From positions 62,001 through 126,000 of the forward strand of contig NZ_JACHOB010000001.1 of NCBI RefSeq assembly GCF_014199615.1: a DNA stretch of 64,000 nucleotides, written 5' to 3'. Source of the DNA: Parvularcula dongshanensis (lineage in GTDB: Bacteria > Pseudomonadota > Alphaproteobacteria > Caulobacterales > Parvularculaceae). Within the stretch, counting starts at the first letter, position 1. Each line of letters begins with the position of its first letter. The translations under genes were made by a program, and so were the position numbers. The notes beneath the pieces are model-generated. The model worked only from the letters and a program-made list of their open reading frames with translations. It made no database searches and was not told where the DNA came from. This document shows positions 1-64,000 of the stretch, piece after piece.

Positions 1-264
1 CGCATCGAGAACCATTACTTCCGGGCGGGCGGCTTCTTCGAACGCGAAGGCTGGATCATCGATGAGGCGTCGCGGCTCGGCACGCTGCCCGGCGTCATCG
101 TTCAAGGCCGCTACGACGTCGTTACGCCGATGAAGACCGCCTTCGAGCTGGACCGCGCGTGGCCCGGCGGAAAGCTGGTCGTCGTGCCGGATGCCGGCCA
201 CGCGGCCTCGGAGCCTGGCATCGTTTCCGCCCTCGTCCAGGCGACCGACAGCTTCGCTGGCTGA
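1..264 (+). CDS. pip: Proline iminopeptidase, C-terminal fragment (cut by window start)
   Basis: The first 87 codons are the end of an alpha/beta-hydrolase of the prolyl iminopeptidase family, which removes N-terminal proline from peptides in the cytoplasm. The visible part holds the acid turn GRYDVVTP, with the likely catalytic Asp, and the His turn DAGHAASEPG near the end. Both match the usual C-terminal third of the family. The N-terminal two thirds, including the nucleophile Ser, lie outside the window. It stops 3 bp before the convergent transporter gene. A related alpha/beta hydrolase cannot be excluded from the fragment alone. Confidence 0.85.
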   Translation, partial: RIENHYFRAGGFFEREGWIIDEASRLGTLPGVIVQGRYDVVTPMKTAFELDRAWPGGKLVVVPDAGHAASEPGIVSALVQATDSFAG

Positions 265-267
265 ACG

Positions 268-1827
268 CTACTGCTGCTCGGGCGGCAGGGCGGGCGCGGT
301 CTCGACCGGCTCGGCTTCGGCGGCTGGCCGCCCGCTCAGCCACGGCGAGACGACCGCACCGTAGACGAGCACGGCCCCGACGAAGAGAGGGCAGACCCAA
401 CGCACGAGGAAGCGCCAGCGGCGGTAGCCCGCCTCGGACGCGAAGTGCAGCTCCTCCCGGCTCGCGGTCCGGGACACGACCCAGCCCGCGAAGATCGCGG
501 TCATGAGCCCACCGAACGGCAGAAGCACGTAGGTCGTCAGCCCGTCCGTCGCATCGAGCAGCGTCTGCCCTTCGAACAGCGGAAGGAAGCCCAAGGGGTG
601 CCAGTCGTTGAAGAAGGTGTCGGCGACCTCCGCGGGCACCACGGAGAGCGCGTGGCCGCAGCCCACCAGGAACGCGACCAAGCCGAGCACGGCCGCGCCG
701 ACCACGCGCCTGCGCCGCTTCTCCTCGACGTCGAGGTCGACGTCGCCGTCGGCGAAGGCGGTGGCGACCTCGAGCAGCGAGATCGACGAGGTCAGCGCCG
801 CGAAGAAGGCCATCAGGAAGAAGGCGATCCCGAAGATCGAACCGAAGGGCATCTGGCTGAAGGCGAGCGGCAAGGTGCCGAACATGAGGCCTGGCCCGCC
901 GGCAGGCTCGAGCCCGAACTGGAAGACGATGGGGAAGATCGCGAGCCCGGCTATGAGGGCGACACCCGTATCAGCCGCGACGACGATGGAGGCCGAACCG
1001 GGGATCGACTGGTCCCGCCCAAGGTAGAGCCCGTAGGTGATCATCATCGCCGAGCCCAAGGACAAGGAGAAGAACGCTTGGCCGATGGCCGAGAGCAGGA
1101 TCGAACCGTCCGACAGCCGTTCGCCCAACGCACTCCAGTCCGGCGCGAAGAGGAAACCGAGCGCCGTGACGGCCTGTCCTTGGATCATCGCGAAGATCGA
1201 CAGGATGACGAGGAGGACGAAGAAGGTCGGCATGAGGATCGTGACGGCCGCCTCGATCCCTCCCTTGACGCCGCGGCTGACGATCCAGGTCGTAAGGCCG
1301 ATGAAGATGGCGTGGCAGAGGATCATCTTGCCCGGCGAGGCGAGAAGCTGACCGAGCTGCCCCTCGATCGCCGCGCGCTCCTGCCCGTGGAACGCACCGC
1401 CCGTCAGCCCGGCGAGCCCTTGATCCGCGATCGAGGTGAAGAGGTCCACGATCAGCGTCCAGGCGTAGTAGAGCACCCAGCCGGCGATCACCGAGTAGAA
1501 GGTGACGATCAAGAAGCTCGCGACCATGCCGACCCAGGCAAAGAGCGACCAAGCGCCGGAGCGCCCGTCCGCTTCGGCCAGCCGCCGAATCGCCGCGACC
1601 GCCGAGCCGCCGCCGCGGCGTCCCAAGAAAAGCTCCGCCGCCAGGACGGGCAAGCCGATCGCCACGATGCATAGAATGTAGAGGAGGACGAAGGCGCCGC
1701 CGCCGTTCTCACCGGCCGCGTAGGGAAACCGCCAAAGGTTTCCGAGGCCTACGGCCGATCCGACAGCGGCGAAGACGAAGGCGGCTTTCCCTGACCAAGT
1801 CTCCTGACCCGTGCTCGTCGCCGCCAT
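268..1827 (-). CDS. Sodium-dependent neurotransmitter:sodium symporter (NSS/SNF) family transporter
   Basis: This 519-residue inner-membrane protein has about 11-12 hydrophobic segments, the size of bacterial LeuT/MhsT-type Na+-coupled amino-acid symporters. The N-terminal signature GSAVGLGNLWRFPY followed by ENGGGAFVL (about residues 18-45) forms the sodium and substrate site of the family. The start chosen is the ATG beginning MAATSTGQE, with AGAGGG about 8 bp upstream. The open frame continues 151 codons further upstream, but that part has no family resemblance and runs into the divergent gene. The substrate is not predictable. It is divergent from the Hpt gene and convergent with pip. Confidence 0.92.
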   Translation of the reverse strand: MAATSTGQETWSGKAAFVFAAVGSAVGLGNLWRFPYAAGENGGGAFVLLYILCIVAIGLPVLAAELFLGRRGGGSAVAAIRRLAEADGRSGAWSLFAWVGMVASFLIVTFYSVIAGWVLYYAWTLIVDLFTSIADQGLAGLTGGAFHGQERAAIEGQLGQLLASPGKMILCHAIFIGLTTWIVSRGVKGGIEAAVTILMPTFFVLLVILSIFAMIQGQAVTALGFLFAPDWSALGERLSDGSILLSAIGQAFFSLSLGSAMMITYGLYLGRDQSIPGSASIVVAADTGVALIAGLAIFPIVFQFGLEPAGGPGLMFGTLPLAFSQMPFGSIFGIAFFLMAFFAALTSSISLLEVATAFADGDVDLDVEEKRRRRVVGAAVLGLVAFLVGCGHALSVVPAEVADTFFNDWHPLGFLPLFEGQTLLDATDGLTTYVLLPFGGLMTAIFAGWVVSRTASREELHFASEAGYRRWRFLVRWVCPLFVGAVLVYGAVVSPWLSGRPAAEAEPVETAPALPPEQQ

Positions 1828-2029
1828 CCGTTCGCCCTCTTTGCCCGCTGATCGCCCTGAACCTGCCCAAATCGTTAGGCGTTCTTTTACGCCTCCTAGC
1901 AGACACTGCCCGGGTAGCCATAGCGGCTTCGGGGGCGGGGGCGTCCTCGCGCCGCGCGGGCGGTGAAGGAACCGCTGCGCGCGCGACTTATTCGGGTTGG
2001 GTGGCACCCGACGCAAGGAGGGGAAAGCG

Positions 2030-2380
2030 ATGACGCAGAACGTGATCGAGGCCGAGCAACTGACGGTACTCGCCCATGCCGCCGGCAAGGAAGCGGTCGA
2101 GCCGATCCTGGACGCCTTCTGGCAGTCCAATGACGAGCTCGCCGACCAGCTGAGCAACGCGCTGTCCTCGCAGGACATCGACGCGATCGCCAAGGCCGCG
2201 CACGCGCTGAAGGGTTCCGCCAGCAACCTCGGCGCCGTGCGCATGGCCGAGACGGCGCGCGAGATCGAGTACGCAGGCAAGGCGAGCGACCTTCCCGCGG
2301 TGCGCAGCGCCTATGATCGCCTCTTCGGCGACATCGAGGTCACGAAGGCGGCCTTCGTCCAGCTGATGGCGTCCATCTGA
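2030..2380 (+). CDS. Hpt (histidine phosphotransfer) domain protein
   Basis: This 116-residue all-helical protein carries the Hpt signature AAHALKGSASNLG near residues 57-69, whose His is the expected phospho-acceptor. Hpt proteins relay phosphate between hybrid kinases and response regulators in the cytoplasm. The ATG at 2030 follows a strong AAGGAGGGG Shine-Dalgarno sequence, so the 11-codon TTG extension upstream is not used here. No kinase or receiver gene lies beside it, so the partner is unknown. It could belong to the ChpT-independent stand-alone Hpt proteins found in many alphaproteobacteria. Confidence 0.9.
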   Translation: MTQNVIEAEQLTVLAHAAGKEAVEPILDAFWQSNDELADQLSNALSSQDIDAIAKAAHALKGSASNLGAVRMAETAREIEYAGKASDLPAVRSAYDRLFGDIEVTKAAFVQLMASI

Positions 2381-2449
2381 CCTTCATGCCGCCACGTGGT
2401 GCGTGGCGGCCCCTGGCATGACGGTCCCGCCTGCCTTAAATGGCGCGGC

Positions 2450-3607
2450 ATGTCCGTTACCCTCGACCTCTCCCGGCCGCGCCCGGCGCGCGAAGCGGCG
2501 CCCGTCAGCCTGATCGGCCTGACGCGGCCCGAACTCGCCGCACGCCTCGCCGAGGATCTCGGTCTGGACCCGAAGAAGGCGAAGATGCGCGCCTCCCAGG
2601 TCTGGGGTTGGCTCTACAATCACGGCGTGACGGACTTCGCCGCGATGACCAACATCGCGGGCCCGATGCGCGCGCAGATGGCGGAGCGCTACGTCCTCAC
2701 CCGCCCCGAGATGGTCGAGCGACGGGTCTCGTCGGACGGCACGCGCAAATACCTCTTGCGGTTCGGTCCCGGCGTCGAGGCCGAGGCGGTCTTCATCCCC
2801 GGCGTCGGCCGTGCGGGCGCGTTGTGCGTGTCGAGCCAGGTCGGCTGCACGCTGAACTGCACCTTCTGCCACACCGGCACCCAGGCCCTGGTTCGCAACC
2901 TGACGCCCGCCGAGATCGTCGGGCAGGTCCTCGCCTGCAAGGACGACATCGAGGAGTGGCCTTCGGGGCGCGACGACCGCAAGCTGTCGAACATCGTCTT
3001 CATGGGCATGGGCGAGCCGCTCTACGCGCTGGACAGCGTGGCCGCCGCGATCGACGTGATCTCCGACGGCGAGGGCATCTCGATCTCGCGCCGCCGCATC
3101 ACCGTGTCGACCTCGGGCGTCGTCAGCCAGATGGACGCGCTCGGCGAGCGCACGGACGCGATGCTGGCGATCAGCCTGCACGCGACCAACGACGCGCTCC
3201 GCGACGAGCTGGTCCCGATCAACAAGAAGTGGCCGATCGCAGAGCTCCTCGATGCCTGCCGCCGCTACCCCGGCACGTCGAACGCCAAGCGGATCACCTT
3301 CGAGTACGTGATGCTGAAGGGCGTCAACGACTCCGACGCCGAGGCGCGCGAGCTGGTGCGCCTGCTCAAGGGCATTCCCGCGAAGATCAACCTGATCCCG
3401 TTCAACCCCTGGGCCGGCTCTCCTTACGAGTGCTCGGATTGGGACCGGATCGAAGCCTTCGCGGAGATCATCAACCGCGCGGGCTACGCCTCGCCCATCC
3501 GTACGCCGCGGGGCCGCGACGTCGGCGCGGCCTGCGGGCAGCTCAAGACCGAGAGCGTCAAGCGCCGGGCAAGCGAGCTTCGCCGCGAGCGGGTCACAGC
3601 GGACTGA
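2450..3607 (+). CDS. rlmN: 23S rRNA (adenine2503-C2)-methyltransferase RlmN, also acting on tRNA in characterised homologues
   Basis: This 385-residue radical-SAM enzyme methylates C2 of A2503 in 23S rRNA. The radical-SAM cluster CxxxCxxC lies at Cys133, Cys137 and Cys140. The C-terminal catalytic Cys of the AACGQL motif is at about residue 362. The TVSTSG and SLHATND motifs typical of RlmN/Cfr are present. The chosen ATG (MSVTLDLSR) gives the normal family length; a longer frame to 2396 adds an unlikely stretch. Cfr is less likely because of the chromosomal housekeeping setting and the RlmN-like N-terminal domain. The 3' end overlaps the convergent 3594 gene by 14 bp. Confidence 0.95.
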
Positions 3608-4157
3608 CGGCCCGCCGTTCGCTGCTGGTGCGCCAGCCCCATGCCGACAGAGCGAACCAAGCGACCTCGAGGCCGAGGACGGGCCAGTTCGCGTCGACCG
3701 TCAGGACGGGAATGAGCGCGAGCGCGGCGAGCGCGTTGACGCCCAGGAAGCTCCGACGCGCGATCCGCCCGGCGGAGAACAGAAGGTACGACCCGCTGAA
3801 GGCCAAGGTGCCCGACCAGCCCAGCGTCTCGATGCCGCCGAGCGGCACGAAGGGAACCATCGCGACCCCGACGCCGCCAAGCGCCGCGAGTGGCCACAAA
3901 ACCCATTCGGGCCGCAAGGCGAGCGCCGGTCCCTCCTCCCGTCCGACGAGTGCGTAGAGGCTGACGACGGTCCAAAAGAGGTTCGTACCGACGGCCTGCC
4001 ATGACGCTTCGATGAAGGACGTGAAGGTCAGCGCCGCGGCGGCGGCCAGGTTCAGTGCGTAGTAGCGCGGGCTCGCCGCGCCCCCGGCCCGGGACAACAG
4101 GACGTGGTTGATCAGGTAGAGAAGCGTACCGGTCCAACCGATCAGGGCCAGGGTCAT
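3594..4157 (-). CDS. CBU_0592-like small integral membrane protein
   Basis: This 187-residue protein has five or six hydrophobic helices. Its first half fits the CBU_0592-type domain pattern: [18 protein letters not shown], a tryptophan-containing loop, then [12 protein letters not shown]. No biochemical function is established for the family as far as I know. The second half (about residues 80-180) repeats a similar hydrophobic layout, which suggests an internal duplication. The start ATG overlaps the stop of the solute-binding-like gene upstream by 4 bp (ATGA), so the two are probably translationally coupled. It is the last gene of the tsaD-gpsA minus-strand run. Confidence 0.75.
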
Positions 4158-5236
4158 GGTCCGACCGCGATGTGCATGTTCTTCACCAGAAGCTCGCGGC
4201 CGGACGAAGGACCATCGAGGATGAGCACGCGGCTCTCATCCGTCATCGTCTTGTAGAGGCGAGCCGTAGGAGAAGCGTTCGCGGCGCCGCAACTCCACGC
4301 GAGGACCATGAAGCTCGTCCCCGGCGGCAGGGCGAACCGGTCGCCGCTTTCCTCTGCTTGCGCGGCGGTCTCAACGCATTCGTGAACGGCGTCCCCGCCG
4401 AGCCATGACCGTCCGAGCGCGATCGGATTGCCCTCCGCCGCGATGATCCGTCCACGGTCGCGGGCCCGGTCCGGCAGCGGTGCCGGCAGGGTCTCGCCGG
4501 AAACCAGGAGTTCCTCCTCGACCAGGCGCGCATAGGCGGCGTCGAAGCGGGCCATCAGCGCTTCGCCTTCGGGGGTTCTCGGCGCGATGACGTGAAGCGG
4601 CGTTTCGTCCTCGATACCGGAGGCCGCGTGAACCAGCTTCTCCCACGCCGCGAACTCTCGGGGCAGGATCGCCTGCGCCACGGATTCGGCCATCGGTACG
4701 GCGTCGACCTCGCCGGCCAACAATTGCGCCAGCGCGTCCCGGTCACTGCCGAAGACACGCGCCGGTGCGTCCTGCCGCTCGATCAGGGCGTCGATCGTGG
4801 GACCGTAGGAGTAGCCGGCCACCCGCCCGAACAAGACCTCCCCCGCTTCCGCCCCCGCCGGCACGCCGTCCGCAGCACGGAAGCGGCGGTTCACGTAGAC
4901 GCGGTTGCGCATGGATAGGATCGGGGCCTTCGAGAAGACGACCTCTCCCGCCCGCTCGTCCGTCTTGATGTAGGGAAACGCCAGCGGCGCGCGCCCGTCG
5001 CGGACCAGGACGTAGGCGTAGCCGAAGTCGAAACGACGAAACTCGGGGAGGGCCCCCATCTCCGTCGCGACGAGGCGCATCACCCTGGTCGCGGCGCCGG
5101 GCTCTTCGCCTTCACCGCTTACGAAGGGCCGCCAAGTGTCGGTGTAGATCGGCAGTGCCTCCTGCGCGACGGACCTCGCGCCGAAGAAGCCCAGGAGCCC
5201 GATCAGGATGCTAGCGGCGCGTCTTCCAGTAGACAT
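4154..5236 (-). CDS. Exported solute-binding-like protein (SBP_bac_3-type) with extra C-terminal domain
   Basis: This 360-residue protein begins with a signal-peptide-like segment (RRAASILIGLLGFFGARSVAQ) ending near residue 25. Residues about 27-245 resemble the extracellular solute-binding family 3 fold: an initial strand LPIYTDTWRPF, a DFGYAYVLVRDGRAPLAFPY stretch, and a later GEVDAVPMAES. Residues about 250-360 form an extra region with two cysteines (HEC and WSC), which could form a disulphide in the periplasm. There is no ABC permease or ATPase nearby, so a sensor or partner role is as likely as transport. Its 5' end overlaps the preceding gene by 26 bp. Confidence 0.65.
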   Translation of the reverse strand: MSTGRRAASILIGLLGFFGARSVAQEALPIYTDTWRPFVSGEGEEPGAATRVMRLVATEMGALPEFRRFDFGYAYVLVRDGRAPLAFPYIKTDERAGEVVFSKAPILSMRNRVYVNRRFRAADGVPAGAEAGEVLFGRVAGYSYGPTIDALIERQDAPARVFGSDRDALAQLLAGEVDAVPMAESVAQAILPREFAAWEKLVHAASGIEDETPLHVIAPRTPEGEALMARFDAAYARLVEEELLVSGETLPAPLPDRARDRGRIIAAEGNPIALGRSWLGGDAVHECVETAAQAEESGDRFALPPGTSFMVLAWSCGAANASPTARLYKTMTDESRVLILDGPSSGRELLVKNMHIAVGP

Positions 5237-6428
5237 AGATGAGTCCCAAAGTTGCGACGAGCCCGAGGCCGGAGAGGAACATCAGATCGGCGTCGATGCC
5301 GGCAAAGAACGCGAGGATGTTCGAGACGCCCTCGTCCGTGTAGCCGAGCGCCGGGCGCGTCATCATCTCTCGGCTGAACTCGGTGAGGTACAAGGACAGT
5401 TCCAAGACCGCGATCAGACCGATCGCGACCAGGATGAGGTCGGTCACGAGGCCGCTGCGTTCCCCGCGCTGCGCCGTGATCTCGTCGATGCGCGCAGACG
5501 CGAGCGCGGCCATCCGTTCGCCGAGCGTCATGAGTTGATCGAACTGCCAACCATCCATGATGTCTTTGAGCAGACGAAGGTTATCGCGGTTCATGTATCC
5601 TTGCAGCGTCTCGTACTGGATACGAAGCATCTGCATTCTGGCTCGGCCTGCCCGCAGCTCTCGGCTCGCTTCCCTGATCTTCGGAGAGTGGAGGTTGACG
5701 GCCAGCGTCTCCCGCATGGCGTTGTTGAGCCGAACCTGCGCCGTCCAAACGGCCTGCGAGAGGCGCATGACGGCGGAGAGCTGCGCGAGGCGTTCCTCGG
5801 TCGTTCGTACCACGACGTAGTTCAGCCAAGTCATGGATTGGTCGCACCGTCCGTTCAGCACCGCCTCCGCGTCTTCTGGCCGGATGGTATGACGCAGCCA
5901 ATCGCGCACGAAGCGCTGTATCGCCGGAACCTCGAGGTCGGCCTCTTTCAAGACGGCGGCGCGGGATATCCAATTGCTTGGGGCAACTTCATTACGACGT
6001 TCTTCACGCAGAAGATCGGTCGGGATGCACCGTGCCAAGCGGAGGATGAGCATTTGCAAGTCCCGCTCATGCGCCGTCAGAAGCGCCTTCGTTCGCGCCT
6101 GCACCTCCTTTTGGACACGCTCTGCGTCGGGCGGCTCGTCCAAGTCGAGCGTCACCTCGGCGACGGTCACGCCGGTTTGGTAGATGTGGTAGCGGACTCG
6201 CGCCGTCCCCTCGGGCCGGCGCGGCGTGTAGACGACGAGCCTCAGGTCGTAGCCGTCCTCGGCCAGGTCTTCGAACTCGTTCCCGGCAATGCGGGCGTTC
6301 GGAACTTCGAGTTCACCGTCTTCGGGCGGCAGCGCCGCGAGCACGCGCCCGTAGGACGAGGCCCGAGGGTCGCAGCCGACGCGCAGGTGAAGCGCCGTGG
6401 AGATCGGCGCGTAGGTTAGAAACTGCAT
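5211..6428 (-). CDS. Unrecognised protein with large soluble helical domain and C-terminal membrane hairpin
   Basis: I do not recognise this 405-residue protein. Residues 1-95 look mixed alpha/beta. Residues about 100-320 are mostly long amphipathic helices rich in Arg, Glu and Leu. Two hydrophobic segments follow at about 328-348 and 382-401, and the chain ends in the basic tail WKTRR. The layout suggests a cytoplasmic domain anchored by a membrane hairpin. The ATG at 6428 is preferred because GAGGGGG lies just upstream; an ATG at 6482, abutting the gpsA stop, is possible. It is probably cotranscribed with gpsA and with the two genes downstream. Confidence 0.7.
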   Translation of the reverse strand: MQFLTYAPISTALHLRVGCDPRASSYGRVLAALPPEDGELEVPNARIAGNEFEDLAEDGYDLRLVVYTPRRPEGTARVRYHIYQTGVTVAEVTLDLDEPPDAERVQKEVQARTKALLTAHERDLQMLILRLARCIPTDLLREERRNEVAPSNWISRAAVLKEADLEVPAIQRFVRDWLRHTIRPEDAEAVLNGRCDQSMTWLNYVVVRTTEERLAQLSAVMRLSQAVWTAQVRLNNAMRETLAVNLHSPKIREASRELRAGRARMQMLRIQYETLQGYMNRDNLRLLKDIMDGWQFDQLMTLGERMAALASARIDEITAQRGERSGLVTDLILVAIGLIAVLELSLYLTEFSREMMTRPALGYTDEGVSNILAFFAGIDADLMFLSGLGLVATLGLIYVYWKTRR

Positions 6429-6482
6429 TGCCCCCTCTTCGGTCCGGCCGGGGCGGCGAGCCGCGCCGCCCGATACGGACAT

Positions 6483-7496
6483 CTACCCTTCTATCTTCAG
6501 CGGACGGTTCATCAGGTCTGCGATCGCTTCGTCCACGGCCAGCTCGCCGGACAACAGCGCTGCGACCGCCTCCGTGATCGGCATGTCCGTCCCCCGCTCT
6601 CGCGCGAGGGAGACCAGGACCGGCGCCGTGGCGGCCCCCTCCGACACCGTGCGCCTCTCCGCGATGACGTCTGCCGCGCGCCGCCCCTGCCCCATCTCGT
6701 AGCCGAGCGACATGTTGCGCGACTGGCGTGAGGAGCAGGTGAGGATGAGGTCGCCGAGGCCGGACAGCCCCGCGAGCGTCTCGGGCTTCGCGCCCATGCC
6801 GAGGGCGAAGCGTTTCGCCTCGGCGAAGCCGCGCGCCATCAGGGCGGCCTTGGCGCTCTCGCCGAGCCCCCTGCCCTCGACAATGCCGCAGGCGATGGCG
6901 AGGACGTTCTTGATCGCGCCGCCGAGCTCGGCGCCGAGGACGTCGGGCGAGTAGTAGGGGCGGAAGGTCTCGGTCGCGAGCGTGCCGAGCCAACGCGTGC
7001 CACAACTCTCGTCCGGGTCCGCCAACGTCACCGCCGTCGGCAGGCCGCGCGCCACGTCCGCCGCGAAGCTCGGCCCGGACAGGACCGCGCCGAGCGCCTC
7101 GGGCCAGGCCTCCTTCAGCACCTGATGCATCAGGCGCCCCGTCCCCCGTTCGATCCCCTTGCAGCAGAGCGCGACCGGCATCGCCGCGCCGCCCGTCGCC
7201 TCGCGCAGGGCGACGAGTTCGTCGCGCGCGGCCTGGGCCGGAACCACTAAGAGGATTCCCTCCGCCTCGCAGGCCGCAGCACGATCGGTAGTCGCCCGTA
7301 GCGTTGAAGGCAGCTCTATCTCCGGCAGGTAGGTAGCGTTTCTATGCTCCTCGTTGATCTGCCCGGCGATCTCCTCGCCCCGCGACCAGATCGAGGTCTG
7401 CCGTCCCGCCCGCGCGCAGAGCGCGGCCAGCGCCGTGCCCCAGCTGCCGGCGCCGGCGACGTAGATCCGCTCGAAGGGTTCGCGTCCGATCGTCAT
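6483..7496 (-). CDS. gpsA: NAD(P)H-dependent glycerol-3-phosphate dehydrogenase
   Basis: This 337-residue cytoplasmic enzyme reduces dihydroxyacetone phosphate to sn-glycerol-3-phosphate for phospholipid synthesis. The N-terminal nucleotide-binding loop VAGAGSWGTALA (about residues 12-23) is intact. The GpsA motifs GAIKNVLAIACG and GLGDLILTCSS, including the conserved catalytic Lys region, are present. The start is the ATG giving MTIGREPFERIYV, just before the Rossmann strand; the 39-codon upstream extension overlaps tsaD and is rejected. It lies 10 bp downstream of tsaD in the same operon. Confidence 0.96.
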   Translation of the reverse strand: MTIGREPFERIYVAGAGSWGTALAALCARAGRQTSIWSRGEEIAGQINEEHRNATYLPEIELPSTLRATTDRAAACEAEGILLVVPAQAARDELVALREATGGAAMPVALCCKGIERGTGRLMHQVLKEAWPEALGAVLSGPSFAADVARGLPTAVTLADPDESCGTRWLGTLATETFRPYYSPDVLGAELGGAIKNVLAIACGIVEGRGLGESAKAALMARGFAEAKRFALGMGAKPETLAGLSGLGDLILTCSSRQSRNMSLGYEMGQGRRAADVIAERRTVSEGAATAPVLVSLARERGTDMPITEAVAALLSGELAVDEAIADLMNRPLKIEG

Positions 7497-7506
7497 TCCG
7501 TCTCCT

Positions 7507-8559
7507 TCAGGCCTTGGGGCCCTTTCGTCCGCCGCCGATGCCGGCCACGTCCTCGTCGAGTGGCCAGCGTGGACGCGGCGCCGTGCCGAGCGCGTCCTCG
7601 GAGGGGTCCACATAGGCGCCCGCCAGCGCGATCATCGCGGCGTTGTCCGTGCAGTAGCGCAAGGACGGCACGGTCAGCGACCAGCCACGCTTCTCGACCA
7701 ACGTGCCGAGCCGTTCTCGCAGGTGCGCGTTCGCGGCGACGCCCCCCGCCGCGACGAGCCGGGTCGTCCGCGCGGGCGACATCATCATCGCGGCCTCGGT
7801 CTGCCGGACGAGGTGGTCCGCCGCGCCCGCTTGGAAACTCGCGGCCAGGTCGCGAAGGTCGCCGTCCGACAGGGGCGCCAGGCCCTCCGCCGTCTGGCGC
7901 ACCGCCGTCTTCATGCCCGAAAAGGAAAAGTCGCAGCCCGGACGCCCCAAGAGCGGCCGCGGCATGCGGAACCGCCTGGCGTTTCCGCCCTCGCCCGCGC
8001 GCTGCACGCCAGCCCCGCCGCCCGATAGCCCGAGCAGCTTCGCCGTCTTGTCGAAGGCTTCGCCCGCCGCATCGTCGATCGTGGTGCCGAGGCGGCGGAA
8101 CGCGTCCGGCCCCTCGACCAAGAGGAGCTGACTGTGACCGCCTGAGACGAGGAGCAAGAGGTAGGGGAAGGCGACCTCCGCCTCGAGGAGGACGGAGAGC
8201 GCGTGCCCTGCGAGGTGGTTCACGGGCACGAGCGGTACGCCGAGTGCCAGGGCGAGGCCCTTTCCTACGGTCAGCCCCGCCATCACGCCGCCGACGAGGC
8301 CGGGCCCGGCGGTGGCGGCGATCCGATCGAGTTCGCCATAGCTCACGCCTGCTTGTTCGACCGCTCTGTCCACGACCTCGTCCAGACGTTCGGCGTGGGC
8401 GCGCGCGGCGATCTCGGGCACGACGCCGCCGTAAGGGGCATGCGCCTCGTCCTGGCCGAGCGCGACGGAGGACAGCACCTCGGCACGCGCGCCTTCCCCC
8501 GCCCGCACCACGGCGGCGGCGGTGTCGTCGCAGCTGCTCTCGATGCCGAGGATCAGCAT
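7507..8559 (-). CDS. tsaD: tRNA N6-adenosine threonylcarbamoyltransferase TsaD
   Basis: This 350-residue protein transfers the threonylcarbamoyl group to A37 of ANN-decoding tRNAs, working with TsaB, TsaE and TsaC. The metal-site motif NHLAGH supplies His115 and His119, and the ESSCDD, GPGLVGG and SGGHSQL motifs are present. One oddity stands out: the usual YPGGP loop after KLLGL reads SGGGAG, about two residues shorter and lacking the Tyr-Pro. The ATG at 8559 gives the family N-terminus MLILGIESSC; the long upstream open frame is antisense to hemC. The gene is divergent from hemC, with 60 bp between them. Confidence 0.94.
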   Translation of the reverse strand: MLILGIESSCDDTAAAVVRAGEGARAEVLSSVALGQDEAHAPYGGVVPEIAARAHAERLDEVVDRAVEQAGVSYGELDRIAATAGPGLVGGVMAGLTVGKGLALALGVPLVPVNHLAGHALSVLLEAEVAFPYLLLLVSGGHSQLLLVEGPDAFRRLGTTIDDAAGEAFDKTAKLLGLSGGGAGVQRAGEGGNARRFRMPRPLLGRPGCDFSFSGMKTAVRQTAEGLAPLSDGDLRDLAASFQAGAADHLVRQTEAAMMMSPARTTRLVAAGGVAANAHLRERLGTLVEKRGWSLTVPSLRYCTDNAAMIALAGAYVDPSEDALGTAPRPRWPLDEDVAGIGGGRKGPKA

Positions 8560-8619
8560 GGTGTTGCGCCTCTCATGGGGCGCCCCTAGCACGCCTTTCG
8601 TAGCTGGGACCCCCTCGCC

Positions 8620-9594
8620 TTGTCCGATCGCCCCTACCTCCGCATCGCGACCCGTAGATCGCCCCTCGCCGTGGCGCAGGGCGAGATGGTGCGCGCCCGC
8701 CTCGCTGCGGCGTTGGGGGTGGACGCGGCGGCGGCGGAAGAGGCCTTCCCGATCCTCACCTTCGTGACGACCGGCGACCGCCAGCAGACCGGCAGCCTCG
8801 CCGAGATCGGCGGCAAGGGCCTCTTCGTCAAAGAGATCGAGATGGCGCTCCTGACGAAGGAAGCCGACATCGCGGTCCACTCGATGAAGGACCTGCCCGC
8901 CGAGATGCCGACCGGCCTCATCCAGGCCGCGACGCCGCCCCGGGACGATCCCCGCGACGCGTTCTTGAGCCCTGGCGGCGGCACGCTCGACGACCTGCCG
9001 CAGGGTGCGCGCGTCGGCACCAGCTCCGTCCGGCGCGCAGCGCAGGCCCTGCGGCGGCGCCCGGACCTCTCGATCGTGGAGATGCGGGGCAACGTGCAGA
9101 CCCGGCTCGGCAAGCTCGAAGCAGGCGCCGCCGACGGCACCTTCCTCGCCGAGGCGGGCCTCGTCCGGCTCGGGCGGACCGACGTCGTCCGCCGCGTGCT
9201 CGAGCCGGACGTCATGCTTCCCGCCCTCGGCCAAGGTGTCCTCTGCGTCCAGTCGCGCGAGGACGACGAAGCGGCGCGGGCCGCCTGCGGCGCGATCAAC
9301 GACGTGCCGACCGAACTCGCCACCGCCGCCGAGCGGGCCTTCGTCGCGGCGCTCGACGGCTCATGCCGCACGCCCATGGCCGGCCTCGCCCAGGTGCGGG
9401 GCGGCAAGCTGCACTTCGAGGCGCAGATCCTGACGCTCGACGGGAAACGAGCCATGCGCCGCGAGCGGACCATCGCGCTTCATGGCCGCGACCATGACGA
9501 CTGCCTCCTCGACGCCATCGCCGCCGGTGCCGAGATGGCGCAGGAGTTGGCCGAGGAAGCAGGCCCCCTTCTCGTAGAGATGCTGTCGCGGTGA
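8620..9594 (+). CDS. hemC: Porphobilinogen deaminase (hydroxymethylbilane synthase)
   Basis: This 324-residue enzyme joins four porphobilinogen units to hydroxymethylbilane. The dipyrromethane cofactor Cys is Cys249 in DGSCRTPMAG, and the substrate-binding Arg motifs (GTSSVRRAAQ, MRGNVQTRL) are intact. The only start that covers the conserved N-terminus (LRIATRRSPLA) is TTG at 8620. The in-frame stop TAG at 8587 and the absence of an ATG or GTG between them rule out a longer form. No clear Shine-Dalgarno sequence precedes it. The stop overlaps the hemD start by 4 bp. Confidence 0.96.
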   Translation: MSDRPYLRIATRRSPLAVAQGEMVRARLAAALGVDAAAAEEAFPILTFVTTGDRQQTGSLAEIGGKGLFVKEIEMALLTKEADIAVHSMKDLPAEMPTGLIQAATPPRDDPRDAFLSPGGGTLDDLPQGARVGTSSVRRAAQALRRRPDLSIVEMRGNVQTRLGKLEAGAADGTFLAEAGLVRLGRTDVVRRVLEPDVMLPALGQGVLCVQSREDDEAARAACGAINDVPTELATAAERAFVAALDGSCRTPMAGLAQVRGGKLHFEAQILTLDGKRAMRRERTIALHGRDHDDCLLDAIAAGAEMAQELAEEAGPLLVEMLSR

Positions 9595-10292
9595 GAACCG
9601 TCCTCGTCACTCGGCCGCAACCCGACGCGGACCGAGCCGCCGAAATGGTTCGCCGCGCCGGCCTTGCGCCGGTCGTGGCGCCTTTAATGACGATCCGGAT
9701 GCGCCCGGAGGCGCTTCTCGACGCGCCGCCCGCCGATGTTCTCGCCTTCACCTCGGCCAACGGCGTGCGCGCCTACGCGGCCGCAGGCGGCGGCGCGCTC
9801 CCCGTCTACGCCGTCGGCGCCGCCTCCGCCGCCGCCGCCCGCAAGGCCGGCTTGCCGATCGCCGGCGTCGCCGAAGGCGACGTTGCCTCCCTCGCCGCGC
9901 TGATCGCACGGGCTCGGCCCGGCCGCGTCCTGCACGTGTCCGGCGTCCAAGCCGCAGGCGACCTGGCAGCGAGCCTCACGCAGGCGGGCGTCTCCGCGAG
10001 CCGCGCCGTCCTCTACGAAGCCGCCCCCGCCCTCACGCTTCCGCGCGCCGCGACGACCGCGATCAGGGACGGCCTCGCCTTCGTTCTTCTCTACTCTCCC
10101 CGCTCCGCGCGTCTGCTCGCCCGTCTGGTCGAGGAGGCAGGAATTCGGAGCGGCCTCTCGGCGACCCGCTGCGTAGCGCTGAGCGCGGCGGTGGCCGAGG
10201 CCGCGCGATCCTTGCCCTTCGCGGACGTGATCGTCCCGCCGACGCCAGACGACAGCGGCTTCGTTGACATCCTTTCGGGCGCATCTTCATAA
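9591..10292 (+). CDS. hemD: Uroporphyrinogen-III synthase
   Basis: This 233-residue protein converts hydroxymethylbilane to uroporphyrinogen III. HemD sequences diverge strongly. The call rests on the start VLVTRPQPDA, the middle SANGVRAYA, the late YSPRSARL motif and the position directly after hemC. The GTG start lies in a GTGA overlap with the hemC stop, so translation is probably coupled. The length is slightly below the common 240-260 residues. About 90 bp separates it from the Mic60-like gene. Confidence 0.92.
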   Translation: MRTVLVTRPQPDADRAAEMVRRAGLAPVVAPLMTIRMRPEALLDAPPADVLAFTSANGVRAYAAAGGGALPVYAVGAASAAAARKAGLPIAGVAEGDVASLAALIARARPGRVLHVSGVQAAGDLAASLTQAGVSASRAVLYEAAPALTLPRAATTAIRDGLAFVLLYSPRSARLLARLVEEAGIRSGLSATRCVALSAAVAEAARSLPFADVIVPPTPDDSGFVDILSGASS

Positions 10293-10384
10293 CCGAAGGG
10301 AGGGGCGGCGATCCGCCCGACCTGATTCCCAGCGCCGTGGCAGGCCCCTTGCTGCCTTCGGGCGCTCACCCCGCGAGGATTCGA

Positions 10385-12217
10385 ATGGCCGGCAAGAACA
10401 CGCTCGACACGTCTGAGAACGAGAACGAAGAGGCGATCGACACGACGGACACTTCGCCCTCTCCGGCGACGTCCGATCCCGAAGCCGTCGATGCCGAGAT
10501 CGTCGATGACGAGCCCGTCGCGGCGGAGCCTGTCACCGCCGAACCCGTCGAGCCCGAAGCGATGACGACCGACGAGCCGCAGGCCGCGCGGAAGGCCAAG
10601 CCGCGCGGCGCCGGACGGGTATGGACGACGCTCGTCCTCCTCCTCGTCATCGCCGGCGCCGTGTTCTGGCTGCTCTTCGAGACGCAGAACGACGGCACGA
10701 GGCTAGCGGGCGGCGAGGCCGACCCCGCCACCGCCACCGAGACCCGCCCCTTCCCAGGCAACGAGCTCGACGCGCAGACCGATCGCCCGATCACAGCGCG
10801 GGCTGCGCCGGGCACGCGCGAGGCCGCTTCGCGGGCGGACGCTGCCGCTGGAGCGGCCGCTGCGGATAGCGATCCCAACTTCTTCGCCGCGCCCACGACC
10901 GAAGAAGGGCCGGCCGCCCCGGCGCGCACCGAACAGGCCGAAGCGCCGACGGACCGTCAGAACGCGCTGATCGCGCGGGCTGCAGAGCGGAACCGCGCGC
11001 GCCGCCAGGCCCGCGAGGCCGCGGCGCAGGACACCGGCGGAAGCGACGCGGCCGCTGAAGGGGCCCCCGAACCTCAAGGCTCGGCGCCGCAGGAGGAACG
11101 GTCCGCCGCTGCCGCCCCGCGCGAAGATACGCCCGAGCCCGCCGAGACCGTCGCGGAGGCGGAGCGCCAGACCGGCGACGACGATCCCAACTTCTTCCCC
11201 CCGGCATCACCGGCCGAACAAGAAGAGCCGACCGAAGAGCAGACTGAGGCGTTCACCCAGGACGAGGCGCCCGCTCAGGTCCCGGATTCTGACGAGATCC
11301 AGAGCGCCGAGACCGCGCCTGCCGAAGACGGAACGACTGAGGCCGAGCCCGAACAAGCGCGGCAGAGCGCTCCCCGCCCAACCGGCCAGGTTGCGCCGCT
11401 GGCAGGCGGCGACGCCGTAAGCGAGCAGCCCGAGGCCGAACGAGACGAAGGCCCGCAAGCCATTCAGCCCCGCCCGGCCGTGGTCGCGAGCGGCCAGGAC
11501 TTCGACGAGCGCATCGACGAAGTCCGTCAGGACCTGCGGCAGGACGTGCTGGCCGAAGCCCAGACCGTGATCCGCAACGCGATCGCCGAGACCGAAGCCG
11601 AGGTCGAGCGCCTCCGCGCTGCGCTGAGCGAGCAGGACCAACGCTCCAACCAACGCATCGCGCAGCTTCAAGACCGGCTCGAAGTCCTTCAGAGCCGCGA
11701 CGCCTCCGCTTCGCAGCAAGGTGTCCTCGTGCTCGCGCTGTCGAACCTCGGAAGCCAAGTCGAGCAGGGCAACCCGTTCGCCCGCCAACTCGCCGACGTC
11801 GAACGGCTGGCGCCGAATGCGCAGTCGCTTCGGATGGCTCGGCCCTACGCCGCAGAGGGCCTGCCGACCGAGCAGGAGCTGCGCGAGCGCTTCTCGACGA
11901 CAGCGCGTGAAGCGCTCTCCAGCGTAAGGCGCGGCGATGCCGAGGGCGTGCTCGGCCGCCTTTGGGCCAACGTCACCGCCCTGTTCACCGTCCGCGAGGT
12001 CGGCGAGGTCGAGGGCGACGCGCCCTCCGCCGTGATCTCCCGCGCCGAGGTGGACCTCGACGCCGGGGACTTGGAAGGCGCGCTCGAAGAGCTCTCCGCC
12101 CTCGAAGGCCCCGCCCGGGACGCCTTCGCGCCCTGGATCGAGGATGCTCAGGCCAGGGTCGAGGTTCAAAGCCGGATCGACGCGCTAGAACGCGCGGCGC
12201 TCGGCCAGCGCGGCTAA
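10385..12217 (+). CDS. Mic60/mitofilin-like inner-membrane protein
   Basis: This 610-residue protein has an acidic disordered N-terminus (1-75), one transmembrane helix (about 79-98), and a long low-complexity linker rich in Ala, Glu, Pro and Gln (about 100-375). A coiled coil (about 380-440) and a globular C-terminal domain follow. This order and the place after hemD match the alphaproteobacterial mitofilin-type proteins, which shape membranes and contact the outer membrane. The linker carries two copies of a DPNFF motif (10870-10885 and 11182-11197) in near-identical DNA. The ATG at 10385 has GAGG upstream. The gene is followed after 9 bp by the HemY-like gene. Confidence 0.85.
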   Translation: MAGKNTLDTSENENEEAIDTTDTSPSPATSDPEAVDAEIVDDEPVAAEPVTAEPVEPEAMTTDEPQAARKAKPRGAGRVWTTLVLLLVIAGAVFWLLFETQNDGTRLAGGEADPATATETRPFPGNELDAQTDRPITARAAPGTREAASRADAAAGAAAADSDPNFFAAPTTEEGPAAPARTEQAEAPTDRQNALIARAAERNRARRQAREAAAQDTGGSDAAAEGAPEPQGSAPQEERSAAAAPREDTPEPAETVAEAERQTGDDDPNFFPPASPAEQEEPTEEQTEAFTQDEAPAQVPDSDEIQSAETAPAEDGTTEAEPEQARQSAPRPTGQVAPLAGGDAVSEQPEAERDEGPQAIQPRPAVVASGQDFDERIDEVRQDLRQDVLAEAQTVIRNAIAETEAEVERLRAALSEQDQRSNQRIAQLQDRLEVLQSRDASASQQGVLVLALSNLGSQVEQGNPFARQLADVERLAPNAQSLRMARPYAAEGLPTEQELRERFSTTAREALSSVRRGDAEGVLGRLWANVTALFTVREVGEVEGDAPSAVISRAEVDLDAGDLEGALEELSALEGPARDAFAPWIEDAQARVEVQSRIDALERAALGQRG

Positions 12218-12226
12218 GGAAACGCG

Positions 12227-13732
12227 ATGCTGCGCATCTTCCTCTACCTGGTCGCGGTCGCCCTGGTCGCGTTCACCGCGATCTGGGTCATGGGCATCGA
12301 GGGCTTCACCGAAGTCCGGATCGGTAGCCGATCGATCTCGGGCTCGACCGCGGCGTTCATCGGCCTTCTCATGTTCGCCGGTGTCCTCCTGATCTTCGGG
12401 ACCACCATCGTCTCGGCGCTCGCGGGGTTGCCGACACGGCTCCGCCGCCGGCGCCAGGCCAAGCAGCAGACGCGCGGCATGGTGGCGCTCACCCGCGGCC
12501 TCGAAGCGGTCGCGGCCGGCGACGCCGAGGACGCGCAGCGCAACGCCCTCCTCGCCCAGCGCAACCTCGAGCAGCCCGCCCTGACCCGCCTCCTCACGGC
12601 GCAGGCCGCACAACTGGCGGGCGACGACCAGACGGCACGCGAGAGCTACGCCGCCATGTTGGAAGCGCCCGAGACCGAATTCCTCGGGCTGCGTGGTCTT
12701 TATCTCCAGGCCATGGCGCGCGGCGACAAGGACGAGGCCAAGGCCTATGCCGACCGGGCCTTCCGCCTGCGTCCCGGCGCGCCCTGGGCCTTCGACAGCG
12801 TCTACCGCCTGAGCCTCGAACGGGGCGGCTGGGGCGACGCGCGCGAGGCGCTGCTGCTCGCGGGCAAGCACGGCACGCAGACCGGTGCCGATGCCGCGCG
12901 TAAGGAGGCCGCTCTCCTGACCGCTGGCGCCTACGCCGCGAAGGACTCCGGGGACCGGGAGGGCGCGAAGCGCGACGCCGAGGCCGCACTCAAGAAGGCC
13001 CCTGGCTTTGCGCCCGCCGCCGTTCTCGCCGCCCGCGAAGAGGCGGCGAACGGCAAGCGGAACCGAGCGCTGAAGACGCTCGACGCGGCCTGGGCTGCCG
13101 CGCCGCACCGCGCCATCGCGCGGACGATGACGGACATCCTGGCGGACCAGTCTCCTCAGAAGCGGGCGGCGAGGCTGCGCAAGCTCGCCGCGCAGAACGA
13201 AGGCCACGCCGAGAGCCGCCTCCTCCTCGCCGAGCAGCACGTCATCCTCGGCGAGTACGCTCAGGCACAGGAGCTGCTGCTGCCGCTCCTCAAGGACCGC
13301 CCGACCGCGCATACCTTCGCGGTTATGGCCGACGCCGTGGAAGGTCAGCACGGAAAGGCGGCCGCGGAGCCCTGGCTCGAACGTGCGGCCGAAGCACCGC
13401 GCGACCCGAGCCTCGGTGCGGACGGCACCTTCTCGCTGACCACCGAAGGCTGGCGCCGCCTCGTCGAAGAGTATGGCGACCATGCCCGCCTCGCGCCGCC
13501 GCCGCTCGAGGTCGTGAACACCGCACTCAGCGAAGACGACCTCTTGTTCCTCACCGCCCCCCCCGCATCGGAGGAAGCCGAGGAACCGGCGCAGCCGACC
13601 GAAGGCGAAGCCGAGACGAAGGCGCCGGAGCCGGCCTACCCGGTGATCGTCAGCGACGCCGATCCGTCCGAAGAGGCGGCGTCGCCGGACGTCTCGTCGG
13701 CGGACAAGGTCGCTGCCGCCCGCCGCGTCTGA
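12227..13732 (+). CDS. HemY-like TPR membrane protein
   Basis: This 501-residue protein has two N-terminal membrane helices (about 4-24 and 41-65), then helical repeats of TPR type through about residue 440, and an acidic proline-rich tail. It matches the HemY N-terminal domain family found downstream of hemCD in proteobacteria. Despite the name it is not the protoporphyrinogen oxidase of Gram-positive bacteria, and its molecular role is unsettled. It ends the hemC operon; a strong terminator begins 24 bp after the stop. Confidence 0.88.
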   Translation: MLRIFLYLVAVALVAFTAIWVMGIEGFTEVRIGSRSISGSTAAFIGLLMFAGVLLIFGTTIVSALAGLPTRLRRRRQAKQQTRGMVALTRGLEAVAAGDAEDAQRNALLAQRNLEQPALTRLLTAQAAQLAGDDQTARESYAAMLEAPETEFLGLRGLYLQAMARGDKDEAKAYADRAFRLRPGAPWAFDSVYRLSLERGGWGDAREALLLAGKHGTQTGADAARKEAALLTAGAYAAKDSGDREGAKRDAEAALKKAPGFAPAAVLAAREEAANGKRNRALKTLDAAWAAAPHRAIARTMTDILADQSPQKRAARLRKLAAQNEGHAESRLLLAEQHVILGEYAQAQELLLPLLKDRPTAHTFAVMADAVEGQHGKAAAEPWLERAAEAPRDPSLGADGTFSLTTEGWRRLVEEYGDHARLAPPPLEVVNTALSEDDLLFLTAPPASEEAEEPAQPTEGEAETKAPEPAYPVIVSDADPSEEAASPDVSSADKVAAARRV

Positions 13733-13755
13733 CGCTGCCATCCGGTCGTAGATAG

Positions 13756-13790
13756 ACGAAGGCCCCGGACGTTCCGTCCGGGGCCTTCGT
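13756..13790. terminator. Bidirectional hairpin terminator between hemY-like gene and trxA
   Basis: A perfect 15-bp stem (acgaaggccccggac and its complement) encloses a 5-nt loop (gttcc). It sits between the convergent hemY-like and trxA stops, so it can serve both strands. Only short T-runs follow, but the stem is very GC-rich. Confidence 0.85.
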
Positions 13791-13807
13791 TTGCGGAGGA
13801 AGAAGCC

Positions 13808-14158
13808 TCAAGCGGTTTGGCGGTCCGGTCCGGCGTTCTCGAGCGTCTGCTTGACCCAGGCTTCGAGCTGGCTCTTCGGTGCGGCACCGACCTTGGTCGC
13901 GATCGGCTCGCCGTCCTTGAAGATCATCAGGGTCGGCACGCCCCGCACGCCGTACTGACCGGGGGTGTTCGGGTTGTCGTCGATGTCGACCTTGGCGACC
14001 TCGATCTTGCCTTCCATGTCACCGGCGATGTCTTCGAGCGCGGGCGCGATCTGCTTACAGGGGCCGCACCAGGTCGCCCAGAAGTCGACGAGCACCAAGC
14101 CGGACGCATCGAGCACGTCCGTGCCAAAGCTGTCGTCGGTCACGGTCTTCACTGCCAT
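13808..14158 (-). CDS. trxA: Thioredoxin
   Basis: This 116-residue cytoplasmic disulphide reductase has the active site WCGPC (Cys31, Cys34) and the cis-proline loop GVPTLMIF, as in classical thioredoxin 1. The ATG at 14158 follows AAGGA at good spacing; a nine-codon upstream extension is less likely. It lies 61 bp downstream of addA on the same strand, a linkage seen in several alphaproteobacteria. Electrons would come from a thioredoxin reductase encoded elsewhere. Confidence 0.96.
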   Translation of the reverse strand: MAVKTVTDDSFGTDVLDASGLVLVDFWATWCGPCKQIAPALEDIAGDMEGKIEVAKVDIDDNPNTPGQYGVRGVPTLMIFKDGEPIATKVGAAPKSQLEAWVKQTLENAGPDRQTA

Positions 14159-14219
14159 GACGAATCCTTTCTTCGTTCGAGCCATGATCTAGGAGGGAGT
14201 CCCCAACGTGCAACGGCCA

Positions 14220-17200
14220 TCACGCTAAGGTCGCCGTCAGGAGTTCTGACGGGACCGGCATGAGGCGGGGCGCGTATGTCCAAAGGAGCGCCGTGCGGAC
14301 CGCGCGGCCCGGATAGACCTTCTCTATCAGCGCGGCGTAGGCGCCGAGCTGGGCGAGATAGGCGGGCGCGACGTCCTCGACCCGCTCGGGCGGCGGGCGG
14401 TTCGACTTGAAGTCGACGATCAGGACTTCCGTCTCGGTGACGAGCAGGCGGTCGATTTGGCCCGCATAGAGCTTGCCCCCGACCCGCCCCTGCACCGGCA
14501 CTTCGGCCCGGCTGCCCGCCCCGAAGACGGCCGCGAAGGCCGGGTCTTCCAGAACGGCGAGGGCCTCGGAGAGCCAGACTTCCCGCTCGGCGTCGGCGGC
14601 AGAGGCCGCATCGCGTGCCAGGAGCTGACGGCCGACGGCGCGCCGGCGCTCAGGGGCGACTTCCGGCAGGCGTTCGAGGAGGTGGTGCAGCGCGGTGCCT
14701 CGCAGATAGGGACTCGCCGCCTGGCCGGGCACGCGCGGCGGGTAGGCGGGCGTGTCGTCCGCCTCCCCCTCGGCGCCGAGCCGCGACGGCGCGACGACGC
14801 GCTCTGCCCTTTCCGCCGGCGCCGGGTCGTGCAGCCAGGCGGGCGGCGCCACTTCAGGCGCCACGACTGCCGGTCGCTCTTTCGCTTCTCCGTGACTGCC
14901 ATGCTCGTAGACGAGGATCGTTCCGCCCCAGCCCGCCTCGCGCGTGCGCTGATGGTGCTGCGGCAGCTTGCCGAAGGCGTGCGTCGCGAGGGCGTGCCAG
15001 TCGCACTCGTCGAGCGGCGCGTCGTCCTTCCGGCCCCGCCGGTCCGTGCCGCAGACGTAGAGGCGCTCGGCCGCCCGGGTCGCGGCGACGTAGAAGAGGC
15101 GCCGATACTCCTCGCGCCGCCGTCCATCGGCGTGGTCGCGCGCCGCGAGGTAGCCTCGCGTCGCGTCCTCCTTGCGCGGGCAGCAGACGAGGCAGCCGGG
15201 CTCCGGCCGGAAGGTGCCGTTCTCGACGTTGCCGAGTTCGACGAGCGGGTTCCGGCGGAACGCCGAGCCCGTATCCTTGAGGTCGACGGCGTCGGCGAGG
15301 ATGACGATCGGTGCTTGAAGGCCCTTGGCGCCGTGGACCGTCATCACGCGGACGGCGTCGCCAGCGGCGCCTTGTTCCTTCTTGACCTCGCCGTCCGCGC
15401 GCTCGACGTGGCCCAGGAAACCCGCGACCGTGCGCGGGTGCTTGAGCTCCCAGTCGAGCGCTTCGTTCAGAAGCTCCTCGACCGCTTCGTCGGAGACGTG
15501 GCCCAGGCGCCGCGCGATCCGCTGGCGCCCGGTCGGCGCGCCGCGTTCGAGGACGCAGGAGAGGAGCGCGAAGGCGCCGCGTTCCTGACCGGCCCGCCTT
15601 GCAGCGTTAATTTCTTCCGCCGCTAGGCGGCACTTCGCAGCGAGCTTGTCCGCGCCCTCTGCCTTCTCGCGTACGACCGTCCAGAGCCGCTTCGGTCCGC
15701 GTCCGTAGGCGAGCGCGAAGAGTTCGTCCTCCGTGACGTTCCAGAACGGCGACTTGAGGACCTCCGCGAGGCTGAGGCAGTCGCCCTCATTGGCGCAGAA
15801 GCGCATGAGGGCGAGGAGGTCGCGGACCGCCACGTCGTCCTTCATCCGCACCTTGTCGGCGCCCTCCGCAGGGATGCGGTGCGCGGCGAGCGCGCGGACG
15901 ATCTCTTGGAACTGTGGCCCACGGGTTTGGCATAGAATCAGGACGTCGCCCGGGGCGACCTTGCGGCGGGGGTTCGCGAGTTCCTCCGTGCCGATCCACG
16001 ACTTGATCTCGGTACAGATCGCCTCGGCGAGGACGCGGCGCGGATCGGCCACGCCGACCTCGTCCACCGGGGCTGCCCAGGCCTCGCCCGTCTCCTTGTC
16101 GGGGCGGACGATGGGCGGCCAAAGCTCGACCCGCCCGTGAAGGACGGGATGGCGGCTCTCGTGCCGCTCGTACTCGGTCCCGACAAGCGGTTTGCCCTCT
16201 CCGTCGAGCATCGCCGCATCCACGAACTCGAGGACCGGGCGTGTGGAGCGGAAGGACAAGAACAAGGACGCGTCGTTGAAGCGGTGCCCCTCCGGCGTGC
16301 GGGTTTTGAGCGCGGCGCGCTTCTCTTCGAAGAGGTCGGCGTCCGCGCCCTGGAAGCTGTAGATCGACTGCTTCTCGTCGCCGACGACGAACAGCGTGCG
16401 GACGGCGTCGCCCGCGCCCTCGCCTACGAAGAACTCCTCCGTCAGTCGCTCGATCACCGCCCATTGGAGGGCGCCCGTGTCCTGCGCTTCGTCGAGGAGG
16501 ACGTGCGCGATCCCTTGGTCGAGCTTGTAGAGCACCCAGGCGTTCGACGTACCGTCGATGAGCCGCACGGTACGTTCGATCAGGTCGTCGAAGTCGAGAA
16601 GGCCGCCTTGCGCCTTCACGCCGGCATAACGCCGCGCGACCTCGGCGCCGAGGCGATGGAGCGCGGCGTTGACTTGGCAGAAGCGAAGGGCCGTGCGCGC
16701 CTCGCGCGCCTCCGCCACGGCGTCGGCGAAGCGGTCCCAGCCCTCCTCGAAACCGGCGACCAGCTTCCGCGAGGGTGCGTCGCCGGGGTAGCCCTTTCGC
16801 CGCTCTCCGGCTTGCGTGAAGACAAGCAGTTCGCAGGCCGAAAGCGTCAACGCGCCCGTCTCGAGGACCGGGGCGAGCGCTTCCGAGAGCGCCAGAGCCG
16901 TCTTCTGGCGCGTCGCGAAGACCCCGCACACCTCTCGCAGGAAGGCGACGTCGCAGGTCTCACTCAAGCGCCGATCGAAGCTTTCCTCCGTCTCGTGACC
17001 GTCAAGTCCATGCCGGCCGTGCAGCGCTCTGACGAAGCCGTCGAGTCCGCCCGCCTCGGCGTGCGCGTCCGCGAGCCGCCCCCTCTTGCTCGCGAGGTCG
17101 GAGAGGACGCCGTAGAGCCCCTTCTGAAACCGCCCCGCACTCGCGTCGTAGACCGCGCCGAGCGTGTCGAAGGCCGATAGGAGGATCGGGTCCTCCGCCA

Positions 17201-17738
17201 GCGCCTCCTCGGCGAGGCCGTCGACGATCGCTTCGAGCCGCGCAGCCGCCTCGGCTTCCTCGAGGACGGTGAAGCCGGGCAGAAGTCCGGCTTCGGCCGG
17301 AAAGCGGCGCAGCACGCTCTCGCAGAAGGAGTGGATCGTCTGGATCTTGAGGCCGCCCGGCGTCTCGAGCGCGCGGGCGAAGAGGCGGCGGGCCGCCGCG
17401 AGGCGCCCCTCGGGCAGCGCGTCCGCCGCGGCGATGCCGACGACGCCCGCAAGGCTCGCTCGGAGCTCTTCGTCGGGCATGAGCGCCCAGGCGCCCAGCG
17501 TGTGGAAGAGCCGGTCCGCCATCTCGGCGGCGGCGGCCTTGGTGTAGGTGATGCAGACGATCCGCGCGGGCGCGACCTCCTCAAGGAGGAGGCGCGTCAC
17601 TCGTTGGATCAGGACGTGGGTCTTGCCGGAGCCCGCGTTCGCGGAGACCCAGGCGGACGCCGCCGGGTCCGACACGGCGAGCTGGATCGCGAGCGTGCTC
17701 GAAAGCGGGTCCTTGGGCCCATCGAAGCCGTCAGCCAT
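14220..17738 (-). CDS. addA: Double-strand break repair helicase-nuclease AddA (alphaproteobacterial type)
   Basis: This 1172-residue UvrD-like superfamily 1 helicase has a C-terminal RecB-type nuclease domain. Walker A is SANAGSGKTHVL near residue 35; VLLDEAQDTGALQW is the DEAQD helicase motif; the nuclease motif VDFKSNRPPP lies near the end. With AddB it unwinds and resects broken ends to load RecA. The ATG (MADGFDG) lies inside the addB 3' end, with an 8-bp overlap, so the two subunits are probably made in step. The longer upstream frame is antifamily sequence and is rejected. Confidence 0.95.
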   Translation of the reverse strand: MADGFDGPKDPLSSTLAIQLAVSDPAASAWVSANAGSGKTHVLIQRVTRLLLEEVAPARIVCITYTKAAAAEMADRLFHTLGAWALMPDEELRASLAGVVGIAAADALPEGRLAAARRLFARALETPGGLKIQTIHSFCESVLRRFPAEAGLLPGFTVLEEAEAAARLEAIVDGLAEEALAEDPILLSAFDTLGAVYDASAGRFQKGLYGVLSDLASKRGRLADAHAEAGGLDGFVRALHGRHGLDGHETEESFDRRLSETCDVAFLREVCGVFATRQKTALALSEALAPVLETGALTLSACELLVFTQAGERRKGYPGDAPSRKLVAGFEEGWDRFADAVAEAREARTALRFCQVNAALHRLGAEVARRYAGVKAQGGLLDFDDLIERTVRLIDGTSNAWVLYKLDQGIAHVLLDEAQDTGALQWAVIERLTEEFFVGEGAGDAVRTLFVVGDEKQSIYSFQGADADLFEEKRAALKTRTPEGHRFNDASLFLSFRSTRPVLEFVDAAMLDGEGKPLVGTEYERHESRHPVLHGRVELWPPIVRPDKETGEAWAAPVDEVGVADPRRVLAEAICTEIKSWIGTEELANPRRKVAPGDVLILCQTRGPQFQEIVRALAAHRIPAEGADKVRMKDDVAVRDLLALMRFCANEGDCLSLAEVLKSPFWNVTEDELFALAYGRGPKRLWTVVREKAEGADKLAAKCRLAAEEINAARRAGQERGAFALLSCVLERGAPTGRQRIARRLGHVSDEAVEELLNEALDWELKHPRTVAGFLGHVERADGEVKKEQGAAGDAVRVMTVHGAKGLQAPIVILADAVDLKDTGSAFRRNPLVELGNVENGTFRPEPGCLVCCPRKEDATRGYLAARDHADGRRREEYRRLFYVAATRAAERLYVCGTDRRGRKDDAPLDECDWHALATHAFGKLPQHHQRTREAGWGGTILVYEHGSHGEAKERPAVVAPEVAPPAWLHDPAPAERAERVVAPSRLGAEGEADDTPAYPPRVPGQAASPYLRGTALHHLLERLPEVAPERRRAVGRQLLARDAASAADAEREVWLSEALAVLEDPAFAAVFGAGSRAEVPVQGRVGGKLYAGQIDRLLVTETEVLIVDFKSNRPPPERVEDVAPAYLAQLGAYAALIEKVYPGRAVRTALLWTYAPRLMPVPSELLTATLA

Positions 17739-20700
17739 CGGCGCCCTCCTCGGCCTCGGCAGCCGCCCACTCGCCCCGGCGGGCGAGGTGGTCGTAGTCG
17801 CCATAGTCCTTGGCCATGAAGGCGCGGGGCTTCGATTCGTACGGCGTCGCCTCGTTCGCGAAGTGGGCGAGCCAGGCGCGGAAACCGGCCTCCGCCTCTG
17901 CCAGGTGCTCCGCCAGCGCATCGTCCCAGGCGCCGTGATCCTTGGGGAACGGCTCCTTCGGCATGCGCGTCGGCAAGCTGTCGAGGTAGGCGATGCGGCG
18001 CGCCTCCAAGGGCCCGAGCTCCGTGAAGCCGCCCTCTTTCAGCATGAGCGCGGTGAGCGCGAGCTGGGGGTTGAAGAGCTTGGCCTGCCTCATCGTCGGC
18101 ACCTGGCCGGTCTTGTAGTCGAAGATCGACGCCCGGCCGTCCTCGCCTAGATCGATTCGGTCCGCCCTGCCCCTAACGACGTACTCGACGCCCTCGACGG
18201 TTAGGCGCATCTCGCCTTCCACCTCCGCTTTGGCGAGTCGCCCCTCAGCGCGGGCAGCGGCGTCGAAGGCAGCGAAGGCTTCGAACCCCGTCCGCATGCG
18301 GGGCCGCCAGAGGGCACGGATCGAGACGGGCACGTGCCACTCCTCGAACAGTCCTTCTGCGAAACGCGTCAACGTGCCGGCGACGTCCGTCGGGCGCTCG
18401 TCGATCCAAGCCTTCGAGAAGCGCTCGAACACCGCGTGGTAGAACGTCCCCTTGAGCCCTGCGTCCAGCGGCCGTCCCGGCGCGTCGAGCGCCTTCAGGT
18501 CGAGCGTCCTCTTCGCGTAGATCGCGTAAGGGTCGCGCAGAAAGGTGTCGATCTCGGACAGGCTGAACGTCTTCGGCCGCGCCTCCAGCGGCGGACACGG
18601 ACGGGGCTTCTCGCAAGGGGTGGGCGCACCGTCGTGACCGTGCAGGCCGGTGAGCGCGGCGCGAAGACGGGGCGCGTCGTCGATCGGCGCGAGGCCGTCC
18701 TCCGCGGCGAGGAAGCTCTCGAAACGGACCATCCAGCGCGACGGCTTCGCCGGGTTCCGGCCCGCCTTGGCGGAACGAGTGAGCCAGACACGGGGCGCCG
18801 CGGCGAGCTGGCTGAAGTCGTGGGCGGCACGCCCGATGATCATCTCGGGGCTTGGCAGTCCTAGGGCCTGTCGCATCGGGCGGGACAAGAAGGGATCGGT
18901 CCGCGCATCGTCCGGCCACACGCCTTCGTTGAGGCCAGCGAGGATGATCCTGTCCGCATGCTGAAGGCGGGCTTCGAGAAGGCCGAGGATCTGAAGCCGG
19001 GGGTGACCGCCCCGAGGCCGCACGACGGGACCGGAGGAGAGCGCGTCGAAGAGGTCGGGGTAGCCTCCAACCCCTTCGCCGAGGTCCGGCAGCACCGCCT
19101 CGTGCCGCAGGAGGGTCGAGAGGTGGACCGCCAGCGCTTCGCCGTCCTCGTAGCGCCACAGGCGTGCGTCGCCGCCCTCCTTCTCGGTCTCGCAAAGCCG
19201 CTGCGCGACCTCGATATGCGCTTGCAACCGGTCGCCCGGCGTACGGGCGGCGAGGAAGGGCGCGGCGGCGGCTTCGAGCCGGTCCACGAGCGCGAGCGCG
19301 CGGTCGCGTGCGTCCGCCCGCTCGTTCGGCACACGGCGCGCGTCGTCGCGGATCGCGCGGCGCAGCCCTTCGAAGCCCGGCCCCGGCCGCGCGCCACGCA
19401 GGCGCCGGTCGAGCGCCCGCGCGTCCGAGCCTGCCTGCCGCGCGGTCTCGCCCAGGCGACAGAGGTCGTGGACCGTGACGGCACGAAGCGCGACGGGATC
19501 GGACGGGTCGGCGAGCCAACGCGCGACCGCCCGAAGGAACGTGCCGCGGTAAGTGCCCGCGAGCGGCGTGCCGCCCGAATCGTCGACGCTGACGTCCCAC
19601 CGCGCGAGCTTCGCCTGCACCCGGCGCGCGAGCACTCGGTCGGGGGTGACCAGGATCGCGGTCTCCTCCGGCGTCTCGAGCGTCTCGCGCAGGAGGAGGG
19701 CTATGAACTCAGCCTCCTCGTCCTCGGAGCGCGCAGTTGCGACCTTCATGCCGCCGGTCGCGATTCCGACGCCGCCGCCCTCGCGGAAGCGCTGCATCCG
19801 TCCGTACCAGTCATCGGTCGTCTCGGCGGGGCGCAGGACGAGGGAGAGGAAGCCGCGGCGCCGCGCGCCGCCCGCGTCCTCGGCCGCCGACGGCCACGCG
19901 GCGACGGCCTCCCTGTCGAGGCCATCGAAGGCGTTCGCGAGCAGCGCCTTGAAGAGCGCTTGGGGGTGGGGTGGCTCGATCTCGCTCCACGCCCGCTCGT
20001 CGAGATCCGCGTCGAGGCCCGGAAGGACGACGAGGCCGTTATCGAGCTCCGCGACCTTCGCCATGAAGCGGGCGGTGGCGGGAATGGTGCCGAGCGAGCC
20101 CGCGACGATCACCGGCCCCGGCGCCGCCGCGACGTGCTCCGTCAACGCGTCCATGACGTGGCGGCGCCGCGCGGCGCCGTCGATCCGCCCCTGCGCGGTG
20201 GTCCAGGCGGGCCAGACTTCGGTCACGACCTTCAGGAATTCGAGCGACTGCGCCCAGTGCGCCGCGCCTTGCGGCACGGCGTCGTCGTCCACGAGGGTGG
20301 CGAGCCGATCGAAGGGTACGCCTTCGGTGTGGAAGTCGTCGAGGAGCTTGCCGAGCTCGTCCGCCGCCGCGAGCGCCGCGGGCCAAGCGGGGACGGGATG
20401 CCCCTGCGCCTGGCGGGCCCGGCGCAGGAAGCGTGCGAGGACGAGGCGCCGCTCGATCCCCTCCGCAGCCGGGGGCAGTGACGCCTCGGCCTCCAAGGGT
20501 GCGCCGGTGACGAGCAAGTCTTCCTCGTCGACGTCACCGAGGGCGCGCAGGCGCGGCAGCAGCATCGCCCCCTCCCCGTCCGTATGATCGAGGAACGCCA
20601 TGGTCAGCGCGCGGGTCGCGCGGCGGTTGGGCAGGAAGATCGTCAGGTCCGCGAGCGCAAGGGGGTCGTCCTTGTACGCATCGACGATCGGCCCGGCAAG

Positions 20701-20781
20701 CTCGCGCAGGAAGGGCCGCCCCGCGGGGATCGTGTAGAGCGCGGGCGTAGGCCGAAGGAGCATGTCGAGCGGCGTTCCCAT
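17731..20781 (-). CDS. addB: Double-strand break repair nuclease subunit AddB
   Basis: This 1016-residue partner of AddA has a helicase-like fold that lacks a normal Walker A loop. Its C-terminal PD-(D/E)XK nuclease shows GRADRID followed by IFDYKTGQ (about residues 870-905), then the QLALTALML helix. The N-terminus PAGRPFLRELA and the early LPNRRATRAL motif are typical of the alphaproteobacterial form. It starts 3 bp after the stop of the MurU-like gene and overlaps addA, forming one transcription unit from tsaE onward. Confidence 0.94.
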   Translation of the reverse strand: MGTPLDMLLRPTPALYTIPAGRPFLRELAGPIVDAYKDDPLALADLTIFLPNRRATRALTMAFLDHTDGEGAMLLPRLRALGDVDEEDLLVTGAPLEAEASLPPAAEGIERRLVLARFLRRARQAQGHPVPAWPAALAAADELGKLLDDFHTEGVPFDRLATLVDDDAVPQGAAHWAQSLEFLKVVTEVWPAWTTAQGRIDGAARRRHVMDALTEHVAAAPGPVIVAGSLGTIPATARFMAKVAELDNGLVVLPGLDADLDERAWSEIEPPHPQALFKALLANAFDGLDREAVAAWPSAAEDAGGARRRGFLSLVLRPAETTDDWYGRMQRFREGGGVGIATGGMKVATARSEDEEAEFIALLLRETLETPEETAILVTPDRVLARRVQAKLARWDVSVDDSGGTPLAGTYRGTFLRAVARWLADPSDPVALRAVTVHDLCRLGETARQAGSDARALDRRLRGARPGPGFEGLRRAIRDDARRVPNERADARDRALALVDRLEAAAAPFLAARTPGDRLQAHIEVAQRLCETEKEGGDARLWRYEDGEALAVHLSTLLRHEAVLPDLGEGVGGYPDLFDALSSGPVVRPRGGHPRLQILGLLEARLQHADRIILAGLNEGVWPDDARTDPFLSRPMRQALGLPSPEMIIGRAAHDFSQLAAAPRVWLTRSAKAGRNPAKPSRWMVRFESFLAAEDGLAPIDDAPRLRAALTGLHGHDGAPTPCEKPRPCPPLEARPKTFSLSEIDTFLRDPYAIYAKRTLDLKALDAPGRPLDAGLKGTFYHAVFERFSKAWIDERPTDVAGTLTRFAEGLFEEWHVPVSIRALWRPRMRTGFEAFAAFDAAARAEGRLAKAEVEGEMRLTVEGVEYVVRGRADRIDLGEDGRASIFDYKTGQVPTMRQAKLFNPQLALTALMLKEGGFTELGPLEARRIAYLDSLPTRMPKEPFPKDHGAWDDALAEHLAEAEAGFRAWLAHFANEATPYESKPRAFMAKDYGDYDHLARRGEWAAAEAEEGADG

Positions 20782-20784
20782 CGC

Positions 20785-21480
20785 TCAGTTCCCCGTGAGG
20801 CGCGCCTCGGCCGCCGCGTGGCCCGCCGGGTCGCCGACATGCATCCAGAAGCCATCGTGGACGAGGCCGAAGAGCCGACCGTTCGCCATCGCCTCGTCCC
20901 AGAAGACGTGCGTCGATTGCGGCGCCGGTGTCCGTCCGGCCCAGAGGCGCGGGTGGATGATCTGAAGGCCCGTGAAGACGAGCTTGTCCCCGCCCTCCCA
21001 GGAGAGACGACCGTCCGTACCCAGGGCGAAGTCGCCTTTGCCTGCGTAGCCGGACGTGTTCGCGGTCGGCACGAGCAGAAGGAGCGCGTCCATCGCCGCG
21101 TCGTCCCAGGCGGCAGCAAGACGCGCCGCGCCCTCGCCTTCGAGGATCGCATCGGTATTGGTGCAGAAGACCGGGCCGTCCCCTAAAAGCCCGCTCGCCT
21201 GGATCAGCCCGCCGCCGGTTTCCATCAACTGCGCGCGCTCGTCCGAGAGGACGATCCGAGGCTCGTCGCGGCCCTGAAGGTGCGCCTCGACCTGGTCGGC
21301 GAGGTAGTGGACGTTCACGACGGCCCGCGAGGCCCCGCCCCGCGCGACCTCGTCCAGCGCGTAGTCGATCAGGGCGCGGCCCGCGACCTCGACCAGCGGC
21401 TTCGGCCGGTCCGGCGCGAGCGCGCGGATGCGGGTGCCGAGCCCGGCGGCGAGGACCATGGCCGTGCCGACCTCAGCCAC
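20785..21480 (-). CDS. murU: MurU-like N-acetylmuramate-1-phosphate uridylyltransferase
   Basis: This 231-residue nucleotidyltransferase has the signature VLAAGLGTRIRALAPDRPKPL near the N-terminus. The metal-binding Asp region NTDAIL and the late HVGDPAG motif fit sugar-1-phosphate nucleotidyltransferases. Next to amgK it most likely makes UDP-MurNAc in cell-wall recycling, bypassing fosfomycin-sensitive MurA. The GTG at 21480 is chosen because it overlaps the amgK stop (GTGGCTGA), which suggests translational coupling. An ATG seven codons later is the alternative. Confidence 0.88.
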   Translation of the reverse strand: MAEVGTAMVLAAGLGTRIRALAPDRPKPLVEVAGRALIDYALDEVARGGASRAVVNVHYLADQVEAHLQGRDEPRIVLSDERAQLMETGGGLIQASGLLGDGPVFCTNTDAILEGEGAARLAAAWDDAAMDALLLLVPTANTSGYAGKGDFALGTDGRLSWEGGDKLVFTGLQIIHPRLWAGRTPAPQSTHVFWDEAMANGRLFGLVHDGFWMHVGDPAGHAAAEARLTGN

Positions 21481-22531
21481 GAACGACCTCCGGCAAGTAG
21501 CGCTCCGCCCACGCACGGACGGGTGCGAGCGGGGCCCGCGCGAGGTCCGTCTGGAAGTGCGCCCGGACGCGCGGCACGAAGGCGCCGTAGCGCGGCTTGC
21601 CGTCGCGAACCTGAAGCCGGGCGAAGATGCCGAGGATCTTCGCGTTCCGCTGCGCGGCGAGGATGGCGTAGTCGGTCTCGAACCGCTCGCGGTCCCCTTT
21701 TGAAAGCCGCTCGACGTAGCCTTGGTAGAGCGCCTGGGCGTGGCCAGGCGCGAGGTCGCGACGGGCGTCCTCGATCAAGCTCGCGAGGTCGTAAGCCGCA
21801 GAGCCGACGAGCGCGTCCTGGAAGTCGATGACGCCGACGCCCTCGCCTAGAACCAAGATGTTCTCGGCGTGGAAGTCGCGAAGGACCAGCGTGTCGCAGG
21901 GGCCGAGTTGCGAGAGCACTTCGCGCCAAGCGTTCTCATAGGCTTCGTCCGCGCCGTCCAGCAGCGCTTCGCCCGTCGCGTATGGGACGTACCATTCGGG
22001 CAGAAGCCGTGCCTCGGCGAGGAGGGCGGTCTCGTCATAGGTCTGAAGCGTCCAGGCGCCGATCGGACCCGGCTCGGCACCTGTGTCCCGCAGCGCATGC
22101 AGCACCTTGATCGAGCGGGCGTAGTGCGCGCGCTCCGCGGCGGGGTCAGCCGCTTCGACCGCGAGCAGCCTGTCGCCCATGTCCTCGATCACGGCGAAGC
22201 CGTGCTCTCGGTCGGCGGCGAAGACTTCCGGCGCGTGAACGCCTCGTTCGCGCAGCCAGCGGGCGACGTCCATGAAGGCCGAGAGGCTGGGACCCGCGAG
22301 CCTAGCCTCGGCGTTGTAGCCGAGCGCGGCGCGCTCTTCCGGCGTCGCGTCCGGCGGACATGCCGCGCTCTCCTCGGCGGGCGGCGCGTTCATCAGCAGG
22401 GCGGGCGACGGGCCGCCGCGCAGTCGGGCGTAGCTGCGGGTCGAGGCGTCGGCGGGCAGCGCGGTGCGCTCGCAGCCGGCCCAGTCCGTCTCTTCGAGGA
22501 ACGCGTTCGCCAGCGCCTGTCTGTCCGCCAT
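21473..22531 (-). CDS. amgK: AmgK-like anomeric MurNAc/GlcNAc kinase (aminoglycoside phosphotransferase fold)
   Basis: This 352-residue kinase of the aminoglycoside/choline phosphotransferase fold has VLRDFHAENILVL (Brenner-type catalytic loop) and VIDFQDALVGSAAYDLASL (metal loop), both intact. In the AmgK-MurU pathway it phosphorylates MurNAc at C1. The ATG at 22531 sits in a TGATG junction with tsaE and matches the family length. An ATG eight codons upstream is also open. The order tsaE-amgK-murU is conserved in many proteobacteria. Confidence 0.9.
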   Translation of the reverse strand: MADRQALANAFLEETDWAGCERTALPADASTRSYARLRGGPSPALLMNAPPAEESAACPPDATPEERAALGYNAEARLAGPSLSAFMDVARWLRERGVHAPEVFAADREHGFAVIEDMGDRLLAVEAADPAAERAHYARSIKVLHALRDTGAEPGPIGAWTLQTYDETALLAEARLLPEWYVPYATGEALLDGADEAYENAWREVLSQLGPCDTLVLRDFHAENILVLGEGVGVIDFQDALVGSAAYDLASLIEDARRDLAPGHAQALYQGYVERLSKGDRERFETDYAILAAQRNAKILGIFARLQVRDGKPRYGAFVPRVRAHFQTDLARAPLAPVRAWAERYLPEVVRG

Positions 22532-22950
22532 CAAGACCCTCGTCTCACCGTCCATTCGCGAGTGCCGTCGTCCAAGATTCGGCCCGTCAGAAGGAGGGCG
22601 TCCTTAGGCCAGAAGCTCTGGCCGAGGTCCGGCCACTCCACGAGCACGACGCCCGCCTCCAGCATGTCCTCGAGGCCGAGTTCCGCCAGTTCGGACGGGT
22701 CATTAAGGCGGTATAGGTCGAGGTGGTAAAGAGGCGGCCAGGTCTCATAAGGCTGGACGATCGCATAGGTCGGGCTCGGCACCTCCGGCCCGCCGCCCGC
22801 GGCCTCGATCAGGCCCCGCGCCAATGCTGTCTTTCCGGTCCCCATCGGCGCCTCGATCAGCACGCAGTCCGGCGTTCGCAGAGTTTTCCACAAGCGTGCG
22901 CCTAGCGCCTCGCTCGCCGCTTCGTCTTCGCACTTATGGGTTTCGGTCAC
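22531..22950 (-). CDS. tsaE: tRNA threonylcarbamoyladenosine biosynthesis ATPase TsaE
   Basis: This 139-residue P-loop ATPase has Walker A APMGTGKTALARG (about residues 34-46), the SPTYAIVQPY segment and the HLDLYRL motif typical of TsaE. It acts with TsaB and TsaD, whose gene lies 14 kb away in this window. The start codon is GTG at 22950. It is the first gene of the minus-strand run tsaE-amgK-murU-addB-addA and is divergent from the ferredoxin gene. Confidence 0.94.
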   Translation of the reverse strand: MTETHKCEDEAASEALGARLWKTLRTPDCVLIEAPMGTGKTALARGLIEAAGGGPEVPSPTYAIVQPYETWPPLYHLDLYRLNDPSELAELGLEDMLEAGVVLVEWPDLGQSFWPKDALLLTGRILDDGTREWTVRRGS

Positions 22951-22997
22951 GGGTCCGCCTCGCTAAGCCCCGGGGCGATTGGACGGCGGAGTAGAGC

Positions 22998-23318
22998 ATG
23001 GTCAAGGTCACCTTCACCCTTCACGACGGCACGGTCCGCGAGGCCGAAGGCGAAGAGGGGCTGACCGTGATGGAGACGGCGGTCAGGAACGACGTGCCCG
23101 GCATCGACGCCGACTGCGGCGGCGCCTGTGCGTGCGCGACCTGCCACGTCTACGTCGACGAGGCCTGGACCGGGAAGGTCGGCGAGCCGAGCCCGATGGA
23201 GGACTCCATGCTCGACTTCGCCTCCGAGCGTGCGGACAACTCGCGCCTCTCCTGCCAGATCCGCCTCAGCGCAGCGCTCGATGGCCTCAAGGTCGCCGTC
23301 CCGGAGTTCCAAGGCTGA
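22998..23318 (+). CDS. [2Fe-2S] ferredoxin, adrenodoxin type
   Basis: This 106-residue electron carrier has cluster ligands Cys40, Cys46 and Cys49 in the [11 protein letters not shown] motif and Cys86 in LSCQI, the spacing of adrenodoxin/putidaredoxin-like ferredoxins. It may serve iron-sulphur assembly or a cytochrome P450; the local context does not decide. It is a single gene facing hemA, with 16 bp between the two stops. Confidence 0.95.
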
Positions 23319-23334
23319 CGACGAGGGCGACGTC

Positions 23335-24555
23335 TCAGGCCGCCGCTCGTTGAAGACCTCTTGCTTCCCAGATCCCTTCGAGCGCTTCGAGAAGCGCGTC
23401 CATGTGCGCATCCGTGTGAAGCGGCGTCGGGCTGAAGCGTAGGCGTTCGGTCCCCTTGGCGACGGTCGGGTAGTTGATCGGCTGCACGTAGATGCCGTGC
23501 TCTGTCAGGAGCTCGTCCGTGACCGCCTTGCAGGCGACCGGGTCGCCGACCATCAGCGGCACGATGTGGCTCGGGCTGTCCATGACCGGCAGGCCGGCCT
23601 CGGTGAGCCGCGCCTTGAGCGTGGCCGCGCGTTCCTGATGCCGGTCGCGTAAGCTCTGCTCCTCGCGGAGGATACGGACCGAGGCGAGCGCACCTGCGAC
23701 GAGGACGGGCGAGAGCGCCGTCGTGAAGATGAAGGACGAGGCGTAGGAGCGGATCGCGTCGACCATGGCCGCGCTGCCGGCGATGTAGCCGCCCATCACG
23801 CCGATCGCCTTGCCGAGCGTTCCCTCGATGCAGTCTATGCGGTCGGCGACCCCCCTCTCCTGAGCGACGCCGCCGCCCTCGCCGTAGAGGCCGACGCCGT
23901 GCACCTCGTCGAGATAGGTCAGGGCGCCGTAGCGCTCCGCGAGGTCGGCGACCGCCTCGACCGGGCCGAAGTCGCCATCCATCGAGTAGACGCTCTCGAA
24001 GGCGATGATCTTGGGCACGTCGCGAGGCAGGCCGCGAAGCAGTTCTTCGAGGTGGTCCGTGTCGTTGTGCCGCCAGATCAGCTTTGAGCCGCGACCACCG
24101 CGGATGCCCGCGATCATGCTCGCATGGTTGAGCTCGTCCGACAGGATCACCGCGCCCGGCAGGAGCCGCGCGAGGGTCGAGAGGGTCGCTTCGTTCGAGA
24201 TGTAGCCCGAAGTGAAGAGGAGCGCGGCCTCCTTGCCGTGCAGCGCCGCGAGCTCACGCTCGAGCGCGACGTGGAAGTGAGTCGTCCCCGCGATGTTGCG
24301 CGTACCGCCCGCCCCCGCGCCGACCCGGTCGAGCGCGTCGTGCATCGCCTCGAGGACGCGGGGGTCCTGGCCCATGCCGAGGTAGTCGTTGGAGCACCAG
24401 ACGATGACGTCCTGTGCGGTGCCGTCGGCTAGGTAGCGCTTCGCGTTCGGAAAGGCGCCGCGTTCGCGTTCGAGGTCTGCGAAGACGCGGTAACGGCCCT
24501 CGGCACGCACGGCAGCGAGGGCGTCCTTGAAGACGCTATCGTAGTCGGTGGTCAT
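23335..24555 (-). CDS. hemA: 5-aminolevulinate synthase (C4/Shemin pathway)
   Basis: This 406-residue PLP enzyme condenses glycine and succinyl-CoA to 5-aminolevulinate, the first committed step of haem synthesis in alphaproteobacteria. The PLP lysine is Lys249 in [14 protein letters not shown], and the motifs [14 protein letters not shown] and [10 protein letters not shown] are intact. The ATG at 24555 gives the family N-terminus. The upstream gap to the marR-type gene carries a 10-bp perfect inverted repeat at 24645-24675 that may control it. Confidence 0.97.
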
Positions 24556-24644
24556 GAGCGGGGCCTATCACGGGTTCCAGGACCCGGATACAAGCAAGAC
24601 CGTCGGTATGGACGATTCTTGCGGTCGCGCGGCGAGTTGTCCTA

Positions 24645-24675
24645 CCTATACTTGAGAATGGATCGCAAGTATAGG
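24645..24675. promoter_or_regulatory. Perfect 10-bp inverted repeat, candidate operator upstream of hemA
   Basis: The arms cctatacttg (24645-24654) and caagtatagg (24666-24675) are exact complements with an 11-nt spacer, so their centres are about two helical turns apart. The element lies between the MarR-type gene stop and the hemA start. No T-run follows on the minus strand, which argues against a terminator. It is AT-rich against a very GC-rich background. Binding by the adjacent MarR protein is inference. Confidence 0.6.
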
Positions 24676-24690
24676 GGGTCGCCCCGCGTC

Positions 24691-25203
24691 TTAGAGCTGA
24701 TAGCGGACCTGATCCGCCCAGAAGCGCTCGAGGCGTGAGAGCGTGATGTTCGTCCGCTCCATCATCTCGGCAGAGACGTCGCCGACCTTGTCGACCGAAG
24801 CGAGGTGCCGGTCGAAGAGACCCTCGATCTTCTCGCGAACGTGGGTTCCCTGATCGGTCAGCGACACGCGCACCGACCGCTTGTCGTGCTCTGAGCGCTG
24901 ATGGCTGATGTAGCCGGCCTCGACGAGCTTCTTGAGGTTGTAGGACACGTTCGAGCCGAGGTAGTGCCCACGGCTGCGAAGCTCGCCAGCGGTCAGCTCG
25001 GCGTCGCCGATGTTATAGAGAAGCAGCGCCTGCACGGCGTTGATGTCCGATTGACCGACGCGGTCCAGCTCGTCCTTGATCACGTCGAGCAACTGCCGGT
25101 GCAGACGTTCGATGAGGGTCAGGAGCTTGAGATAGACCGTCTCCTTGTCCTCGATCACGTCATCGGCTGAATGAGCGACTCTCAACCCGTCCTGCATCAG
25201 CAT
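24691..25203 (-). CDS. MarR-family winged-helix regulator (LdtR-like)
   Basis: This 170-residue regulator has a winged-helix core at about residues 50-130. The recognition-helix region GSNVSYNLKKLVEAGYI and the wing RSEHDKRSVRVSLT are typical of MarR proteins. The conserved hemB neighbourhood resembles that of alphaproteobacterial LdtR, but this rests on memory of gene order. The ATG at 25203 has a second in-frame ATG two codons later. It lies between hemA and the divergent hemB, so control of tetrapyrrole synthesis is a reasonable but unproven idea. The ligand is unknown. Confidence 0.85.
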   Translation of the reverse strand: MLMQDGLRVAHSADDVIEDKETVYLKLLTLIERLHRQLLDVIKDELDRVGQSDINAVQALLLYNIGDAELTAGELRSRGHYLGSNVSYNLKKLVEAGYISHQRSEHDKRSVRVSLTDQGTHVREKIEGLFDRHLASVDKVGDVSAEMMERTNITLSRLERFWADQVRYQL

Positions 25204-25237
25204 GGGAAACCCCGGAAACTCGACTTCTTCGTGGCAA

Positions 25238-25279
25238 CCTTAGGCACGACGAGTCTAAGGCAGAGTAAACCAAGGCAGA
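25238..25279. promoter_or_regulatory. Divergent marR/hemB control region with inverted and direct repeats
   Basis: The 104-bp gap between the marR-type and hemB starts is unusually A-rich. It contains ccttag (25238-25243) and ctaagg (25255-25260), an inverted repeat with an 11-nt spacer. It also holds two copies of aaggcaga (25257-25264 and 25272-25279) 15 bp apart. The half-sites are not the same as those upstream of hemA, so a shared regulator is only a possibility. Confidence 0.4.
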
Positions 25280-25307
25280 AAAAAGCCGACAAAACAGGCG
25301 TCTCAAG

Positions 25308-26318
25308 ATGAAACACCCTTTCCCGGGACGACACCCCGCAACCCGTCCCCGCCGCCTCCGGCAAGAACCTTGGATCCGCGCCATGACGGCGGAGAGCCGC
25401 CTCGTGCCGGAAGACCTGATCCAGGCGGTGATCCTGCGCGAGGACGATGCCCCGGCCGGTCCGGTTCCGGCCATGCCCGGCATCGCCCGGGCGACCGCCG
25501 ACGAAGCGGTCGAGATCGCGAGGAAGGCTTCCGCCCTCGGCCTGCCGGCCCTCGCGCTCTTTCCTCAGACGGGGCCCGAGCACCGGTCGGCCGAGGCGCA
25601 GCTCGCGCTCGATCCGGGCAACCTGATGTGCAGAGCCGCCCGGGCCATCAAGGCCGAAGCGCCCGGCATCGGCCTCATCGCCGACGTGGCGCTCGACCCC
25701 TACACCGATCACGGTCATGACGGGCTGCTGCGCGAGGGCGTCATCCTCAACGACGAGACCGTCGAGCTCTTGACCCGGCAGGCCCTCGTCCTGGCCGAGG
25801 CGGGCTACGATGTCCTGGCGCCATCGGACATGATGGACGGGCGCATCGCCGCGATCCGCACCGCGCTCGACGAGGGCGGCTACGCGGATCGGCTGATCCT
25901 CTCTTACGCCGTCAAGTACGCCTCGCGCTTCTACGGGCCCTACCGCGACGCCATCGGCTCGCGCGGCGTGCTGCAAGGCGACAAGCGGACCTATCAGATG
26001 GACCCGCGCAACGCCGAGGAAGGCCTGCGCGAGGTCGCGCTCGACGTCGCCGAAGGCGCGGACATGGTGATGGTGAAGCCTGGCCTTCCCTACCTCGACA
26101 TGGTCGCGCGGGTGAAGGACGGCTTCGGCGTACCGACCGTCGCCTTCCAGGTCTCGGGCGAGTACGCGATGCTGGCCTGCGCGGCGGAGGCCGGCGCCTT
26201 CGACTTCGAGGCGGCGGGGCTGGAGGCGTTGGCCTGCTTCCGCAGGGCGGGGGCCGATGCGATCGTCAGCTACTACGCGATCCGGGCGGCCGAATGGCTC
26301 AGCGATCCCGCTCGGTGA
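25308..26318 (+). CDS. hemB: Delta-aminolevulinic acid dehydratase (porphobilinogen synthase)
   Basis: This 336-residue enzyme condenses two 5-aminolevulinate molecules to porphobilinogen. The Schiff-base lysines are Lys203 (SYAVKYAS) and Lys257 (VMVKPGLPYLD). The metal loop reads DVALDPYTDHGHDG, with Asp instead of the zinc cysteines, so this is the magnesium-dependent form. The ATG at 25308 keeps the RPRRLRQ arm typical of the family. Its 3' end overlaps the convergent flavin reductase gene by 20 bp. Confidence 0.96.
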   Translation: MKHPFPGRHPATRPRRLRQEPWIRAMTAESRLVPEDLIQAVILREDDAPAGPVPAMPGIARATADEAVEIARKASALGLPALALFPQTGPEHRSAEAQLALDPGNLMCRAARAIKAEAPGIGLIADVALDPYTDHGHDGLLREGVILNDETVELLTRQALVLAEAGYDVLAPSDMMDGRIAAIRTALDEGGYADRLILSYAVKYASRFYGPYRDAIGSRGVLQGDKRTYQMDPRNAEEGLREVALDVAEGADMVMVKPGLPYLDMVARVKDGFGVPTVAFQVSGEYAMLACAAEAGAFDFEAAGLEALACFRRAGADAIVSYYAIRAAEWLSDPAR

Positions 26319-26793
26319 CGATGGGCCCTTCGAGGTACTGCCGCCCCGCATAGATCAGCGGGTGGCCGTCCCGGCTGTCGAAATGGACCACCCGGCCGAT
26401 CAGCACGACGTGGTCGCCCGCGTCGTGCCGGTCCGCGACCTCGCAGTCGAAGCCGGCGATCCGTCCGCGCAGGAGCGGCGCGCCGGTCGCGTAGGTTTCG
26501 CCCTCCCCCTCCAGCAGGTCGTGCCGCCCCGGCGTCGCGAAGCGGTTGGAGGCCTCCGCCTGATCGGCGGCCAGGATGCTGACAGCGTAGTTGTCCGCCG
26601 CGTCGTAGGCCGCGAAGACGCTCGACTTCTTGTCGAGGCACCAAAGGACCAGCGTCGGCTCCAGCGAGACCGAGGTGAAGCTGTTCACCGTGATCGCGAG
26701 CGGCGCCCGTCCCGGCGGCGCGCAGGACACCACCGTCACGCCGGTCGGGTAACGGGCGAAAGCGTTCTTCTGCGCGCGGTAAGGGTCGGTCAT
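26299..26793 (-). CDS. Flavin reductase-like FMN-binding protein
   Basis: This 164-residue protein has the flavin reductase-like domain: the start FARYPTGVTVV, the flavin-contact segment AITVNSFTSVSLEPTLVLWCL and the late GDHVVLIGRVV. Members supply reduced FMN or FAD to two-component monooxygenases; no monooxygenase gene lies nearby, so the partner is unknown. It sits 45 bp downstream of the LpoA-like lipoprotein gene and may be its operon partner. Confidence 0.88.
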   Translation of the reverse strand: MTDPYRAQKNAFARYPTGVTVVSCAPPGRAPLAITVNSFTSVSLEPTLVLWCLDKKSSVFAAYDAADNYAVSILAADQAEASNRFATPGRHDLLEGEGETYATGAPLLRGRIAGFDCEVADRHDAGDHVVLIGRVVHFDSRDGHPLIYAGRQYLEGPIVTERDR

Positions 26794-26838
26794 CGGATCG
26801 CGGGTACAGGAAGCCGCGCCGGGCGCAAAGCCCGGCGC

Positions 26839-28284
26839 TTACAGCCCGCTTTCCGGCACGAAGCTGCGCGGCGCGGGGTCGACCACCGCGATGCCCGACG
26901 GCCGAATCTCCAAGATGGCGAGGCCCCGCTCGACCGTGCCGTCGGGCATCAGGCGGAAGAGGCCGTCCGCGCCTAGGAAACCGTTGGGGTTCGCGATCGT
27001 CTGCGGCGCGAAGCGCTCGCGCGGCGGCAGCTCCGACAGGCGCGCCGTCAGCAGCGCCGCGTCGTAGGCGAGGCTCGCGAGGCGCGGCGGGTTCTCGCCA
27101 TAGGCTCGCTCGTAGCGCCGTTGGAAGCCTTCCGCGAGCGCGGGGTCGGGCGCCGCGAACCACCCCCCGTCGAGCGCAGGCTCGCGGGTCAGGAGCGGGT
27201 TGTTCCAGGAGGACACGCCGAGGAGCTTCACCTCCCGGATGTCGACGTCGTAGGTCGGAAGCCAGGGCGCGAGGGCGCGGAGGTAGCGGCCCTGCTCGGG
27301 CAGGAACACGGCCTGGAAACCGACCGTGGGATCGACGACTTCCTCGCCGTCCTCACCGATCGTACTCGCCTGTGGTTGCGCGTAGGGGTCCGTCCCGTAG
27401 GCGCCCTCCTCGTAAGGATCGGCGTAGGGATCGAAGGGCTCGTCGGCACCGTAGAAGCCACGATCCTCGTTCTCGGGCCTGCGGTCTTCGACCTGCTGTC
27501 CCGGCGGCGTCACGTATTGCGGCACGAACACCTTGGCTGCGTACTCCGACAGGCGGCGCGCGGGCTGCGCCATCGCGTCGAAGGTGCGCTCGTACCGCTC
27601 CGTGTGGACCAGCTCGCCGCCGCGCTCTTGAACCTCGTTCTGGAACGCGTTCGCGACCCGGTCGCCGAACTCGGTGTAGGGCGACATCATGCCGAAGCGG
27701 GCGTAGCCGTTCTCGATCGCGTAGTCGGTGACGCGGGCGACCTCGTCTTCCGGCGGGAAGCTGAGCAGGTACACGCCGTCGCCTGCGACCGCCGTGTCCG
27801 ACGAGAAGGCGATCACCGGGATTTCGGAGGCGCGGGCAAGGGGCGCGATCGCCTCGACGCAGTCCGAGAAGAGAGGGCCCAGGATGATCTCGGCACCTTC
27901 CCGGATCGCCTCCTCGGCGACGGCGTAGGCGCCCTCCGCCGTGCCTTTGGTGTCCTTCGGGATGAGGAGGTAGCGGGCGTTGTCGCTTTCGAAGGCCACC
28001 ATCTGCGCGGCCTTGAGCATCGCCTGCGCGACGGTCTCGACGTTGTCCGAGGTCGAGCTGAACGGCAGGAGGAGCGCGACGCGCACCACCTCGTCACGAT
28101 CCTGCGTCGGCACGGTCGCGAAGACCTCTGGATCGACCTCCGGCCGCACGACCGGCCGATCGCCAGGACCGCCGCGCACCGGGGCGGGGTCCCGCCGCGG
28201 ACCGGGGTTCGTCTGGCAAGCCGAGAGGGCCAGAAGCGCGAGCAGGGTCGTTCCTAGGCGGAAGCCGCCGAGCCGTCGGGTCAT
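26839..28284 (-). CDS. Penicillin-binding protein activator, LpoA-like lipoprotein
   Basis: This 481-residue lipoprotein has a lipobox LSAC at Cys23. The rest is a periplasmic binding-protein type I fold, with VALLLPFSS and IILGPLFSDCVEAIAP near the start. LpoA-type proteins activate the peptidoglycan synthase PBP1A from the outer membrane. Linkage to rsmI, yraN and a BON lipoprotein matches the yraM(lpoA)-yraL-yraN-yraP region of enterobacteria. Odd: residues around 265-310 form an acidic Asp-Pro-Tyr-rich insert. The ATG at 28284 is chosen for the signal sequence. Confidence 0.87.
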   Translation of the reverse strand: MTRRLGGFRLGTTLLALLALSACQTNPGPRRDPAPVRGGPGDRPVVRPEVDPEVFATVPTQDRDEVVRVALLLPFSSTSDNVETVAQAMLKAAQMVAFESDNARYLLIPKDTKGTAEGAYAVAEEAIREGAEIILGPLFSDCVEAIAPLARASEIPVIAFSSDTAVAGDGVYLLSFPPEDEVARVTDYAIENGYARFGMMSPYTEFGDRVANAFQNEVQERGGELVHTERYERTFDAMAQPARRLSEYAAKVFVPQYVTPPGQQVEDRRPENEDRGFYGADEPFDPYADPYEEGAYGTDPYAQPQASTIGEDGEEVVDPTVGFQAVFLPEQGRYLRALAPWLPTYDVDIREVKLLGVSSWNNPLLTREPALDGGWFAAPDPALAEGFQRRYERAYGENPPRLASLAYDAALLTARLSELPPRERFAPQTIANPNGFLGADGLFRLMPDGTVERGLAILEIRPSGIAVVDPAPRSFVPESGL

Positions 28285-28410
28285 GGCATCCTCGATACGT
28301 CGTTCGCCGGACCATAGGGGGGTGACCCGCAGGCGACAATCAAAACGGGTGACAGCCGTTGACGGGCCGCTCGGTTCGGGTGACGCGGGGCCCGCTTTAC
28401 CGAGGTAGAT
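28285..28410. promoter_or_regulatory. Divergent region with three GGGTGAC repeats
   Basis: The 126-bp gap between the LpoA-like gene and rsmI contains GGGTGAC at 28320-28326, 28347-28353 and 28378-28384, spaced 27 and 31 bp. These may be regulator half-sites. I could not place convincing -35 and -10 boxes. Confidence 0.3.
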
Positions 28411-29277
28411 GTGACCGAGACGCCCCGCCGCCCTTCGGACGATCCGCTCGCGCCGGGTCTCTACGTGGCGGCGACGCCGATCGGAAACTTGGGCGACGCG
28501 AGCGCCCGCTTGCTGGACGTCCTGCGCCGAGCGGACGGCGTCTTGTGCGAGGACAGCCGCGTCACCGGCAAGCTGCTCTCCGCCTTCGGCATAGAGAACC
28601 GCCTTCAGCCCTATCACGACCATAACGGCGCTCGCGTCAGGCCGGGCGTGCTCGACAGGTTGCGCAGCGGCGCGGCCCTGGTCCTCGTCTCGGATGCGGG
28701 AACGCCGCTCGTCTCGGACCCCGGCTACAAGCTCGTGCGCGAGGTGCGGGCGGCGGGCCTACGCGTGCACGCCGTCCCCGGCCCCTCCGCCCCCCTCGCC
28801 GCGCTGATGGTGTCGGGGGCGCCGTCCGACCGCTTCAGCTTTCACGGATTCCTGCCCCGGACCCAGAAGGCCCGCCGAGACCTCTTCACGAGCCTGGGCG
28901 GGCGGGATGAGACGCTCCTCTTCTTCGAGACGGCGCCGCGACTCGCGAGCGCGCTTTCGGACCTCGCGGACGCGTTGGGGCCCCGCACGGTGTCGATCGC
29001 CCGCGAGCTGACCAAGCGCTACGAGGAGGTCGTCGAAGGCGAGGCGGCGGAACTGGCGGCCGCCTACGAGGCGGCACCCCCCAAGGGCGAGATCGTCCTG
29101 ATCGTCCACCCCGCCGAAGCCGCCGCGCCGCCGGACGAGGAGAGCGTCGACCGGCAGCTGCGCGAGGCGCTGCGTACGCACCGGGTGAAGGACGCCGCCG
29201 CCTTCGTTGCGGAGGCGACGGGCCTGCCCCGCCGCGGCCTCTACGCCCGCGCGCAAGCTCTGAAGGACGAAGGGTGA
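28411..29277 (+). CDS. rsmI: 16S rRNA (cytidine1402-2'-O)-methyltransferase
   Basis: This 288-residue SAM-dependent methyltransferase of the tetrapyrrole-methylase fold modifies C1402 of 16S rRNA. The motifs GLYVAATPIGNLGD, CEDSRVTGKLL, SDAGTPLVSDPGYKLV and VPGPSAPLAALMVSG are intact. The start is GTG at 28411 with GAGG upstream. The stop overlaps the yraN start by 4 bp. Confidence 0.96.
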   Translation: MTETPRRPSDDPLAPGLYVAATPIGNLGDASARLLDVLRRADGVLCEDSRVTGKLLSAFGIENRLQPYHDHNGARVRPGVLDRLRSGAALVLVSDAGTPLVSDPGYKLVREVRAAGLRVHAVPGPSAPLAALMVSGAPSDRFSFHGFLPRTQKARRDLFTSLGGRDETLLFFETAPRLASALSDLADALGPRTVSIARELTKRYEEVVEGEAAELAAAYEAAPPKGEIVLIVHPAEAAAPPDEESVDRQLREALRTHRVKDAAAFVAEATGLPRRGLYARAQALKDEG

Positions 29278-29630
29278 ACCGCCAGCGCGCCGAAGCTGCC
29301 GGGCGTAGGGCCGAGGCGCTGGCGGCTCTTCTTCTTCGCGCGAAGGGCTACCGCATCCTCGCGCGGCGTTGGCGGTGCGCCGCTGGAGAGATCGATCTCG
29401 TCGCGCGCCGAGGCCGAACGGTCGCCTTCGTCGAGGTGAAGGCGAGGCCGACGCGGACGGCGGCGCTCCTCGCGCTGACCGCGCAGGGCCGCAGACGAAT
29501 CGAACGGGCCGCGACCGCCTATCAGGCCACGAGGCTGCGTGACCTCGGACTTCCCGTCCGCTTCGACCTCGTCAGCGTCGCGAACGGCCTGCCCCGTCAT
29601 CATCCTGATCATTGGCGGCCAGGTAGCTGA
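29274..29630 (+). CDS. YraN-like UPF0102 nuclease-fold protein
   Basis: This 118-residue protein has the UPF0102 pattern: the start AAGRRAEALAALLLRAKGYRIL, the core GEIDLVARRG, then FVEVKARP, which resembles a PD-(D/E)XK active-site arrangement. Function in the cell is not established. The GTG start overlaps the rsmI stop (GTGA), as is usual for the rsmI-yraN pair. Confidence 0.92.
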   Translation: MNRQRAEAAGRRAEALAALLLRAKGYRILARRWRCAAGEIDLVARRGRTVAFVEVKARPTRTAALLALTAQGRRRIERAATAYQATRLRDLGLPVRFDLVSVANGLPRHHPDHWRPGS

Positions 29631-29701
29631 GGCTCCGGCTTTCCTCGCTTCCGCCCCTCCCCTAGTGAGCCGATCCGGCCCCGTCACGAAAGGACCGCTC
29701 C

Positions 29702-30253
29702 ATGCGTCTCGCTTCCTTGCTCGCCGCCCTCGCCGCGCTCTCCCTCACCGCCGGCTGCGTCCAGAACCGCTCGCTCGGCGACAGCTTCGGCGATGCCACC
29801 ACGGACCTGAACCTGAAGCGGCAGCTTCTCACCGATCGGACCATCAAGACCGGCGACATCGACGCCTCGGTCTTCGAGGGTCGCCTACTTCTCACCGGCA
29901 CCGTTCCGACCGAGGCCGACCACCAGGCCCTGCTGACGAAGGCCCGCAACCTCAGCGGCGTCCGCGAGGTGCTGGACGAGTTGCGGATCGGCCGGAAGAC
30001 GACGATGCGGCAGGGTCTGACGGACGCCGCCATTGATCAGAAGCTCGGCGCCGCCCTTCTGACCGACAACGGCATCTACCGCGCGAACTATCAGATCGTG
30101 GTCAGCCAGGGGACGGTCTACCTGCTCGGCGTCGCGCAAGGACCGAACGAGCTCGAGCGCGTGACGAGCCACGCCGCCACGATCGACGGCGTCAACAACG
30201 TCGTCAGCCACGTTCTCTACGTGGGCGACCCTCGTCGCCGGACAGAGGGTTGA
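29702..30253 (+). CDS. BON-domain outer-membrane lipoprotein (YraP/DolP-like)
   Basis: This 183-residue lipoprotein has a lipobox LTAGC at Cys19 and two BON domains (about residues 37-100 and 110-175). The second shows the typical VSQGTVYLLGVA strand pair. DolP proteins in enterobacteria keep the outer membrane intact and influence BAM. Its place after rsmI-yraN supports the same family. A gap of about 70 bp precedes it, with AAAGGA just upstream of the ATG. Confidence 0.9.
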   Translation: MRLASLLAALAALSLTAGCVQNRSLGDSFGDATTDLNLKRQLLTDRTIKTGDIDASVFEGRLLLTGTVPTEADHQALLTKARNLSGVREVLDELRIGRKTTMRQGLTDAAIDQKLGAALLTDNGIYRANYQIVVSQGTVYLLGVAQGPNELERVTSHAATIDGVNNVVSHVLYVGDPRRRTEG

Positions 30254-30431
30254 GGGGCGAGCCGCCTGCCTGCGGTGAGGAAGCCCCGTCCTCGCCATGC
30301 AACCGCTCGGGACTGAGGGCGTCGATGCTCAAGGCCGACGGTCCCGCGCTCATGACGGGTAGCCGGTAGCCGAAGAGCGATCGTACGTCCCGCGCACAAG
30401 CACCGCGGAGCACGATCTTAACTCCATCCTC

Positions 30432-30465
30432 CCGACCGGCGCAGCGTCAGCATAGCCCCGGTCGG
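30432..30465. repeat. Inverted repeat in the gap after the BON lipoprotein gene
   Basis: The arms ccgaccgg (30432-30439) and ccggtcgg (30458-30465) flank an 18-nt loop, close to the trigger-factor stop. There is no T-run, so it is at best a weak terminator for the convergent genes. The rest of 30254-30483 holds no gene that I can support. Confidence 0.3.
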
Positions 30466-30483
30466 TGAGAGGGAGCCGAGCGC

Positions 30484-31806
30484 TTACGCGCCCGGTTCTT
30501 CCATCAGTTCGTCCTTGCTGACCGTCTTCTCGGTGACTTCAGCTTGGCCGATGATGTGGTCGACGACCTTGTCCTCGAAGATCGGCGCACGGAGCTGAGC
30601 CAGCATTTCGGGCTGTTGCTGGTAGAACTGCGCGAGTTGCTGAACCGGCATGCCGTACTGCATGGCCTGCATCTGAAGCGCGCGGTTCATGTCCTCCTGC
30701 GGGACCTGCACGTTGGCCTGCCGGCCGATCTCGGCGAGGACGAGACCCAGGCGGACGCGGCGCTCGGCGATCTTCTGATACTCCTCGCGCAGCTCCTCTT
30801 CGGTCTTGTCCTTGTCCTCCTCGTCGCGCTCGGCCCCTTCGACCTGGCGCCAGATCTGCTCGAACTCGGCCTTCACCATGCTCGGCGGCAGCTCGAACTC
30901 GTGCTTCTCGTCGAGCGCGTCGAGCAGCGACCGCTTGAGGTGCAGGCGGGACTGGTTGTCGTAGCGGCCCTTGATCCGGTCGCGCACGCGCTCGCGCAGG
31001 GCGTCGAGGTCGTCGACGCCGAACTGCTTGGCGAACTCGTCGTTGATCTCGACCTCTTTGGGCGCCTCGACCGCCTTGACGGTGACGTCGAAGGTCGCGG
31101 GCTTCCCGGCCAGGTTCTCCGCGCCGTACTCCTCGGGGAAGGTCACCTCGATCGTCTTCTCGTCGCCCTTGGAGAGGCCGACGAGGCCGTCCTCGAAGCC
31201 GGGGATGAAGGAGCCGGAGCCGAGGACGAGGTCGACGTCCTCGCCCTTGCCGCCTTCGAAGGGCTCGCCGTCGAGCTTGCCGAGGAAGTCGATCTTCACC
31301 CGGTCCTTGTCCTGAGCGGCGCGATCCGTCTCTTCGTACTCGCGGTTGTTCTCGGCCAGCTCCTGAAGCTGCTCCTCGACTTCCTCTTCGGGCACCTCGG
31401 CGACCATGCGCTCGAGCTTCAGGCCGGACATGTCGGCGGGCTCGAACTCGGGCAGCACCTCGACGTGGATGTCGTATTCGAGGTCCGCTTTGCCTTCGAC
31501 GACCTTGTCGATCAGGCCGTCATGAATGTGCGGATGCGGCGCCATGGCCGGCTTGACCTCGTTCTCGGAGAACGCCTTCTCCTGCGCGGCCTGCATCTCT
31601 TCCTGAATGAGCTCGCCCATCAGGTTCCGGCCGTACATCTTCTTGAGGAAGCTCACCGGCGCCTTGCCGGGGCGGAAGCCCTTGAGGTGGACCTGACCCT
31701 TGATCTCCTCGAGCTTGGAGTTGAGCTTCTGTTCGAGCTCGCTCTGCGGGATCGAGACGTGGAACTCGCGGGACAGGCCCTCGGCGCTCTTCTGGGTGAC
31801 TTGCAT
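30484..31806 (-). CDS. tig: Trigger factor, ribosome-associated chaperone and prolyl isomerase
   Basis: This 440-residue chaperone has an N-terminal ribosome-binding domain with GFRPGKAPVSFLKK (about residues 43-56), matching the family GFRxGxxP signature. A central FKBP-type isomerase domain (about 160-245) and a helical C-terminal substrate cradle follow. It binds nascent chains at the ribosomal exit tunnel. It lies downstream of tRNA-Leu on the same strand, a neighbourhood seen in other alphaproteobacteria. Confidence 0.96.
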   Translation of the reverse strand: MQVTQKSAEGLSREFHVSIPQSELEQKLNSKLEEIKGQVHLKGFRPGKAPVSFLKKMYGRNLMGELIQEEMQAAQEKAFSENEVKPAMAPHPHIHDGLIDKVVEGKADLEYDIHVEVLPEFEPADMSGLKLERMVAEVPEEEVEEQLQELAENNREYEETDRAAQDKDRVKIDFLGKLDGEPFEGGKGEDVDLVLGSGSFIPGFEDGLVGLSKGDEKTIEVTFPEEYGAENLAGKPATFDVTVKAVEAPKEVEINDEFAKQFGVDDLDALRERVRDRIKGRYDNQSRLHLKRSLLDALDEKHEFELPPSMVKAEFEQIWRQVEGAERDEEDKDKTEEELREEYQKIAERRVRLGLVLAEIGRQANVQVPQEDMNRALQMQAMQYGMPVQQLAQFYQQQPEMLAQLRAPIFEDKVVDHIIGQAEVTEKTVSKDELMEEPGA

Positions 31807-31927
31807 GGCGATCGCGGCGTGACCGCGCCTTCTTCATAGCGTGGGGTGAAACGTCGGCGGCTTATTCCGCAAGCGGGCGCCAGTCTCAAGGGGGCGCATG
31901 CGGGAACGCTGCGCGGCTTCCCGAAAG

Positions 31928-32012
<85 letters not shown>

Positions 32013-32157
32013 GCGGGTCGACGCGCTACAACACGACCCCTGCGCCGTCCAGCGTCGTTACGTCCATCCAGGCTGGCGTCGGCTTCCTTATTGCGCTCCG
32101 GTCATGCTCCTCTAACGAGGACGAGAGACCCGAGACCTTGGCCCGGAGCCCGACCGT

Positions 32158-34131
32158 ATGACTCAACGGCTCTTCTTCGATGCGCAAGCCGTAAAGCTTC
32201 TCCAAGCCATCGACTGGGGGGGAACGCCATTGGGTCCGCCCGACCGGTGGCCCGACGCGCTCAAAACCCTCGCTCAGCTCGTCGCAGCGTCGCCGCAGCC
32301 CATGTTCCTGTGCTGGGGGCCCGATCGCACCTTAATTTACAACGACAGCTACGCGGAGATCCTGGCGGACAAACATCCGGCCGCGTTGGGACGGGACTTA
32401 CTGGAGGTATGGAGCGAGATCCGCGAAGATCTCTCTCCGATCGTCGAGGAGGCCTATGCGGGCCGCCCCGTCCGCATGGCGGACATCACGCTGGTGATGC
32501 ACCGCCGCGGCCATGACGAAGAAGCGCACTTCTCCTTCTCCTACACGCCTGTTCGGGACGCCTCCGGAGAGGTCGGCGGCTTCTTCTGCGCCTGCGAGGA
32601 GATCACCGACCAGGTGAAGGAAGAGCGCCGCGTGCGCCTTCGCGCCGACCTGACCGAGCGGCTTCGCGATCTCAACGACGCCGCGGCGGTGATCGAACGC
32701 ACGAACGAACTCCTGGGGGCGTACTTTGACGCGGACTGCGTCGGCTTCGCCGAGATCGACCCCGACGGTGAGACCTACACGGTGAGGCACGAGTGGCGCA
32801 GGCCGGACTTTCCGAGCGTGATCGGCCGCCACCGCCTGAACGATTTCGGGCCGAGCCTGATCGATCGGTTGAAGCGCGGAGAGACCGTCGCGATCGAGGA
32901 CGTGCGCACGCATCCGCTCACGAGGGGGCACGACGCCGCCTTCGAAGCGGTGAACGTCCGCGCCCTCCTCGACGCGCCGCTCCTGCGCAGCGGCCAGCTC
33001 GTACTGACGCTCTTCGTCCTCAGCCGCACCGCGAGGCGATGGCTGGCCGGCGACGTCGAGCTCGCGCGGCAGAAGGCCGAGCGGACGTGGCAGATCCTCG
33101 AACGGGTGCGGGCGGACAAGGCTCTGCGGGAGGAACACGCCTTCCTGGAGGCAATTATCGAGACCGCGCCCATCGGTATCTCCATCACCAGAGAGCCTTT
33201 GGACCTGCCGCCCATCATCAACCGCGAGGCGCGCCGTCTGCTTGGGGTCGAGGAGTTCGTGGGCGACCTCGGACGGTACCAAGTGCTCGGCGCGGTCCAT
33301 CGGGACGGGACGCCCTACGCGACGGAGGACTACCCGACGGTCAGGGCCCTGCGGCGCGGAGAGACGATCGAGGACGAGCCGATGACCTACCGCCGCGGCG
33401 CGGAGAGCCGCCGCTGGCTCGTGAACTCCAAGCCTCTGCGGGCCGAGAACGACGAGATCATCAGCGTGATCACCACGATCAACGACATTGAGGATCGTCT
33501 GAGGGCCGAAGAGGCCGTTCTTCTCGTCAATACCGAGCTCCGGCACCGGGTGAAGAACCTCTTCGCCATCATCCGAAGCCTCGTCGCGCTGACAGGACGG
33601 GACGAGACGGACGTCGCCGCGCTGAAGACGAAGCTTCTCGGCCGCATCGACGCCCTCGCCGCCGCACACATGCTGAGCGTCGAGGAGGAAGACCGGGAGC
33701 TCGTCGACCTCGCGCAGATCGTCCGGGCGATCGTTGCCCCCTACGACCGGCAGCTGCACCTCGAAGGACCGGCGGTGCAAGTGCCGGTGAGGATGGTCAC
33801 GCCGCTGGGTCTCATCCTTCACGAACTCGCCACGAACGCTGCGAAGTACGGTGCGTGGGCGCGCGAGGGCGGCGATCTGACCGTCTCCTGGCGGTGGGAG
33901 GCGACGGACGTTTCCGTCCTGCGGCTGGAGTGGTCGGAGAGGTGGGCCCGGCCGGTGCCGGTCGATCCGGGCTCGAGGGCCGGGTTCGGGACCAAGCTGA
34001 TGCGCTCCTCCGCCTTGCAGCTCGATGGCGAACTGACACAGCGGACGGACCTTTACGGACTGCACACGATCTTCGTATTCCCCTGTCCGGAGGCCGCACC
34101 GAGAGGCGCGCAACAGGAGGAGCCTGCGTAG
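32158..34131 (+). CDS. HWE-family sensor histidine kinase with PAS-GAF-PAS input
   Basis: This 657-residue kinase has no obvious membrane segment. Its layout is PAS (about 35-150), GAF (about 165-315), a second PAS (about 325-448), then the HWE/HisKA_2 transmitter. The transmitter starts ELRHRVKNLFAII, with phospho-acceptor His463, and continues to ILHELATNAAKYGA, the N-box. Such kinases often govern general stress or light responses in alphaproteobacteria. I see no conserved LOV cysteine motif. The stop overlaps the GTG of the receiver gene (TAGTG), so the two are very likely partners. Confidence 0.92.
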   Translation: MTQRLFFDAQAVKLLQAIDWGGTPLGPPDRWPDALKTLAQLVAASPQPMFLCWGPDRTLIYNDSYAEILADKHPAALGRDLLEVWSEIREDLSPIVEEAYAGRPVRMADITLVMHRRGHDEEAHFSFSYTPVRDASGEVGGFFCACEEITDQVKEERRVRLRADLTERLRDLNDAAAVIERTNELLGAYFDADCVGFAEIDPDGETYTVRHEWRRPDFPSVIGRHRLNDFGPSLIDRLKRGETVAIEDVRTHPLTRGHDAAFEAVNVRALLDAPLLRSGQLVLTLFVLSRTARRWLAGDVELARQKAERTWQILERVRADKALREEHAFLEAIIETAPIGISITREPLDLPPIINREARRLLGVEEFVGDLGRYQVLGAVHRDGTPYATEDYPTVRALRRGETIEDEPMTYRRGAESRRWLVNSKPLRAENDEIISVITTINDIEDRLRAEEAVLLVNTELRHRVKNLFAIIRSLVALTGRDETDVAALKTKLLGRIDALAAAHMLSVEEEDRELVDLAQIVRAIVAPYDRQLHLEGPAVQVPVRMVTPLGLILHELATNAAKYGAWAREGGDLTVSWRWEATDVSVLRLEWSERWARPVPVDPGSRAGFGTKLMRSSALQLDGELTQRTDLYGLHTIFVFPCPEAAPRGAQQEEPA

Positions 34132-34589
34132 TGAACCCGCTCGCCTACTTCGCTTCGAACGATTCCGGCTTTCCCGCCTTCGGCTCGAGCGCCGATGAGC
34201 CAGCCGACCTTACAGCACTGCGCGGCAAGCGCGTTCTCCTCGTCGAGGACGAGGCGCTCGTTGCGATGGAGCTGGAGTTGGCGATCGAGAACGTCGGCGC
34301 GGAGGTGATCGGTCCGGCGTCGACGCTGGCCCGCGCGGAAGAGGCGACGCGAGCTGAGCGGATCGACGCCGCCATCCTCGACATCAACCTCAACGGCCAG
34401 GACGTGTTTCCCGTCGCGGACTACCTGGTCGCGCGCGGCATCCCCTTCGTCTTCCAGACCGGGCACGGCCAGCGGCGCGACCTGGTGGAGCGCTACCCTG
34501 ACGTTCCCATCTGCAAGAAGCCCCAGCCCTCCTCCGCGGTGCTGCAGGCACTTGGCGAAGTCGTGCGGCGGCGGTCGCAGCCAAGCTGA
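34131..34589 (+). CDS. Single-domain response regulator, FATGUY-like receiver
   Basis: This 152-residue protein is a stand-alone receiver without an output domain. The acidic pair Glu39-Asp40 and the phospho-acceptor Asp84 in LDINLNG are present, with Lys128/Lys129 and the conserved FQTGHG segment. The LDINLNG and F-x-TG pattern is that of the FATGUY receivers that pair with HWE kinases. The GTG start at 34131 has AGGAGG about 10 bp upstream and overlaps the kinase stop by one base. The partner is almost surely the kinase just upstream. Confidence 0.88.
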   Translation: MNPLAYFASNDSGFPAFGSSADEPADLTALRGKRVLLVEDEALVAMELELAIENVGAEVIGPASTLARAEEATRAERIDAAILDINLNGQDVFPVADYLVARGIPFVFQTGHGQRRDLVERYPDVPICKKPQPSSAVLQALGEVVRRRSQPS

Positions 34590-34626
34590 GAAGAACGCTC
34601 TTTCCTGCCCTGGACGCTGCCCCGGC

Positions 34627-36506
<1,880 letters not shown>

Positions 36507-36675
36507 CCTCGGCGCGACGCGCGGCACACAGCTACTAGGCGCTTCGGTCTGTCTCGGAGCGCTTCGTTCTGCCGTCCGCACGTATCGCCTCGCGCTGCTC
36601 GCTCAGGCCTACCCAACGCTTGCGAACACGGTACGGTCCCTGGCTTGACGGGGCTGTGAGGATGGGCGGGGCGGT

Positions 36676-37830
36676 ATGGACCTACGGGAGCTGAGCGACA
36701 AACAGCGGGCAGATTGGCTGCGCCTCTCGCGCTCGCGCGGTGTCGGCCCTCAGACCTTCTCGCAGCTGCTCGCCCGCTTCGGCTCCGCGGCAGCCGCCCT
36801 CGAGGGCACGAACGCGGCCGCAAGGGCGGCGGGACATCGAGGATTCGTCCTGGCCGATCGCCAATCGGTCGACGCGGAGATGACGCGCGGCGCCCGTCTC
36901 GGTGTCCGCTACGTGGCAAGCTGCGAACCGGGCTATCCCGCCGCTCTGCGCGCGATCGCCGACCCGCCCCCGGTCATAGGAATGCGCGGCGATCCGCGGC
37001 TCGCCCGCGGCGACGGCGTCGCGCTCGTCGGCGCCCGCAACGCCTCCCTCGCGGGGCGGCGCTTGGCAGCGAACCTGGCACGCGACCTCGGACGCGAGGG
37101 GTTCGTGGTCGTCTCCGGGCTCGCGCGCGGGATTGACGGCGCGGCGCACGAAGCATCGATCGAGACGGGCACGGTCGCCGTCGTCGCCGGCGGACTCGAC
37201 AAGGTCTACCCGCCCGAGCACGACCGGCTGATGGCCGCGATCATCGAACGCGGCTGCGTCGTATCGGAGATGCCGCTCGGCTTCGTCGCGCGAGCCCGAG
37301 ACTTCCCGAAGCGCAACCGCATCGTATCGGGCCTCTCACGCGGGGTCGTGGTCGTGGAGGCGGCCGAACGGTCGGGCACGCTGATCACCGCCCGCCTCGC
37401 CGCCGAGCAGGGACGCGAAGTCTTCGCCGTTCCAGGCTCCCCGCTGGATCCGCGCGCGCACGGGACGAACAAGCTGATCCGCTCGGGCGCCACCCTCGTG
37501 CAAAGCGCGAGCGACATTATCGAGGGCTTGCAGGGCATGACGAGCCGAATACAGGAGGATCCGGCGGCCTACACGCCGCCTGCCTCCGCCCCGGCCGACG
37601 AGGCGGCGCGCCGAAAGCTGGCCGCGCGCCTTCACGACCTCCTCGGCTACACGCCGGTCCACCGCGACCACCTGATCCGCGAGGCCGAAGCGCCGCCCAG
37701 CCACGTCGCGGACGCTCTTCTGGACCTCGTTCTCGCAGGCCAGGCGTCCGAAGTGCCCGGCGGGCTCTACGTGCGCGGGGCAGACGATGCGTCCACCGAC
37801 GTCGCGATCGGCAGCCGCTCGTCGACGTAA
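36676..37830 (+). CDS. dprA: DNA-processing protein DprA
   Basis: This 384-residue protein brings RecA to incoming single-stranded DNA during natural transformation. The Rossmann-like core contains VALVGARNASLAG, VVSGLARGIDGAAHE and FPKRNRIVSGLS (about residues 115-220). A C-terminal winged helix lies at about 310-370. No other competence gene lies here; many non-competent bacteria keep dprA. Its last 64 bp overlap the convergent hydrolase gene in the opposite direction. Confidence 0.95.
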   Translation: MDLRELSDKQRADWLRLSRSRGVGPQTFSQLLARFGSAAAALEGTNAAARAAGHRGFVLADRQSVDAEMTRGARLGVRYVASCEPGYPAALRAIADPPPVIGMRGDPRLARGDGVALVGARNASLAGRRLAANLARDLGREGFVVVSGLARGIDGAAHEASIETGTVAVVAGGLDKVYPPEHDRLMAAIIERGCVVSEMPLGFVARARDFPKRNRIVSGLSRGVVVVEAAERSGTLITARLAAEQGREVFAVPGSPLDPRAHGTNKLIRSGATLVQSASDIIEGLQGMTSRIQEDPAAYTPPASAPADEAARRKLAARLHDLLGYTPVHRDHLIREAEAPPSHVADALLDLVLAGQASEVPGGLYVRGADDASTDVAIGSRSST

Positions 37831-38762
37831 CCGTCGAACGCGGCCCAGAACTGATCCCGGTAACGGTCGAGTTCCATGAGGAGTTCGTGCCTCGCGCCCT
37901 CGACGCTCACTAGCTTGATCTTCTCGGGATAAGCGGCGGCAAGCGCGTGGTGGTGCGAGGCGTCGACCGTCTCGTCCCGCGACGCGGACACTAGGAGGAC
38001 CTTGAAGGGCAACCGGTCGAGCGCTCCGGGCGCCGCGATCCGCTCGTTCGCGGCGAGCGCCGCGGCGAGCCAGTCGAACTTCGGCGGTCCGGCGGCGGCG
38101 TCCGGCGCCGCCTCGAGAAGCTTGCGGAAGCGCCTGTGTCGGCGTTCGTCCTGCGTCAGCACGTTGCCTTCGAACCGGGCCGACTGCTCGCGTGCGCCGG
38201 GCACGGAAGACCGCCCCTTCCCGATCGCGATCCCGGCCCGCAGGATCGCCCTGGTGGCCGCGGTCTTCAGCCGCCCCGAGAAGAGGTTGGTGAAGGGCGC
38301 GGAGAGCGCCGCCCCCGCGAGGCCCTGCCCCTGCCCCTCCACGAGCCATTCGAGCGCGATCAAGCCACCCATGCTATGGGCCATGAGGACGTAAGGCCCG
38401 GCTTCTCTCGCCTTGAGCGCCTCGAAGCAGGCCGTGAGGTCCGACACGAAGACGCGGAAGTCCGTGACGTGCCCGCGCATGTCGCCGTCTTGCAGGCGCT
38501 GGCTGTAGCCCTGCCCCCTCGGATCGCAAACGAGGACGGCGAAGCCCCTTTCGTGAAGCTCGCCTGCGACCTCGGCGTACTTCTCGGCGAACTCGGACCA
38601 GCCGGGCATCAGGAGCACCGCCCCCCGCCGCCTCCGGCCGCGCGGCAGGGGATAGTGCACGACGCGCAGGCGCGCGCCGTCCTCCGCCTCGACGTAGGCC
38701 GCCTGCGCGCCGTCGGGCTGAGGCGCTTCTTCGATCCTGATCAGCGGCGCGCTCTCAGCCAT
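37767..38762 (-). CDS. Alpha/beta hydrolase, monoacylglycerol lipase / lysophospholipase-like (Hydrolase_4)
   Basis: This 331-residue enzyme has the nucleophile elbow AHSMGG (Ser at about residue 126), the acid near SASRDETV and the His in VEGARHELLMELD. The order fits serine-aminopeptidase S33/Hydrolase_4 lipases that act on monoacylglycerol or lysophospholipid. The 5' end overlaps the SCP2 gene by 8 bp, suggesting a lipid-related pair. The 3' end overlaps dprA by 64 bp tail to tail. Confidence 0.88.
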   Translation of the reverse strand: MAESAPLIRIEEAPQPDGAQAAYVEAEDGARLRVVHYPLPRGRRRRGAVLLMPGWSEFAEKYAEVAGELHERGFAVLVCDPRGQGYSQRLQDGDMRGHVTDFRVFVSDLTACFEALKAREAGPYVLMAHSMGGLIALEWLVEGQGQGLAGAALSAPFTNLFSGRLKTAATRAILRAGIAIGKGRSSVPGAREQSARFEGNVLTQDERRHRRFRKLLEAAPDAAAGPPKFDWLAAALAANERIAAPGALDRLPFKVLLVSASRDETVDASHHHALAAAYPEKIKLVSVEGARHELLMELDRYRDQFWAAFDGYVDERLPIATSVDASSAPRT

Positions 38763-39066
38763 TGCCGACCTCGAGCCGTGCCATCACCGACATGTCGCCG
38801 CTGATCTTGAGGCGGGACGAGATGAACGCGCTTTCGAGCCGCCGCTGCTCATTGGTGAACAGGCGCTCCAAGGTGAGGCCTTCCGCACGCCACAGGCAGA
38901 AGCCGCCCGCGACGCCGGGCGGCGAGCCGGCCTGCACGAGCGGCTCACGCTCGCGGCCGTCGACCCAGAAGCTTTGCGACCTGTCCGTCACCTCGACACG
39001 AATGACGCCCGCGAACCCCTTCGAGAAGAAGGTCCGCGCGGCCGCCATCAGTTCGTCCAGACCCAT
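38755..39066 (-). CDS. SCP2 sterol-transfer-like domain protein
   Basis: This 103-residue single-domain protein has the pattern of the SCP2 lipid-binding fold: an early helix, strands around FAGVIRVEVTD and FWVDG, and the late KISGDMSVMARL. It is probably a soluble binder of a lipid or acyl-CoA; the ligand is unknown. It sits between the exported methyltransferase-like gene and the alpha/beta hydrolase on the same strand, overlapping the latter by 8 bp. Confidence 0.8.
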   Translation of the reverse strand: MGLDELMAAARTFFSKGFAGVIRVEVTDRSQSFWVDGREREPLVQAGSPPGVAGGFCLWRAEGLTLERLFTNEQRRLESAFISSRLKISGDMSVMARLEVGNG

Positions 39067-39078
39067 CGCGATGACGCG

Positions 39079-40137
39079 CTACTCCATGAGGGCGCCGTCG
39101 GCGGCGAGCGGCTTCTGGAACTTCAAGGTGAAGCGGTCGCTCTCGCCGATGGCGGCGTACTCTTCGGGATCGAAGTCCGCGGGCGCCGCGCCGTCGCTGC
39201 CGCTCGTGCGCGAGGTCGGCGGCAAGGTCCAGACGCCGAAGGGGTGGTCCGCGTCGTCCTGCGGGTTCGCGTTCGCCTCGGAACTGCCGAGGTACTCGAA
39301 GCCGGCGCTCTCGGCGAGGTCGCGGACAGTGGAGACCTTCACATACCCCGACGACCGCTCCATCGCATCGTCCGCATCCTCCGGCAGGCGGTGGTCGACG
39401 ACGCCGAGTACGCCGCCCGGTTTCAAGGCTTCGTAGAAGCCCGCGAAGGCGTCCTCCGCGAAGCCGTTCATGACCCAGTTGTGCACGTTGCGGAAGGTCA
39501 GGACCATGTCCGCCGACCCGGCGGGGGCGACGTCGATCTTGTCCGCGGCCAGGACGGACATGTTGACGTCGCCATAGGTGTCCTCGTCTTCGACGAAGGT
39601 TTCACGGAAGCGCTGGAGGCCGTCCTTCATGTACTGGCTGTCCGCCTCCGGATCGAACCCGGCGGCGTAGTAGGTGCCGCCGCCCTCTGCGAGGTAGGGG
39701 GCGATGACCTTGGTGTACCACCCGCCGCCCGGCCAGACCTCGACGACCGTCATGTCGGGCTCGAGGCCGAAGAACGCCAGCGTCTCGGCAGGGTGACGGT
39801 ACTGGTCGCGGGCCCGCTCCTCGTCCGTGCGCCAGTCGCCCTCGAGGATCGCCTCGATGTCCATCTCACCGTCGCCCTCCGGCTCGTCCGGCTGGGGCTG
39901 GGGATCCGTTCCGATCGGCGCGTTGGGGTTGGGCGAGCCCTCGGGATTGATGCCGGGCGTGTAGACCGTGCCGGACTCGTCGGGCGCCATGTCGCCCCGC
40001 TCGGTCGGCTGATCGGGGGCCTCCGTGCCGGGCGCGTTCGCCTGACCGTCGCCTTCTTGCATTTCCTGGGAAGCGCCCGGCTCGCCGCAGGCGCCGAGGA
40101 GGGGCACGAGGGCTAAGAGGGCAAGGGTCTTACGCAT
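39079..40137 (-). CDS. Exported lipoprotein with class I SAM-dependent methyltransferase fold (COG4798-like)
   Basis: This 352-residue protein has a lipobox LGAC at Cys17 and then an acidic, Pro/Gly-rich linker to about residue 85. A methyltransferase-like core follows: VVEVWPGGGWYTKVIAPYL in place of the usual VLDxGxGxG, ADMVLTFRNVHNW, then LKPGGVLGVVDHR. An exported methyltransferase is puzzling because SAM is cytoplasmic, so the fold may have a new role. It is the first gene of the run leading to the SCP2 and hydrolase genes. Confidence 0.82.
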   Translation of the reverse strand: MRKTLALLALVPLLGACGEPGASQEMQEGDGQANAPGTEAPDQPTERGDMAPDESGTVYTPGINPEGSPNPNAPIGTDPQPQPDEPEGDGEMDIEAILEGDWRTDEERARDQYRHPAETLAFFGLEPDMTVVEVWPGGGWYTKVIAPYLAEGGGTYYAAGFDPEADSQYMKDGLQRFRETFVEDEDTYGDVNMSVLAADKIDVAPAGSADMVLTFRNVHNWVMNGFAEDAFAGFYEALKPGGVLGVVDHRLPEDADDAMERSSGYVKVSTVRDLAESAGFEYLGSSEANANPQDDADHPFGVWTLPPTSRTSGSDGAAPADFDPEEYAAIGESDRFTLKFQKPLAADGALME

Positions 40138-40236
40138 GGTCGGCTCCTTCGAGCTGGCTCTTCGCTCCGCGAGTTAGCGCGCTCCGTCCGGCCTTCCCAC
40201 TCTGCGTTGCAGGGCGACCCAGCCTTCTGCCTCGAT

Positions 40237-40265
40237 CTTGAAACGACGCCGTCGAGTTCCCAACT
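40237..40265 (+). promoter_or_regulatory. Sigma-32 (RpoH)-like promoter of the small heat-shock gene
   Basis: CTTGAAA at 40237-40243 matches the -35 heat-shock consensus exactly. After a 15-bp spacer, CCCAACT (40259-40265) resembles the -10 CCCATNT. The downstream leader to the ATG would be about 100 nt, long enough for a thermosensor. Confidence 0.6.
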
Positions 40266-40370
40266 CCTGGAGGCCGGCGGCCCTGTGGCGCCGGTCCGGA
40301 GCCGCCTCGCCGCCGTCAGGGGCGATCAAGGGTCCGGAACGTACTCGCTAGACTTAGGAGAACGAGACCT

Positions 40371-40832
40371 ATGCGTACCTACGACATGACCCCCCTCCTG
40401 CGTTCGACCATCGGGTTCGACCGCCTCTTCAACGACCTCCTCGACGGCGCGACCAAGTCCGACGCGGGCTACCCGCCCTTCAACGTCGAGCTTCTGGGCG
40501 AAGATGCCTACCGCATCACGCTTGCGGTCGCCGGCTTCGCCGAGGACGAGATCGAGATCGAGGTGAACGACCGCGCCCTTCGGATCTCCGGCAGCCATGC
40601 CGACGACGAGACCGAGCGCAAGTTCCTGCATCAGGGCATCGCCGGGCGTAGCTTCGAGCGCCGTTTCCAGCTGGCCGAGCACGTCCGCGTCACCGGCGCG
40701 AACCTCGCCAACGGCCTTCTGAACGTCGAGCTGACCCGCGAGGTCCCCGAGGCGAAGAAGCCGCGCAAGATCGAGATCAACGCGAAGCCGTCCACGGCGC
40801 AGGTGATCGAAGCCAACCGCGACGCCGCGTAA
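40371..40832 (+). CDS. Small heat-shock protein, Hsp20/IbpA family
   Basis: This 153-residue chaperone has the class A IbpA-like start [20 protein letters not shown]. The alpha-crystallin domain spans about 35-130: [16 protein letters not shown], the AVAGF segment and the late [15 protein letters not shown]-terminal I-x-I-like EIN anchor follows. It holds unfolding proteins for ClpB/DnaK. The upstream sequence has a sigma-32-like promoter, and TAGGAG precedes the ATG. A strong terminator begins 26 bp after the stop. Confidence 0.95.
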
Positions 40833-40857
40833 GCGCGCTGTCATCGACGAAGTATGG

Positions 40858-40881
40858 GGGCGCCTTCGGGCGCCCTTTTTT
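40858..40881 (+). terminator. Rho-independent terminator after hsp20
   Basis: A 7-bp GC stem (gggcgcc/ggcgccc) closes a TTCG tetraloop and is followed by six Ts. The T-run touches the stop codon of the convergent CE15 gene. Confidence 0.93.
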
Positions 40882-42247
40882 ACCGCCCGCTGGCGCCGCC
40901 CTCCGCCTTCGCACCGAGCTCGCGCGCGGCGAAATCGAGGAAGTACGGCCAGTTCAGGTGGTTCGAGTGGCCGTCCCGGTGCTGGCGGAAGGCAAGCGTA
41001 CCGTCCGTGAGGCCGACCCCCGGGCCTGGAAACTCCACGTCCGGCAACCCTTTCTCGCCTAGAAGCTCGTAGACGGGCGAGGCGGCCTCGGTCGCCATGA
41101 AGATGCCGACCGGATCGACCCAGGCGTCGCCCTCCTCCGCCGTGCCCGTTCCCATGAAGAGGGGCCGGGGCGCGGACAGGGCGATCAGCTCGTGCGCGTC
41201 GATCGGCAGGTCGTCCCAGCCGAGGGGGCCGGCATACTTCAGGAAGTTTCCGGCCATCCAGTGATACTCGCCGGACGAGGCGATGTTCTCGACGACCTCG
41301 CCGTTGTCGCGGCGGTAGAGCGATCCGCCTCCTTCGCCGGACGAGCCCGAGAAGCCGGCCGCGAAGCGCTCGTCATAGGCCATGGTGACCAGCACCGCCT
41401 TGCCGTAGCGCGACAGCCCCTCGACGGCGACCCGCTCACCGTCGATCTCGGACATGTCCTCCAGGTGATCGAGGACCCGGCTCGCGCCCCAGGCCCAGGC
41501 GCGCAGAGCGCCCCAATCGTCCGCGTCGCGCGGTCGACCCTTATTGGTCAGGCCGATGATCCCTTCGGCCAGGCCCGCGCCGTCGTCGGCCTGAACCGTC
41601 GTCGGCACGAACTCTATATGGGCCCAGCCGCGTGAAAGCACGCGCTCGGTCGCAGAGGGCGAAGGCGGCTCCCAGCCGGCGGGCGGCTCGAAGCCGGCAG
41701 GAAAGCGGAAGACGAAGCTCAGGACCGCCGGGACCGGTCCCTTCACTTCGGCGGGGGTGGTGACCGTCATCTCCATGTCGACGGCCACCGCGGGATAGGC
41801 GCTGTTGTCGACGTGGCCGACATAGTCGCGCACGATCGCGGGGACGCCCGCGACCTCGGCCTCGCGCTCCTCGGTCACGGACCAGGTCACCGCGGGCGTT
41901 TCTTCCGGCACGTAGCCGTAGATCTCTCGGCTGAAGAGGTCGAGCAACTCGGCCCGCCGCGCGGGCCAGTCCTCCGCGTCGACCACCGGCGCGCCGTCCT
42001 CCATAAGGAGCGGGTCCGGCAGATCCGGGTAGGGATTCGACGCCGCCTCGTCGTAGTTCGCAGCGTTCGCGGCCTCTGGGTTCATGCCGTCGCGCCCCGG
42101 CCGCAGCTCATCGATGCCGAGAAGGTCGAGAAGGCGCCGGTGGTCCTCTTCCGCAGTGAGCGGAGCCGGCGACTGCGCGTCGGCAGCGGACCCCAGGACC
42201 GTCGCCACGGCGAACAGCGTTGCGATGCGACGAGTGCTTCTTCTCAC
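40880..42247 (-). CDS. Secreted CE15-family glucuronoyl esterase
   Basis: This 455-residue protein begins with a signal peptide (cleavage probably after SAADA, about residue 24). The catalytic motif VEGLSRYGKAVL places the nucleophile at Ser279, matching the G-x-SRxGK pattern of carbohydrate esterase family 15. The terminal segment RQHRDGHSNHLNWPYF carries the catalytic His. CE15 enzymes cleave the ester between lignin alcohols and 4-O-methylglucuronic acid of xylan. No xylanase gene is adjacent, though a GH74 gene lies at the right end of the window. Confidence 0.85.
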   Translation of the reverse strand: MRRSTRRIATLFAVATVLGSAADAQSPAPLTAEEDHRRLLDLLGIDELRPGRDGMNPEAANAANYDEAASNPYPDLPDPLLMEDGAPVVDAEDWPARRAELLDLFSREIYGYVPEETPAVTWSVTEEREAEVAGVPAIVRDYVGHVDNSAYPAVAVDMEMTVTTPAEVKGPVPAVLSFVFRFPAGFEPPAGWEPPSPSATERVLSRGWAHIEFVPTTVQADDGAGLAEGIIGLTNKGRPRDADDWGALRAWAWGASRVLDHLEDMSEIDGERVAVEGLSRYGKAVLVTMAYDERFAAGFSGSSGEGGGSLYRRDNGEVVENIASSGEYHWMAGNFLKYAGPLGWDDLPIDAHELIALSAPRPLFMGTGTAEEGDAWVDPVGIFMATEAASPVYELLGEKGLPDVEFPGPGVGLTDGTLAFRQHRDGHSNHLNWPYFLDFAARELGAKAEGGASGR

Positions 42248-42359
42248 CAGGGTGATCTCCTCATTCCAGGCTCGCGGACGCTACCGGGCGCCGCGCGCCC
42301 GGTCCATGCAGCGCTACGGACCGGCGGACCGGACAGAGGCCTAGGCTTCTTGCCGGCCC

Positions 42360-43622
42360 TTACGGTGCCCGGCGCAACCGGGTGATCGTGAAACCGTCCG
42401 TTCCGCTATTGGCGGGAGAAAGCCGAAGGGCGCCGTCGCTCTCAAGCTGGGACAAGCGCTGCCGCCCTGCCGCGGTGAGCTTGTCCGCCGGGATCGCGGC
42501 CGCCGCGCTCTCACGCTCGAACGCCGGGTATCCTGCGAGGAAGGCATCGATGCGGTCGTCGTTCTCTTCGCGGAAGACCGAACAGGTCACGTAGAGGAGC
42601 ACGCCGCCGGGCTTAACGTAGTGAGCCGCTTGAGCGAGCACCTGATCCTGCTCGGCGATCCGCTCGGCGAGCTGCGCTTCGGTCAGGCGCCACTTGGTGT
42701 CCGGTCGGCGGCGCCAAGTGCCCGAGCCCGAACAAGGCGCGTCGACGAGGACGAGGTCCATCCTGCCTTCCAGGTCGTCCAGCCCCTCCCCCGCCGCGGG
42801 GCTGCGAACCTGAACGTTCCGTACGCCCGCCCGGCGCAGTCGCTCGTGGATCGGCGCGAGGCGGCGAGGGTCGGCGTCGTAGGCGAAGATCTGCCCCTTG
42901 TTCTCCATCAGCGCCGCGAGCTCGAGCGTCTTGCCGCCGCCGCCCGCGCAGAGGTCGAGAACTTGCGCACCGGCGACCTGGCCCGCGCAGAGCCCGGCGA
43001 TCTGGCTGCCCTCGTCCTGCACCTCGACCCAGCCTCGCCCATAGGCGGGGATGACGGTCACTGCGGGCGCCCGCTCGGCGGCGGGCGGCGCGGGCACGCG
43101 CAGCGCTGCGGCCACGATCGGCGCCGGCTGCGCACCGATCGTGGCGCAGGCCTTGGCCGCCTGCTCGGACGTCGCCTTGAGGGTGTTGACGCGGAGGTCG
43201 ACGGGCGCACGGGCGGAGAGCGCAGCGACTTCGGCGGCAGCGTTCCCTGCCCGCTCCAGGAGGGGCAGGCACCACGCCGGCACGTCCGGCATACCCAAAG
43301 GCACCGCTGCCTGCTCGTCATCTTCCAGCGCCCCGGGGCCGTGCGGCGCGTCCCCAAAGGCAGCCGCGACGCGTTCGGCGGTCCAGCCCCACTCGACCTC
43401 GAGCGTCAGTCGCAGCGCGATCCTGACGCTTTCCTCGCCGCGCAGCGAGCGCCAGCGCCGCAGCGCGTCGAGGCACAGTCCCGAGACGAAGGCGCGATCC
43501 TTCGAGCCCGCATAGCGCGCGCCCCGCCCCCAGTCGGCGAGCGCGACCTTGAGCGGCACCCTGCGCGACCAAAAGTCGTCGAGAACGGCCTTGGCCGCTG
43601 CGATTCGTCCGCCGTCGCGCAT
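42360..43622 (-). CDS. RsmB/NOP-family RNA cytosine-C5 methyltransferase
   Basis: This 420-residue protein has an N-terminal NusB-like RNA-binding region (about 1-150) and a SAM-dependent domain. VLDLCAGGGGKTLELAAL is motif I, LVDAPCSGSGTWRRRPD holds the motif IV Cys, and YVTCSVFREEND holds the catalytic motif VI Cys. The likely target is C967 of 16S rRNA, as in RsmB, or a tRNA. Codon use looks like that of its neighbours. It is the last gene of the minus-strand run that includes guaB upstream. Confidence 0.9.
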   Translation of the reverse strand: MRDGGRIAAAKAVLDDFWSRRVPLKVALADWGRGARYAGSKDRAFVSGLCLDALRRWRSLRGEESVRIALRLTLEVEWGWTAERVAAAFGDAPHGPGALEDDEQAAVPLGMPDVPAWCLPLLERAGNAAAEVAALSARAPVDLRVNTLKATSEQAAKACATIGAQPAPIVAAALRVPAPPAAERAPAVTVIPAYGRGWVEVQDEGSQIAGLCAGQVAGAQVLDLCAGGGGKTLELAALMENKGQIFAYDADPRRLAPIHERLRRAGVRNVQVRSPAAGEGLDDLEGRMDLVLVDAPCSGSGTWRRRPDTKWRLTEAQLAERIAEQDQVLAQAAHYVKPGGVLLYVTCSVFREENDDRIDAFLAGYPAFERESAAAAIPADKLTAAGRQRLSQLESDGALRLSPANSGTDGFTITRLRRAP

Positions 43623-43676
43623 CCGTCCTCCTCAACGAAAGGGGCTGCGTTGCCGCGCCTCGAGGCGCAGCGCAAG

Positions 43677-44474
43677 TCAGCCATTGCCGATGAAGCCCGG
43701 ATACAGGCTCATCCCCCCGTCGATCGTGAGGGTGACGCCGGTGACGTAGTCCGCTTCGTCCGACATGAGCCACGCGACGGCATGCGCGACGTCCTCCGGC
43801 TCGCCGAGCCTGCCATAGGGGATCAGCTTCAGAAGCTCGCGCCGTTTGTCTTCGTCGGACCAGACATCCTCGTTGATGGCGGTGGCGATGGCGCCCGGCG
43901 CGACCGCGTTGACGCGGACGCCCTGCGCCGCGACTTCCTGCGCGACGGACTGCATGAACATCTGCACCCCGCCCTTGGCCGCCGCGTAGTTCGTGTGCCC
44001 TGCCCAGGGAATGAACTGGTGCACGGAGGAGACGAAGACGAGGGCGCCTTTGGCCCGAATGCCGCCCGAAGGCTCTTGGTCCTTCATGTGCCTGAGCGCC
44101 GCGCGAGCGCACAGAAAGGCGCCGTCGAGGTCCACCTTCATGACCTTGCGCCATTGTTCGAGCGACATCTCGGTCAGGTCCGCGTCGGCCTGCAGCCCTG
44201 CGTTGATGACGACGCCGTCGATCCGTCCGTAGGCGTCGAGGAACCGGCCGAAGGTGCGCTCGACGTCGGCTTCGTCGGAGACGTCCCCGCCCACGGCGAT
44301 CGCCCGCCCCCCCGCCTCTTCGATGCGCCTGACGACGTCCTGTGCCCGTTCCTCGCCGGAATGGTAGCCGACGCCGACCCGGGCGCCCGCCCTGCCAAGA
44401 CGCAGGGCGACCCCCTCGCCGATGCCGGAGCTGCCGCCGGTAACGAGGATGGCGCGGCCGTCTAGCGTGGTCAT
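43677..44474 (-). CDS. Short-chain dehydrogenase/reductase (glucose 1-dehydrogenase-like)
   Basis: This 265-residue classical SDR has the cofactor loop TGGSSGIGEG (about 12-21), the NAG motif at 91-93, and the catalytic Ser149/150, Tyr163 and Lys167 in NYAAAKGG. The substrate is likely a sugar or polyol, but SDRs are hard to call. Odd: its ATG comes directly after the T-run of a terminator-like hairpin, and the only plausible Shine-Dalgarno sequence (GAGGGAG) lies inside the hairpin stem. Confidence 0.9.
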   Translation of the reverse strand: MTTLDGRAILVTGGSSGIGEGVALRLGRAGARVGVGYHSGEERAQDVVRRIEEAGGRAIAVGGDVSDEADVERTFGRFLDAYGRIDGVVINAGLQADADLTEMSLEQWRKVMKVDLDGAFLCARAALRHMKDQEPSGGIRAKGALVFVSSVHQFIPWAGHTNYAAAKGGVQMFMQSVAQEVAAQGVRVNAVAPGAIATAINEDVWSDEDKRRELLKLIPYGRLGEPEDVAHAVAWLMSDEADYVTGVTLTIDGGMSLYPGFIGNG

Positions 44475-44506
44475 AAAAAAACTCCCTCGGCTTGCACCGA
44501 GGGAGT
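44475..44506 (-). terminator. Rho-independent terminator after the metzincin gene, also masking the SDR ribosome-binding site
   Basis: On the minus strand a perfect 10-bp stem (ACTCCCTCGG/CCGAGGGAGT) with a 6-nt loop is followed by TTTTTT and then at once by the SDR ATG. It would end the upstream transcript and, in read-through RNA, hide GAGGGAG. Confidence 0.85.
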
Positions 44507-44547
44507 GTAGGTCGCGAAGGCGGCGAGGCCGCCCTCGATCGGCGAAC

Positions 44548-46191
44548 TTACTGCGCGTCGACGAAGGGCGCGTTCCCGATCGGGCGGTCCACCTGATAGA
44601 CGATCAGGTCGTAGTCGCCCTGCAGCAGCGTCCGGTTTTCAGGTGTGTCGAGCGGGATCGGGAAGAAGGTCCCGTCGCCGTTCGGCACGTAAGCGACCGG
44701 CTGCGGCAGCACCTCGAGCACGTACTGGCCGTAGGACGGCACCTCGATGTCGACCAGCAGCGGGTCGTAAGGCTCGAAGGTCTGCGCGTTCTGCGAGACC
44801 AGCGTCCGGGACCCGTTCCGCTCGACCTTGTAGAGGTTGAGATAGGCGATGACCGGGTTCTCGATGAAGGTGTCGGAGAAGCTGATCAGCTCGGCGTTGA
44901 TGAACATCGAGCGCTTCGCGGTGAAGACGAACTCGTCGGAGTCGCCGATGCCGTCGAGCGAGCCTTGGACCCACGCGGTGTCCATGGCCACGTACTTGCC
45001 GCCGGCGTTCTTGCCCTCGACGATGGTGTTGGGAACCATGGTCCGCTTGAGGTCGAGGCGTTTGGCCCCTGCCCGTTTGTCGTCGGCGAGCGCCGCTTCG
45101 TCGGCGATGCGCGCATCCTCGGCGAGCAGAAGCTTCAGCGCGGACCGCTCGGAGAAGAAGCGGTTCTGGTTGGCCGAACCCGCCAGCGGCAGTCCGACGC
45201 TGGCGCCGGACGCCATCAGGTGCAGGATCGCCTCGTCGCCGTCCTGCGGCCCTTCATAGACGGGGATGAAGGTGCCGGGGGCGGGCACGCCCGTGCTCGG
45301 CAGGCCGTCATCCGGTGCACCGAAGCTGTCGTGGTGGCGAAGGCCGACCGCGTGGCCGACCTCGTGCGCGCCCGTATTGGCCGCCTGGTTGCGGATCGCC
45401 GTCGCGTAGCCGGCCTCGTCGGGAGAAAGGCCCGACAGAGCGCCGAACGTCCCCGGCGAGAAGGCGTTGTAGAGCAGGTTCCAGAAGTTGACGTCGGAGA
45501 AGGCGCCCGTCGCGTAGTCGTCGTTGCCGAAGTCGATGCCCTGCGCTTGGCCGAACAGGATGTTGAACGCGTAAGACCCACTGTCGGTCTCGTAGAGCGT
45601 GATGTTGGTCCCGCCCGGCCTGGTCCCGTCGGAGAAGTAGTCGTTCAACGTGTAGTCGATCGTCGCGTAAGGACCGCTCGCGGGCGGCGTCGTGACGATC
45701 TCGATGTCGAACGGCGCGTAGTCCGCGGCGACACGGTCGCGGATCGCGGCGCGGTCTTGCGGCGTGAAGACGTAGTCGTCGAGGTAGAGTTGGTAGAGGA
45801 ACTCGCCGGTTTCGTAATCGAGCACGTCCACTGGGTAGATAGGCGAGCCCGTATTATCGAACTTCAGGTAGATCACCTGCGGCGCCGTGCGGGTACGCCG
45901 GATCGCCCGGCCCGAGCCCTGGAAGCGGACCGAATCGGCAGAGAAGTCCGCACGCGGGGCGTTGGCGCCCTCTTCGTCCTGAGCGCTCGCGGCAGCCCGC
46001 GCGGCGATAGCCTTGCGGATCTTGTTCTTCGCCGTGTCACAGGTCGGAACGCACTCGTCGTTCTGGATCCTGTAGCCCAGGACCTCGTCGCTTTTCAGCT
46101 CGGTCTTGGTCACGCGCTTCGGCGCAGCGGTGGCACCGGTCATGCCGCAGAGAAGCGCGGCGACGGCCGCGCAGGTCAGGAGAGACTTCAT
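44548..46191 (-). CDS. Secreted zinc metalloprotease, metzincin type
   Basis: This 547-residue protein starts with a signal peptide (to about residue 23). It carries the metzincin site HExxHxxGxxH as His276-Glu277, His280, Gly283 and His286, and a likely Met-turn at Met326 (HLMASG). The N-terminal part (about 30-110) may be a pro-region with a Cys pair. The C-terminal part (about 375-547) looks like a pre-peptidase C-terminal beta domain. There are no RTX repeats, so it is not a type I secreted serralysin. It is followed by a terminator. Confidence 0.82.
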   Translation of the reverse strand: MKSLLTCAAVAALLCGMTGATAAPKRVTKTELKSDEVLGYRIQNDECVPTCDTAKNKIRKAIAARAAASAQDEEGANAPRADFSADSVRFQGSGRAIRRTRTAPQVIYLKFDNTGSPIYPVDVLDYETGEFLYQLYLDDYVFTPQDRAAIRDRVAADYAPFDIEIVTTPPASGPYATIDYTLNDYFSDGTRPGGTNITLYETDSGSYAFNILFGQAQGIDFGNDDYATGAFSDVNFWNLLYNAFSPGTFGALSGLSPDEAGYATAIRNQAANTGAHEVGHAVGLRHHDSFGAPDDGLPSTGVPAPGTFIPVYEGPQDGDEAILHLMASGASVGLPLAGSANQNRFFSERSALKLLLAEDARIADEAALADDKRAGAKRLDLKRTMVPNTIVEGKNAGGKYVAMDTAWVQGSLDGIGDSDEFVFTAKRSMFINAELISFSDTFIENPVIAYLNLYKVERNGSRTLVSQNAQTFEPYDPLLVDIEVPSYGQYVLEVLPQPVAYVPNGDGTFFPIPLDTPENRTLLQGDYDLIVYQVDRPIGNAPFVDAQ

Positions 46192-46322
46192 TCGAATGCC
46201 CTGTTGTACGCCGCGGAACGCGGCATCATGGCATTCTCGTCACAGTTGACCCTCGTTCCGCAATGGCACGATGGTTAATATGCAGTAACGTGTGGAACCG
46301 CGACGAGGTTCCCGCTTCCCGC

Positions 46323-48616
<2,294 letters not shown>

Positions 48617-48733
48617 GGGCGGGTGTAGCGCGAAGCTTTCCAGGATCAAGCGTCGCCGCCGAATCCTCTTGTACGGGCGCAGGGAACCCTCGTCCCCGCA
48701 AGTCATTAGCCTGTGGCAAAACGAGGAGGCCGT

Positions 48734-49186
48734 ATGGCTTCGCCCTATCCTAGATCGACGGCGGCGATCGCAGGCCATCCGGTCCACGCGGCCCTGGTCC
48801 CCTTCCCGATCGTCTGCTTCGTCCTAACCTTGCTGACAGACCTGGCCTATTGGCGCACCGCGAACCTGATGTGGCAGAACTTCTCGTCATGGCTGCTCTT
48901 CGCGGGTCTCGTCGGGGGCGGCCTCGCCGCCGTCGCGGGCGCGATCGACCTGCTTTCGCGAGCCGAGGTGCGCGCGCAGAAGCCTGCCTGGCCCCATGCG
49001 GTCGGCAATTTGGTCGTGCTCTGCCTCGCCTTCCTCAACAGCCTCGTCCACGCGCGCGACGGCTGGACCGGCGTCGTGCCTTGGGGGATCGTCCTCTCGG
49101 TCCTGACCGTCCTCCTATTGACCGTCACGGTCTGGCTCGGCCGGGCCATGGTGTTCCGCCACGGCGTCGGCGTGAGGGCGTCATGA
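48734..49186 (+). CDS. DUF2231 membrane protein
   Basis: This 150-residue protein has four hydrophobic helices. The opening [25 protein letters not shown] is typical of DUF2231, whose first His residues may bind a cofactor. Function is unknown. AGGAGG lies 6 bp upstream of the ATG, so the GTG seven codons earlier is not favoured. The stop overlaps the sorbosone-dehydrogenase-like gene (ATGA), indicating a two-gene operon. DUF2231 proteins often accompany periplasmic redox enzymes. Confidence 0.88.
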
Positions 49187-50664
49187 GCGGCTTCCTCTCC
49201 CCCCGCCGCGCGCTCCTCGGCGCCACGGTCCTCGCCATGCCGCTCCTCGCCGCTTGCGGCGGAAGCGAGCAGGACTTCGACCTTTCAAGTCAGATCGGTC
49301 CGGACCCGGTCCTGCCCGAACCGACGGAGGCGCTTCTGCCCGCGATGAAGGTCGCCGAAGTCGTGGGCTGGGAGGACGGCCAGACGCCGCAGGTTCCCGA
49401 CGGGCTCACCATCACGCCATACGCCCAGGACCTCGCGAACCCCCGGACGGTCCACACCCTGCCCAATGGCGACGTGCTGGTCGTTCAGTCACGCGGCCCC
49501 GGCGGCGAGCCGGTGAACCGGCCCAAAGGCATCATTCGCGGCTGGATCATGTCGATCGCCCATGGCGGGGGCGGTGGGGCACAGAAGGAAAGCAACCTCA
49601 TCACCTTGCTGCGGGACACGGACCGCGACGGCCAAGTGGACGAGCGCAGCGACCTTCTGACGGGCCTCAGCTCACCCTTCGGCGTCGCTTGGGCGGACGA
49701 TACCCTCTACGTCGCCGCGACGGACGCGATCCTGCGCTACCCCTACCGGCTCGGCCAGACCCGAATCGATGCCGAGCCCACGGTGCTGACCCCGCTGCCG
49801 GGCGGGCCGATCAACCATCACTGGACCAAGGACCTCGCGCTGAGCCCGGACGGGGAGACGCTCTACGCCTCGGTCGGCTCGAACTCGAACATCACCGAGA
49901 ACGGGCTCGAGGCCGAAAAGGGCCGCGCCGCGATCTGGGCCGTGGACCGCGAGACAGGCGCCAGCCGCGTCTACGCCTCGGGCCTTCGCAACCCGAACGG
50001 CCTGACCTTCAACCCAGAGACCGGCATGCTCTGGGCAGTCGTCAACGAACGCGACGAGCTCGGCCCGAACCTCGTGCCCGACTACATGACCTCGGTGCAG
50101 GAGGGCGCGTTCTACGGTTGGCCGTGGAGCTATTACGGCGACCATGTCGACAGGCGCGTCCATCCGCAGCGGCCCGACATGGTCGAGCGGGCGATCCCGC
50201 CCGACTACGCGCTGTCGAGCCACGTCGCCGCCCTCGGCCTCACCTTCTCGAACGGCTCAGCCCTGCCCGCGCCCTACGACAGCGGCGCCTTCATCGGCGA
50301 GCACGGCAGCTGGAACCGAAACTTCTTCAACGGCTACAAGGTCGTCTACGTCCCGTTCGAAGACGGACATCCCGCGGGCAAGGCGCAGGACGTCGTCACG
50401 GGCTTCATCGAGGACGACGAGGCACACGGCCGCCCGGTCGGCGTCGGCATCGACGGGACGGGTGCCCTGCTCGTCGCGGACGATGCCGGGAACACGGTGT
50501 GGCGCGTCGCCGCCGCGGACGGCTCGCGGACGGCCTCTCCGGTCGGCACGGACGAAGGCGTTCCGGCGCGGCCTACGCGTACGGCACAGTCTGCGCCGAT
50601 CCCGCCCGCTCAGACGCAGATCGCGCCGGCCGTGCTGCCGAGGGGCGGTGGAAGCGGCGAGTAG
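49183..50664 (+). CDS. Lipoprotein of the L-sorbosone dehydrogenase / PQQ-type beta-propeller family
   Basis: This 493-residue protein has a lipobox LAAC at Cys25 and a nearby Arg-Arg pair (SPRRALLG) that could be a Tat signal. The six-bladed propeller shows repeated blades of the glucose/sorbosone dehydrogenase family: DGLTITPYAQDL, NPRTVHTLPNGDVLV, GLRNPNGLTFNPETG and GEHGSWNR. PQQ as cofactor is expected for the family but is not visible. It is translationally coupled to the DUF2231 gene, which could be its electron acceptor. The substrate is probably an aldose or similar sugar. Confidence 0.85.
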   Translation: MSGFLSPRRALLGATVLAMPLLAACGGSEQDFDLSSQIGPDPVLPEPTEALLPAMKVAEVVGWEDGQTPQVPDGLTITPYAQDLANPRTVHTLPNGDVLVVQSRGPGGEPVNRPKGIIRGWIMSIAHGGGGGAQKESNLITLLRDTDRDGQVDERSDLLTGLSSPFGVAWADDTLYVAATDAILRYPYRLGQTRIDAEPTVLTPLPGGPINHHWTKDLALSPDGETLYASVGSNSNITENGLEAEKGRAAIWAVDRETGASRVYASGLRNPNGLTFNPETGMLWAVVNERDELGPNLVPDYMTSVQEGAFYGWPWSYYGDHVDRRVHPQRPDMVERAIPPDYALSSHVAALGLTFSNGSALPAPYDSGAFIGEHGSWNRNFFNGYKVVYVPFEDGHPAGKAQDVVTGFIEDDEAHGRPVGVGIDGTGALLVADDAGNTVWRVAAADGSRTASPVGTDEGVPARPTRTAQSAPIPPAQTQIAPAVLPRGGGSGE

Positions 50665-50667
50665 CGC

Positions 50668-51672
50668 CTACCCGCGCCGGGTCCTGGCATGATGATCCTC
50701 CATCAGCTCGATCAGCATGCCCTCGCGAAGGCCCCTGTCGCCGACGCGGATGCGGTCGGCGGGCCAGACGCGCAGGATCCCTTCCAGGATCGCGCAGCCG
50801 GGAACGACGAGGTCTGCGCGCTCGGGCCCGATGCAAGGCTCGGCGCAGCGCCGATCGAAGCCCATCTCGCGCAGTTGCTCCGATACCCGCGCGACGTCGC
50901 TCGCGGTCAGCCACGCACCGTCGACCTCACGGCGGGTGTAGCGGGGCAGGTGCATCTTGACCCCGGCGAGGCTCGTCACCGTGCCCGACGTGCCGATGAG
51001 GTGCGCCTTCTTGCCGTCGAAGAGGGGCGCCATCGGCCCCGCCTCGGCGAAGGCTTCGACGCGCGCGGCCACCTCGGCGACCATGGCGTCGTAGGCCGCG
51101 CGATCCATGTCCCGCGCGCCGTGCTTCTCCGCCATGGTCACGACGCCGAAGGGCAATGAGGTCCAAGCCATGGTCTCGGGCGCGCCCGGCCCGAGCTTGA
51201 TCCACGACATCTCGGTCGAGCCGCCCCCGATATCGAAGACCAGAACGCCTTCAGCCCCGTCGTCGATCAGGTCTGTGCAACCGCGCGCCGCGAGCTTCGC
51301 TTCTTCCTCCGGGGTGATGAGGTCGAAGCGGAGGCCCGTCTCCCTTTCGACACGGGCGAGGAAGTCGGGCCCGTTGGAAGCGAGTCGGCAGGCTTGGGTC
51401 GCGATGGCGCGCGAAGCGGTGACGTTGCGGGCCCGCATCTTGTCCGCACAGACGCTCAGCGCCTCGAGCGTGCGGGCCATGGCGGCTTCGGAAAGCCGTC
51501 CCGTCGCCGTCACGCCCTCGCCGAGCCGGACGATGCGGCTGAAGGCGTCCACCACCCGGAAGCCGTCCTGGCGAGGCGAGGCGACGAGCAAGCGGCAGTT
51601 GTTGGTACCGAGGTCGATCGCGCCGAATCGCGGGGCGGGGGGGCGACCTTTCGGTCTGGGCATGCTCGTCAT
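50668..51672 (-). CDS. Exopolyphosphatase / pppGpp phosphohydrolase (Ppx/GppA family)
   Basis: This 334-residue protein of the actin-like ASKHA fold has IDLGTNNCRLLV at the N-terminus, VLVFDIGGGSTEMSWI in the middle and LIGTSGTVTSL later. It has no C-terminal HD domain, so it is the short alphaproteobacterial form. It degrades polyphosphate or pppGpp; which one is not clear. It is convergent with the sorbosone gene, with 3 bp between stops. Starts at 51672 and 51663 are both ATG. Confidence 0.93.
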   Translation of the reverse strand: MTSMPRPKGRPPAPRFGAIDLGTNNCRLLVASPRQDGFRVVDAFSRIVRLGEGVTATGRLSEAAMARTLEALSVCADKMRARNVTASRAIATQACRLASNGPDFLARVERETGLRFDLITPEEEAKLAARGCTDLIDDGAEGVLVFDIGGGSTEMSWIKLGPGAPETMAWTSLPFGVVTMAEKHGARDMDRAAYDAMVAEVAARVEAFAEAGPMAPLFDGKKAHLIGTSGTVTSLAGVKMHLPRYTRREVDGAWLTASDVARVSEQLREMGFDRRCAEPCIGPERADLVVPGCAILEGILRVWPADRIRVGDRGLREGMLIELMEDHHARTRRG

Positions 51673-51839
51673 GGGCGCGTCCTCGCTGGCGCGCAGACGC
51701 GCGCTTGATCAGCAGCCTAACGTCGAGGTGACGGGAGCGACAAGCCGGTTAGCGCGCTTCTGCCGCGCGGGACGCTTGATCCTGCTCTTCAAGCGGGCGA
51801 ACAAGGCGCACGCGACCTTACGAAGCCGAAGGGCCCTTC

Positions 51840-52301
51840 ATGAAGCTGGACCAGATCGACCTTAAGATCCTTCGGTACCTTCAAGAGAACGCACGCATCA
51901 CGAATGCCGAGCTGGCCGAGCGCGTCGGCTTGTCGCCGACGCCGTGCCTGAGGCGACTACGGCGACTGGAGGCGGACGGGATCATCCGCGGCTACCGGAC
52001 CGAGGTGAACCGGGACGTCCTCGGCCTGTCGGTCACCGTCATGATCCTCGTGAAGCTCGAAAAGGAAGACGAGCCTTCCCTTCGCGCCTTCGAGGAGGTC
52101 GCGATCCGGCGCCCTGAGATCATGGAGTGCCAGCTCGTGACCGGAAAGTTCGATTACTTCCTGCGGGTCGTCCTGCCGACGCTGACGTCCTACGAGGCGT
52201 TCCTGTCCGAGACGCTGCTGCGCACGGAGAACATCGCGTCGATCGAGTCGAGCTTCACCCTGCGGGAAGTGACGAAGAAGGCGGTCCTGCCAAGCTTCTA
52301 G
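51840..52301 (+). CDS. Lrp/AsnC-family transcriptional regulator
   Basis: This 153-residue regulator has an N-terminal helix-turn-helix (about 1-55; ILRYLQENARITNAELAERVGLSPTPCLRRL). The C-terminal RAM ligand-binding domain lies at about 65-145. Lrp/AsnC proteins sense amino acids. The ATG starts a normal family N-terminus. Its final 4 bp overlap the convergent ispA gene. The 167-bp upstream gap to ppx has no repeat that I could identify. Confidence 0.95.
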   Translation: MKLDQIDLKILRYLQENARITNAELAERVGLSPTPCLRRLRRLEADGIIRGYRTEVNRDVLGLSVTVMILVKLEKEDEPSLRAFEEVAIRRPEIMECQLVTGKFDYFLRVVLPTLTSYEAFLSETLLRTENIASIESSFTLREVTKKAVLPSF

Positions 52302-53182
52302 AGCGCCCTGCCCGCCAAGAAGCGGGCGAGTGCGACGAGGACCTCCGGCGACGGCAGCCTCTGGGCGGCGCCGACCGCCTCGTCCGTGAGCGCCGCGACC
52401 CGGCGACGCGCTCCGTCGAGCCCCAAGAGGGCCACGAAGGTCGCCTTGCCGGCCTCGGCGTCCTGGCCCGCGGGCTTTCCCAGCGTCGCCTCGTCTGCGG
52501 TCGCGTCGAGCACGTCGTCCTGCACCTGAAAGGCGAGGCCGAGCGCGCGGGCATAGGCGGAAAGCGCCTCGAGCTCCGCTTCGTCCGCGCCGCCGACGAC
52601 GCCGCCCATCAGGCACGCGGCTTCGATCAGGGCGCCGGTCTTGCGACCCTGAATGGCAACCACCTCGCTCTCGTCGAGGGCCTGAGGGTGCAGGTCCATC
52701 ATCTGGCCGCCGACCATGCCGGACGACCCCGCGCCCGCCGCGAGCAGTCGGACCAGTCGGATCGCCACGGGCGGCGCGTAGGCCGCATCGGCGATCACGC
52801 CGAAGGCGTCGGTAAGGAGCCCGTCGCCGGCAAGAACACCGACATCCTCGCCATAGGCCGCATGGACGCTCGGCCGTCCGCGGCGGGTCGCCGCGTCGTC
52901 CATCGCGGGAAGGTCGTCATGGACGAGGCTGTATGCGTGCACCATCTCGACGGCGCAGGCAGCAGGCAGGGGGTCCGCCCCGCCCCCGCACGCTTCGGCT
53001 GCCGAGATCGTCAGGAACGGGCGCAACCTTTTCCCGCCTCCCAACGTACCATGACGGATCGCCGCGCCGAGAAGCGCAAGGGCTGAATGCGCCTCGTCAA
53101 CTTCGCGTGAAAGAAGCCGTTCGAGGCTAGCCTCGACGGCCTCGGCACGTTCTCTCAATAGGTCTTGGATAGGGTCCGGCAT
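52298..53182 (-). CDS. ispA: Farnesyl diphosphate synthase-like polyprenyl synthetase
   Basis: This 294-residue enzyme has the first aspartate-rich motif in LVHDDLPAMDDA and the second in FQVQDDVLDA. The GGGKRLRPFL substrate loop is also present. Length and motifs fit short-chain (C15) prenyl transferases. The usual xseB and dxs neighbours of proteobacteria are not here: Lrp lies downstream and tamA is divergent upstream. Geranylgeranyl synthase is a less likely alternative. Confidence 0.92.
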   Translation of the reverse strand: MPDPIQDLLRERAEAVEASLERLLSREVDEAHSALALLGAAIRHGTLGGGKRLRPFLTISAAEACGGGADPLPAACAVEMVHAYSLVHDDLPAMDDAATRRGRPSVHAAYGEDVGVLAGDGLLTDAFGVIADAAYAPPVAIRLVRLLAAGAGSSGMVGGQMMDLHPQALDESEVVAIQGRKTGALIEAACLMGGVVGGADEAELEALSAYARALGLAFQVQDDVLDATADEATLGKPAGQDAEAGKATFVALLGLDGARRRVAALTDEAVGAAQRLPSPEVLVALARFLAGRAL

Positions 53183-53271
53183 GGCGCCTCATCGACCGGT
53201 GCGGCCGCGCGCGTCAACCGGCACTCCGCCGCCCGTGCGAACCGAAGCAGAAGCGGAGTTGTTAAGGATCA

Positions 53272-55239
53272 ATGGGCAGGGTCGCGTTTTCTCTCACCAC
53301 CGCGTTGATCGGACTATGCGCGGCGGGAACATCGCTCGCCGCCGAGCTCGACGTGACCGTCGTGATCGAGGGCATCGAAGACGGCGGTCTGCGCGGCCAA
53401 GTTCGACAGGTCTCTCAGATCCAACGGGCAGCGGACGACGCCTATGGGTCGCTGGCGCCGATTCGGCGGGCGGCCGACGCCGACACCCAGGCGATCCGGG
53501 ACTACCTCGTAGCGAAGGGCTACTACGCGGCGACGGTGACACCACAGGTCCGGCGCGCCGAGGACGACGTCACCGTGACGTTCACGGTGAACCCCGGCCG
53601 GCGCTTCGAGATCACCGACTACCGCATCGAATACGACGAGGAGAGTGCCGGCGAGCGACCGCAGCGCTTCTCCGACGCCGGCCTTAAGCCTGACGGTCAG
53701 CCGATCGGCGAGTCGTTCCAGACGCTCGAGTCCGGGCTCCTGAACAAGCTTTGGGACGACGGCTACCCCGCCGCCGAGAGTATGGGCCGACGGGTCGAAG
53801 CGGACTTCTCCAAAGGAACGGCGACGGCCGTGTTTCCGATCCGCTCGGGGCCCCTTTCCACTTATGGGGACGTCCGGGTCGAGGGCGAGACGCGAACGCG
53901 GCCCGACCACATCGCCGCCTACCGCACCTTCGAGGCGGGCGAGATCTACAGCCGCGAGGACATCGACGAGTACCGCGAGGCGCTGGCCGAGACGGGCCTG
54001 TTCCGCGAGGTGCAGGTCGGCCCCGCCCCGCCCGGCCCCGGGGGCGTGACGGACGTCCTGGTGGACGTCACCGAACGAGAGCGCCGTACGATCCAGGCCG
54101 GTGCTTCTTACAGCACCGATGTGGGTCCGGGCGTCACGGCGTCCTGGGAGAACCGCAACCTCTTCAGACGCGGCGAGACCCTCTTCGCTCGCGCTGCGGT
54201 CGCGCAACCGTTGCAGGAACTGGAACTGACCTTCCAGAAGCCCTGGCCGCGCCTGCCGGGCTCCTGGAAGCTCTCCACCCTCTTCCAGAACGAGAACACC
54301 GATGCCTACGAGGCGCAGTCGGCCACGGTCGGCGCGTCGATCGACAAGTGGTGGCTGAACCGGAACCTGCAGACCGTCGCCGGGCTGCGCTATCAGATCT
54401 CCTACATCGACGAGACGGCGGGCGCCGGCGACGGTCTGCCGCCGCCGGAGGGCGAGGACACGACCCGAACCTTCCAGGCGGTGTCCATCCCGCTCGCTGT
54501 GATTTGGAACAACGAGACGAGCGAGCTGAATCCGACCGACGGCTTCCGCGCCCGGGCGCTGGTCGAGCCCTTCTTCGGCGACACGCAGTTCAACCGCGTC
54601 GTCCTCGAGGGCGGCTCGCGGGTCGGCTTCGGCGACGATCAGGTGATGGGCAAGAGCACGCTCGTCGCCGGCCGGTTCCGCATCGGCGCGACCTACGGCG
54701 CCGACCGGGCGGACATCCCCGCGACCGAGCGCTTCTTCGCAGGCGGCGGCGGCTCGGTCCGCGGCTACGGCTATCAGGAGGCGGGTCCTCTCAACGTCGT
54801 CGAGCAGGGTGACGGCACCCTCGTTTACCGCGACGGCACGCCCTTCGCCTTCGAGGTCAACGAGGACGGCGAGGTCACGAACGACCCGATCGTTCCCATC
54901 GGCTCGATCGGCGGCGCCTCGATCGCCGAGGGCAACGTCGAGTTCCGACAGAAGATCACCCAGAACATCCAGCTCGCCGCCTTCGCCGACGCGGGCACCG
55001 TCTTCGAGAGCCAGACGCCGGACTTCTCCGGGGACCTGCTCGTGGGCGCAGGGCTGGGCGTGCGCTACTTCACACCCATAGGGCCGGTCCGCCTGGACGT
55101 CGCCGTGCCGCTCAACCGACGCAAGCTGACGGCCTCGCGGACCTACGTAAACGACGACGGGGAGACGGTGACGGAGGACGAGACCGTGTTCCAGGACGAC
55201 TTCATCGGGGTCTACATCGCGCTCGGGCAGCCTTTCTGA
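53272..55239 (+). CDS. tamA: Autotransporter assembly factor TamA (BamA/Omp85 superfamily)
   Basis: This 655-residue outer-membrane protein has a signal peptide (to about residue 23) and three POTRA-like domains (about 25-260). A C-terminal 16-strand barrel carries the VRGYGYQ signature near 500. With TamB it moves some outer-membrane proteins and phospholipid between membranes. Overlap with tamB (TGATG) shows a coupled two-gene operon. It is divergent from ispA, with 89 bp between. Confidence 0.93.
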   Translation: MGRVAFSLTTALIGLCAAGTSLAAELDVTVVIEGIEDGGLRGQVRQVSQIQRAADDAYGSLAPIRRAADADTQAIRDYLVAKGYYAATVTPQVRRAEDDVTVTFTVNPGRRFEITDYRIEYDEESAGERPQRFSDAGLKPDGQPIGESFQTLESGLLNKLWDDGYPAAESMGRRVEADFSKGTATAVFPIRSGPLSTYGDVRVEGETRTRPDHIAAYRTFEAGEIYSREDIDEYREALAETGLFREVQVGPAPPGPGGVTDVLVDVTERERRTIQAGASYSTDVGPGVTASWENRNLFRRGETLFARAAVAQPLQELELTFQKPWPRLPGSWKLSTLFQNENTDAYEAQSATVGASIDKWWLNRNLQTVAGLRYQISYIDETAGAGDGLPPPEGEDTTRTFQAVSIPLAVIWNNETSELNPTDGFRARALVEPFFGDTQFNRVVLEGGSRVGFGDDQVMGKSTLVAGRFRIGATYGADRADIPATERFFAGGGGSVRGYGYQEAGPLNVVEQGDGTLVYRDGTPFAFEVNEDGEVTNDPIVPIGSIGGASIAEGNVEFRQKITQNIQLAAFADAGTVFESQTPDFSGDLLVGAGLGVRYFTPIGPVRLDVAVPLNRRKLTASRTYVNDDGETVTEDETVFQDDFIGVYIALGQPF

Positions 55240-58200
55240 TGCTGAAGGAAGCTGACGCCCCCGCCGGGCAGCCGCCGGTTCGCCACCATCACTGGTGGGC
55301 ACGCGCCTTGCGCTGGCTCGGCGTGCTCCTCGTCGTCCTGATCGCCCTCCTCCTGCTTGCCGTCTTCGTTCTGCCGAAGACGGATCTGGGCCGGGGCTTC
55401 CTCGACCGGACGGCCCGGCCGATCGTCGAAGAGCAGGTCCGCGCGCAGCTTGGTTCGGACATCGACTTCGCACCGCTTCAAGGCGCCCTGCCCGGTGAGC
55501 TGATCCTCGAGGACGTCGTCCTGTCGGAGAACGGCGAGCCCTGGTTCACCGCCGACCGTATTCGCCTCGATTGGTCGCCGCTCGCGCTCATACGGCGCGA
55601 CATCGTGGTCAACGAGCTGGCGATCCGCGCCGCCGAACTGCACCGCCCGCCCCCGCCCCGGCCCGAACAGCCCCAGAAGCTGCAAGAAGAAAGCGGTCCG
55701 CTCGACCTTCCGTCGATCACGGTGAAGCGGTTCGTGATCGACCCGCTCACCATCGACGAGCCCGTCGCGGGCGATCGCTACGTGATCGAAGCGCTCGCCA
55801 GCCTCGACGCGGCAGGCCAGGACATCGCCGCGACGATCGACCTGAAGACGGCCTCCGGCAGCGACACCATCGCGCTCGACGTCGACTACGATCCAGAGAC
55901 GCTGGCCGCGGACGTGACGGTGACGAGCCGAGAGGACGGGCTGATCGCAACCCTTTCCCGTGCCGAAGGGCCGGTCACGATCCGCTTCGACGGCGAAGGG
56001 CCGCTCGCTTCGTGGGGAGGACAGCTCGACGCCGATGTCGGCGGTTACGGCAGCGCGGAGGCACGGCTGACCGGCGACTTGCGCTCGCTTGCCGCAGCGA
56101 AGTTCGAAGGCACGGTCCGGCCGGGCCCAGTCCTGCCCCCCATCGTCTCCCAGATCACCGGCGACGCGCTCACCCTCAACCTCTCCACCCTGAAGGAAGG
56201 CGAAGCGCTTTCCCTCCGTATCGACGACGCGCGCGGCCGGTTCGGGCGGCTCGCAGGCGACGTGCAACTGTCCTCGCCCGCGGCGGAGACTGTCGAAGCC
56301 GACCTGTCGGGGCGGCTGTCCGAGACGCTCATGGCAGAGTTCGGCGCCGTCGACCTTGCAGGCCCCGTCTCGCTCGAGGCGCAAGCCGACCAGACGGAGA
56401 CCGGTTGGACCTTCGACGGCAACCTTCAGGCAGGCCGGTTGAGCGCGCAGGTGCAGGACGGCTCGACGGGTACGGAGGCGCCGTTCCAAGGCACCGTCAC
56501 CCTTCGCGCGCCGACCTTCGCGCTCGGCAACGACCGGCTCGACCCGATCCTGGCGGGCGGGCTACGCGTGCGCGCCGCGATCGACTACCGCGCTGACGGC
56601 TCGCTCGCCGTTGCCGACATCGACGCGAGAGCCGGTGCCGAAGCGACGCGGATCGCGGTGACCGGGAACGCCAACTACGATACGAACACGCAAGGCTTCG
56701 ACGCGCAGGTCAATGCGAACGTCGCGCAGGACGCGCTCGGAACGCTGCTCGGCACGGGGCAGTACGATGGACCGCTCGTCGCGGACGTCGCCGCATCCGG
56801 CACGCCCCAGGACGCGCAGGTCCGCCTTAACGCCCAGCTGCCGGCAGGCGCCATCGAAGGGGCCGCCTTCGGCACCGGCAGCCTGCGCGCGGACTTCGCA
56901 GGCTTGCCGAGCGCGCCCGACGGACGGCTCACCCTGACCTCGACCGACGGCGCCTATTCGGGCGACGTTCGTCTGCGCCAGGAGGGGCAGACCTTCGTCG
57001 TCGACACGCTCGCCTTCGAAGGCGGCGGCCTGCGCCTGACCGGTGAGGGACGCGGCAACCCGGAGACCCGCGCGGTCTCCGCACGGTTCAACCTGGATGC
57101 GGGCACCTCGACGACCCTTCTGACCGGCCAAACGGTCGGCGGGACGGCCGACGCGACGGTCGAGATCGCCCCGGAGGGTGGACCCGTCGCGATCGACGTC
57201 GCCGCGCGGAACCTGACCTTCAACGACATCAGCGTGACCAGCGCCGACATCGAGGCCAACGGGCCGCTGAACGCCGTGCGCTACGAGGTCGCGCTGGACG
57301 ACGCGTCGCTGCCGGCGGTCTTCTTGTCCTTCCTTCAGACCGCAGGCACGGCCGACGTCGCGACCCCGCAGCGCCGCGTCGAGATCGATCGTCTGCGCGT
57401 CGGTGTGAACGACGACGCGTCCGAGAACACGGTCAGCCTCCTCGCGCCCACCGCGGTCGAGTTCGGCGAGGTGATCGCGCTCGACGAGACCCGCCTCGAC
57501 TGGCTCGGCGACGCGACGCTGACGGCACAGGCCCGTTACGCACCGGACCTGTGGGTCGCGGAGGTGACGGGCCGCGGACTCTCGCTGCCCGGTCTCGACG
57601 CCGCGGCCGACATCGACCTCGCCGTCGACACGCGGGAGGCGACGCCCGGCCGCGTGCAGGTCACCGCGAACGCGACGCCGGAAGACGCCGACGAGACCTA
57701 CACCCTCACCCTCGACGGCACTTGGTCGGGGGAGCAGGTCTCGGCCGATGCGGGGCTCGGCCGCTCCGGGTCCCAGGACATCGCGCAAGCAGACATCGCC
57801 TTCCCCGTCCGCCTCACCCGCGAGGGCGGTCAACTCGGCATCGAGTTGCCCGAAGAGGGCCTCGAAGGCCGTGTGCGTTATCAGGACGAGCTTGCGCCGC
57901 TCTACGCCTTCGTTCCGGTCGACACGGAGTACCTGACCGGTCGCCTCGACGCCGATGTCCGCCTCTCCGGCGCGCTCACCGCGCCTGCTGCCGACGGGAC
58001 CGTTCGGCTGACGGGTGGACGCTTCGAGGAGGAGCAGGTCGGCATCGTCCTTCAGGACATCACCGCCAACGCGGACCTCGCCTACTCCGGCGACGCCACC
58101 GCCGTGACGCTGACCCTCAACGGCGCCGATGCGAACGGCCGCGCGGACGCGGTCAACGTGCAAGGGGACGTGCGGATGAGCGCCGACAGCTCGAATGTCG

Positions 58201-59195
58201 ACGTCACGGTTCGGCTCGACGAAGCGCAACTCGCGGATACGCCCGAGCTCGAGTTCCGAGCGAGCTCCGACATCGCGCTACAGGGGCCGCTGGATCGCCT
58301 CGCCCTCGCCGGGACGCTGAACATCGAAGAGCTCGATGCGCAGATCCCGACGATAGAGAGCAACGGCGCGCCGACCTACGTCCCGGTCAACGTCGTACGC
58401 ACCGACGCGCCAGAGGAGGATCGCACGGGCGAGATCGCCGCGCCCCCGCCGCCGCCGTTCAAGATCGCCCTGGACCTCCGGATCAGAGGCAACAACGCGA
58501 TCTTCGTTCGCGGGCGCGGCCTCGACTCGGAGTGGTCGACCGACCTCAGGATCACCGGGACCACCTTGAACCCCGTGATCGGCGGCGACATCCGCATCCT
58601 CGACGGCACGTTCGACTTCGCCGGGCGCACGTTCGACCTGACGCAAGGCACGGTGAACTTCCAACGCGGCGAGACGATCGACCCCCGCCTCAACATTCAG
58701 GCCGAGTACGACGCGGGCTCCGGATCGAACGCGGTGACCGCGATCGTCAACGTTCGCGGCCCGGCATCCGATCCAGAGATCACGCTCTCCTCGAACCCGC
58801 CGCGCCCGCAGGAAGACGTGATGGCGCTCATCCTGTTCGGCAAGCAGCCGACCGAACTCACGGCGCTCGAGAGCCTTCAGATCGCGAACGCGGTGGCAAA
58901 GCTGAGCGGCAAGAGCCCGCTCGGCGGCGGGGGACCGGGCATTGGCGACAAGCTGCGCTCCTCTCTCGGCCTCGACGCGCTGAGCTTCGGCGTGGACAGC
59001 GAAACGGGCCAGGGAACGCTTGGGATCGGCAAGTACATCACCGACGACGTCTACGTCTCAGCCCGCCAGTCGGCCGGGGACACAGGGTCCGAGATCACGG
59101 TGACCTACGAGGTTACGGACAACGTGACGCTCGAAAGCATCCTGGAGCCCAACGGCACGCAGGGCGTCTCGGCGAACTACAAGAAGGACTACTAG
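55239..59195 (+). CDS. tamB: Translocation and assembly module subunit TamB (AsmA-like, DUF490)
   Basis: This 1318-residue protein has one N-terminal membrane helix (about residues 22-45) and then very long repetitive beta-structure forming a periplasm-spanning hydrophobic groove. The conserved C-terminal DUF490 region (about 950-1315) contains GGDIRILDGTFDFAGRTF and DVMALILFGK. Related AsmA-like proteins carry lipid between membranes. It starts in the TGA of tamA. The length is close to that of the family. A small hairpin without a T-run follows the stop (59198-59215). Confidence 0.94.
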   Translation: MLKEADAPAGQPPVRHHHWWARALRWLGVLLVVLIALLLLAVFVLPKTDLGRGFLDRTARPIVEEQVRAQLGSDIDFAPLQGALPGELILEDVVLSENGEPWFTADRIRLDWSPLALIRRDIVVNELAIRAAELHRPPPPRPEQPQKLQEESGPLDLPSITVKRFVIDPLTIDEPVAGDRYVIEALASLDAAGQDIAATIDLKTASGSDTIALDVDYDPETLAADVTVTSREDGLIATLSRAEGPVTIRFDGEGPLASWGGQLDADVGGYGSAEARLTGDLRSLAAAKFEGTVRPGPVLPPIVSQITGDALTLNLSTLKEGEALSLRIDDARGRFGRLAGDVQLSSPAAETVEADLSGRLSETLMAEFGAVDLAGPVSLEAQADQTETGWTFDGNLQAGRLSAQVQDGSTGTEAPFQGTVTLRAPTFALGNDRLDPILAGGLRVRAAIDYRADGSLAVADIDARAGAEATRIAVTGNANYDTNTQGFDAQVNANVAQDALGTLLGTGQYDGPLVADVAASGTPQDAQVRLNAQLPAGAIEGAAFGTGSLRADFAGLPSAPDGRLTLTSTDGAYSGDVRLRQEGQTFVVDTLAFEGGGLRLTGEGRGNPETRAVSARFNLDAGTSTTLLTGQTVGGTADATVEIAPEGGPVAIDVAARNLTFNDISVTSADIEANGPLNAVRYEVALDDASLPAVFLSFLQTAGTADVATPQRRVEIDRLRVGVNDDASENTVSLLAPTAVEFGEVIALDETRLDWLGDATLTAQARYAPDLWVAEVTGRGLSLPGLDAAADIDLAVDTREATPGRVQVTANATPEDADETYTLTLDGTWSGEQVSADAGLGRSGSQDIAQADIAFPVRLTREGGQLGIELPEEGLEGRVRYQDELAPLYAFVPVDTEYLTGRLDADVRLSGALTAPAADGTVRLTGGRFEEEQVGIVLQDITANADLAYSGDATAVTLTLNGADANGRADAVNVQGDVRMSADSSNVDVTVRLDEAQLADTPELEFRASSDIALQGPLDRLALAGTLNIEELDAQIPTIESNGAPTYVPVNVVRTDAPEEDRTGEIAAPPPPPFKIALDLRIRGNNAIFVRGRGLDSEWSTDLRITGTTLNPVIGGDIRILDGTFDFAGRTFDLTQGTVNFQRGETIDPRLNIQAEYDAGSGSNAVTAIVNVRGPASDPEITLSSNPPRPQEDVMALILFGKQPTELTALESLQIANAVAKLSGKSPLGGGGPGIGDKLRSSLGLDALSFGVDSETGQGTLGIGKYITDDVYVSARQSAGDTGSEITVTYEVTDNVTLESILEPNGTQGVSANYKKDY

Positions 59196-59277
59196 ACGCG
59201 CCGACTGTACGGCGCAGTGGCCGTGCGCGGCGAGGTCCTTACTGTCGGTCCGGAAACTCGCTCGAGGATGAAGCTCA

Positions 59278-60495
59278 ATGACTGACAACGACTTTTCCCG
59301 CCGCCGCCTGCTGCAGATGACGGCGGCGGGCCTCGCCGCCGCCCCCTGGCTGGCACGAGCTGCGCAACAGAGCGGTTCGGCGGTGGTGGCGGAGGGCCGG
59401 CCCATGCCGGGCGGCGTCACCTTGCCGGACGAGCCGCCCGCCGCGCCCGCAGAGGACAGCGTCGGCGTCGCGATCGTCGGGCTGGGCGGTTACTCCCTCA
59501 ACCAAATGATGCCCCGCTTCGGTCAGTCGAAGTGTCACGTCGCGGGCCTCGTCTCGGGCAATGCTCAGAAGGCGCGGCGGGTCGCGGCGGCCTACGGCGT
59601 GCCGCAAGACGCCGTTTACGGCTATGACAACTTCGCGGACATCGCGTCGGACGAACGGATCGAAGCGGTCTACATCGCGCTCCCCACCGGCCTGCACGCG
59701 GAGTATGCAGTGCGCGCCTTCGCGGCCGGGAAGCACGTCCTGACCGAAAAACCGATGGCGCTCTCTCCGGCCGAGTGTCAGCGCATGATCGACGCGGCGA
59801 GGCGAGCCGACCGCAAGCTCATGGTCGCCTATCGCTGTCACTTCGAGCCCTACAACCTACGCGCCATGGAACTGATGCGGGAGGGCGCCGTCGGTCCGAT
59901 CCGCAACATCCGCACGACGCAGACCTACGCCGCCGGAAGAACGACGCCCGCAGAGAACTGGCGTTTCAACCGCGCGCTGGCGGGGGGCGGACCGCTCGAA
60001 GACTACGGGCTCTACGGTTTGCAGTCGGCGCTCTACCTGTCGGGGGAGATGCCCGAATCCGTCGCCGCGTTCACCGACCAACCGGCGAACGATCCGAGGT
60101 TCGAGCAGATCTTCGCGACGACGGGTACGCAGCTTCGCTTCCCTTCCGGCGCGATGGCGCAGCTCATCACGTCCTACGATGCGGCGAACGCGAACCAGGC
60201 CCTCGTGCGGGGTCAGGCTGGAGAGCTCATCATGGACCCAGCGACAAACTACAGCGGTCAGGTCATGACGCTGAACCGGAACGGCAACACCGAACGGTTG
60301 AACCCGGGCGATCCGACGGTCCAGTTCGTCGGACAGCTCGATCACTTCGCCGAAGCGGTCCGCCAGGGAACGAAGATCAAGACGCCCGGGGAGATGGGCT
60401 TGCGCGACATGCGGCTCATCGAAGCGATCTACACGGCGGCACGCGAAGGGCGCACGCTCCCCCTCGCCCAGGACGGGACGATCAAGTCGAACTGA
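59278..60495 (+). CDS. Tat-exported Gfo/Idh/MocA oxidoreductase (glucose-fructose oxidoreductase-like)
   Basis: This 405-residue protein has a Tat signal SRRRLLQMTAAG (about 7-18), then a Rossmann domain VGVAIVGLGGYSLNQMMPRF and the family motif VLTEKPMALS. The C-terminal alpha/beta domain includes the GGGPLEDYGLYGLQ helix. Export with a bound NADP is the known behaviour of glucose-fructose oxidoreductase. The substrate is a sugar or its derivative. It stands alone, with GAGGATG upstream of the ATG, and follows tamB after 82 bp. Confidence 0.9.
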   Translation: MTDNDFSRRRLLQMTAAGLAAAPWLARAAQQSGSAVVAEGRPMPGGVTLPDEPPAAPAEDSVGVAIVGLGGYSLNQMMPRFGQSKCHVAGLVSGNAQKARRVAAAYGVPQDAVYGYDNFADIASDERIEAVYIALPTGLHAEYAVRAFAAGKHVLTEKPMALSPAECQRMIDAARRADRKLMVAYRCHFEPYNLRAMELMREGAVGPIRNIRTTQTYAAGRTTPAENWRFNRALAGGGPLEDYGLYGLQSALYLSGEMPESVAAFTDQPANDPRFEQIFATTGTQLRFPSGAMAQLITSYDAANANQALVRGQAGELIMDPATNYSGQVMTLNRNGNTERLNPGDPTVQFVGQLDHFAEAVRQGTKIKTPGEMGLRDMRLIEAIYTAAREGRTLPLAQDGTIKSN

Positions 60496-60568
60496 CACAC
60501 GCTCGGATTGAGCGTTTCGAAAGGTTCATGCTAGGATCTCGACGGAACGTCTCGGGGACGCGCCCGAG

Positions 60569-62374
60569 ATGTCCATCGAGGGAGTGCCGACGATCGAGCC
60601 CCTGGCGCATGCCTTTGACGAGCTGCCACTTCGCCCGAGCGCGTTGTTCGACCGGGCCCCGGCCATCATCAGCGTTCATCAGGGACCGGAACACGTCTAC
60701 CTCTACATGAACGCCCGCACGGAACTCGTCGCGGACGGTCGCGACTTGCTCGGACGCCCCCTGATCGAGGCCGTGCCCGAGTTCAAGGGACAAGGCATCG
60801 TCGAACGGTTCGATCTGGCCTTCAGAACCGGCAAGAATCAACGTGCTGCGGAGATCGAAGTCCGCCTCCCCGCGCGTGACGGCGCGCTGCGACGGCGCCG
60901 CTGGTACAACCACACGGTCGAGCCGTGGCACGACGGGGACGGCCGCGTCGCAGGCGTGATGAGCTTCGCGTTCGACGTGACCGAACAGGTCCGCTCACGG
61001 CGCGCGGCGCAGGCGAGTGAGGCGAGACTGACCCGCTTCCTCGACGCGATGAACACCTACGCCGCGCGGCTCGCGCTCGACGGAACGCTGCTCGGCGTCA
61101 ACGCCTCGGCTCTCTCCCTGGGCGGCGTCGCCGCAGACGACGTGATCGGCTTGCCTTTCTGGGAGACCTATTGGTGGTCGCATGACGAAGGCACCCGCCA
61201 GCGCCTGCGTACAGCCATCGAGGCGGCAGCGCGCGGCGGCACCGTGCGCTATGATGAGACGGTGCGGACCCGCGACGACGATCGGATCGTCGTGGACGTG
61301 ACGCTTGCGCCCGAACGGGACGAACACGACCGGCTGATCGCGATCGTCGCTTCCGGTACGGACGTTACCGAGCGCGTGCGCGCCGAAAGAGCGCTCGCCG
61401 AGAGCGAGGCGAGGTTCCGCGTCATAACGGACGCGATGCCTCAGCTCGTATGGGGGGCGAATGCGGATGGCGTCATCGACTACAGCAACGAGCAGATGCG
61501 GCTCTTCGCAGGGTTGCAAAAGGTAGGACAGCGCAGCTTCCTATGGACAGAACTTCTGCATAAGGACGATAGAGAGGGCGCCGCGGACTCGTGGGCCGCT
61601 GCGCAGGCCGCCGCCGCCCCCTTCGAAACCGAATTCCGCCTGCTTCACCACACAGGTGAGTACCGATGGGTACTCGCGCGCGCGCTGCCCTTACTCGATG
61701 GCGGCGAAGTCGTACGGTGGTTCGGGACTTGCACGGATATCAACCGTATCAAGACGACGGAAACGCATCGGCGACTGCTGACCGACGAACTCAACCACCG
61801 CGTCAAGAACACGCTCGCGGTCGTTCAGTCGGTCGCCTATCAGACCTTTTCGGACACGGATGCCGAGGCGCTTGCGGCCTTCGATGGGCGGCTCGCTGCC
61901 CTCGCCACCGCCCACGACCTCTTGACTCGCGAGGCCTGGGAGAAGGCCGAACTCAGCGATGTGGTCCGGACGGGGCTCCGTGCGTGCGGCGTCTCCGAAG
62001 ACCGCTACACGGTCAGCGGTCCGGCCATCGTTCTCCCGGCGAAGCTCGCGGTCACCATGGCCATGGCCGTGCATGAGCTTGCGACCAACGCACTCAAGTA
62101 CGGCGCGTTGTCGGTCGACGAAGGCGTCATCGACGTCCGGTGGCGAGAAGGGGTCGGCCCCGCCGGCCCTCGCCTTTCCTTTCTTTGGACGGAACGCGGT
62201 GGGCCGCAGGTCGTACCGCCGGACCAACGCGGCTTCGGCAGCCGCCTGATCGAGACGGCGCTTGCAAACGAGCTACGCGGCTCGGCTCACTTGGACTTCA
62301 GGCCTAGCGGTCTGGTCTGCACCATCGACGCACCCGCGCCGCAAGTGCGCCGACCGCCTCGGCCGATACGGTGA
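60569..62374 (+). CDS. HWE-family sensor histidine kinase with three PAS domains
   Basis: This 601-residue kinase has PAS domains at about 25-140, 150-270 and 275-392, then the HWE transmitter ELNHRVKNTLAVVQ with phospho-acceptor His410 and the N-box AVHELATNALKYGA. No membrane helices are seen. Unlike the kinase at 32 kb it has no receiver gene beside it, so it may phosphorylate that receiver or a PhyR-type regulator elsewhere. The ATG at 60569 is 73 bp after the oxidoreductase. Confidence 0.92.
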   Translation: MSIEGVPTIEPLAHAFDELPLRPSALFDRAPAIISVHQGPEHVYLYMNARTELVADGRDLLGRPLIEAVPEFKGQGIVERFDLAFRTGKNQRAAEIEVRLPARDGALRRRRWYNHTVEPWHDGDGRVAGVMSFAFDVTEQVRSRRAAQASEARLTRFLDAMNTYAARLALDGTLLGVNASALSLGGVAADDVIGLPFWETYWWSHDEGTRQRLRTAIEAAARGGTVRYDETVRTRDDDRIVVDVTLAPERDEHDRLIAIVASGTDVTERVRAERALAESEARFRVITDAMPQLVWGANADGVIDYSNEQMRLFAGLQKVGQRSFLWTELLHKDDREGAADSWAAAQAAAAPFETEFRLLHHTGEYRWVLARALPLLDGGEVVRWFGTCTDINRIKTTETHRRLLTDELNHRVKNTLAVVQSVAYQTFSDTDAEALAAFDGRLAALATAHDLLTREAWEKAELSDVVRTGLRACGVSEDRYTVSGPAIVLPAKLAVTMAMAVHELATNALKYGALSVDEGVIDVRWREGVGPAGPRLSFLWTERGGPQVVPPDQRGFGSRLIETALANELRGSAHLDFRPSGLVCTIDAPAPQVRRPPRPIR

Positions 62375-62387
62375 AGAGACGCCGAGT

Positions 62388-64000
62388 TTAGGTTGGCTCA
62401 CCGTAGAGCACGCCCCGCCCATCCGTTGCGAGGTAGACGCGGCCGAAGACGCGGGGGTCGGCAGCGATGGTACGGTAGCGGCGAGCGTACTCATGGCGGT
62501 CGTCGTTGATACGCAACCAGCTTCCGGCTTCGTCGTCCGATCGGAAGATGCCGCGAAGATCGCCTCGCCTTCCTATGCAGAAGAGCGATGGGTAGGCCGC
62601 GCCTTCTGCCGTGGCACCAAAGGAAAGACGTTCGACGGAAAGCTCGCCCCCGACTCGGTCCCAGCGCTTTCCAGCGTCCCGAGAACGGTAGAGGCCCTGT
62701 CTCGTCACCATCCAGAGGTCTCCCTCGCGCCCCGGCACGGCATGAAGCGGGAAAGGCTCCTCGCGCCAAACCGGGCGTTCGTCCGCGAGGTTCGGCAGAC
62801 CCCGGCTCGTCTCTTGTCTGAAGGTCGCACCATGATCCTGACTGACGAACCAGTCGCCGGTGTCGAAGTCGAGGGCGTAGAATGCTTGCCCGTTCACACG
62901 GTCTGCAACCGGCCGGGCCTTTGTCGGCAGGCCCCGGACTTCCGCCCAGCTCCTCCCGCGGTCACGCGTAAGGCGCGGCGTCGGCGTCAGCGCCATGATG
63001 TTCTCGCCGTCCGCCGAGACGATCACGGCTGCGTCGCGGTAGAGGTCCATCCGCGAATGGTCCGCTGGAACAGGCACCGCGTCGGGTTCCGGTCGGCCAA
63101 GCGGGTGCCAGGACCGCCCGTAATCCTCGGAAAAGGCGAGGGTCGAACCATCATGTCCTTCCGAACCGACCCCTTCATGCGGCGTACCGGAGCGAACGAC
63201 CACGTTCGGAGCGCCGCCCGCGAACTCGATCTGGTTCGTGTTCGCGAAGACAGGCGTCGTGAACTGAAGGCTCGGCGAGACCGTCAGGTCCTCGTGCGAG
63301 AAGCCCGAGATGTCGCCGAAGCCGGTCAGCAGGGGGAACGGGCCCTCCGGCAGGCTCGTCAGGGTGATGACTGCCGTTTGCTCGATGCCTTCCACCCACG
63401 GATACCACTGCGTCCCCTCCCCTCGATCCACCATCGTGACGTCGTCCGTCGCGTAGATCGTCGCGCCCGTCGCGTAGGCGACGTGTCCCGGATCGAACGG
63501 ATCGATCGCAAGCGCGGCGATCCACCAGCCGAACTCCGGCTCGGGGTTACCCCAGTAGAGGAAGGGAACAGACGACACGTCGCGCGCAGCGCTCTCTCTC
63601 AGAGAGGTCCAGCTTCGCCCGTCATCCGTCGACCGCCACACCGTGTCGCCCGGCTGCCAACGGTTCATGCTCGCGACCATGACCGTCCCGGTGTTCTGCC
63701 GGTCGACACCCAAGCCCATGAAACCGCCCATGGGGCGGGGCGGCGTCACGTCCTGCGCCTCCTCGCCCTCGTAACGCCAAACCGCGCCGTCGCTGACGCC
63801 GTTGGGGCCGATGCCGAGGCTGTAGGTGACGAAGAGGACGCCGCGCGGATCGACCGCCCCCTGCGCCGCCGAGAACCGTTCATCCGGCCCGTCCATCGCC
63901 GTCCAGTTCTCGCCGGCGTCATCCGAACGGTAGAGGCGCGGCCCGCCAGGATCGGCCACGCCGACGTAGAGCCGCGTCGTCGCCCCGCCGACCCGCGCAC
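62388..64000 (-). CDS. GH74-family xyloglucanase, C-terminal 536 residues (runs off window end)
   Basis: The open frame continues past position 64000, so the N-terminus and signal peptide are missing. Motifs match glycoside hydrolase family 74: LYVGVADPGGPRLYRS, PMGGFMGLGVDRQNTGTVMV, MNRWQPGDTVWRSTDDGRSW, EFGWWIAALAIDPFDPGH, TGATIYATDD and GFGDISGFSHEDL. Several BNR-type Asp-box turns (SxDxGxxW) are visible along both propellers. The FYALDFDTG region may hold one of the two catalytic Asp residues. GH74 enzymes cut xyloglucan of plant walls. The first in-frame GTG at 63959 is not the true start. Confidence 0.88.
   Translation of the reverse strand, partial: ARVGGATTRLYVGVADPGGPRLYRSDDAGENWTAMDGPDERFSAAQGAVDPRGVLFVTYSLGIGPNGVSDGAVWRYEGEEAQDVTPPRPMGGFMGLGVDRQNTGTVMVASMNRWQPGDTVWRSTDDGRSWTSLRESAARDVSSVPFLYWGNPEPEFGWWIAALAIDPFDPGHVAYATGATIYATDDVTMVDRGEGTQWYPWVEGIEQTAVITLTSLPEGPFPLLTGFGDISGFSHEDLTVSPSLQFTTPVFANTNQIEFAGGAPNVVVRSGTPHEGVGSEGHDGSTLAFSEDYGRSWHPLGRPEPDAVPVPADHSRMDLYRDAAVIVSADGENIMALTPTPRLTRDRGRSWAEVRGLPTKARPVADRVNGQAFYALDFDTGDWFVSQDHGATFRQETSRGLPNLADERPVWREEPFPLHAVPGREGDLWMVTRQGLYRSRDAGKRWDRVGGELSVERLSFGATAEGAAYPSLFCIGRRGDLRGIFRSDDEAGSWLRINDDRHEYARRYRTIAADPRVFGRVYLATDGRGVLYGEPT

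Follow-up and report, generated by a model that had tools for sequence, protein, structure and literature searches.

Three overlapping genes of the marine bacterium Parvularcula dongshanensis, here named A, B and C, are a real module. They seem always to be inherited together and to make up a novel type of partner set for a periplasmic binding protein (B). Judging from their sequences and predicted structures, the three proteins quite possibly form one ATP-independent inner-membrane complex, which would act as a binding-protein-dependent uptake or permeation system. For many binding proteins of bacteria no partner is known; in this case strict co-inheritance ties two membrane partners to one, and one of these partners (A) belongs to an unnamed family with a magnesium-channel-like architecture.

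Gene organization and co-inheritance

The genes are located in the window, that is, the whole analyzed stretch of 64,000 nucleotides, as follows:

5211..6428 (6428-5211), reverse strand: gene A, 405-aa inner-membrane protein with a CorA-like architecture and without a known sequence family
4154..5236 (5236-4154), reverse strand: gene B, exported periplasmic binding protein of 360 aa with an N-terminal hydrophobic segment
3594..4157 (4157-3594), reverse strand: gene C, 187-aa membrane protein, a tandem CBU_0592 duplication

As originally predicted, A and B overlap by 26 bp (5211-5236) and B and C by 4 bp (4154-4157). The proposal that they are one unit was borne out, since gene order and tight spacing recur across genomes beyond chance. 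Across the 26 distinct genomes, A is followed by B wherever the contig goes on (25 of 25) and B by C in 23 of 24; the remaining genome has C unlinked from A-B, about 740 kb away, but retains it. The A-B gap is between -26 and +24 in 22 of 23 loci, the exception being L041, in which A is split, and the B-C gap is -4 or -1 in 22 of 23 loci and +8 in the remaining one. For these measurements the start of B in L008, L024 and L025 and the start of C in L008 were set to the homologous ATG.

The same 6 of 61 related genomes carry A, the C-terminal domain of B and full-length C. In the phylum samples, the B C-terminal domain was found in 3 of 398 genomes and full-length C (E < 1e-20) in 2 of 319, every one of them in a genome with A; because candidates were scored only in part in many genomes (e.g. 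13 of 20), absences in these samples are softer than those in the 61 relatives. The pairwise divergences of A, B and C correlate (r 0.92-0.95), and shared descent contributes to this correlation. Co-occurrence away from gpsA had been set beforehand as support for a module, and homologues that never co-occur as its refutation; homologues of the three genes do co-occur away from gpsA, in relatives and in other genomes.

For the analysis of conserved residues, alignment A4 included 22 of the 26 distinct genomes. L008, L018, L041 (A split in two frames, and the C frame short too) and L045 (contig ending inside A) were left out. Alignments A5 and A6 have 21 rows each, because the L032 contig ends with B.

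Protein A

The following elements were identified in A:

5379..5444, reverse strand: TM1 (residues 329-350), from hydropathy and conservation; the most conserved region
5283..5378, reverse strand: outer (periplasmic) loop (residues 351-382), from hydropathy and conservation; acidic
5217..5282, reverse strand: TM2 (residues 383-404) with a basic C-terminal end, from hydropathy

A had been described as an unrecognised protein with a helical cytoplasmic domain and a C-terminal membrane hairpin, and both parts of this description agree with our results. No NCBIfam or PADLOC match was obtained, and no Pfam family scored above its cut-off, so that the match to a known unrelated family that would have spoken against the original prediction was not seen; the best sub-threshold Pfam match was only FtsX (E 0.13). 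A large N-terminal part is followed by two C-terminal hydrophobic segments, and hydropathy and charge place both ends of the protein in the cytoplasm (N-in/C-in). Membership of DUF155/RMND1 (PF02582), suggested by a motif pattern, was also considered and rejected: none of the 22 A members matches the Pfam profile, the hhalign probability against 23 DUF155 members is 0.04%, and PF02582 was not found in genome G000.

Conservation is highest in TM1 (3.5 bits) and the outer loop (3.4 bits), compared with 2.2 bits for residues 1-100. T329 and D330 of TM1 are near-invariant, and L333 and E343 are present in 22/22 sequences; the conserved loop residues are S352, R353, E354, R358, P359, L361, D365, S369, A376, D379 and D381. 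Acidic residues are conserved along TM1 and at the outer mouth (D330 in 20/22 sequences, E343 and E354 in 22/22, E350 in 18/22). None of the 12 outer-loop columns that are at least 90% conserved in A recurs in A-like homologues without B, compared with 17 of 42 columns elsewhere (Fisher p 0.011) or 11 of 33 cytoplasmic columns alone (p 0.023); this post hoc comparison overstates the contrast, because it involves three A-like proteins whose loop is poorly aligned. A cytoplasmic block, S198-Y204, is also A-specific. The loop itself is modelled poorly (pLDDT 49-74). We propose that it may be a docking surface, a role that we infer, or a filter.

In the AlphaFold model of A, helices span residues 296-357 and 380-404. 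The large cytoplasmic domain, the long helix running into TM1, the C-terminal TM2 and the cytoplasmic location of both ends are also the layout of the 2-TM-GxN proteins CorA, MRS2 and ZntB. Of the best 33 structural rows (VIA), 31 are CorA, MRS2, CmaX or ZntB, with borderline Z scores of up to 7.8 (below 8); one and the same protein accounts for many of these rows, and an unrelated helical design scores Z 6.6. The best Foldseek match has an E of 6.3e-3, none being below 0.001. The likeness to CorA is structural only, and borderline. Membership of the CorA family by sequence was rejected, as PF01544 matches none of the 22 A members at E<=1, and the hhalign probability against 30 CorA proteins from relatives is 0.03%, compared with 99.7% for the A-like proteins, which served as positive control. 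The GxN motif is absent from the last 90 residues in 21 of 22 rows, the lone exception being a GYN within the loop, whereas G[MVIL]N is present in 29 of the 30 CorA controls. A also differs from CorA, MRS2 and ZntB in that its gene lies alongside those of a periplasmic binding protein and of C, and the host genome has a separate CorA of its own.

These features bear on a reading of A as a ligand-gated ion channel assembled from separate genes, which we regard as improbable. Free receptor B would open a GxN-less CorA-fold pore, formed by A and bearing the docking loop, and C, a partner of SWEET topology, would modulate it. The structural rows, the acidic residues of TM1 and the outer mouth, the N-in/C-in topology with an acidic outer loop and the resemblance of B to GluR0 ligand cores are consistent with such a channel. 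On the other hand, the missing GxN, the missing CorA profile match, Z scores below 8 (with 6.6 for an unrelated design) and the presence of a CorA of the host's own argue against it. If true, the logic of glutamate receptors would have a bacterial counterpart built on the scaffold of a magnesium channel.

Protein B

B consists of two domains:

4475..5161, reverse strand: SBP family-3 domain (about residues 26-254); Pfam match in 18/21 members, VIA Z 22.8 over 214 residues
4157..4474, reverse strand: conserved beta-rich domain at the C terminus (residues 255-360), confined among the sampled genomes to those with A

The prediction of an exported, solute-binding-like protein with an added domain was confirmed by a weak SBP_bac_3 match (E 3e-4) and by the C-terminal domain. 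The B of the window scores 21 bits against PF00497, below the gathering score of 26.4; at E<=1 the profile matches 18 of 21 members, the best with an E of 4.3e-7. Profile match and two-lobe fold together place B in SBP family 3. The cleft is conserved, with P88 and R95 in 21/21 sequences and Y89, Y144, P181 and M182 in 20/21.

In the amino-acid pocket of SBP family 3, the ligand is held by an Arg and by acidic contacts. B departs from this pocket: the Arg is kept in 21/21 sequences, while the acidic position is occupied by T in 15, A in 5 and P in 1. B shares with family-3 SBPs and VFT sensor domains the full SBP fold and the conserved Arg, and it differs from family-3 SBPs in the replaced acidic residue, in the Pro and aromatic residues of the lobe-1 loop, in its extra C-terminal domain and in having no ABC partner among the scanned neighbours. 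The top-ranking Foldseek match of B is the sensor domain of a histidine kinase; GluR0 cores are also among the matches listed.

Protein C

Three elements were distinguished in C:

3939..4151, reverse strand: first repeat (about residues 3-73); the halves of C align with each other in hhalign at 95.6%, E 1.1e-8
3849..3908, reverse strand: linker hydrophobic segment (about residues 84-103), from hydropathy
3618..3827, reverse strand: second repeat (about residues 111-180), from NCBIfam match and hhalign

The identification of C as a CBU_0592-like membrane protein was correct: NCBIfam CBU_0592 (NF047864) matches two stretches, one in each half, with 51 bits against a cut-off of 25. Relatives that are short and mostly single-unit are present in 33 of 61 genomes; unlike them, C fuses two units and has a linker TM, and in the samples it was found only alongside A and B. 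C is read as a predicted 7-TM protein (3-1-3) with N-out/C-in topology; hydropathy and positive-inside counts fit this arrangement, with the second-repeat segments passing the threshold only weakly. In SWEET proteins, a single TM connects two parallel repeats of 3 TMs each, in N-out/C-in orientation. Profiles of SWEET/SemiSWEET (MtN3_slv, PQ-loop) matched none of the 21 C members at E<=1. Bax1-I (PF01027) was rejected as a family for C, as it matched only 2/21 members (best E 1.3e-5; L024 with 25.6 bits against a cut-off of 34.1). A multi-TM neighbour of 200 aa in L021 was compared with C, and homology was not detected.

Transport or signalling

The original prediction favoured signalling over transport, as no ABC permease or ATPase accompanies the module. 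The observation holds, since no ABC component was found among 20 neighbouring proteins from 14 loci or among five window neighbours; the preference for signalling was not borne out. Transport is compatible with the missing ABC ATPase, as some binding-protein-dependent transporters, such as TRAP, work without ATP (PMC9352664), and the duplicated 3-1-3 topology predicted for C is transporter-like. A binding protein with two membrane proteins and no ATPase resembles TRAP in general terms only. No A-B-C subunit was matched: DctQM/TctAB-type (TRAP/TTT) subunits gave no Pfam match in A or C members or in the scanned neighbours.

In the uptake or permeation system that we favour, exported B would bind a small solute, probably one bearing a carboxylate, in its aromatic cleft, and would use its surface or its C-terminal beta domain to dock on the outer loop of A. 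A, CorA-shaped and with its large cytoplasmic domain and long helix leading into TM1 and then TM2, would gate or couple passage through a membrane part formed by A and the duplicated 7-TM C. If so, binding proteins would have a further route across the inner membrane, beside ABC, TRAP/TTT and kinase sensors, and CBU_0592 membrane proteins a testable role.

The main rival is a sensor complex without transport, which we consider possible and rather less probable. B would report a periplasmic ligand or the envelope state to A, whose cytoplasmic domain would alter the activity of a partner, with C accessory or stabilizing. Binding proteins acting through membrane sensors (TorT/TorS, LuxP/LuxQ and XylFII/LytS) are described in PMC6321045, and like LuxP and TorT, B may act through a membrane partner. 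The size of the cytoplasmic domain of A, the top Foldseek match of B, its GluR0 matches and the absence of a fixed metabolic neighbour also suit a sensor. In single lineages the cassette is preceded by a signalling gene, which in L033 encodes a hybrid histidine kinase and in L039 an adenylate/guanylate cyclase. Unlike in LuxP/LuxQ and TorT/TorS, however, the search of A, B and C revealed neither a kinase nor any other output domain, and no cyclase or DNA-binding domain; no regulator is fixed beside the cassette, and a duplicated multi-pass C would be costly for a pure sensor.

As far as the searches reach, the suggestion of an undescribed system stands. Within the searches made, nothing was found in the literature on CBU_0592, and those that combined CorA and binding proteins, or SemiSWEET, solute-binding proteins and TRAP, brought up no such set.

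Genomic neighbourhood and distribution

The predicted attachment to tsaD-gpsA is present in the window and in Parvularcula oceani (L007/L023), and absent from the other loci examined. The four other Parvularculaceae loci lacked, within 7 to 10 kb on either side, all eight window neighbours looked for (gpsA, tsaD, rlmN, Hpt, symporter, hemC, hemD and the gene that follows), which rules out a housekeeping tie to gpsA/tsaD/rlmN. The gpsA/rlmN adjacency is not conserved, and the attachment is incidental. A sigma-70 promoter scan gave 0 sites, compared with 0.2 in shuffles, and one terminator-like site was found, on the opposite strand, compared with 2.4 in shuffles.

The distribution of A-B-C is scattered but recurrent. 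Its patchiness (6/61 relatives) suits a conditional trait rather than housekeeping, and this weighs, together with the strong conservation of the B cleft and A TM1, against a role in envelope upkeep, to which we give slightly less credence than to the channel. B would then bind a cell-wall or lipid component, and A-B-C would hold the envelope or remodel it, with neither passage nor signalling; in favour of such a role, the B beta domain could bind a polymer, and the scanned neighbours indicate no single pathway.

Carriage by phages or plasmids was rejected, since tblastn gave no match among 50,697 phage records and 72,556 plasmid records and viral contigs, scanned with a pattern, contained no relative of A. 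A defence system was also rejected, as PADLOC gave no match. A quick tree placed the Kordiimonas cassette among gammaproteobacteria; its horizontal transfer was not upheld, as a single alphaproteobacterial clade was not rejected (AU p 0.18). There is no fixed fourth gene, and besides A, B and C only two neighbour clusters reached at least four loci at the threshold used. One of them includes histidine kinases (5 loci) and the other is an ORF opposite the A strand (4 loci), neither being fixed.

Gene organization and distribution of the A-B-C cassette

The three genes under study, designated A, B and C, are placed between gpsA and the convergent rlmN gene as follows.

6428-5211, minus strand, gene A, 405 aa, membrane protein without a named family
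5236-4154, minus strand, gene B, 360 aa, exported binding protein
4157-3594, minus strand, gene C, 187 aa, CBU_0592-type membrane protein

The computed A/B and B/C overlaps of 26 bp and 4 bp are those given in the original prediction. A product of 423 residues is possible for A from an in-frame upstream ATG; the homologue alignments begin at the 405-residue start. The converging ends of rlmN and C overlap by 14 bp (3594-3607), and a stand-alone Hpt phosphotransfer protein (2030-2380, Pfam E 3e-16) is encoded between an SNF-type symporter and rlmN.

A, the C-terminal domain of B and full-length C (E below 1e-40) were found in the identical 6/61 related genomes, and 29 more of these relatives contained short C relatives only, mostly single-unit. 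In the phylum sample of 398 genomes, A was strong in G678, G764 and the window's own genome (G000), with weak A-like matches in G361 and G734; the B domain was restricted to G000, G678 and G764 (3/398) and full-length C to G000 and G678 (2/319), absences that are softer because only part of the candidates was scored in many genomes of such large samples. Full-length C was present in G764 when this genome was looked at separately.

A contig pattern scan identified 23 loci, in Parvularcula, Aquisalinus, Kordiimonas, Thiodiazotropha, Thalassotalea, Paraglaciecola, Kangiella, Colwellia, Cellvibrionaceae, Aliiglaciecola, Alteromonas and related MAGs, which together with the window, G004 and G678 represent 26 distinct genomes. 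B follows A in all 25 loci in which the contig continues (L032 included; the contig of L045 stops within A), and C follows B in 23 of 24 such loci, the sole exception being G678, whose full-length C is located about 740 kb from its A-B pair. Pairwise divergence correlations (n = 21 genomes) were 0.945 for A-B, 0.917 for A-C and 0.943 for B-C, values that shared descent alone could yield. The cassette is one co-inherited unit occurring at unrelated places; the joint distribution and the A-B-C order across genomes bear out the earlier proposal that the three genes are one unit, and we are nearly certain that they constitute one system.

In G678 (L018 and L123) a natural operon split can be observed, with A and B together and all three genes kept. 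In Alteromonas sp. KUL49 (L041:7738-10422), A is split across two overlapping frames and C has just 139 aa, owing to frameshifts or assembly errors.

No fixed fourth partner recurs beside the cassette in the loci from the 26 genomes. None of the 20 flanking proteins analyzed across 14 loci is an ABC transporter part; among them are TonB receptors, a RadA-like ATPase, citrate synthase, PhoH, a MiaB-like protein, a hybrid histidine kinase and a nucleotide cyclase. In Colwellia piezophila (L033:3488-7633), a hybrid histidine kinase whose sensor domains are of the SBP_bac_3 type precedes the cassette; elsewhere it is not a fixed neighbour.

Protein A

No Pfam family matched more than three of the 22 A members, all matches being weak (best E 0.0044). 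The AlphaFold model (pLDDT 82.7, pTM 0.74; outer loop poor, 49-74) predicts an alpha/beta part at the N terminus, then a helical part and a 62-residue helix into TM1, followed by TM2; hydropathy and charge place both termini on the cytoplasmic side and the loop, which is acidic, on the outer side. The top six Foldseek matches were CorA, with a best E of 6.3e-3 and no match under 0.001. When Foldseek's own matches were re-examined with VIA, 31 of the best 33 rows were CorA, MRS2, CmaX or ZntB, many of them Thermotoga CorA entries; the top Z of 7.8 (rmsd 5.5, 217 residues; best unrelated row 6.6) lies under 8, where according to the VIA warning it may reflect merely a common arrangement, so that a CorA fold of A is a borderline call. 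A lacks at TM1 the GxN given as the CorA signature in PMC6972854, has no profile similarity, and is ruled out as CorA by sequence; the host genome encodes a separate CorA of its own. That A-B-C is a ligand-gated channel with a CorA fold is, in our view, improbable.

Mean conservation in A is 3.5 bits in TM1, 3.4 in the outer loop, 2.8 in TM2 and 2.2 in residues 1-100. Three distant homologues without adjoining B (A-like proteins; two in G361, one in G734) align with A over nearly the whole length (hhalign 99.7%). Considering positions conserved in at least 90% of the A rows, and counting as kept those with the residue in at least 2/3 A-like proteins, 11/33 cytoplasmic, 3/5 TM1 and 3/4 TM2 columns were kept, in contrast to 0/12 in the outer loop (Fisher p 0.011; p 0.023 versus cytoplasmic columns alone). 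This contrast is suggestive, because the loop aligns poorly. The cytoplasmic block S198-Y204 is likewise A-specific, and therefore the loop is not the sole specialised part of A. We read the loop as a putative surface meeting B, or as the outer mouth of a putative pore.

At L021:6490-8511, the gene directly past the stop of an A-like protein without B encodes a multi-TM protein of 200 aa (P0005), for which no similarity to C was detected; the two perhaps form an analogous pair.

Protein B

Residues 26-254 of B adopt the fold of family-3 binding proteins (Z 22.8), with a conserved cleft: P88 and R95 occur in 21/21 members, and Y89, Y144, P181 and M182 in 20/21. The cleft Arg is kept, whereas the acidic position, aligned with Asp in ArtJ and an arginine-binding protein and with Glu in 4i62, is Thr, Ala or Pro in 21/21. 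In amino-acid pockets these two residues presumably engage the ligand's carboxylate and amino group, and the kept Arg together with the replaced acidic residue suggests that the predicted ligand carries a carboxylate and differs from ordinary amino acids. A beta-rich domain comprising residues 255-360 was observed in the samples searched only alongside A; our guess is that it may be SH3/KOW-like.

The top Foldseek match of B was a histidine-kinase sensor domain, and binding proteins are known to act in a sensor-type manner in other systems (PMC6321045). No output domains were recognised in A, B or C, and we regard a sensor as a possible, somewhat doubtful reading of the cassette.

Protein C

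The CBU_0592 profile matches C in two stretches, and the two halves of C align with one another (hhalign 95.6%, E 1.1e-8). The hydrophobic segments and the distribution of positive charges are consistent with a 3-1-3 arrangement of seven TM, N-out/C-in, the segments of the second repeat being only weakly over threshold. A 3-1-3 topology is that of SWEETs; no SWEET profile matched among the C members. C looks like a two-repeat transporter. With this and the lack of a recognised output domain, we tentatively favour an ATP-independent, binding-protein-dependent permeation complex over the sensor, the channel and a role in envelope upkeep, the last of which we consider quite improbable. As far as the published literature was searched, no description of the A-B-C set was found.

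Membership of C in Bax1-I, a 7-TM family, was rejected, since only 2/21 members match, below the family cut-off; the Aquisalinus C (L024:10422-11018) gives a sub-threshold match (E 1.3e-5, 25.6 bits vs 34.1).
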